Part shown: positions 1 to 27,430 of the stretch, piece by piece | Layout of the letters: every line of letters starts with the position of its first letter | Position numbering within the stretch: position 1 is the first letter of the stretch | IMG/VR virus record: IMGVR_UViG_3300031657_000009 | Span: 1-27,430 of that record | Strand: one strand, 5' to 3' | DNA from: a virus | Length of the DNA stretch: 27,430 nucleotides | Notes under the pieces: model-generated | Seen by the model: only the letters and a program-made list of their open reading frames with translations | Databases searched by the model: none | Told to the model about the DNA's origin: nothing | Translations under genes and position numbers: made by a program

Positions 1-59
1 GCATAATCCCTAAATTTCGAATCTATAAATTTACTAATAGGTAAAGGTACTATTTTCAT
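1..59 (-). CDS. N-terminal start of a possible topoisomerase II subunit A (truncated by window edge)
   Basis: Only the first 19 codons are visible before the window ends. They start at an ATG 8 nt after the stop of the upstream gene and read MKIVPLPISKFIDSKFRDYA. The 'F-DY-A' pattern resembles the N-terminus of GyrA/ParC/T4 gp52-type subunits, where a short helix ending in a 'YA/YS' motif precedes the 'RAIP...DGLKPVQR' motif. The large ATPase/TOPRIM subunit is encoded upstream in the same direction, which fits. The sequence is too short for a firm assignment. Confidence 0.4.
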   Translation of the reverse strand, partial: MKIVPLPISKFIDSKFRDY

Positions 60-67
60 ATATTTTC

Positions 68-316
68 TTATATTTTCTTTTCTAACATGATTTTAGCATT
101 AAGACTTGAGAAAGTCGGAAAGATTGCTGTTGATATTACACTTTTTAATATAGTATTGTCTAACAAAATGTCTTTTTTGTCTTCTTTTACATTTTTAAAT
201 ACTACATTTAAATCATTCCAAATAAACGAAGGGGGATTTATTGGGAAAATTAATTCCCATGTAAGTACAAATTCTTGTTTTTTTTCCCATTCTTCTATTA
301 ACTTTTGTGCATCCAT
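68..316 (-). CDS. Hypothetical phage protein, 82 aa
   Basis: I do not recognise this protein. It is 82 residues long, with a charged N-terminus (MDAQKLIEEWEKKQEF), a Trp- and Pro-containing middle (residues about 20-35) and no membrane segment or Cys pair. It begins 2 nt after the stop of a 40-aa ORF and ends 8 nt before the next start, so it is part of the same co-directional run. An 85-codon frame on the other strand covers the same stretch, but it disagrees with the direction of all neighbours. This makes the minus strand the likely coding strand. Confidence 0.6.
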   Translation of the reverse strand: MDAQKLIEEWEKKQEFVLTWELIFPINPPSFIWNDLNVVFKNVKEDKKDILLDNTILKSVISTAIFPTFSSLNAKIMLEKKI

Positions 317-318
317 TT

Positions 319-441
319 TTATTTATGATTTAAAAATAGTTTAAATTTTTTTTGAGCAAGATAATATTCACTATTTATATGAGTATAAAATATTACCCAA
401 ATATTTGGATTATTAATAAGTTTTGCGCGTAATTTATCCAT
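319..441 (-). CDS. Small hypothetical protein, 40 aa
   Basis: This 40-codon frame starts at an ATG (439-441) directly behind the stop of the upstream gene and stops 2 nt before the next ATG, so it fills an otherwise empty gap exactly. The predicted peptide is basic and aromatic (starts MDKLRAKLINN, ends FLNHK). No family is recognised. The exact fit between its neighbours supports it; its small size and lack of homology evidence weaken it. Confidence 0.5.
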   Translation of the reverse strand: MDKLRAKLINNPNIWVIFYTHINSEYYLAQKKFKLFLNHK

Positions 442-442
442 T

Positions 443-886
443 TCAATAAGTGAGTGAATGCATTGAACTTTCATTTCTATACCAGCTGGGATAATAACTA
501 CAAAGTCTAAAAGGTTTTACAGTTGTGCCTTTAAATTTTTTTTTGTCAACAATATCCAATGTTTCTTTCCAAGAATTTCCTTTAATCAATTCAATTTTTC
601 CATGTTTTTTATTCATTACAGGAAATCGTTCTTTGATAAATGATTGAATATCAGAATTTTTAATGACAAATTTCCGTGTATAATCTTCATTATTTTCTAT
701 TTTTTCTATGGTATTATCTGGCAATAAAACTTCTTTAGGAACAATTAGATAAAAATTCCATTGTAAAAAACCATTCTCTGTATAATAATCACTAACCATT
801 TCTTTAGTAGTGTAACTATCTTCTTTCAATGAATCACCTTTATCGTCAATATAAATAATAGCATAATCTCTTATTATTTTTTTCAT
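443..886 (-). CDS. Hypothetical phage protein, 147 aa
   Basis: This is an unrecognised soluble protein of 147 aa. It starts MKKIIRDYAIIYIDDKG, suggesting an initial beta strand, and is rich in Lys, Asp, Glu and Tyr. No transmembrane segment, Cys pair or nucleotide-binding motif is visible. The start overlaps the stop of the upstream NADAR-like gene (ATGA-type overlap at 883-886), which suggests translational coupling. The sequence upstream of the ATG contains AAACTTATTAAT, a variant of a leader motif seen before several starts here. Confidence 0.65.
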   Translation of the reverse strand: MKKIIRDYAIIYIDDKGDSLKEDSYTTKEMVSDYYTENGFLQWNFYLIVPKEVLLPDNTIEKIENNEDYTRKFVIKNSDIQSFIKERFPVMNKKHGKIELIKGNSWKETLDIVDKKKFKGTTVKPFRLCSYYPSWYRNESSMHSLTY

Positions 887-1359
887 ATTAATAAGTTTTT
901 ATTTTTTATTTTTTTTAAAGTTCCAAAGTCACGAAGTTTTGTAAGTCGTGAACAAAATTCAGATTTAGTAAGAATTGTTTCTTTATAGTTTGATCTACCT
1001 ATTGAATGAGTAAGTACAGCATTGTGTGTAGCTTTCAATGCTTTTTGAAATTTAGTATTTTTATAAAGCTGCATATAAGCCCTATTTAATAAATCTTGAT
1101 ATTCTTTTGAATTTCTTTTAATTGGAATTCCTCTCCACCAAAGAGTTTGAGTTTGTTGCCAATTTTTCCCTCTTCCTTTTTTCTTTGCAGGATATCCTAC
1201 AAATTTACATATTTCTTCCTGCATCTCAGGAGATTTAAATTTTAGACTTTGAAGAAATCCTTCCATTGAATTACACGCTATTTCATCTATCTCAAATGGA
1301 TGTGGGGCAAAATTACTTAAAGCATTTGAAGGATATGTATGTCCTGATCCTATGTCCAT
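883..1359 (-). CDS. NADAR/YbiA-like (DUF1768-type) protein, 158 aa
   Basis: The N-terminal half reads like the NADAR (YbiA/DUF1768) fold: 'LSNFAPHPFEIDE' (residues about 14-26), then 'NSMEGFLQSLKF' (30-41), matching the family pattern SNF-pPF--dG--y-s-Eh--Qa-K. Later blocks are 'QTQTLWWRG' (68-76), 'EYQDLLNRAY' (85-94) and 'LTHSIGRS' (116-123). NADAR proteins act on ADP-ribose-linked substrates, and some remove ADP-ribose from guanine bases in DNA as antidotes to DarT-type toxins. A role in countering host defence is therefore possible but is inference. It overlaps the next gene by 4 nt. This divergent phage branch could have another substrate. Confidence 0.6.
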   Translation of the reverse strand: MDIGSGHTYPSNALSNFAPHPFEIDEIACNSMEGFLQSLKFKSPEMQEEICKFVGYPAKKKGRGKNWQQTQTLWWRGIPIKRNSKEYQDLLNRAYMQLYKNTKFQKALKATHNAVLTHSIGRSNYKETILTKSEFCSRLTKLRDFGTLKKIKNKNLLI

Positions 1360-1360
1360 T

Positions 1361-1855
1361 TTATTGTTTTTTTAAATTATCAGATGTTTTAGACGGCTCA
1401 CTATTTTTTTCTATATCATTTAAAACGTTAGCAGCATTAGTATAATAATTATCCTTAATATATCTAACTATATCATTGAATTTACCATATACACCATGTT
1501 TATGATTAACTTTTACATCATCAGGAATATTAAGTTTATGTTTTATACTTTTTGAAATTGAGTCTAATTCATGAGCTAGATATTGTTGTAATAATCCTGT
1601 TCCTCGTCCTAAATTTGAATGAGTATCTCGATTGTTTAAACAATGTGTTAATGAATTATGCAAAAGAGATTTAAATAACTCTCTATCTTTCCAATTTATA
1701 TTCATTATTTCACATATTTTTCCGCATAATTCCGAAACAAATTTCTCTTCAATCGAATTTTTTGAATCGCCTTCTTCATCGCAAGCTTTATCTTGTTCTC
1801 CTAATTCTTCAGATTCTCCATCTTTAAGATCTTCTTGAATGTTATAAATGTTCAT
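1361..1855 (-). CDS. Hypothetical acidic phage protein, 164 aa
   Basis: I do not recognise this protein. The first about 35 residues are very acidic and low in complexity (EDLKDGESEELGEQDKACDE), probably a disordered tail. A helical, mixed-charge region follows with two Cys near residues 44-48 and several His (for example 'NHKHGVYGKF'). No catalytic motif is evident. The stop lies 2 nt from the next start, and its own ATG follows directly on AAAAACT, forming the recurrent AAACTAT motif. Confidence 0.65.
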   Translation of the reverse strand: MNIYNIQEDLKDGESEELGEQDKACDEEGDSKNSIEEKFVSELCGKICEIMNINWKDRELFKSLLHNSLTHCLNNRDTHSNLGRGTGLLQQYLAHELDSISKSIKHKLNIPDDVKVNHKHGVYGKFNDIVRYIKDNYYTNAANVLNDIEKNSEPSKTSDNLKKQ

Positions 1856-1873
1856 AGTTTTTAAATTTTAAAT

Positions 1874-2143
1874 TTATATATTAGAATTAATAAAAGTAAA
1901 TTCTTTATTACAGTGTGGACATTTATGGGTTTCTTCCCATTCATATCCAAAAAAATCGTTATGAACTTCGTGTTTTTGACCATATTTTGGATAATAATCT
2001 TTTGGCAATGGTAAACCAGTTTCTTCTAAATCCCAAGCACTTAAATCTTCTTTAATTTCACCATCCACAACTCTATAAAAAGTTCCACAAAATTCCCTAG
2101 GTTCCCAATTACATATTGGACAATTATATTCACTTGTTATCAT
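1874..2143 (-). CDS. Small zinc-ribbon-like protein, 89 aa
   Basis: Two CxxC knuckles, CPIC near residue 8 and CPHC near residue 74, bracket a Tyr-, Trp- and Glu-rich middle. This is the layout of a zinc ribbon in which the two pairs jointly bind one Zn ion. An additional Cys sits at about position 19 (EFCGTF). Proteins of this form are common in phages and often bind nucleic acid or act as small adaptors, but nothing here shows the partner. It ends 19 nt before the next gene and starts 4 nt after the upstream stop. Confidence 0.65.
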   Translation of the reverse strand: MITSEYNCPICNWEPREFCGTFYRVVDGEIKEDLSAWDLEETGLPLPKDYYPKYGQKHEVHNDFFGYEWEETHKCPHCNKEFTFINSNI

Positions 2144-2146
2144 TTT

Positions 2147-2503
2147 TCAATCATTTTTAAAGAATTTGGCCCATTCATTAAGCATTCTTGGGAAACTTTT
2201 TCCTGAACCATATTTAACATTCTCTACAACAACAATTTTACGACCATATGCAAAAGCAGTACCCATGTCAAAATGAGTTCCTTGAGAATCTGGATTATAA
2301 AAAATATGAACTTCATCTGATGATGCAATTGCCTTTGTATTTTGAACACAAATTTCATATCCACTTGCATTTTGATTAGTATCTCTATGAGGTAAATGAA
2401 CTTTAATTCCTTTGTCCTCAAGAGACTTTACATAGTCTTCTAATTTTTTTTTGTAATCTTCTGATGCACCTCTTACAGTACAAATAATAAAAACTTTTTT
2501 CAT
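2147..2503 (-). CDS. Nucleoside 2-deoxyribosyltransferase-like protein, 118 aa
   Basis: The fold signature is clear: an initial beta strand 'VFIICTVRGA' (4-13), a central 'IASSDEVHIFYNPDSQGTHFDMGTAFAYGRKIVVV'-like segment (about 59-93) with the S-GT--ELG-A-A-G--V pattern, and a conserved Asp/Glu-bearing helix. Family members transfer or hydrolyse the N-glycosidic bond of deoxynucleosides or (d)NMPs. Here the usual catalytic Glu of the 'ELG' motif is Asp ('FDMG', residues 78-81), so activity could be altered. It may take part in nucleotide salvage or in modified-base or NAD-related chemistry; the substrate cannot be read from sequence. Confidence 0.75.
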   Translation of the reverse strand: MKKVFIICTVRGASEDYKKKLEDYVKSLEDKGIKVHLPHRDTNQNASGYEICVQNTKAIASSDEVHIFYNPDSQGTHFDMGTAFAYGRKIVVVENVKYGSGKSFPRMLNEWAKFFKND

Positions 2504-2515
2504 AATTTTTATAGT

Positions 2516-3115
2516 TTAAGTATCAAAACCTTTAAATGAATTTATATTTTTTACTATATCATAGTCAATTAATAAAGCACAACATAAGCCAGTTAAAATG
2601 TTATTTGCTTGAGCACAAATATTACCAACAGGTCCTTTTTCTAATCCCGATGGATTATTAGAATCTGGTAAATTTTCAGTTTTAAAACCAGTAAAATAAG
2701 ACTCTGCAATTTTTGGAGCAGTTGACCATAAATCTGATGAAGCATTTCTTCCAATAAAAAATAAATCATCAGCAGATTTAGCTCTTCGAATTGTTCTAAT
2801 TAACTTTTTATTATGCTCATCTAATTTTTCTATTTCATCATAATCATAAATATCAAAATTCCAATTTCTTTTATTAGCATATATTTTAAAAAACATGTCA
2901 ATAGCCTGTTCATCATCTCTAATCTTATGAAATGATACTTTAAATCCATATTCATATTCTAAATATTGTAAAACTAGTTCTTTAGAATATTTGTTTCTTA
3001 ATACAAAATATGCATTATACATAGCAAGAGCTCCTGAATATTGACAAGATCCCCAATTATTTACATCAAATGTATAATTTCCTTTTTCAATAAGTAAGTC
3101 ATTAATGTTTTTCAT
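2516..3115 (-). CDS. Hypothetical phage protein, 199 aa
   Basis: This is an unrecognised soluble protein. Its N-terminal half is Tyr-rich (for example 'QYLEYEYGFKV') and the middle 'IRRAKSADDLFFIGRNASSD' suggests a helix-strand unit. The C-terminal 'GPVGNICAQANNILTGLCCALLIDYD' is a hydrophobic, Cys-containing helix that may pack internally rather than span a membrane. It sits between a deoxyribosyltransferase-like gene and a small hypothetical with 3-12 nt spacers, so it is co-transcribed with them. Function unknown. Confidence 0.65.
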   Translation of the reverse strand: MKNINDLLIEKGNYTFDVNNWGSCQYSGALAMYNAYFVLRNKYSKELVLQYLEYEYGFKVSFHKIRDDEQAIDMFFKIYANKRNWNFDIYDYDEIEKLDEHNKKLIRTIRRAKSADDLFFIGRNASSDLWSTAPKIAESYFTGFKTENLPDSNNPSGLEKGPVGNICAQANNILTGLCCALLIDYDIVKNINSFKGFDT

Positions 3116-3118
3116 ATT

Positions 3119-3436
3119 TTAATAATTTAATTCTTTAAATTCTGTAGAGGAATTATGCTCAATGGAATAACTTCTTCCTTTTTTTCCAAATCCTATTGTA
3201 ACTTCTTTTGGAACAACTTTATGTTTTCCGTTCTTATATATAAGAGACATAAAAGCTACAACATCCTCAGGTTCTTTAAATGCAGCTATTACTTCAACTT
3301 TACCAGGAGTTTTACATAAACGAATTTGCCACATTAAATCCTTATTAGATATTTCAACTATATTATTATATTGTTCTGTAATTTTTTCAGGAGGATTATT
3401 TCCATTTGGTACCCAAGTTACATATTTTATTCCCAT
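3119..3436 (-). CDS. Hypothetical phage protein, 105 aa
   Basis: This small mixed alpha/beta protein has no recognised family. It starts MGIKYVTWVPNGNNPPEK, has 'KVEVIAAFKEPEDVVAFMSLIY' in the middle (strand then helix) and a basic C-terminus with 'FGKKGRSYS'. Its start overlaps the last base of the exonuclease stop codon (position 3436), so the two are very likely translationally coupled. No sequence feature shows its job. Confidence 0.6.
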   Translation of the reverse strand: MGIKYVTWVPNGNNPPEKITEQYNNIVEISNKDLMWQIRLCKTPGKVEVIAAFKEPEDVVAFMSLIYKNGKHKVVPKEVTIGFGKKGRSYSIEHNSSTEFKELNY

Positions 3437-4209
3437 TATGATTTTGGTTTGTTTAAAATTTCCACAATATTTCTAAATATAGATTTTGTATATGAGGTCA
3501 TATCAGATTTACTAATAATCCAATTATAATATCCCGGATCTGTCATATAAACTTCTTGAATAGTTTTATTTTTATGTTTCCCAAACATAAATACAATGCT
3601 TCCCTCTTTTGTTCTTTTTAATTTATTTTCTAAATCAATGGAATCATCATCAAAGGTATATTTATGTATTTCATCCACAGTATCAGGAATAGAATATGCT
3701 TTTTCTAATTCCTTAAGTATGTCTATTGTCGCAATAACATCCACCTCAGCTCCATGAGCTCCTTCTAATTCTTTTCCAAAAAATCTCTTATATGTTCCTT
3801 CAAGTGTTCTTGGTTCGGCTTTTAATAAAATTTGATAAACATCAATAACTTTAAAACTTTTAATACTTATAGGAATTTTAGCTCTTAAAAATTCTTCAAT
3901 TAAAATAGGTATATCAAATCTTTTGCAATTATATCCCCCTAAATCACAATCTTTAATAAAATCATAAATTTCTTGTGCAGATTGTTTAAATGTTGGACAA
4001 TATCTTAAATCTTCAGCTTCAATTCCATGTTTTTCGAAGGCCTCAGGATGAATGGGTCTTCCATCTGGATTTATTCTTAAATTATACTGTTCTCCGTCTT
4101 CATCATTCGGAAATTGTTTTATCATACTAATCTCAATGATACGATCTTCAGATAAACTTAATCCAGTTGTTTCAACGTCAAAAAATACTATTGGTCTTTC
4201 TAATTTCAT
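3436..4209 (-). CDS. DnaQ-like (DEDDh) 3'-5' exonuclease with ExoX-type C-terminal domain, 257 aa
   Basis: The exonuclease domain occupies residues about 6-170. ExoI motif 'FFDVETTGL' supplies D11 and E13, ExoII 'GYNCKRFDIPIL' supplies D99, and ExoIII 'HGAEVDVIAT' supplies H152 and D157, giving the DEDDh metal-binding set. Residues about 205-235 contain 'FMFGKHKNKT' and 'YYNWII', the signature of the small domain (DUF3820/ExoX C-terminal type) found after DnaQ folds in ExoX-like proteins. The enzyme should trim 3' ends of DNA or RNA two-metal style. In a phage it could serve replication proofreading, repair or host DNA breakdown. All catalytic residues appear intact. Confidence 0.9.
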   Translation of the reverse strand: MKLERPIVFFDVETTGLSLSEDRIIEISMIKQFPNDEDGEQYNLRINPDGRPIHPEAFEKHGIEAEDLRYCPTFKQSAQEIYDFIKDCDLGGYNCKRFDIPILIEEFLRAKIPISIKSFKVIDVYQILLKAEPRTLEGTYKRFFGKELEGAHGAEVDVIATIDILKELEKAYSIPDTVDEIHKYTFDDDSIDLENKLKRTKEGSIVFMFGKHKNKTIQEVYMTDPGYYNWIISKSDMTSYTKSIFRNIVEILNKPKS

Positions 4210-4244
4210 TATTTTTTATTTTAACACGTTTTTATTTTTATCTT

Positions 4245-4631
4245 TTAATAATGTAAATCTAAAAATAATATATCTTTGTCATCAGGATATCTAACACAAC
4301 TCCAAACAGGTGTATATTGTTCCATAGTTTCTTTAATTTCTTCATCAGTATATATTTTTATATTTTTTATATCAGGATAATTTTCTTTATTAAGATATTT
4401 TCCATTTTTAATATCTTTATTTCTTTGTTTTACATAATAAGTATCTTCTCCTTCTTTTAAATAAACACCCCAATTATTGTTTTCATAATAATGATCTTCT
4501 ATTCTTTGAGTAACTACTATTGCATCATCTGGTAAATCATGTTCACTTAAAAACTTTTTTAAACGTCCTACTGTTAAAAAATCAGAATACTTTTTTAGTT
4601 CTTCTTTTGATAATTCTCTTATTTTTTCCAT
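4245..4631 (-). CDS. Hypothetical phage protein, 128 aa
   Basis: Residues about 20-60 read 'LTVGRLKKFLSEHDLPDDAIVV', a 'TVGeLi--L--lp-d--Vv' pattern that recurs in small phage and plasmid hypotheticals of unknown function. The remainder is acidic with a Tyr- and Asn-rich turn and ends 'DKDILFLDLHY'. No catalytic or membrane signature is seen. The start lies 2 nt after the upstream stop and is preceded by AAACTATTTTAAT, one of the clearest copies of the leader motif in this window. Confidence 0.65.
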   Translation of the reverse strand: MEKIRELSKEELKKYSDFLTVGRLKKFLSEHDLPDDAIVVTQRIEDHYYENNNWGVYLKEGEDTYYVKQRNKDIKNGKYLNKENYPDIKNIKIYTDEEIKETMEQYTPVWSCVRYPDDKDILFLDLHY

Positions 4632-4632
4632 A

Positions 4633-4956
4633 TTAAAATAGTTTATTTTGATATAACAATTCTAATAAAATTTGTCCATGACATTTTAAATTATCTTTAT
4701 CTTCTATGGTAAAATTTCCACACCAGCACCCTAATATTTTCCCTCTAAGTTCTTCTAAATCTTTTAATAAATATTTACCTTCTCCTTCTGTTATCCATGT
4801 TCTATAAGCCTCTATTGCTTCTTTTACAGTATTAACTTTAAATTTCGCTAACGTTCCTTCTTTATGTGAATATGGATTTCCCCATTTTCCTCTTTCCCCT
4901 TTACCTCTTCCTATATAAACATCATAGGATTCTTTTTTGCAATGTACTACTTTCAT
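4633..4956 (-). CDS. DUF4326-domain protein, 107 aa
   Basis: The order of motifs fits DUF4326: 'YDVYIGRG' (residues about 11-18), 'GKWGNPYSH' (23-31), 'EAIEAYRTWI' (47-56) and 'LRGKILGCWCG' (69-79) followed by a late 'CHGQILLELL'. The conserved Cys and His residues of the second half could bind metal. The domain is common in phages and bacteria, but its biochemical role is not established. The start overlaps the stop of the upstream gene by 4 nt. I am confident of the family and not of any function. Confidence 0.8.
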   Translation of the reverse strand: MKVVHCKKESYDVYIGRGKGERGKWGNPYSHKEGTLAKFKVNTVKEAIEAYRTWITEGEGKYLLKDLEELRGKILGCWCGNFTIEDKDNLKCHGQILLELLYQNKLF

Positions 4957-5225
4957 GTTGTTTCTTTTACTCCTTGTATAGGAACTATTCTAAAATCAAA
5001 ACGAGAAATTGGAATCGTTGTTAGCGCGTCAAAAACATTCGGATATTCAGTTTTTCTAATTATTCTTCCGTTAAACTCCACAAAAGCTTTACTAAAATCC
5101 AGAATTTTTTCAACTTTAATCCTTTCATCATCATAAATAAAAGTTACATATGATGACATGGACAACTGTTTTTCTTCTTGTTCTCTTTCCCAATTTTTTA
5201 TTAATCTTAGTTGTTTATCCATCAA
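4953..5225 (-). CDS. Hypothetical phage protein, 90 aa
   Basis: This is an unrecognised small protein with a charged helical N-terminus (MMDKQLRLIKNWEREQEEKQ) and a beta-rich remainder. Two adjacent ATGs (5225 and 5222) are possible starts; the second overlaps the stop of the ATPase gene exactly. It has no Cys pairs, membrane segments or nucleotide-binding motifs. Tight overlaps on both sides place it in the operon with the AAA ATPase. Confidence 0.6.
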   Translation of the reverse strand: MMDKQLRLIKNWEREQEEKQLSMSSYVTFIYDDERIKVEKILDFSKAFVEFNGRIIRKTEYPNVFDALTTIPISRFDFRIVPIQGVKETT

Positions 5226-6526
5226 AAACCAACCTTCTTTTTAGTAAATATTTCACTTCTGTTATCTTCTTCATAAAAATAAATATCAGACAAAGTCATA
5301 CTTTTTTCTACTTTAACATCTTTGTTACCCAATTTTTTTAAAAGGCTTTCTGATTTATGAGCCACTAATCTTTCAAATGTATAACTCTGAACAAGTCTCC
5401 CTTTTCTTAATAAAGCATCATCTATAACTTTAGTTGAAGTATTAAATGTTGCAACAATAGAAATATTAAGACAATCTGAAAGAAGACCATCAGTTAAATT
5501 TAATATATTTGAAATAGCCCCTGATCTCTCTGTCCCATCTCTTTTTTGCAATGCTGGTTCAGCATCTTCAATGATAAGAATTGAATCACTATTATTCATA
5601 AGAAATGGAATAAATTGAGGGTCAGTAATATAATCAACCATATCAGGGGATACAAATATAATATTTCTATTTACTTTTCCAGATAAATACCGAATCCAAC
5701 TAGTCTTCCCTGTACCTGGTTCACCATTTAAAATATAAAGACCTGTGCGTTTTTTATCATTAAGTTGTTTAATAATAATAGATGATATTTTTTTAAAATC
5801 ATCATTATAATTATCATTAATGCTTATATTAATCTTCTTTACAGCAAAACTTGTTTTATCAAATCCATAATCTCCTTTATAAACAATATGAATTTTATTT
5901 TTTTCAAAATTTTTATTTGTATAATTCGCTAATAGTTTTAAAATATAATAAAAAAGATTATCATCATTTGTGTTTAAGTGCTTATCAGTGTCATAATAAA
6001 AACTTAAATCTTCTACATCAAAATTTAAATATAATCCTTCTTCTAATGCAATAGTAAATTCATCAAGTTCTAAATCCTTATTATTATAATTTTCTATGGC
6101 TAAATAACTTGAAGAAGGAGGATTTGTAAAGGAAAAAAAATCGGTAATAAAACTTTTATCATAACGATCCTGAGAAACTCTATAAATTCCAGGCACTTTT
6201 TTGAATTTTTGTTTGTATATGTATTCCATAAAATCCCATTCGTAATTTGCACGAAAATTAGCTTCATGAGAATTTATGTTCCCAAGTAAGTCATAAATAT
6301 TTCCCCATTTAAAAAGATTTGAATCTAAATTTTTAAATAATATTCCTTTAATATTTTTAAAATTTAAAAAATCATGATCACAAATTATTGGTGGTGCTCC
6401 TTTTTTTGCACCGCGTACTTTTCTTGACATATTATTTTTATAAAAATTAATTGTTCCTTTAATTATAAACTTTCCAAATTCTTCACTTATTTCTCCATCA
6501 TTCCCTAAGAAATCTATACTTGCCAT
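5222..6526 (-). CDS. AAA+ ATPase, BCS1-like, 434 aa
   Basis: The C-terminal ATPase domain is complete: Walker A 'GEPGTGKT' (268-275), Walker B 'LIIEDAE' (317-323), sensor-1 'ATFN' (359-362) and 'LLRKGRL' (372-378), which carries the arginine finger in the BCS1/FtsH-type AAA group ('D--LLR-GR'). The N-terminal about 250 residues are Asn-, Phe- and Tyr-rich without a recognisable domain and probably form a substrate-binding part. Such proteins remodel or unfold partners. BCS1-like ATPases recur in large phage genomes with unproven roles. It follows the topoisomerase gene with a 21-nt spacer, so the two are likely co-expressed. Confidence 0.85.
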   Translation of the reverse strand: MASIDFLGNDGEISEEFGKFIIKGTINFYKNNMSRKVRGAKKGAPPIICDHDFLNFKNIKGILFKNLDSNLFKWGNIYDLLGNINSHEANFRANYEWDFMEYIYKQKFKKVPGIYRVSQDRYDKSFITDFFSFTNPPSSSYLAIENYNNKDLELDEFTIALEEGLYLNFDVEDLSFYYDTDKHLNTNDDNLFYYILKLLANYTNKNFEKNKIHIVYKGDYGFDKTSFAVKKINISINDNYNDDFKKISSIIIKQLNDKKRTGLYILNGEPGTGKTSWIRYLSGKVNRNIIFVSPDMVDYITDPQFIPFLMNNSDSILIIEDAEPALQKRDGTERSGAISNILNLTDGLLSDCLNISIVATFNTSTKVIDDALLRKGRLVQSYTFERLVAHKSESLLKKLGNKDVKVEKSMTLSDIYFYEEDNRSEIFTKKKVGF

Positions 6527-6547
6527 TTTTCTTTTTTTTCTATAACA

Positions 6548-8341
6548 TTATTTGAGAAGCCATTTTTTTCTTTTATTTGAAGAATCCCCAAATGCTATTT
6601 CTAAAAATTTATCTGAGCTCCTATCTTTCACAATTTTAAAAAAAACTTTATTAGACATTACATGTTCCCAATCTGAAATAGATAATGATCCCAATCCTTT
6701 TAAATAGTTTACATTACTAATTTTCTTAGTCTTTGTAAATTTAATAAATTCTTTTGAAGAAAAAAAATATTTTCTACTATTTTTATAGTCACAAGCAACT
6801 AAAGGTGTAATTAATTTAAATAATCTACCCTCTTCTATAATATATGGAAACCATTTATAAAAGAAATTTATTATTAGTGCTGCAATGTGTTGACCATCGA
6901 AATCTTCATCTGTTGCTATAACTATCTTTTTATAATTGGGATTTTTCTTCTCTGATGGATTAATTCCTAAAATACTCATTATTTCCAAAAGTTCTACATT
7001 ATTTGTTAAATCTGATAATTTTTTTGTATTCTTAATTTTCCCTTTAAGGGCATAAACTGCTTCACTCATGGAATCTCTTACTTGTCTAACGGAACCAGCA
7101 GCACTTAATCCTTCTGTAACATAAATGTTTTCTTTATATTTTGATGCTGGAGAATATTTATCTGAAATTTTTCTTTTAGAAATTTTTTGAGCCTTTTTTA
7201 TTTTTTTAATGTTTTCACTATATAGTCTATCTTCAATAGATTGCTCAATTTTAGCTGCTATTTTAGAACCCCTTAATAATCTTAACAATTTTCCTTTCAT
7301 TGTATTCTCAAGTAATTCTTCAATTTCAAATCTTGCAGTAGCATATTTAGTTTTATTTTGATCTGCAAATCTCATAAGATTTGAAGGAACATTAAAAGAT
7401 ATTAATGTATTATAAAAATGGTGTGCTAAATTATAATCAAAAAAGTTGTTAATCCAATCATTAACAATTTTTTGATGAATACCGGTACATTGAGATCCAT
7501 TAATGAAAGAAACTGAACATGAATTTTCATATGAAGGCCATAATATAACAGTTCCCCATTCTTTATTAACTACTTGAATATTATCAATTGGTAAAAAATT
7601 TGAACTATTAAAACTAATTTTCTTGCCATTTTCAATAAAAAACCCATTCAATTTTAATTTTTTTAACTGTGGATCTAATGTGATAAGATATTGTTTAAAT
7701 GATAAATAAGTTTCAATTAATTCTTTATCCCACTTATAACCTGGAAACACCTCAGATGAAGGGGTAAATGAAATTAATGTTCCTATTTTATCGTTCAATT
7801 CTTTCTTCCTACGGTCCTCTTTAACAACCTTATAATCATTCCAATCATAATGAACATAATGAGTTTTATTAACGGTTTTTATTGTAAATTTTTCAGATAA
7901 TATATTTACAATAGCACTACCTACTCCAAAAGTTCCTAATAAATTCGTTGATGAATCAGCAAAATTTGAACCTGCATGTAAATCTTCCATAGCCGTTCTA
8001 ACTATATTCTTTTTGGTTTTAGCGTGTTTCATATTTGCTCTATGAAATCCAGTACCTTCATCTAATATAGTTACTCTATTAGTATCAAAATCTATAGTAA
8101 TATCAATATTTTTCATTTTACCTTTCATTCTTTTTGCTTCATCTAAAGCATTTTCAAGAATTTCAACAATAAGATGCATAAAACCAGGAGACCATATCTT
8201 ATCAACGGACTGTAACTTTCCATCTCTAATAATTGGAAGTCTTTCATCCATCAATGCGACTTGGCCTATATACATTTCACTTCGTAATCTTACAGCATCA
8301 AATATATTAAGAGCAATAATTTCTTTTGCGTTTTTTACCAT
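6548..8341 (-). CDS. DNA topoisomerase II large subunit (GyrB/ParE/T4 gp39-type), 597 aa
   Basis: The GHKL ATPase domain shows 'RLRSEMYIG' (18-26), 'EILENALDEA' with N64, 'DEGTGF' (94-99) and the 'GTFGVGSAI' lid (136-144). The transducer carries 'DQNKTK' (327-332), like the QTK loop. A TOPRIM domain follows with catalytic E410 in 'TEGLSAAGS' and 'ATDEDFDG' (D478, D480, D482). In bacterial GyrB the first motif is usually EGDSA; Leu replaces Asp here. The length matches a fused T4-type gp39+gp60 subunit. With the second subunit it would relax DNA by double-strand passage during replication. It overlaps the Dam stop by 7 nt. Confidence 0.93.
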   Translation of the reverse strand: MVKNAKEIIALNIFDAVRLRSEMYIGQVALMDERLPIIRDGKLQSVDKIWSPGFMHLIVEILENALDEAKRMKGKMKNIDITIDFDTNRVTILDEGTGFHRANMKHAKTKKNIVRTAMEDLHAGSNFADSSTNLLGTFGVGSAIVNILSEKFTIKTVNKTHYVHYDWNDYKVVKEDRRKKELNDKIGTLISFTPSSEVFPGYKWDKELIETYLSFKQYLITLDPQLKKLKLNGFFIENGKKISFNSSNFLPIDNIQVVNKEWGTVILWPSYENSCSVSFINGSQCTGIHQKIVNDWINNFFDYNLAHHFYNTLISFNVPSNLMRFADQNKTKYATARFEIEELLENTMKGKLLRLLRGSKIAAKIEQSIEDRLYSENIKKIKKAQKISKRKISDKYSPASKYKENIYVTEGLSAAGSVRQVRDSMSEAVYALKGKIKNTKKLSDLTNNVELLEIMSILGINPSEKKNPNYKKIVIATDEDFDGQHIAALIINFFYKWFPYIIEEGRLFKLITPLVACDYKNSRKYFFSSKEFIKFTKTKKISNVNYLKGLGSLSISDWEHVMSNKVFFKIVKDRSSDKFLEIAFGDSSNKRKKWLLK

Positions 8342-8709
8342 AGTGAATTGTTTATTTTAAAATTATAATAAAGTGCTTCAAATAACTTTTTTTTATTTTG
8401 ACCTGGAATTGCTGATCCCATATTATTTCTAAGTATAATAAAATCCCAATTTTTTCCTAATAGTTTTAATTTTTCTTCTGAAAAAACATCTGTATATATT
8501 ACATCATCTTTCCAATTTTTAATTATTTCAAGAAACAATTGATATTTCTTTTTGGAAAAAGAATATGTTCCTGATGTCATTTCAACATATGGTGGATCTA
8601 CAAATAAAATTCCACTATCAAATCTTTGAATAAAATCCTTAAAATCCTCATTAAATAATGTAATTTTTTTATATGCATTATTAGTTACATTAAATTTTTT
8701 TTCGTTCAT
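8335..8709 (-). CDS. Dam-type DNA adenine methylase, C-terminal part (separated by a frameshift)
   Basis: This frame carries the catalytic motif 'FVDPPYVE' (residues about 36-43, the DPPY of N6-adenine methylases) and the C-terminal conserved stretch with 'SAIPGQNKKKLFEALYYNF'. The N-terminal half, with the AdoMet-binding site, lies in another frame at 8759-9067. The reading frame of this part is open back through the ATG at 8709 into a stretch coding 'GPNGFNQGWGHRGIGRIQ', which is the expected bridging region of a Dam protein. The ATG at 8709 is therefore probably an internal Met of one original gene. As it stands this piece alone lacks the AdoMet loop. Confidence 0.8.
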   Translation of the reverse strand: MNEKKFNVTNNAYKKITLFNEDFKDFIQRFDSGILFVDPPYVEMTSGTYSFSKKKYQLFLEIIKNWKDDVIYTDVFSEEKLKLLGKNWDFIILRNNMGSAIPGQNKKKLFEALYYNFKINNSLW

Positions 8710-8758
8710 TATTGTTGTGGGTTGTATTCTTCCAATTCCTCTATGTCCCCAACCTTGA

Positions 8759-9067
8759 TTAAATCCATTTGGTCCAAATCATACCATTGAATTTATTGCA
8801 AATACGAGGATCTCCAAAATACCAAATTTCATCAATTACCTCTTTTAATTCATTCCATGTTCCATTCTTAAATGAATAATGTATTTTAAATATATTATTA
8901 TCAATTTCATTCAAATATATTTTTTTTATAAATTTAGACATACATAAGGAAATAGAACCTGAACCTCCAAAAGGTTCAATAAAAATCTTATCAAATCTAC
9001 CATTTAATATTTTTTGTATTCTCGCAGAATATCTGGATTTATTTCCCAAATAAACTATGTAATTCAT
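8759..9067 (-). CDS. Dam-type DNA adenine methylase, N-terminal part (ends early by frameshift)
   Basis: Residues 1-40 read 'NYIVYLGNKSRYSARI' and then 'FIEPFGGSGSISLCM', the G-K-- and F--PF-GsG AdoMet-binding motifs of the Dam/M.DpnII (D12 class) group, followed by 'YLNEID'. The frame runs on to 'NKFNGMIWTKWI' and stops. The adjacent frame continues 'FGPNGFNQGWGH...' and leads into the DPPY half at 8335-8709. A single-base change near 8776-8779 (one T too many on the coding strand, or a +1 slip) explains the break. Methylation of adenines could protect phage DNA from restriction if the two parts are joined or cooperate. It starts 20 nt after a terminator. Confidence 0.8.
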   Translation of the reverse strand: MNYIVYLGNKSRYSARIQKILNGRFDKIFIEPFGGSGSISLCMSKFIKKIYLNEIDNNIFKIHYSFKNGTWNELKEVIDEIWYFGDPRICNKFNGMIWTKWI

Positions 9068-9080
9068 ATTTTTTTATTAT

Positions 9081-9113
9081 TATATAAAAAAGGGAGAGAA
9101 TGTTCTCTCCCTT
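9081..9113 (-). terminator. Rho-independent terminator upstream of the dam genes
   Basis: Positions 9090-9100 (AAGGGAGAGAA on the plus strand) and 9103-9113 are perfectly complementary, making a strong GC-containing hairpin. On the minus strand it is followed by a T-rich tract (9081-9090 complement). It lies behind the stop of the 57-aa membrane protein and so ends the DUF932 transcript. Its other side has fewer T residues, so I assign it to the minus strand. Confidence 0.8.
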
Positions 9114-9146
9114 ATTTGTTCTTTAATTCTTCAGTTGCCAAGTTGT

Positions 9147-9320
9147 TTAATAATTACCAAATATTTTATATCCGAAAAACACGCCACAGAATGTAAGACA
9201 AGAAAGCCATCCTTCTAAAAATGGATCTAATCCTGTTTTATTTGCTATAAAAGATACAACTAATGCCAAAAAGATTGCTAATATGAACCTTAATAAACGT
9301 GTTAAAAATTTACTTTTCAT
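9147..9320 (-). CDS. Small membrane protein, 57 aa
   Basis: This 57-codon frame begins with ATG (9318-9320), 11 nt behind the DUF932 stop, and ends before the terminator at 9081-9113. The peptide has a basic start (MKSKFLTRLLR), a first hydrophobic segment (about 12-26) and a second (about 38-55, 'CLTFCGVFFGYKIFG'), separated by a polar loop with 'NKTGLDPF'. This suggests a two-pass inner-membrane peptide with both ends inside. No family is recognised. Its placement in the same transcript as the DUF932 gene suggests co-expression only. Confidence 0.65.
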   Translation of the reverse strand: MKSKFLTRLLRFILAIFLALVVSFIANKTGLDPFLEGWLSCLTFCGVFFGYKIFGNY

Positions 9321-9331
9321 TTTGTTTTTTT

Positions 9332-10357
9332 TTATACAAGTTTTTCAGTTGCTACAACAAATATTCTATTTGCGTCAATATCTTTAACTTGAGAATGACC
9401 ATTTCCAAGATCTGCAACAATCATCACTTTCTTTTCTTCACCTTTTGCAGTTGTGTAAGTACGAAAACTTGTATTGCTTGTGTTTGCAGCTCTAATAAGC
9501 TTATCAAAAACATCAGTCGCAATTGGATTATTCAAATACTCTTCTGCGAGAATCCAAAGAGTTTTGTTGAGACTAATTTGACGAACAACATTTCGTATAG
9601 CTTTAGATCTTGACAAGCGTCCTTTTGCAGATCTTTGTTGAAATCCACCTTTAATTAACCATTCGCGAACCGTTTGAAAAACATCCCAAAGAGATATAGG
9701 TTCATCTCCACCTCTCATAGGTGAAAGAAGATCAGATGAATCAACTGCTTCATTAAGATTCTTTAAATTTAAGGTTCCATCAGAATTTATAAATCTATTA
9801 GCGTTTCTATAAGCTAAACCTTTGAGAGCAAATTCTTTTCTTTGTTCCGTGGTAAGAATTATATCTTGCATTTTTGCAATGTGGCTGGCAACGATCTTAT
9901 ATTGATCAGCCATTTTTGCAAGAACACTTTTTAATTCTTCAAAATCCATTCCCATGTGACGGAATTTAACTCCAGTAAATAGATTTGGTATGGCTATCAC
10001 CATTTCAGATTGACAAACTAACCGAAATAAACCCATATGAAGTTGTGCTGAAGAACCGCCATTGTGGCTGTTATCAAAAATTAACTGTGGGCGAACATTG
10101 TCATTTTTTAATGGCATGTAACCTAAATCTGGATTAGTAAGACGAACAACGTGACGGGAAAATTGACTTGAACCTCCTTGTACGGCATAAGTCATATTCC
10201 ATCCAAGTTTTTGAAGATCTCTAAGAATATCTATGGTATTAACAAAAGAGTAAACTTTACTACGATTGTGTTCTCCGGAAAAAGCAGCTGGTACCAATTC
10301 TTGAAGTTCTTCAAAATTTTCAACTTTGTAACCTGTAATTCTTAAAATTCTTTCCAT
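9332..10357 (-). CDS. DUF932-family phage/plasmid protein, 341 aa
   Basis: The central part matches the DUF932 pattern: 'RPQLIFDNSHNGGSSAQLHMGLFRLVCQSEMV' in segments at about 88-119, with the N-SHdG--A---- -G-FRLVC-NG-v signature, then a helical C-terminal half (KSVLAKMADQYK and onward). DUF932 proteins are widespread in phages, plasmids and integrative elements, and their function is not established. Sampled lines of this gene have more G+C (about 33-42%) than a sampled stretch of the topoisomerase gene (about 28%), so codon use differs from its neighbours. It has its own promoter-like module (10395-10418) and a terminator one gene downstream, which points to an independent, perhaps strongly expressed unit. 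Confidence 0.85.
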   Translation of the reverse strand: MERILRITGYKVENFEELQELVPAAFSGEHNRSKVYSFVNTIDILRDLQKLGWNMTYAVQGGSSQFSRHVVRLTNPDLGYMPLKNDNVRPQLIFDNSHNGGSSAQLHMGLFRLVCQSEMVIAIPNLFTGVKFRHMGMDFEELKSVLAKMADQYKIVASHIAKMQDIILTTEQRKEFALKGLAYRNANRFINSDGTLNLKNLNEAVDSSDLLSPMRGGDEPISLWDVFQTVREWLIKGGFQQRSAKGRLSRSKAIRNVVRQISLNKTLWILAEEYLNNPIATDVFDKLIRAANTSNTSFRTYTTAKGEEKKVMIVADLGNGHSQVKDIDANRIFVVATEKLV

Positions 10358-10394
10358 TTTTTTGTTTTTTAGTGTGTGTTATTATTAATTATAG

Positions 10395-10418
10395 TGCTAA
10401 TGTAACAAAAATCTATGA
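10395..10418 (-). promoter_or_regulatory. Promoter-like module, class B (copy 1), upstream of the DUF932 gene
   Basis: The plus strand here reads tgctaatgtaac followed by an A-run and ctatga. The same 24-nt arrangement occurs at 11023-11046 with only three differences. On the coding strand it presents TACATTAG, close to the Bacteroidota -7 element TAnnTTTG, about 38 nt before the ATG at 10357. A T-tract lies upstream of it. Repeated occurrence, each in front of a small transcription unit, is the main evidence that it is a promoter. Confidence 0.6.
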
Positions 10419-10485
10419 CAAAAAAAAATTTTTAGGCAACTTTTTTCACTTTTTGTTCATTTTTTATACTAGAAGAGCAATTTGG

Positions 10486-10797
10486 TTAATATAAATCTTC
10501 ACTCATTAAACAATCTGTTGTTTTTGATATTTGATTAGCTTTAAATGCTATTTTACCAGCTTCTTTTCTGTCTACAAATCTATCCAAATTTGTTAAAAAT
10601 CCTTGAATAATTTTTCTGTTTGCTTTGTTCATTTTTGATATTATTTTTTTTTCATCATTTAAAATGAAAGCTGTTATAAAACAATTATGATGTCTTCTGC
10701 CACAAACTATAAATCCATTTGATATATTCTTTGGTTGATGTTTGTGATTTTTATTATCATTAAACCAAATTGCAGAGCATAAAATATATTCTTCCAT
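10486..10797 (-). CDS. Hypothetical phage protein, 103 aa
   Basis: This follows a layout I know from several phage hypotheticals: 'ILCSAIWF' at the start, 'KHQPKNISNGFIVCGRRHHNCF' in blocks at 19-40, and a C-terminal 'GFLTNLDRFVDRKEAGKIAF' then 'LMSEDLY'. The family has no assigned function as far as I know. The conserved Cys/His cluster (C32, H36, H37, C39) could bind metal. It follows the 59-aa membrane protein by 17 nt and ends in a 130-nt gap that holds the next promoter. Confidence 0.7.
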   Translation of the reverse strand: MEEYILCSAIWFNDNKNHKHQPKNISNGFIVCGRRHHNCFITAFILNDEKKIISKMNKANRKIIQGFLTNLDRFVDRKEAGKIAFKANQISKTTDCLMSEDLY

Positions 10798-10814
10798 AAC
10801 TTGATTTAAATTAT

Positions 10815-10994
10815 CTAAACCTGATTAATTTGAATTTGATCTTCCGTTTGTAAACCATCATTTCTAGGACAATTTCCAATTATAATAGAAAGCAAAATAA
10901 TTCCTATTATTATAATTATAATAGTTAAACGATTCCTTCTTTTTGTATAAGACATTATTCTTTGTCTTTTATACATTTCCCACCTTTGACTCAT
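10815..10994 (-). CDS. Small single-pass membrane protein, 59 aa
   Basis: The frame runs from ATG at 10992-10994 to TAG at 10815-10817. The peptide has a strongly basic N-terminus (MSQRWEMYKRQRIMSYTKRR), then about 18 hydrophobic residues dominated by Ile (about 23-40), then a short polar tail. This is a typical type II or N-in anchored peptide. It is the first gene after the class B promoter-like module at 11023-11046. No family is recognised; host-membrane targeting is conceivable but unproven. Confidence 0.65.
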   Translation of the reverse strand: MSQRWEMYKRQRIMSYTKRRNRLTIIIIIIGIILLSIIIGNCPRNDGLQTEDQIQINQV

Positions 10995-11022
10995 TTTTTA
11001 ATAATTTTAATGAAATTCATGA

Positions 11023-11046
11023 TGCTAATATAACAAAAAAATATGA
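11023..11046 (-). promoter_or_regulatory. Promoter-like module, class B (copy 2)
   Basis: This is the second copy of the 24-nt module (21 of 24 positions identical to 10395-10418). On the coding strand it shows TATATTAG preceded by a T-tract, 29 nt before the ATG at 10994. It lies directly behind the terminator at 11049-11090, so a terminator-promoter pair separates two transcription units here. Confidence 0.65.
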
Positions 11047-11048
11047 AT

Positions 11049-11090
11049 AATAAAAATAAAAATAAAAAGGGTTGTAATATTACAACCCTT
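11049..11090 (-). terminator. Strong Rho-independent terminator
   Basis: Positions 11067-11090 form a perfect 24-nt palindrome (two 12-nt arms, with a TAAT-type loop if four bases stay open), with GGG/CCC near the base. On the minus strand it is followed by a long T-rich tract. It ends the membrane-protein operon whose last gene stops at 11124. Confidence 0.88.
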
Positions 11091-11123
11091 TCCACCTAAA
11101 ATTACAACGACATAACGAACCAT

Positions 11124-11363
11124 TCAAAAATTCATTTTTCTCATATTAGCATTAAATTGTGGACGCATAAATATCCACAAAAAACATTCAAATAGAAAAT
11201 GCATTAATGTAAAACAATAATGTCCAATGCTAATGAGTATCAAAGATGGTGGAAATATCAAAATCTTTCCGCCCCAATTAAACTTTTTATGCATCAACCA
11301 AGTTCTCGTCCAGAATTTAACTTCTTTTTTTCTGGTTATTTGTACTAAATTAGGATTCTTCAT
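11124..11363 (-). CDS. Small membrane protein, 79 aa
   Basis: After a basic, Trp-containing N-terminus (residues 1-33) comes a hydrophobic run (about 34-66, 'ILIFPPSLILISIGHYCF...LFECFLWIFM') long enough for one or two membrane passes. A short basic tail follows. The start overlaps the upstream gene by 14 nt. It is the last gene before the terminator at 11049-11090. No family recognised. Confidence 0.6.
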   Translation of the reverse strand: MKNPNLVQITRKKEVKFWTRTWLMHKKFNWGGKILIFPPSLILISIGHYCFTLMHFLFECFLWIFMRPQFNANMRKMNF

Positions 11364-11901
11364 TTTTAAAGAAATATTTTTTAGTTAATGTTAAAACTTC
11401 ATTATTAATTGAATCATTTGGAACTAATAGCTTATATATTTTTTTCCCACGTGGAAGTCCAAAAGGAACTACCCATCGATTATCTACTAATTTTCTTGGT
11501 TGAAATACTCTTTTAATCGGAATTGAATCATTTTCTGTAATATAATTAATAGTAATATGTTCCGTATTAATAATATCCTTTATTCCACTAACTCCTATAT
11601 GACAAATAGTATCGTTTTTACTAATTAAATAATCAAAATCAATATAACTTCTAAACATAGTAATGGAATCTTTTGGCATAAATTTAATAGAAGATATTTT
11701 AGTCTTTAATGGAACTTCCCTGATTTTAACTAAGGTATAAGTAGTATTTAATCCAATTACACCATTAACAATAACGCAAGTTAAAAAAGTTCCTGAAAAT
11801 ACTATTAACGCTACCAGCAGTTGATTCTTCTTAATTCTTTTTCCGAAAATTATTCCTGATAAGAGCAATAAAAATATAGCAGATATTATAAATGTATACA
11901 T
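11350..11901 (-). CDS. Membrane-anchored hypothetical protein, 183 aa
   Basis: Two N-terminal hydrophobic helices (about 2-19 and 28-51) form a hairpin anchor. They are followed by about 130 polar residues rich in beta-strand patterns and 'I-ND-I/ND-S' turns. The soluble domain is presumably outside the cytoplasm or on the far face of the hairpin, depending on topology. I recognise no domain. It belongs to the membrane operon starting at 14520 or at the class A promoter at 12997-13052. Confidence 0.65.
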   Translation of the reverse strand: MYTFIISAIFLLLLSGIIFGKRIKKNQLLVALIVFSGTFLTCVIVNGVIGLNTTYTLVKIREVPLKTKISSIKFMPKDSITMFRSYIDFDYLISKNDTICHIGVSGIKDIINTEHITINYITENDSIPIKRVFQPRKLVDNRWVVPFGLPRGKKIYKLLVPNDSINNEVLTLTKKYFFKNEES

Positions 11902-11915
11902 TTTTTGTTTATTTT

Positions 11916-12971
11916 TTAGTTAATTTCTTCTTTCCATTTTATTCCTGGACAATAATCTGTATAAGAAGCTCCAAAATATTCACCAAAAATTCCTAAAAAT
12001 CCAAGAAAACCATTCCAAATGAGTTTAGCACTACCTACAATTAAAGTAATTATTAAGAACTTCCATATCGCATAATATATTACAAATTTAAAGGGCATAT
12101 AAATAACCCAATAAACTACTCTTGCATACCATAATTTTAATCCTTTTTCTTTAATATATTCAAACCATATAGCTAAAAAGAACAAAATAAATATAGCTAA
12201 CGCAATTGCTAATAAACCAACAGCAAAACACCAAAATGTATGCCATTCCCAATGTTCAACTAGATATAAAATACCTCTTCCTAAGAAATTAACAATAAAA
12301 TAGGTTGCAAATAAACCTGCACCTGTTATTATGAGACCAACTATTCTTTTAGTCCATTTTATTAAAGTTCTCCAAGATGTAATCCAATTCCCTAAATTAT
12401 AAAACCATGCTTTTATATCTAATCTAATAAGGTCCATTTTATTTTCAACATGTGTTGGTGGCTTATGTTCAAGATTCTTATATTCATCTCTATTTTCATA
12501 CATCCATTTCTTAAAAACCTCCGTATAAAGACCATTCCCTTTAATATTTTCATTATAAACTTTTTCTTTGTATTTTTTCTCCCACCATTTAATTACAAAT
12601 GAATTTTTGTCAAGATCATTATAATCTTTCCCATACATTATTTTATAAAATCTTTGTATTTGCATATTATAACTCCAAATTTGATAAACATCTAAATCTG
12701 TAAGTTTAATATACCAACTATTTGCTGTTGGTTCAACAAGAGTTTTTGTTACTACCCAATCCAATCCCGAAAAAATAATCCCAAAAAATTTCAGAATATA
12801 TCTGATTATTAATATCGGAATACAAAAAATTAAAGAGAAGATAAGTAACCAAAAATATGGACATAAATTGAACATATTTTTTGAGGTTGGGGAAATATTA
12901 CCAAGTATGAATTTCATAAATTGATAATGCCATGATTTTGTACTTAATTGTACGAGTGATTTTTCATCCAT
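11916..12971 (-). CDS. Multi-pass membrane protein, 351 aa
   Basis: Hydrophobic segments lie at about 38-68 (one or two passes), 212-235, 245-270 and 285-330. A central cytoplasmic-type region (about 85-205) rich in Lys, Trp and Tyr separates them. Many Trp residues cluster at the membrane borders. No transporter or channel signature is recognised. The gene has its own promoter-like module (12997-13052) and a short leader of about 20 nt. Its size and placement suggest a membrane-remodelling or exclusion role, but that is speculation. Confidence 0.7.
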   Translation of the reverse strand: MDEKSLVQLSTKSWHYQFMKFILGNISPTSKNMFNLCPYFWLLIFSLIFCIPILIIRYILKFFGIIFSGLDWVVTKTLVEPTANSWYIKLTDLDVYQIWSYNMQIQRFYKIMYGKDYNDLDKNSFVIKWWEKKYKEKVYNENIKGNGLYTEVFKKWMYENRDEYKNLEHKPPTHVENKMDLIRLDIKAWFYNLGNWITSWRTLIKWTKRIVGLIITGAGLFATYFIVNFLGRGILYLVEHWEWHTFWCFAVGLLAIALAIFILFFLAIWFEYIKEKGLKLWYARVVYWVIYMPFKFVIYYAIWKFLIITLIVGSAKLIWNGFLGFLGIFGEYFGASYTDYCPGIKWKEEIN

Positions 12972-12996
12972 TTTGTTTGATTTTTAATTTTTTTTT

Positions 12997-13052
12997 CAAA
13001 AATAATAAAAAGTTTATAAAGTAAAAAAATAATGTTGTTAAAATTTTGTTAA
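12997..13052 (-). promoter_or_regulatory. Promoter-like module, class A (copy 1): paired TTAACA boxes plus TAnnTTTG
   Basis: On the coding strand the order is TTAACAAAATTTTAACA (13036-13052), 31 nt of AT-rich spacer, then TATTTTTG (12997-13004), about 26 nt before the ATG at 12971. The last element fits the Bacteroidota -7 box TAnnTTTG. The two TTAACA repeats are 11 nt apart, one helical turn. Matching modules occur at 19730-19785 and 23419-23462. Confidence 0.7.
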
Positions 13053-13056
13053 GAAT

Positions 13057-13596
13057 TTAATAGAGAAAATTATTAAGTTCTTTTAATATTTTTGTTTGAT
13101 TTTTAAATGCATCCTTTTCAAAGGATCGATCTCTATATTTTACATCTCTAAAGAAAATAGAATCTCCTTTAAAGATAGCGTAATGTTTGTAAACTTTCAA
13201 ATCTCCAGATTGATATTGATTTATATGGACAAATTCATGAGATAATGTAAGTTTTAATTGTGATAAACTTAAATTTTTATTTAATAAGAGTAAATAATTA
13301 TTATGTCCAAAGTGAAGTTGTTGAATAATAGCATTATATATCATATCTTCTGAAACAATTAAATCTGATAAATAATAAATTTTTAAATTTAGAGTATTTA
13401 AATTAAATATTTTATTTGCAAGGACTAAAACAATTGTATCAGCCTTTTCATAGTTCGTTCCATTTACTATGTTTATTGTTTCAGGAAAATCATAAGTATT
13501 AAATGGACGAGCATCTCTCTTTTTTTGTAATAAAATTAATATAATAACTCCGATGGTTATAATAATAACTAAAATAATAGAGTAAATTTTTTTCAT
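13057..13596 (-). CDS. Membrane-anchored zinc metallopeptidase-like protein, 179 aa
   Basis: An N-terminal signal anchor (residues about 4-23, Ile-rich) is followed by a soluble domain carrying 'LTLSHEFVHINQY' with the zincin motif H120-E121-x-x-H124. About 35 residues later comes 'YRDRSFEKDAF', where E160 is placed to be the third zinc ligand as in related bacterial 'HELVHvwQy...YedrpfEkeA' proteins. It should be a membrane-tethered zinc peptidase facing the periplasm. Among phage proteins this is unusual and may act on the host envelope or in infection exclusion; no substrate can be inferred. The catalytic residues look intact. Confidence 0.78.
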   Translation of the reverse strand: MKKIYSIILVIIITIGVIILILLQKKRDARPFNTYDFPETINIVNGTNYEKADTIVLVLANKIFNLNTLNLKIYYLSDLIVSEDMIYNAIIQQLHFGHNNYLLLLNKNLSLSQLKLTLSHEFVHINQYQSGDLKVYKHYAIFKGDSIFFRDVKYRDRSFEKDAFKNQTKILKELNNFLY

Positions 13597-13628
13597 TATT
13601 TATTGTGTTTTATTTGTTAGAAAGAACA

Positions 13629-14078
13629 TTATCCTAAATGAATTACTTTAGTATCATTAAATTTTATAGGTTTACCTTTCATTCTCAAAACTTCATAATA
13701 TTCAGGAAGATTAATTCTAGTTTTTGTATAGATTTCGCCAAAATATCCATCCCAAGAATATTGTTGATTTTCAGTAATAATTTCAATCATTTTATTACCT
13801 TCATCACAAAATTTCTGTACATAATTATGATTTATTTTTCCTCTTATTTTTAAAATTTTACCTGACTTTTTATCAAATATAAGAGTTTTAGTGTGTATAT
13901 CATATTCAAGTGTATCTTCTACATTTAATTCAACAATAATGAAATTACCAATTTCTGTAATCTTAATCCGTTCACCTGATTGAGGTATTCTCACATATTT
14001 AAACGTATTATAATACAAAAGCCATTTTGATTCTAAGGATAATTTAAATAAAGATTCTTTTATAACTAATAAACTCAT
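13629..14078 (-). CDS. Hypothetical protein, 149 aa
   Basis: This beta-rich protein has no recognised family. Features include 'YVRIPQSGERIKITEIGNFIIVEL' (strand-turn-strand), 'FDKKSGKILKIRGK' and a C-terminal 'YYEVLRMKGKPI'. The 'TLIFDKKSGKILKI' segment resembles the repeated strands of secreted or envelope beta proteins, but no signal sequence is present from this start. It lies within the membrane-protein cluster, 32 nt upstream of the metallopeptidase gene. Confidence 0.6.
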   Translation of the reverse strand: MSLLVIKESLFKLSLESKWLLYYNTFKYVRIPQSGERIKITEIGNFIIVELNVEDTLEYDIHTKTLIFDKKSGKILKIRGKINHNYVQKFCDEGNKMIEIITENQQYSWDGYFGEIYTKTRINLPEYYEVLRMKGKPIKFNDTKVIHLG

Positions 14079-14088
14079 ATTTTTTCTT

Positions 14089-14520
14089 CTATTTTAAATT
14101 ATATGTGTCATATGGAGGATTAGACCAACAAGAATAGCCATTTACATTAACTCCATAATAAGATCTTTCAGTCTTAAAGAAAAATTTAGTGGTCGAATCT
14201 ATTTCCATCACAGATTGATATCTATCAAATTTATAAAGATCTTGATACTTTCTCTCTGGAGAATTTACTAAATCAATAACTACTGCATTTTTAGTATGAA
14301 GGACTTGAATATTAGTTATTTCAATATATTCTGTATGATCTGGAACTAATAATGGAAGAAGAAGTAATCCCAAAATCGAACATATTACTCCTATAATCCA
14401 GGCCGCCATTCCCAATCCTTCATCCATTTTTTTTCCTGCTGCAGATCTATAAATCAAAATAACTATACTTATAAATACTAAAATAACAGAGATTGTATTA
14501 AATATTCCCATTGTTGTCAT
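14089..14520 (-). CDS. Membrane hypothetical protein, 143 aa
   Basis: Two hydrophobic helices (about 7-25 and 37-60) are joined by a short basic loop (YRSAAGKKMDEG), then about 80 polar residues follow, containing 'YSCWSNPPYDTY' near the end. The start codon overlaps the RNA ligase stop by one base (TAATG), so it is translationally coupled to the ligase C-terminal gene. The architecture resembles that of 11350-11901: a two-helix anchor with a soluble tail. No family is recognised. Confidence 0.65.
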   Translation of the reverse strand: MTTMGIFNTISVILVFISIVILIYRSAAGKKMDEGLGMAAWIIGVICSILGLLLLPLLVPDHTEYIEITNIQVLHTKNAVVIDLVNSPERKYQDLYKFDRYQSVMEIDSTTKFFFKTERSYYGVNVNGYSCWSNPPYDTYNLK

Positions 14521-15290
14521 TATGCATCATGTTTTAAAATGAATTTATTTGATATAACTTTAAATGATAATCTTCCTTGATAATCTTTCAATGGTCTTGC
14601 ATTTATATTAATAATTTGATCAGCCACAAATACTATACCTTCTCTTGCAGTTTCTCTTAATGCTGATCTTCCATCTGCATATACGAGTAATTCTTCAATT
14701 GTATCTGGAAGAGTCATATCAGTTTCGATAATTGGAACTGTTTCTAAACCCATATCATTAATCATCTTTAAAGAAGAAATGTAAGAAGGAAACACATAGT
14801 CAATTGGAAGAAATAATCTAAAAAATTTAACAGTTTGTCCTTTAATTCTATATTTATTTTTTTGAATACCTTCACCAATAAGTTCTCCTTGAAGAGTTAA
14901 AGCATCCCAATTTGCATCTGTCATATAGCTTCTCATTTTCCCTTCAACATCATTTTCTCTTGCAAATTTCCAAAATGAATTTTTTTCATTATCAGGGTGT
15001 TCCTTTAAATTAAGATTTCTTGAAGCTATTCCAAATTTGTTATCATAAATAAAAAAAGTTGCTGAACTTCCATCTAATTTTTCTGTTGTTATCCAAGTAT
15101 AATTATCCCTATATGTTGCAAAAAGTTCTATTAAATTTTGAATTCTTTCTTCATCAGTTTTAATTGAATGAGAAGGAAATCTTCCTATTGCAGTTCCACC
15201 CAAACAAGCTGGTATAGGTGGATCATATTTTTCAACACCAAGTACATCAGTTAAATCAGTTCCAATACTAAGATTTATTAATTTTTTCAT
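14520..15290 (-). CDS. RNA ligase (DRB0094/Rnl5-like), nucleotidyltransferase half, separate gene
   Basis: This 256-aa piece carries the ligase adenylylation motif 'TEKLDGSS' with nucleophile K71, preceded by 'YDPPIPACLGG', a hallmark of the DRB0094-type RNA ligase family. Later motifs include 'FGIASRNLNL' (motif III region), 'LQGELIGEGIQ' (motif IIIa-like), 'REGIVFVAD' (motif IV, 'EGiV') and 'LSFKVISNKFIL' (motif V, 'fKvis--fll'). The first eight residues (MKKLINLS) are encoded by the tail of the homing endonuclease gene; ligase homology begins at I9. The N-terminal module is at 16137-16481. The pair would seal RNA nicks, for example in tRNA repair, if the halves assemble. The start is inside the endonuclease gene, 20 nt before its stop codon. 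Confidence 0.88.
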   Translation of the reverse strand: MKKLINLSIGTDLTDVLGVEKYDPPIPACLGGTAIGRFPSHSIKTDEERIQNLIELFATYRDNYTWITTEKLDGSSATFFIYDNKFGIASRNLNLKEHPDNEKNSFWKFARENDVEGKMRSYMTDANWDALTLQGELIGEGIQKNKYRIKGQTVKFFRLFLPIDYVFPSYISSLKMINDMGLETVPIIETDMTLPDTIEELLVYADGRSALRETAREGIVFVADQIININARPLKDYQGRLSFKVISNKFILKHDA

Positions 15291-16142
15291 AATTTGTTTT
15301 TTGATATTGATATGGACTTAAACCATATTCTTTTTTAAATTTATAATTAAATGTAGTTAAACTTATATTAAGTTGCTTAGCAACATCTTTAAAATTTTTA
15401 TTATTTAAAAGTAATTTTTTTGCTAAATTTAAATCTATTTTTTTAAATGCTATTTTATTATTTTTGAATTTTTTTGATTTATTTTTAATTAATTCTTTAG
15501 CTTTTTCTTTTCCATATATTTTTTCGAATGTTTTCCCAGATCGCCATTCACTCATTTGTTTCTTTGTTTTTTCTGAATGATACTTATTTAACATAGGATG
15601 ATCATTATATCCTTCTTTTCCCCAAAATTGTGGGGGAGGTTTTATTCCTTTTCTTTTATTTGTTTTTCTTATTTTATTTTTTGTTTTTTCAGATAATGAA
15701 GTATGAGGTATTAATTTATGTGTTTCACTTATTTTTCTTTTATGTTCTTCTGTTAAAGGTACCCCTCTTTTTTTATCTGACATTTTTTTAATAGCTTCTT
15801 TTCCTAAATATCCTCCATCCCCTCCCGGTGACATGTTATATCCTAATTCTTGAGCATTTGTTAAATCAATAAAAAATATTTCTTTTTTATTTAAAATTTT
15901 TGTTAATTCTGTTTTATTTTTTGCAAAATATTCATTAATTTTATGAATAGAAAAATTTTCATAACCATAATGATTCATTGCATCATAAAGTTTTCTATTA
16001 ATTTTTCTTCGGGCTGAATGAATATGTTTATTCCATCTTCCTTGAATATAAAAAGTTTTTCCAAAATAATATTTACCGTTAATTTTATTAACAATAACAT
16101 AAATATAACCTGTCTCCATAAATATATAGTTTTAATTTATAT
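15267..16142 (-). mobile_element. Homing endonuclease insertion, 876 nt, interrupting the RNA ligase gene
   Basis: Removing these 876 nt (292 codons) joins ...GAA ATA GAT to ATT GGA ACT GAT... and restores one ligase frame reading LEID-IGTDLTDVLGV. Almost the whole insertion is the endonuclease gene: about 23 nt precede its ATG and none of note follow its stop. Both borders share TAT, so the exact join is ambiguous by about 3 nt. There is no room outside the ORF for a group I intron core, and no intein motifs occur. Confidence 0.8.
15268..16119 (-). CDS. GIY-YIG homing endonuclease inserted in the RNA ligase gene, 283 aa
   Basis: The GIY-YIG nuclease domain shows 'YIYVI' (5-9), 'KYYFGKT' (16-22), catalytic-type R28 and a later Glu in 'NKKEIFFIDL' (about residue 79). 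'YNMSPGGDGG' ends the domain. Then come NUMOD3-like DNA-binding repeats ('LTEEHKRKISETHK', 'SEKTKKQMSEWRSG') and a C-terminal helix-turn-helix ('FKDVAKQLNISLTTFNYKF'). This is the usual layout of phage homing endonucleases such as the I-TevI/Seg group. It starts 17 nt behind the stop of the ligase N-terminal gene and its end overlaps the start of the C-terminal gene. It probably cuts intact ligase alleles and spreads by repair copying. Confidence 0.9.
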   Translation of the reverse strand: METGYIYVIVNKINGKYYFGKTFYIQGRWNKHIHSARRKINRKLYDAMNHYGYENFSIHKINEYFAKNKTELTKILNKKEIFFIDLTNAQELGYNMSPGGDGGYLGKEAIKKMSDKKRGVPLTEEHKRKISETHKLIPHTSLSEKTKNKIRKTNKRKGIKPPPQFWGKEGYNDHPMLNKYHSEKTKKQMSEWRSGKTFEKIYGKEKAKELIKNKSKKFKNNKIAFKKIDLNLAKKLLLNNKNFKDVAKQLNISLTTFNYKFKKEYGLSPYQYQKTNYEKINKS

Positions 16143-16481
16143 ATCTATTTCTAAAAGGAATTTATTATCTTTTTTAATAAGTTTGCCAATTGAATTTAAT
16201 ATTGTTAATGGAAAACATATTCCCTGACTTACCTGATTTCTTAAGCGAATAGTTTTAATTCTAAATCCCCTTGAACGAAGAAATTCAAATTCTTCTCTAT
16301 CAGGCATTAAAGAATCAATTTCACAATATACACAAAGATCGCCACCTTTAAATTCCCCTTTTCGGATTACAACATTCCACCCACGAATAACAGCTCTTTC
16401 AATAGCATCCGCATCTTTAATTGGATGAATTTCTAAAATTTTTTCTATTGTTGCTAATTTTCTTTCCTCACTATTTTTCAT
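16137..16481 (-). CDS. RNA ligase (DRB0094/Rnl5-like), N-terminal module, separate gene
   Basis: This 114-aa piece matches the N-terminal OB-like module of DRB0094-family RNA ligases: 'RKLATIEKILEIHPIKDADAIERAVIRGWNVVI' in blocks at 7-39, then 'GDLCVYCEIDSLMPDREEFEFLRSRGFRIKTIRLRNQVSQGICFPL' in blocks at 47-92. It ends 'FLLEIDI' and stops 3 nt into the inserted element. The nucleotidyltransferase half is the separate gene at 14520-15290. The break falls just past the module, so non-covalent reassembly is plausible. In the family this module is thought to help RNA sealing rather than adenylylation. Confidence 0.87.
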   Translation of the reverse strand: MKNSEERKLATIEKILEIHPIKDADAIERAVIRGWNVVIRKGEFKGGDLCVYCEIDSLMPDREEFEFLRSRGFRIKTIRLRNQVSQGICFPLTILNSIGKLIKKDNKFLLEIDI

Positions 16482-16487
16482 AATTTA

Positions 16488-16664
16488 TTAATTGAGTAAC
16501 CAGTTAATAATAACAAATACTGAACAAACCATACTAATGAACAAATACAGACATTTGAAATCTAATAAGATAATTATTATAAGCTGTTTCCAAGATCTTG
16601 GATGAAACACACCTTTTCTTGCTGAATATAATGCTTTTTCCCAAAAATATTTTATGTCTTCCAT
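16488..16664 (-). CDS. Small membrane protein, 58 aa
   Basis: The frame runs from ATG (16662-16664) to TAA, 6 nt before the ligase start. The peptide is MEDIKYFWEKALYSARKGVF, then 'HPRSWKQ', then a hydrophobic stretch of about 30 residues with one Asp-Phe-Lys break (residues 28-58), which gives one or two membrane passes to the C-terminus. It fills a gap of about 240 nt. No family is recognised. The first half resembles a cytoplasmic amphipathic helix. Confidence 0.6.
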   Translation of the reverse strand: MEDIKYFWEKALYSARKGVFHPRSWKQLIIIILLDFKCLYLFISMVCSVFVIINWLLN

Positions 16665-16727
16665 AAAATTTTATTAATTATATACATTAAAGAAAATTTA
16701 GTTTCCTCTTCCCATTTTTGGTTCATT

Positions 16728-17072
16728 TCATCTGTGCATTAGTTCTTTTAATTTGGATATATCGGTATTATCCTCCCTAGTCCATCCAGTCTTAGTAAAA
16801 ATATTAATAGCATCATCTATAACTTCATCCATAACACCATACTTCCAAACATTCCTAACATTTATATAAAATGATTGGTTTTTTAAATTATATTGTATAA
16901 ATGTACTACAATATTCATTGGTTTCAAGACGGATAGGGTTTTCAAAATTTTCTGTTTTATCCATCAAACATAATCCATGAAATGGAACAAATGGTAAATC
17001 AAAATGTTTTGAAAAAACTAAATTCCATCCTCCATAACTAAAACTTACCCAAATTTCTGTTTTATTTTTCAT
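16728..17072 (-). CDS. Hypothetical phage protein, 114 aa
   Basis: This small beta-rich soluble protein starts MKNKTEIWVSFSYGGWNLVFSKHFDLP, followed by 'FVPFHGLCLMD' and a C-terminal helical part ending 'LKELMHR'. I recall no named family. It belongs to a run of short phage hypotheticals (16728-18078) spaced 1-9 nt apart. The 63 nt after its stop carry no recognisable signal. Confidence 0.62.
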   Translation of the reverse strand: MKNKTEIWVSFSYGGWNLVFSKHFDLPFVPFHGLCLMDKTENFENPIRLETNEYCSTFIQYNLKNQSFYINVRNVWKYGVMDEVIDDAINIFTKTGWTREDNTDISKLKELMHR

Positions 17073-17073
17073 T

Positions 17074-17346
17074 CTATTCTATTTCATTTATATGAACCAA
17101 ATATCCAAGTCCATTAATTTTACCATATAATACTTCATCATTTAATGGTATTTTTATTTTAGAAGAAAATTCTATTCGATTTAAATAATTCGAACAAGCA
17201 AAATTTCCTGGGTTATTCGTCCAAGAATTCCCTGAAATTTTATCCCACCAATCTTCAATTAATATTTTCCTCCCGCCTAATTGATTTGCTTCATCTTTAA
17301 TTTTAATTTCTTTTCCAGCAAATTTACTTTTCTCTGTATGTATCAT
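17074..17346 (-). CDS. Hypothetical phage protein, 90 aa
   Basis: The pattern 'KIKDEANQLGGRKILIEDWWDKISGNSW' (in blocks at about 15-42) followed by 'NPGNFACSNYLNR' and a C-terminal 'LYGKINGLGYLVHINEIE' matches a short hypothetical I know from several phage genomes. It has no assigned function. The final segment looks like a compact beta hairpin. The stop lies 1 nt from the next ATG, implying coupling with 16728-17072. Confidence 0.68.
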   Translation of the reverse strand: MIHTEKSKFAGKEIKIKDEANQLGGRKILIEDWWDKISGNSWTNNPGNFACSNYLNRIEFSSKIKIPLNDEVLYGKINGLGYLVHINEIE

Positions 17347-17349
17347 TTT

Positions 17350-17778
17350 TTATGTTTCTAAAAATTGTTCAATTTTATATGTACCTTTTTTTAAAACTTT
17401 TTCAAGCATATTTCCTCTCGACCATCTAAGTAATTCATCTAAAGAATAAATTTCTCCTTTCATTTCACTTAATGCTTTTTTAACCATTTCTCCAAATATT
17501 TCAGCACCATCTTGGGAGATTGTAAAAATATAACTTCTATGACTAAATAAATCATACGCATCAATATCTTCATTCCATTTAGAAAGCCACTCTTCACCAA
17601 TCCCATCTCCAAAACAAGGATCCTTACTTAGATAATTTATATCATATGTATTTGGATTTGAATATTCATCAATTTTCTCACCTGTAAAATCACAAATAAA
17701 AAAATCAAATACTTTTTTACTTCCTATTTTTTTTCCAGTAGTGTTAGAGAATTCATCTACTACTTTATATACTACCAT
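17350..17778 (-). CDS. Hypothetical phage protein, 142 aa
   Basis: This is a soluble protein with 'FFICDFTGEKI' (26-36), which resembles a degenerate Cys-containing knuckle, an Asp-rich middle ('KDPCFGDGIGEEWLSKWNEDIDAYD') and a helical C-terminal third ('EIFGEMVKKALSEMKGEIYSL'). Only single Cys residues occur, so metal binding is doubtful. No family is recognised. It lies 3 nt from both flanking genes. Confidence 0.62.
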   Translation of the reverse strand: MVVYKVVDEFSNTTGKKIGSKKVFDFFICDFTGEKIDEYSNPNTYDINYLSKDPCFGDGIGEEWLSKWNEDIDAYDLFSHRSYIFTISQDGAEIFGEMVKKALSEMKGEIYSLDELLRWSRGNMLEKVLKKGTYKIEQFLET

Positions 17779-17781
17779 TGT

Positions 17782-18060
17782 TTAATATCTATATTTCTTA
17801 AAAACTAATTCATCACAAGGAACACATTTTTTAATATGGTGTTCATTAATAACTTTATCTCCATGCCGTTTTATCCATTCTACTGAATTATCAACCCAAT
17901 GACAATAAATCGACCAATCATTAGCATAACCCTTTATTCCGACCCATCTTAATTCGCCACCATTTCTTGTCATAAATAAACCTTCTGGAGAATTAGGCAA
18001 AACTCCTGTTGCAAAAGTTTCACCAGATTTTAAATTGTTAAATTCTTTTTCTGTTAACAT
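17782..18060 (-). CDS. Hypothetical phage protein, 92 aa
   Basis: It has a recurrent phage layout: 'SGETFATGVLPNSPEGLFMT' in the N-terminal part, 'GGELRWVGIKGYANDWSIYCHW' in the middle and 'KKCVPCDELVFKKYRY' at the end (CxxC). The start at 18060 avoids overlap with the upstream gene and gives MLTEKEFNNL, a natural N-terminus; an ATG 18 nt upstream (18078) would overlap the upstream gene by 17 nt and add MKKVNK. Function unknown. Confidence 0.68.
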   Translation of the reverse strand: MLTEKEFNNLKSGETFATGVLPNSPEGLFMTRNGGELRWVGIKGYANDWSIYCHWVDNSVEWIKRHGDKVINEHHIKKCVPCDELVFKKYRY

Positions 18061-18061
18061 T

Positions 18062-18517
18062 TTATTTACTTTTTTCAAAATTCATAATATCTCCAAAAAT
18101 TTTAATAAAACACGGATTTACATCTACATTAGAATTGTTAAAATCTTGTTGATTTTTAATATATTGTTTATGAAATTCTCCAAGTTTTTTTTGTAATAAA
18201 TCAAATTCATATTGGATTTGACCATCTGTAACTTCCATTAATTGAAAAGGTTCTTCATATTTTTGAACGAACTCTTCCATTAATTTAGATTTATCAAATT
18301 TAAAATTTCTTTGTTGTCCTTCTTCCCATATCGTATAAAGAAATGCATTAATAAAATAATAAGGTTGAAGATGATTTTTTATACGCAAAAACTGTGGATG
18401 TTTTTTATATCCCTTAGTTTTTTCATCAAGAACAACTCTACATAAAAGAGCTTCTCTCCATTGAGCAACAAGTCTTTTGGAGTCTAAATATTTAGGATGT
18501 ATCGACCAAAGTCTCAT
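18062..18517 (-). CDS. Pyrimidine-dimer DNA glycosylase (Pyr_excise family), 151 aa
   Basis: The N-terminus 'MRLWSIHPKYLDSKRLVAQWREALL' (read in blocks) with 'KTKGYKKHPQFLRI' at about 34-47 is the signature of the PF03013-type family that includes T4 endonuclease V relatives. 'YFINAFLYTIWEEGQQRNFKFDKSKL' matches the following helices. Such enzymes remove UV pyrimidine dimers by glycosylase and lyase action. T4 DenV uses the amino group of Thr2 after Met removal; residue 2 here is Arg, as is usual in this wider branch, so chemistry should not be assumed identical. It would support UV survival of phage DNA. Confidence 0.82.
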   Translation of the reverse strand: MRLWSIHPKYLDSKRLVAQWREALLCRVVLDEKTKGYKKHPQFLRIKNHLQPYYFINAFLYTIWEEGQQRNFKFDKSKLMEEFVQKYEEPFQLMEVTDGQIQYEFDLLQKKLGEFHKQYIKNQQDFNNSNVDVNPCFIKIFGDIMNFEKSK

Positions 18518-18521
18518 AATT

Positions 18522-19703
18522 TTAAATATGACAATCTATCATTGTAATAAACTTATCTTGATTCGGTTCAATGAATTTTTTATAAAAACTATTTTCAAAT
18601 TCTTCTTCTTCTTTGTGTGTTTCGCTGCTAAAACCCCACCAACCCATATCTCCTGCAGAATGCCATTTACCATCTGGAGAAATTACACTATAAGTACTGA
18701 ATGATATGCGAGATTTAATATAGTTTTCTTTAGTTTTAAATCTTTCTAAGAAATATTCTGGTTTATACCATGTATAATTATTTCTTTTTGGATGATTATC
18801 ACTTATGAGAATTTCCCAAATATCTCCATCCTCAGCTTCATTTTTTAAAAGTTCGTATTTTTTAATTTGTTTCATTTTATCCCAATCAATGTTAGAAACT
18901 TGACAAGCATCAACCCATTTATATCCTTTTGGGGTATTTGGTACATTATTATTAAAGGTTCCTGGGCTTCCTAGATTTCCTTCTTCATCATCCTTAACAA
19001 GAAAAGCACCCATCCATCTACCCCCTACTGTATACCAATCCCATTTAGCATTTGGGTTTTCCCAATATCCATATTTGCCCGTTTTAGGATCTATTTCTGA
19101 ACCCTGATATTCTTCTATAAATTCTTTAAAAATAGGATATTTCTCTTTATATGGAATTTTTTCTGGATTATCAATTAAATCAACATTAACTTCATAAAAA
19201 TCAAGATTATTTAATTTTTCAATTAATTCTTTTTTGTCATCAGAATTTTTTCTCATTCTTTTTAATTCAGAAAATCCTAATTCCTTTTTAACTTCTTCTA
19301 ACGGAAGTTTTTTATATGATGTTATAATACCATAAACATTTCTATAATTTTCTCTATTTGATTTATCATCATTATTTACGTGTCCAGAAATTTCAATTTT
19401 CAGACCAGCAGATAAATTTCTTGTAACCATTCTATCTGTTAAAATAAACGAATATTTCTTATCGTTTTTTATTTTTTGAATTTCTTTTTCTACATCAATA
19501 TTTTGAAGTTGATGATGACGAAATTTTGGATACCAAGCATCTGACCCTTCAGTCTCCCACTCTTTTTTAGATGTTTCCTCTGAATTATTAAAGGTCATAT
19601 ATTCTTCTGGGCAATCCCCCATATTATTTTCTTGATAAGGAGCCAATAATTGATTAATATCAGAAGGCTTATCACAAATAACTGTTACAGTAAAATGACT
19701 CAT
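18522..19703 (-). CDS. Large phage hypothetical ('SHFTV' type), 393 aa
   Basis: The start 'SHFTVTVI' with 'LLAPYQENNMGDCPEEY' (19-35) and the end 'GKWHSAGDMGWWGFS' followed by 'MIDCHI' are blocks I know from a widespread, uncharacterised phage protein. The middle adds 'WDWYTVGGRWMGAFLV' (about 219-234), also typical. The repeated Trp/Gly blocks and many His residues suggest a compact fold with possible metal or ligand binding. It has its own class A promoter-like module (19730-19785) and lies first in its unit, so it may be expressed early or strongly. Function unknown. Confidence 0.75.
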   Translation of the reverse strand: MSHFTVTVICDKPSDINQLLAPYQENNMGDCPEEYMTFNNSEETSKKEWETEGSDAWYPKFRHHQLQNIDVEKEIQKIKNDKKYSFILTDRMVTRNLSAGLKIEISGHVNNDDKSNRENYRNVYGIITSYKKLPLEEVKKELGFSELKRMRKNSDDKKELIEKLNNLDFYEVNVDLIDNPEKIPYKEKYPIFKEFIEEYQGSEIDPKTGKYGYWENPNAKWDWYTVGGRWMGAFLVKDDEEGNLGSPGTFNNNVPNTPKGYKWVDACQVSNIDWDKMKQIKKYELLKNEAEDGDIWEILISDNHPKRNNYTWYKPEYFLERFKTKENYIKSRISFSTYSVISPDGKWHSAGDMGWWGFSSETHKEEEEFENSFYKKFIEPNQDKFITMIDCHI

Positions 19704-19729
19704 ATTTTATATTTAAAATGAATAATGGT

Positions 19730-19785
19730 CAAATATAATTAAAAGATGTTATTTTATAAAATTATAAATGTTAAAATATTGTTAA
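19730..19785 (-). promoter_or_regulatory. Promoter-like module, class A (copy 2)
   Basis: On the coding strand: TTAACAATATTTTAACA (19769-19785), 31 nt of spacer, then TATATTTG (19730-19737), 26 nt before the ATG at 19703. The spacer is the same length as in copy 1. It lies directly behind the stop of the upstream gene at 19789. Confidence 0.72.
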
Positions 19786-19788
19786 ATT

Positions 19789-20184
19789 TTACCCTTCTAA
19801 ATAAACTTTATCTCCATAAATGATAATTAATCTACTAAGTTCAATATGATTAACTTCAGAAAACATATTTGGTACACTACTAACAATAATTTCTATTTTT
19901 GAGGGATTTGCTTTTTCAAATTTTCTATGATCGAATCCAAATGTCATTGGATTAGAATAACTTATAGTATAAGTAATCTCTGTATTTTCTAAATATTTAC
20001 AAATTGTTGAAATAATTTGTGTAAAATTGGAATGATGTTCAATAGAATAAAATTCCACATGTTCATAATGTTTTTCATAATGAAATTTAAAATTATAACA
20101 AAAACGCTTAACAGGACATACTATTTGTTGTATACTATTTAAAATTTCAGCTTCTGACTTTGGTTTTAATATATCCTTTAACAT
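19789..20184 (-). CDS. Hypothetical protein, about 131 aa; paralogue of its upstream neighbour
   Basis: From the ATG at 20184 the protein begins MLKDILKPKSEAEILNSIQQI, which parallels the start of the next gene upstream (MKLSEILKPKLEIEIERELKKL). A longer frame from 20232 would overlap that gene by 35 nt, so the shorter start is preferred. The rest is beta-rich with 'YTISYSNPMTFGFDH' and 'IIVSSVPNMF'. The matching positions in the neighbour, 'IQVEIQSIPQ', suggest the same fold. No family is recognised; the pair looks like an old tandem duplication. Confidence 0.6.
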   Translation of the reverse strand: MLKDILKPKSEAEILNSIQQIVCPVKRFCYNFKFHYEKHYEHVEFYSIEHHSNFTQIISTICKYLENTEITYTISYSNPMTFGFDHRKFEKANPSKIEIIVSSVPNMFSEVNHIELSRLIIIYGDKVYLEG

Positions 20185-20197
20185 TCGTTTTCCATTC

Positions 20198-20512
20198 TTA
20201 AGAAATTTTTTGAGGAATGGATTGAATTTCAACTTGAATCATATCATTTTTTTCCTCACTAAAAACAATTTGAATTCTATTACCAATAATAGATACATTT
20301 GTTTTAATAAATGATAAATTTCTTTTCTTTTTTATTTTCTTTATAATATCATTAATTATTGTTTCTGAAAAAATTTCATATTTATTTTTCTCAAAAAAAC
20401 ATAAACATTCATTTTTTAGTATAGTAGAAAATTGTTTTAATGGTGGAAGTTTTTTTAATTCCCTCTCAATTTCTATTTCTAATTTAGGTTTTAATATTTC
20501 ACTTAACTTCAT
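20198..20512 (-). CDS. Hypothetical protein, 104 aa; paralogue of its downstream neighbour
   Basis: It starts MKLSEILKPKLEIEIERELK and continues 'LPPLKQFSTILKNECLCFFE', then a basic stretch (IIKKIKKKRN) and a beta hairpin ending 'DMIQVEIQSIPQKIS'. The shared 'LKPK-E-EI' start and similar ends with the next gene are visible by eye. The start overlaps the CCA-adding enzyme stop by 4 nt. Function unknown. Confidence 0.6.
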   Translation of the reverse strand: MKLSEILKPKLEIEIERELKKLPPLKQFSTILKNECLCFFEKNKYEIFSETIINDIIKKIKKKRNLSFIKTNVSIIGNRIQIVFSEEKNDMIQVEIQSIPQKIS

Positions 20513-21723
20513 AATAATAATAAGTTTGCGAGATATTCTAAAGAATCATTTCTATCTTTCCAATTAAATCTATTCATTAATGCATCTCTTAAGATTTTTT
20601 CTTTAATGAATCCAATTTCAGGTCCTTCTTTTAAATTACCTATTTTCATAATATCTTCGCCGGTTATTTTAATATCATCCTCAGTCATAGGAATTTTATT
20701 TACTTTCATATTGTATACAATTTCACGTGTTTCTGTAGGAAGAATATTAGCATCTATAACTTTAGGAGATTTATTAAATGCTTTAAATAACATAAATTTA
20801 AAATCCTCTTCATTTTTAGAAACTTTAGGTAATAGTGTTATTATATTATCTAATGTTCGTACATTATCTTCTAATTTAGAATCCCCTTTAAGTCTTTTCT
20901 TTAAAAAATCTCCTGGATTTACATCCCCAAGTAATCCTAAAACATAAAAGAAAGAAATAGGATCAAGTTTTTCAAAATCATCAACACCATTAAGCATTTC
21001 TTTATCAAACAATGCTTTATCAACCCCTGTTTTATTTAAAAGATTTAACGCTAAACTTGTATTTCCTTTTTTATTTAAAATTTTCATTAATTCTTCAAAA
21101 ATTCTTTCCCCTGAAATTTCTTTTATAAATTTTGAATTTTGTTTCATTAATTTCAAAGTATTTGACTCAATTGAAAAATTAAATCTTGCGGCAAATTGAA
21201 TTCCTCGTAAAATTCTAAGAGGATCTTCAAAAAATGATGTTTTATTTGTTGCTCTTAATAACTTATCATTAATATCATCAATTCCATAAAAGGGATCAAT
21301 TAGTTCATTATTTCTAATATTTACTGCTATAGAATTAATAGTAAAATCTCTGCGTTTAAGATCTGTAAGAATATCTACATTATCAGTAATAATTTCAAAT
21401 CCCTTATGTCCCTTACCAATTTTACGATCCATTCTTGGAATAGCTATGTCATAAGGTTCCCCTCTAAATCCTTTCGGTTTAAATTTAATAACAGAAAAAG
21501 ACTCACCAACAATATCCACTCTACCATGTGGCAAAAGTAAGTTTTTAATTTTTTCAAGTGAAAGTTTGTCAACAATAAGATCAATGTCTTTTATAGATTT
21601 TCCTAAAAAAACATCTCTTATAGTACCACCTACTATATAAACATCAGTTAATCGTAAAATCGGTTTTAACCAATCAGATAATCTAAGTTCAGTAGATATT
21701 TCTTTTAATTTTTTAGGTATCAT
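20509..21723 (-). CDS. CCA-adding enzyme / tRNA nucleotidyltransferase (class II), 404 aa
   Basis: The head domain is intact: 'YIVGGTIRDVFLGKSIKDIDLIV' spans about 29-51 in two blocks, with metal ligands D46 and D48 and a third acidic residue D92 in 'YDIAIPR'. The neck has 'RRDFTINSIAV' (124-134) and 'FFEDPLRILRGIQFAARF' (164-181), hallmarks of the Cca/PcnB group, followed by a helical body and tail. The enzyme adds or restores the 3' CCA of tRNAs; a poly(A) polymerase role cannot be excluded from sequence. With the RNA ligase in the same transcriptional direction it suggests repair of tRNAs damaged by host defence nucleases. Confidence 0.9.
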   Translation of the reverse strand: MIPKKLKEISTELRLSDWLKPILRLTDVYIVGGTIRDVFLGKSIKDIDLIVDKLSLEKIKNLLLPHGRVDIVGESFSVIKFKPKGFRGEPYDIAIPRMDRKIGKGHKGFEIITDNVDILTDLKRRDFTINSIAVNIRNNELIDPFYGIDDINDKLLRATNKTSFFEDPLRILRGIQFAARFNFSIESNTLKLMKQNSKFIKEISGERIFEELMKILNKKGNTSLALNLLNKTGVDKALFDKEMLNGVDDFEKLDPISFFYVLGLLGDVNPGDFLKKRLKGDSKLEDNVRTLDNIITLLPKVSKNEEDFKFMLFKAFNKSPKVIDANILPTETREIVYNMKVNKIPMTEDDIKITGEDIMKIGNLKEGPEIGFIKEKILRDALMNRFNWKDRNDSLEYLANLLLL

Positions 21724-21736
21724 AATAGTTTTTTTT

Positions 21737-22363
21737 TTACTCAGAATCTTCTTCTAAAATATCTAAAAACTTTTCTTCAGATGGCAAATTATTAAGATCA
21801 AAAGTGTGAATATGTTTTACGGGATAATATTTAGTATTAATATCTTTTCCATTATAAAATCTTTCATTTTTATTTAGAGATTCTTTATTAAATCCTTCAT
21901 ATACTTCAAATGTATTTTTATCTAAATCTATTACATATGCCCATTCACAATATAATGAATCTTCAGCAAAATCCCTAGAATCTTGAAGTTCATAGCACTT
22001 ACCATCGTAAATAAGTTGTAGAACGTTTGATCCTGTATCTCTACTTAATGCTGGATATTTTAAAGAAAATCTTTTTGAAGTACTAAGATCCATTCCCTTT
22101 CCACTAGGATCAAATTCTATCCATCTTTTATGGAGTTCTTCATTTGAAAGAAATTTTGTCTTAGCAATTTGATCTTTAAATATCTTAAAATTAATAGAAT
22201 TATGTGAACCTTTATTTTTTTTACTTTTTATAGAATATCTTTCATTATTTGTTGAAAAAAACTCTAAGATATTTTTTCCTGTGCCATCAGGATATCCATC
22301 CCATTGACCATATTGAGCAACCTTTGGTTCTTTATTTTGTATAACCATTGTTAAGTATCCCAT
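21737..22363 (-). CDS. Hypothetical phage protein, 208 aa
   Basis: The chosen start gives MGYLTMVIQN, followed by 'KVAQYGQWDGYPDGTGKNIL' (12-31), a block known from uncharacterised phage and bacterial proteins ('aQYGqwDGYP-gqG--il-fl'). A longer frame from 22402 exists, but the ATG at 22363 is preceded at 5 nt by GGGAGG, one of the very few Shine-Dalgarno sequences in this window, and sits 2 nt after the previous stop. The central 'LSRDTGSNVLQLIYDG' and the C-terminal 'CEWAYVIDLDKNTFEVYEG' strand pair also fit that family. Function unknown. Confidence 0.72.
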   Translation of the reverse strand: MGYLTMVIQNKEPKVAQYGQWDGYPDGTGKNILEFFSTNNERYSIKSKKNKGSHNSINFKIFKDQIAKTKFLSNEELHKRWIEFDPSGKGMDLSTSKRFSLKYPALSRDTGSNVLQLIYDGKCYELQDSRDFAEDSLYCEWAYVIDLDKNTFEVYEGFNKESLNKNERFYNGKDINTKYYPVKHIHTFDLNNLPSEEKFLDILEEDSE

Positions 22364-22365
22364 AT

Positions 22366-22491
22366 CTACCTCCCTGCAATCCACATTAGCCACCAACTCC
22401 AATCAATAATATGAGTAAGTTTAAAAATAATAAATACGATACCTAACAATCCAAAAAAACTTATTCCTGTACTACTACTTGAATTTGACAT
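22366..22491 (-). CDS. Small single-pass membrane protein, 41 aa ('IDWSWW' type)
   Basis: The frame gives MSNSSSSTGISFFGLLGIVF and then 'IIFKLTHIIDWSWWLMWIAGR'-like residues in total 41 aa. The Ser-rich start, the 'G-sFlGLL-IvFi--KLt--IDWSWWw' pattern and the length are those of a very common tiny phage and bacterial membrane protein (often labelled transmembrane Fragile-X-F-like). A longer frame from 22590 merely reads through the antisense of the upstream gene. It spans the membrane once and its role is unknown. Confidence 0.7.
   Translation of the reverse strand: MSNSSSSTGISFFGLLGIVFIIFKLTHIIDWSWWLMWIAGR
22368..22375 (-). promoter_or_regulatory. Shine-Dalgarno sequence deciding the start at 22363
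   Basis: The coding strand reads AGGGAGGTAGATATG, giving a strong purine-rich site with suitable spacing. It is formed inside the last codons of the upstream 41-aa gene (Ala-Gly-Arg-stop). Most starts in the window lack such a site, so it may be partly coincidental. Confidence 0.55.
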
Positions 22492-22492
22492 T

Positions 22493-22825
22493 TTATTTAA
22501 TTTTAAATATTTCATTAATTTTATCTTCGATAGTAAAATTCCATTTTGGTATACATGCTTCTCTATTTGACCATGTATATGAAATTTCATTGATTACACT
22601 ATCTTTATATTGAGGATAAATCTCAAAAAATCTGCAATCAAATGGATCTAATTTTAGTAAACTTACAATTTCTGTTGCAAGTTGTTCAGAGGCATTGGTA
22701 ACAGAAGTTCCTTCATTCAAATCCTCAAAAAGAATATAGTGACCATCATCATCTGAATGAATGTAAACACTGCACGCAGATGGATGAATTCCATATCCTT
22801 TAAATTCGTGTCTAAATTTCTTCAT
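22493..22825 (-). CDS. Hypothetical phage protein, 110 aa
   Basis: Starts MKKFRHEFKGYGIHPSACSV, continues 'YIHSDDDGHYILFEDLNEGTSVTNASEQLATEIV' in blocks (about 21-55) and ends with 'EDKINEIFKIK'. The 'G-YI-FEDL--GTSVTNasE-lA' pattern is one I recognise from phage hypotheticals without assigned role. The start overlaps the stop of a 27-aa peptide (ATGA) and the end lies 1 nt from the next ATG. Confidence 0.68.
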   Translation of the reverse strand: MKKFRHEFKGYGIHPSACSVYIHSDDDGHYILFEDLNEGTSVTNASEQLATEIVSLLKLDPFDCRFFEIYPQYKDSVINEISYTWSNREACIPKWNFTIEDKINEIFKIK

Positions 22826-22905
22826 AATTTATTCTGAGTTATAATATACCAAATCCAATGTAATTTAAAACCTGTAATTAAAATCCATGCAATAATGAGT
22901 GTCAT
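22822..22905 (-). CDS. Possible tiny membrane peptide, 27 aa
   Basis: ATG at 22903-22905 opens a 27-codon frame ending in a TGA that overlaps the next gene's ATG (ATGA), a typical coupled junction. The peptide (MTLIIAWILITGFKLHWIWY and seven more) is almost entirely hydrophobic and aromatic, so it would insert in the membrane. The only support is the exact fit and composition. It fills about 100 nt between two genes. Confidence 0.45.
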   Translation of the reverse strand: MTLIIAWILITGFKLHWIWYIITQNKL

Positions 22906-22928
22906 TTTATTTATTTTAAATTAAAATT

Positions 22929-23396
22929 CTAATATTTTGTTATCCATTTTGGATCTGGTAAATAATTAGCATATTCATACTTTAACATCAAATCATAAAT
23001 CATTTTCCATTCTGTATCTGCTTGAAATCCTGCTTTATCCTCAAATAAAACATTAAAATAAAATTTCTTTTCATAATAACCAAAATTACCTTTTTGAGAA
23101 TCTATTTCAGGATTATCATTAATATACTGAAAATGTATATCATTTTCTTTAAATATTTTATAATAATATTCTATTTCTTCTGGATACGAGGAAGTAAACA
23201 TTATCATTATAATATCTTTTCTTTTTGTAAAAAGTTGAAGAGTTTCTTTAGCCCAAGGATAAAAATTAACATGAAGATGTTTTTTTCTGTAACTTGGTAT
23301 TAATACGACTCCATGTATATCAAATGCCCAATAGGTTTCATACCATTTTCTTTTAAAAGAGTATTTAAACATCGTATCAATCCAATCAACAATCAT
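22929..23396 (-). CDS. HAD-like phosphatase-fold protein, 155 aa
   Basis: Motif I is 'YWAFDIHGVV' (22-31): the HAD nucleophile D26 is present, but the usual second Asp (DxD) is His28. Motif II is 'IMFTSSYPEE' (about 66-75), with Thr/Ser in place. Motif III/IV is 'VLFEDKAGFQADTEW' (about 115-129), with an acidic-plus-Lys arrangement. This matches small phage HAD-like proteins whose activity is not established; the His for Asp change could lower phosphatase action. It is first behind a class A promoter-like module (23419-23462). Confidence 0.7.
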   Translation of the reverse strand: MIVDWIDTMFKYSFKRKWYETYWAFDIHGVVLIPSYRKKHLHVNFYPWAKETLQLFTKRKDIIMIMFTSSYPEEIEYYYKIFKENDIHFQYINDNPEIDSQKGNFGYYEKKFYFNVLFEDKAGFQADTEWKMIYDLMLKYEYANYLPDPKWITKY

Positions 23397-23418
23397 ATTA
23401 TTTTTTCAAAATATATTA

Positions 23419-23462
23419 CAAATATAACTAAAAAATCTTAATATAGTGTTAAATTTTGTTAA
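23419..23462 (-). promoter_or_regulatory. Promoter-like module, class A (copy 3)
   Basis: On the coding strand: TTAACAAAATTTAACA (23447-23462), 20 nt of spacer that contains a third related box TTAAGA, then TATATTTG (23419-23426), about 22 nt before the ATG at 23396. The three boxes start at intervals of 10 and 11 nt. The spacer is 11 nt shorter than in copies 1 and 2, one helical turn. Confidence 0.7.
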
Positions 23463-23491
23463 GATTTTTTATAGAGTACTAAATTAAAATT

Positions 23492-23989
23492 TTAATTTGG
23501 AAAAATTAATTCTAACTTATGCTCTTTTATTAAATCACATGTACTATTTTTCATTATTTCAAATTCTACAATAGGTTTATTGTGATTAATACTTTCGAGA
23601 GTTACTTCAATCATTATTTTTCCCATAATAACATCTGTAATATAAACAATATGTTCTTTTGTTTCTAAATCAAATTCAATAAACTTATCTAAAATAAGTT
23701 GAGCTTCATTTTCTTCAGGTGTAATGTATGTAATTTTTACATGGGATTTAAATTGACTATCAGAATAAAATTTAAAAAGTAAAGGAAAATTGATAAAATA
23801 TCTATGAGATTTTTTTATAATGATAGTAAAGAAAGCTATTTTTTTATTTCTATCTTTACTATATTTAGGAGGAAGTATTTTAAATTTACATGGATTTTTT
23901 GAAACATTATTAAATGGTTTCTTTAATAATGATATTATCAAAAGAATACATAATATCACCATTATAATTAGCAGCAGATTTTGTACCAT
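23492..23989 (-). CDS. Membrane-anchored hypothetical protein, 165 aa
   Basis: One N-terminal hydrophobic helix (about 4-22, 'LLLIIMVILCILLIISLL') is followed by a basic stretch and a beta-rich soluble domain ('HVKITYITPEENEAQLIL', 'KIMIEVTLESIN', 'PIVEFEIMK'). The alternating pattern suggests an immunoglobulin-like or beta-sandwich fold, but no family is recognised. It could be anchored facing the periplasm. It is the last gene before the class A module at 23419-23462. Confidence 0.62.
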   Translation of the reverse strand: MVQNLLLIIMVILCILLIISLLKKPFNNVSKNPCKFKILPPKYSKDRNKKIAFFTIIIKKSHRYFINFPLLFKFYSDSQFKSHVKITYITPEENEAQLILDKFIEFDLETKEHIVYITDVIMGKIMIEVTLESINHNKPIVEFEIMKNSTCDLIKEHKLELIFPN

Positions 23990-24003
23990 TCATTTTTTAA
24001 TTT

Positions 24004-24756
24004 TTATAATGCTTCTAAATCTTTGAGCTTATTTTTTATTATATCTATTTCGTTTTTTTGTTCAATAATAATTTCAATAAGTTCCGACATAGCCACTGAT
24101 GAGTCCAAAATAAAATCTGCTGCTCTAATAGATCCATTAACATCTAATTTATATATTTGTGGAATTTTTCCAATTCCTACGTTACCATATTGATCTACGA
24201 GTAATTCATATTTATTATATTGAGCGTTTGTTATTCCAAATATTGGTCTATTTGTTAAGGATTTATTAAAAGAATTTCTTCCATCTATAATTATTAAAGG
24301 TATGGATGATGAAATATTATTTCCACTTCTTCCTAAAAAATAAAGTCCTGCATCATATTCATCAGAACCCATTCCAATTATTTCAGGTAAAAAACCCTGA
24401 GGCGTACCATTACCCATTGAAAAACCATATGACCCATCTCCAACATGAAAAGCAGTCATCAATTTGTTTTTAGGAATTTTTATATCAAATTTATAGTTGT
24501 GCAAGGGGGCCCTCCCAATGCCTACGCGGTCATCTTTATAAAAGATGTTAGTATCCTTTAGGGTACCATCTATAATCACTCTAGTGTCTACAGATGCATC
24601 TATTTTGATATAATTATGATTGCTATCTTGTTCAAGAGAAACTTTGATTTGATTGCCTCCATTTATATTTTGAAGAAAGGCATCTAATAAAGTTATTTCT
24701 CTAAATGATGAAGAACTTGAATCATATTGATTTAATATAACATCATTATTCTTCAT
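24004..24756 (-). CDS. Tail-fibre-like structural protein, 250 aa
   Basis: Two blocks of the repeat found in phage tail fibres occur: 'DDRVGIGRAPLHNYKFDI' (about 75-92) and 'YGNVGIGKIPQIYKLDVNGSI' in segments (about 190-210), with the pattern --VGIG--P-YKLDV-G. The end (about 220-250) is a heptad-rich coiled coil ('ELIEIIIEQKNEIDIIKNKL') of the sort that trimerises fibres, sitting where a chaperone domain often follows in Peptidase_S74 fibres but lacking one here. It overlaps its upstream neighbour by 11 nt. The stretch 24501-24530 has 21 G/C of 30, far above its surroundings. It could be a receptor-binding or neck fibre. Confidence 0.72.
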   Translation of the reverse strand: MKNNDVILNQYDSSSSSFREITLLDAFLQNINGGNQIKVSLEQDSNHNYIKIDASVDTRVIIDGTLKDTNIFYKDDRVGIGRAPLHNYKFDIKIPKNKLMTAFHVGDGSYGFSMGNGTPQGFLPEIIGMGSDEYDAGLYFLGRSGNNISSSIPLIIIDGRNSFNKSLTNRPIFGITNAQYNKYELLVDQYGNVGIGKIPQIYKLDVNGSIRAADFILDSSVAMSELIEIIIEQKNEIDIIKNKLKDLEAL

Positions 24757-25513
24757 TTTTATTTTTACTTTTGGGTTTTTTCTTTATTTTTTTATATTTT
24801 CTCCATTTTTTAAAAATCTTATTTAGATCTGCACACATTTCATATTTTTCTAATCTTTCAAAATCTGCTAATATTTTACTAATTAAAAATTCAACATTCT
24901 CATCAGTTACTAATATAATTGATTTTTTATCAGCAAAAATAGCAAAATTATCTCCATCTTTGTAAAATTTCATTAAAAAATTAAATACTCTTAAACCAAA
25001 ATCTGAAAAGGTTTTAACATTCCAAAACTCCTCTCTTTGCTTATGGGGATTGAATTCAAATATAACTCTTTTATCATCTGATGGACCAAGAGTGGTAAGA
25101 AATAATAAATTATTTGAAATTCCTTGTTGCATTCTTAATCTTTCTCCTTCCTTAATAACATTTTCAGCTATGTCATCAAAAAATCTTATTAAATCCTCTT
25201 TAAATTTATTATATCCATTAAGTATAATATCATCAGTTAACATCCATGATAAATTTATTTCGGTATCATGAATAAACATTATAGGAGAAAAAATATTATC
25301 CTGAACAATATCAGAACCTAATTTATTAAAATCTGAATCAATATTTTTTAAATTTTCACCCCAAACACACCAAGCGTTAGGAACTTCGTATAATCTTGAA
25401 GTTCTAATATGATGAAAATCTTTAAAAATTGTAAGAATTTCATTATCTATAAATGTTAATTCTTTGGGTAAAAGATTTTCTGTAACACCGGATTGATATA
25501 ATAAGACGCTCAT
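24746..25513 (-). CDS. Hypothetical, probably virion-associated protein, 255 aa
   Basis: This is a soluble, helix-rich protein with 'WCVWGENLKNID' (about 48-59), 'LLFLTTLGPSDDKRVIFEF' and a very basic C-terminal tail (KKWRKYKKIKKKPKSK). I do not recognise a family. Its overlap with the tail-fibre-like gene and shared direction suggest a virion-assembly role, but no direct motif shows this. The start lies only 18 nt from the plus-strand endonuclease gene and is preceded by AAACTATATATTAACA. Confidence 0.62.
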   Translation of the reverse strand: MSVLLYQSGVTENLLPKELTFIDNEILTIFKDFHHIRTSRLYEVPNAWCVWGENLKNIDSDFNKLGSDIVQDNIFSPIMFIHDTEINLSWMLTDDIILNGYNKFKEDLIRFFDDIAENVIKEGERLRMQQGISNNLLFLTTLGPSDDKRVIFEFNPHKQREEFWNVKTFSDFGLRVFNFLMKFYKDGDNFAIFADKKSIILVTDENVEFLISKILADFERLEKYEMCADLNKIFKKWRKYKKIKKKPKSKNKNEE

Positions 25514-25561
25514 TGTTAATATATAGTTTATATGTTATATGTATTAAATCTTAAAAAGTTT

Positions 25562-26296
25562 ATGATTAAGAAAAAATTTAATTTTGTTTATATATCTACT
25601 AATTTAATAAATGGAAAACAATATGTTGGTGATCATTCAACTAATAATTTAAATGATAATTATTTAGGGAGCGGAACTTATTTATCTAATGCAAAGAATA
25701 AATATGGCAAAAAGAATTTTCACAGAAAAATTTTGAAGTTTTTCAATACAAAACAAAAGGCATTTAATGCTCAAGAAGAGTTTATTAATCAATTTAATAC
25801 GCTAAAGCCTAATGGATATAATATAAGTCCCAAAGGTGGTCATGGAATTAGAGGTTGCTGGAGTGAAGAATCTAAAAATAAATTAAGTAAATCTAATAAA
25901 GGACGAATTTTTTCAGAAGAACATAAAAAAAAATTATCAGGTCCAAAGTCTGAGGAAACAAAACAAAATATGAAAGAAGCTTGGAAAAAAAGAAGAATAA
26001 ATCATCCTATAACAAAAGAAACAAGGAGAAAAATAAGTAAAGCCAATAAGGGAAGGAAACGTTCTTTAGAATCTAGAAAAAAAATGGCCTTAGTTTGGTT
26101 AGGACGGCATCATTCAGAAGAATCAAAAGAAAAAAATCGACAATCTCATTTAGGAAAAAAACACACAGAAGAAGCAAAAGCAAAAATAGCCAAGAAATTT
26201 AAATGTACTTATTGTGGGAGAGAAATGAATATAGGAAATTTAAATAGATGGCATAATGAAAATTGTAAATTTAAACCTCATTTTTTAAATCGATAA
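25562..26296 (+). CDS. Free-standing GIY-YIG homing endonuclease with NUMOD3 repeats and zinc finger, 244 aa
   Basis: 'FVYISTN' and 'KQYVGDHS' (about 8-14 and 20-27) are the GIY and YIG blocks. The middle shows several NUMOD3-type repeats ('SEESKNKLSKSNKG', 'SEEHKKKLSG', 'TKETRRKISKANKGR', 'TEEAKAKIAKKF'). The end is a C-x2-C...H-x3-C zinc finger. The start 25562 gives a normal short N-terminus; an ATG at 25532 would add ten residues. It is the only plus-strand gene in the window, lies between the split enzyme and the tail genes, and overlaps the enzyme's stop by 19 nt in convergent fashion. It is probably a mobile gene inserted independently of its neighbours. Confidence 0.87.
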   Translation: MIKKKFNFVYISTNLINGKQYVGDHSTNNLNDNYLGSGTYLSNAKNKYGKKNFHRKILKFFNTKQKAFNAQEEFINQFNTLKPNGYNISPKGGHGIRGCWSEESKNKLSKSNKGRIFSEEHKKKLSGPKSEETKQNMKEAWKKRRINHPITKETRRKISKANKGRKRSLESRKKMALVWLGRHHSEESKEKNRQSHLGKKHTEEAKAKIAKKFKCTYCGREMNIGNLNRWHNENCKFKPHFLNR

Positions 26297-26766
26297 AAAG
26301 CATTATTTGTTATAAATACCCATTCTGCTTCTCCTATAAAATCATCTAAATTTTTAGCTCCACAATAACTCATATTAGATCGAAGATAATCTTCAAAATT
26401 TTCAACCCATTGTGGTAAATTATACTTAACTTTTTGATATTTAGTTATTCCTTCGGCAGTAATTAATTTTGTTTTGCCCCATTTTCGTTGTACTGCTTTA
26501 GTACTCATTCCTCTATATTTTTTCTTTATAGGAAACCCCCATTTCCAGAACATTTTAGCTAAATTATAAGGAAGTTTTATATTCCATAAATAATTAAATC
26601 CCGCACTTTGTAATGTTTTATTAAAAAGGGAACCAATCATTACATAATCTGAGTTATGAACTATATTTCCTTCTATATTATAAGTATGATCATTCTCTAT
26701 ACTTAAATCATAAACCTTACCTTTATAAGTATATTTTTTTTTAGTTTTTATTGGAATTAATTTCAT
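26278..26766 (-). CDS. C-terminal split intein fused to the C-terminal part of an IMPDH/GMP reductase-family enzyme, 162 aa
   Basis: Residues 1-38 form a complete C-intein: 'GKVYDLSIENDHTYNI' (intein block F with the Asp/His core) and 'GNIVHN' then S39 (block G: His-Asn plus Ser +1 extein nucleophile). The following about 124 residues are the end of an IMP dehydrogenase/GMP reductase: 'SDYVMIGSLF' (as in GADaVMlGs), 'KKYRGMSTKA' (flap, GM(S/G)S), and 'LRSNMSYCGAKNLDDF' (as in lRs-m-YcGA--l-el). The ATG at 26766 gives a 38-residue C-intein, the length of natural split inteins; a TTG at 26793 is directly preceded by a stop. The N-half lies upstream, outside the window. Trans-splicing should join the halves. 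Confidence 0.85.
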   Translation of the reverse strand: MKLIPIKTKKKYTYKGKVYDLSIENDHTYNIEGNIVHNSDYVMIGSLFNKTLQSAGFNYLWNIKLPYNLAKMFWKWGFPIKKKYRGMSTKAVQRKWGKTKLITAEGITKYQKVKYNLPQWVENFEDYLRSNMSYCGAKNLDDFIGEAEWVFITNNAFYRFKK

Positions 26767-27430
26767 ATAAAATAGTTTTAGTTTTTTTATCAATTACATT
26801 TACAACATAAATAAATCCTTGTTCCTCTGCAAATTTCTTTTTTAAAATAATATTATTTAAACATTCTTTTCGAGAAGTCCATTCACTCTTTACTTCTATA
26901 ATTTTATTTAAAGATTTAATAAAAATATCAGGTATATGTTTGTGTTTTTTACCATTTTTATCAATCCACTTAATAATAGGACAATTATATCCTGTTAATA
27001 TATCTTTTTCATTTATATTGTTTTCTAATAATAAATCTAACATTATATTTTCATAACCCATTACATAAACTTTTCTTCCAGATGGAAATTTATATTCTTT
27101 AATATTATATAAATTCCTATTTATCTTCCTTTGAATATCCATACTTTGAAATCCATATTCTACTCCATATAATTCTTTCATTTTTTGTCTTGCGCGTTTA
27201 ATTGAGATATCTAATAATAAAGCATTTTTTACGCCATAACGATAAAGCATAGTATTCTTTACTTTTTCTTTTATTTCTTTCAATTGCCATGGATATTCAA
27301 CGCCATATTTTATTAATGATGTTTTTACTTTTTTACTTTTTATAAATTCTAATTTAGATGGATTATCTACTCCGTATTTTTTTAAACATGTATTTTTATA
27401 TTTTTTAGAATTATTAAAATTTTCATCTCC
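26741..27430 (-). CDS. Homing endonuclease-like protein with YG repeats and PD-(D/E)XK core (truncated by window edge)
   Basis: The frame is open to the window end; 229 residues are visible. They contain four tandem 'KYGVDNP...' type repeats (DUF723-like, at about 19, 42, 64 and 87 in the visible part). A domain follows with 'MGYENIMLDLLL' and 'HIPDIFIKSLNKIIEVKSEW', which fits a PD-(D/E)XK nuclease core (PD, then EVK). YG repeats bind DNA in homing endonucleases. It ends at TAA 26741, 26 nt past the start of the split-intein gene and in another frame. It thus lies where the intein's endonuclease would be, as in fractured split-intein genes. A TTG at 27283 is not needed as start. Confidence 0.75.
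   Translation of the reverse strand, partial: GDENFNNSKKYKNTCLKKYGVDNPSKLEFIKSKKVKTSLIKYGVEYPWQLKEIKEKVKNTMLYRYGVKNALLLDISIKRARQKMKELYGVEYGFQSMDIQRKINRNLYNIKEYKFPSGRKVYVMGYENIMLDLLLENNINEKDILTGYNCPIIKWIDKNGKKHKHIPDIFIKSLNKIIEVKSEWTSRKECLNNIILKKKFAEEQGFIYVVNVIDKKTKTILYEINSNKN

What the first reader, a model, noticed from the sequence alone, without database searches (positions are those of the whole stretch)
26278..27430. IMPDH/GMP reductase-family gene fractured by a split intein with an endonuclease gene in the break
Seen: a 38-residue frame with intein blocks F and G (HN then Ser) is fused to the end of an IMPDH/GMPR protein. It has its own ATG inside the last 26 nt of a separate homing endonuclease frame, which carries YG repeats and a PD-(D/E)XK core. 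Established: fractured genes with split inteins and endonucleases, including an IMPDH example, are known from environmental phage DNA. Inference: this is another case. The intein splits the enzyme just before 'DYVMIGS', the nucleotide/phosphate-loop region, while the IMPDH-1 intein I recall sits at the catalytic-Cys loop ('SICSTR'). It may therefore be a new insertion site paired with a different endonuclease class.
Basis: partly seen in the sequence, partly recalled or inferred. Interest (0 to 1): 0.88.

Follow-up and report, generated by a model that had tools for sequence, protein, structure and literature searches.

The report
Phage enzyme gene fractured by split intein
The end of this phage contig holds the last two of three pieces of an enzyme gene broken up by a self-splicing protein element and its DNA-cutting gene, at a position and with a cutter type that differ from the related cases we could check; in one relative the same enzyme gene is broken in two places, so three separate proteins would have to be stitched into one enzyme.

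Summary
Confirmed and extended. On the minus strand of window 26278-27430 a 38-aa C-intein (ending HN|S) is fused to the C-terminal third of an IMPDH/GMP-reductase-family enzyme. Its ATG lies in the last 26 nt of an endonuclease ORF (DUF7487) that runs off the contig. The missing upstream half was found in two other phage contigs; L003 has the whole set: GMPR-N::N-intein, endonuclease, C-intein::GMPR-C. Intact relatives read ALALG-ADYVM; carriers read ALALG|C...HN|SDYVM. Matching frames, overlaps and junctions, plus purifying selection on all parts, exclude an assembly error. The same gene family carries split inteins at two other sites in the catalytic-Cys loop (where I recall the IMPDH-1 split intein), with Vsr-type endonucleases. 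The site reported here (b) carries an unrelated YG-repeat PD-(D/E)XK endonuclease. In one relative (L002) both elements occur in one gene: its middle piece is C-intein::54-aa extein::N-intein, so the enzyme would need two trans-splicing reactions. Carriers of the b element do not form one host-gene clade (AU p = 1.5e-5), which fits horizontal movement or repeated loss. Kind: new variant of known 'fractured genes'. Splicing and cleavage are inferred, not shown.

The parts
26653..26766 (-). C-intein (38 aa, blocks F and G, ends HN), own ATG at 26766-26764
   Evidence: Sequence; 84% and 66% identical to C-inteins of L002 and L003 at the same site; Pfam Intein_splicing E=0.0044
26278..26652 (-). 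C-extein: last 124 aa of an IMPDH/GMP-reductase-family enzyme, beginning with Ser+1 (SDYVMIGS...), stop included
   Evidence: Pfam IMPDH E=4.3e-9; 77% identical to the matching part of intact L004
26741..27430 (-). Homing endonuclease ORF, 5' part missing (contig end): YG repeats followed by a PD-(D/E)XK-like domain; putative catalytic residues E127, D168, E179, K181 of the partial ORF
   Evidence: Pfam DUF7487 E=3.7e-46; 76% and 68% identical to L002 and L003; the four residues invariant in 11 homologues
26741..26766 (-). 26-nt overlap of endonuclease end and C-intein start, in different frames
   Evidence: Sequence; a corresponding overlap with the ATG in the same place in L002 and L003

Best explanation
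This is the downstream part of a fractured phage gene. The full unit is three same-strand genes: (1) the N-terminal two thirds of a GMP-reductase/IMPDH-family enzyme fused to an N-intein; (2) a separate YG-repeat PD-(D/E)XK homing endonuclease; (3) a C-intein fused to the rest of the enzyme. The two precursors are translated separately, the intein halves associate, and Cys1 / Asn / Ser+1 chemistry excises the intein and joins ALALG to SDYVMIGS, giving an intact enzyme with Ala changed to Ser at the junction. The endonuclease is expected to cut the intact allele at the same site, so that repair copies the intein halves and the endonuclease into it. Shown: anatomy, exact insertion point, conservation, purifying selection, patchy distribution. 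Inferred: splicing, active enzyme, cleavage of the empty site, and the window's own N-half.
For: Complete unit in L003 and both downstream parts plus N-intein in L002; intact relatives define the insertion point; Cys1, T-x-x-H, HN|S present; 88 of 90 uninterrupted ORFs have Ala where all three carriers have Ser; dN well below dS in all parts; inteins cluster by insertion site; b carriers are not one host-gene clade, AU p=1.5e-5; element and flanking genes give different closest pairs; PD-(D/E)XK-type motif with weak profile and fold matches.
Against: The window's N-half is not seen. No splicing or cleavage data. The endonuclease's target site is unknown, and an endonuclease tree does not resolve the order of the three copies (AU p=0.43 for L002+L003). 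Patchiness could also come from repeated loss.
Confidence: 0.87

Rival explanations
1. A normal contiguous intein with an internal endonuclease domain, made to look split by single-base assembly errors.
For: Contiguous inteins with internal endonucleases exist in this gene family: L238 has one at site a1.
Against: The same two frame changes, with ATGs in the overlaps, occur in L002 and L003, which are only 57% (full-length endonuclease) to 83% (C-extein) identical to each other; the same errors would have to recur.
Confidence: 0.02
2. The unit is a decayed remnant: the intein halves no longer splice and the enzyme gene is dead.
For: No experiment; Intein_splicing match of the short C-half is below the Pfam cut-off; the L002 N-intein departs from the L003 one in its first half.
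Against: All frames are open and the splice-junction residues kept in three contigs; dN/dS is about 0.1-0.4 in every part.
Confidence: 0.07
3. The three ORFs are read as one protein by programmed frameshifting, giving a contiguous intein.
For: The frame changes have the same direction at both junctions in L002 and L003.
Against: Each downstream ORF has a conserved ATG inside the overlap. In the related a1 and a2 units the ORF spacing differs and some ORFs are separated by gaps, as expected of independent genes.
Confidence: 0.02

Closest known systems
Fractured genes with split inteins, including IMPDH-1 (Dassa et al. 2009, doi 10.1093/nar/gkp095; paper not held here, content from memory and citing papers)
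   Same: Phage enzyme gene of the same family split into two ORFs by intein halves with an endonuclease ORF between them.
   Different: Insertion is just before DYVMIGS rather than in the catalytic-Cys loop; the endonuclease is DUF7487 PD-(D/E)XK with YG repeats rather than Vsr-like; L002 carries two such fractures.
Site a1 and a2 split inteins found here (L047, L138, L147; L156, L168, L169)
   Same: Same host gene family and related intein halves (N-halves 38-48% identical to b).
   Different: Different insertion points; endonucleases of EDxHD/Vsr-like type with no detectable similarity to the b endonuclease.
gp41-1 split intein (PDB 6qaz)
   Same: Best match of the joined L003 intein halves among solved structures (E=5.3e-5).
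   Different: Host gene, site and most of the sequence.
Free-standing DUF7487-type phage endonucleases (L094; Vibrio phage VB_VaC_SRILMA)
   Same: YG repeats and nuclease domain.
   Different: Those lie between ordinary genes, not inside a split intein.

Membership tests
Fractured gene with split intein | Host gene in two same-strand ORFs that join to an uninterrupted homologue | tested here: met
   L003 pieces align end to end with L004 at Gly|Ala; the window holds only the second piece
Fractured gene with split intein | N-intein with nucleophile at position 1 and block B Thr-x-x-His | tested here: met
   L003 and L002: CFLP... and STNNHHYYV / STDNHHYYV; not visible in the window
Fractured gene with split intein | C-intein ending His-Asn followed by Ser/Thr/Cys | tested here: met
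   HN|S in window, L002, L003
Fractured gene with split intein | Endonuclease ORF between the halves in its own frame | tested here: met
   L003 and L002
Fractured gene with split intein | Protein trans-splicing | not testable with these tools
   Needs expression
Vsr-like (EDxHD) endonuclease family of the originally described fractured genes | Vsr-like catalytic domain | tested here: not met
   DUF7487 with PD...EVK motif and no Vsr match; the a1 endonuclease does match Vsr-type models weakly
IMPDH-1 intein allele | Insertion in the catalytic-Cys loop | tested here: not met
   Insertion is at ALALG|ADYVM, 54 residues downstream of site a1
PD-(D/E)XK nuclease | Conserved E, D and E-x-K in an alpha/beta nuclease fold | tested here: inconclusive
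   Residues invariant in 11 homologues; T7 endonuclease I profile E=0.015; Foldseek best E=0.006 to PA endonuclease, low TM-scores
GMP reductase (rather than IMPDH) | Curated GMP reductase model above its cut-off | tested here: inconclusive
   Intact L004 protein: best model GMP reductase PRK05458, E=1.2e-30, but 107 bits against a cut-off of 344

The most novel reading that the evidence does not exclude
In a close relative (L002) the same enzyme gene is fractured twice by two related but different split inteins with unrelated endonucleases, so the enzyme is made by natural tandem trans-splicing from three proteins. Its middle protein is IntC-a1 :: 54-aa extein :: IntN-b, the layout used artificially to make cyclic peptides, so the two inteins must be orthogonal or the middle piece would circularise. 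The window's host-gene lineage contains carriers of each element, so the window's phage may itself be doubly fractured.
Probability: 0.6. Interest if true: 0.82.

Novelty: new variant of a known kind. Interest (0 to 1): 0.67.

Why it matters
It adds an insertion site and a different endonuclease class to fractured genes, indicating that split-intein halves can be paired with unrelated nucleases. L002 supplies what looks like a natural three-piece enzyme, a direct test of whether related split inteins living in one gene have evolved orthogonality. It also yields new candidate split inteins related to the kind used for protein ligation.

Tried and rejected
Contiguous intein with assembly error, and programmed frameshifting: rejected from the parallel structure of L002 and L003. 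Extending the window by exact match of its last 51 bases in viral contigs: no hit. Two scans of cellular genomes: the first (a site-a1 N-half as query) found nothing; the second (intact GMPR) found intact genes and one contiguous intein at site a1 (L238), no b site. Named phage records listed showed no intein at b: matches to the L003 N-half stop at the splice point and matches to the C-half start at it, apart from weak alignments. Whole-chain Foldseek gave weak matches only (best E=0.006, low TM-scores). An endonuclease tree could not order window, L002 and L003. Literature: no paper on DUF7487 and none found on two natural split inteins in one phage gene; the founding paper is not held. An earlier count gave the L002 middle extein as 59 aa; recounted it is 54.

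Full report
OBSERVATION. The window is an IMG/VR contig of 27,430 bases. On its minus strand the last frame before the contig end is an open endonuclease frame (229 aa seen, stop at 26741). Starting with an ATG at 26766, inside its last 26 nt and in another frame, is a protein of 38 intein residues ending HN, followed by SDYVMIGS... and in all 124 residues of an IMPDH/GMP-reductase domain.

THE MISSING HALF. Two viral contigs hold close relatives. L003 (162-kb contig) is complete: ORF 3734-4879 is the N-terminal part of the enzyme ending IIKALALG and running straight into CFLPSTLVYTKNGF..., an N-intein with a T-x-x-H block B; frame 4848-6011 is the endonuclease (first ATG at 4866); frame 5998-6486 is the C-intein plus C-extein. 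L002 has the same three elements. In intact relatives (for example L004-L008, L013, L014, L016, L018, L019) the sequence is ...ALALGAD[YF]..., so the insertion lies between Gly and Ala, with Ala replaced by the Ser that splicing needs. Of 90 uninterrupted ORFs scored, 88 have Ala and 2 have Ser there.

NOT AN ARTEFACT. Frame changes, start codons and overlaps agree between contigs. Pairwise dN/dS is about 0.14-0.31 for the C-intein, 0.27-0.37 for the endonuclease, 0.36 for the N-intein and 0.08-0.2 for the C-extein (values); all parts look to be under purifying selection, although synonymous sites are partly saturated.

OTHER SITES IN THE SAME GENE. Scans with the intact enzyme and with the L003 N-half brought in loci fractured elsewhere. 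Site a1, GTG|C...HN|SGCTT, occurs in L047, L138/L139, L147 and L002, with an endonuclease that matches NUMOD3 and weakly Vsr-type models; from memory this is the site of the known IMPDH-1 split intein. Site a2, GNGGG|C...HN|CSTT, occurs in L156, L157, L168 and L169; there the +1 residue is the catalytic Cys itself. Inteins of the three sites are related (N-halves 38-48% identical between sites) and group by site in a tree. A contiguous 373-aa intein sits at a1 in a contig binned with Ignavibacteriales (L238).

A GENE BROKEN TWICE. L002 begins with the tail of an a1-type Vsr-like endonuclease. Its next ORF (66-770) is IntC-a1, then 54 residues of enzyme (SGCTTAAN...IIKALAIG), then IntN-b. The DUF7487 endonuclease and IntC-b::C-extein follow. 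The first piece lies off the contig, but the middle piece alone implies two splicing events. An IntC-X-IntN protein is the layout used to cyclise peptides (general knowledge), so cross-reaction of the two inteins would be harmful; orthogonality is predicted, not shown.

THE ENDONUCLEASE. It belongs to DUF7487 (E=3.7e-46 in the window, 5e-67 in L002). An AlphaFold2 model of the L002 protein (mean pLDDT 78, pTM 0.36) shows a series of helices followed by a mixed alpha/beta C-terminal part. E292, D333, E344 and K346 (E127, D168, E179, K181 of the window's partial ORF) are invariant in 11 homologues, which fits a PD-(D/E)XK site. T7 endonuclease I matches the profile weakly (E=0.015), and Foldseek's weak matches include influenza PA endonuclease and RecE, nucleases of the same fold superfamily (low TM-scores, so only supportive). 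It has no detectable similarity to the a1 endonuclease of L047. Two relatives examined elsewhere are free-standing genes.

MOBILITY. In the C-extein tree the window's enzyme lies with intact genes (L004, L013, L014, L016), away from L002 and L003, which are nearest to L138, L147 and L019. A single clade of b carriers is rejected (p=1.5e-5). C-extein and the neighbouring downstream gene unite L002 with L003 (83% and 58% identity, against 70% and 38% for window-L002), whereas C-intein and endonuclease unite the window with L002 (84% and 76%, against 71% and 68% for L002-L003; bootstrap 0.91 and 0.99). The intein tree agrees (96/96), but an endonuclease tree with outgroups is unresolved. Likewise the IntC-a1 of L002 is closest (88%) to that of L047, whose extein is of the L004 type. 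This fits transfer of both elements between two phage lineages; repeated loss cannot be excluded.

MECHANISM AND NOVELTY. Most likely the two precursors trans-splice to restore the enzyme while the endonuclease spreads the unit into intact alleles. It is the known 'fractured gene' kind with a different site, a different endonuclease class and, in L002, a double fracture. The founding paper could not be read here, so priority for the site and for double fractures must be checked against it and later intein databases.

Noticed in passing
window 14521-16481 (-): An RNA ligase gene appears to be in two pieces (OB-fold part 16138-16481, ligase domain 14521-15290) with a GIY-YIG endonuclease ORF (15269-16119) between them; no group I intron was detected by Rfam and no intein residues were seen, so it may be a gene in pieces or an unrecognised intron.
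   Followed up: partly
window 25532-26296 (+): A GIY-YIG/NUMOD3 endonuclease ORF lies convergent to the fractured gene, its end overlapping the C-extein stop by 19 nt.
   Followed up: no
window 8336-9067 (-): A D12-class adenine methyltransferase seems to be in two ORFs (8760-9067 matches the N-terminus of the family; 8336-8709 carries a DPPY motif): perhaps decayed or frameshifted.
   Followed up: no
L238 692-2866: Contiguous 373-aa intein at site a1 of the same enzyme family in a contig binned with Ignavibacteriales, a possible unsplit counterpart of the split inteins.
   Followed up: partly
L156, L168, L169 about 4950-7490: Split intein inserted directly before the catalytic Cys, which serves as the +1 residue, with a further type of endonuclease ORF between the halves.
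   Followed up: partly
L003 about 4780-4879 and L002 about 665-770: The b-site N-intein carries a conserved tail of about 35 residues (…IFSKIYI.YLKL…) that the a1 and a2 N-inteins lack; function unknown.
   Followed up: no
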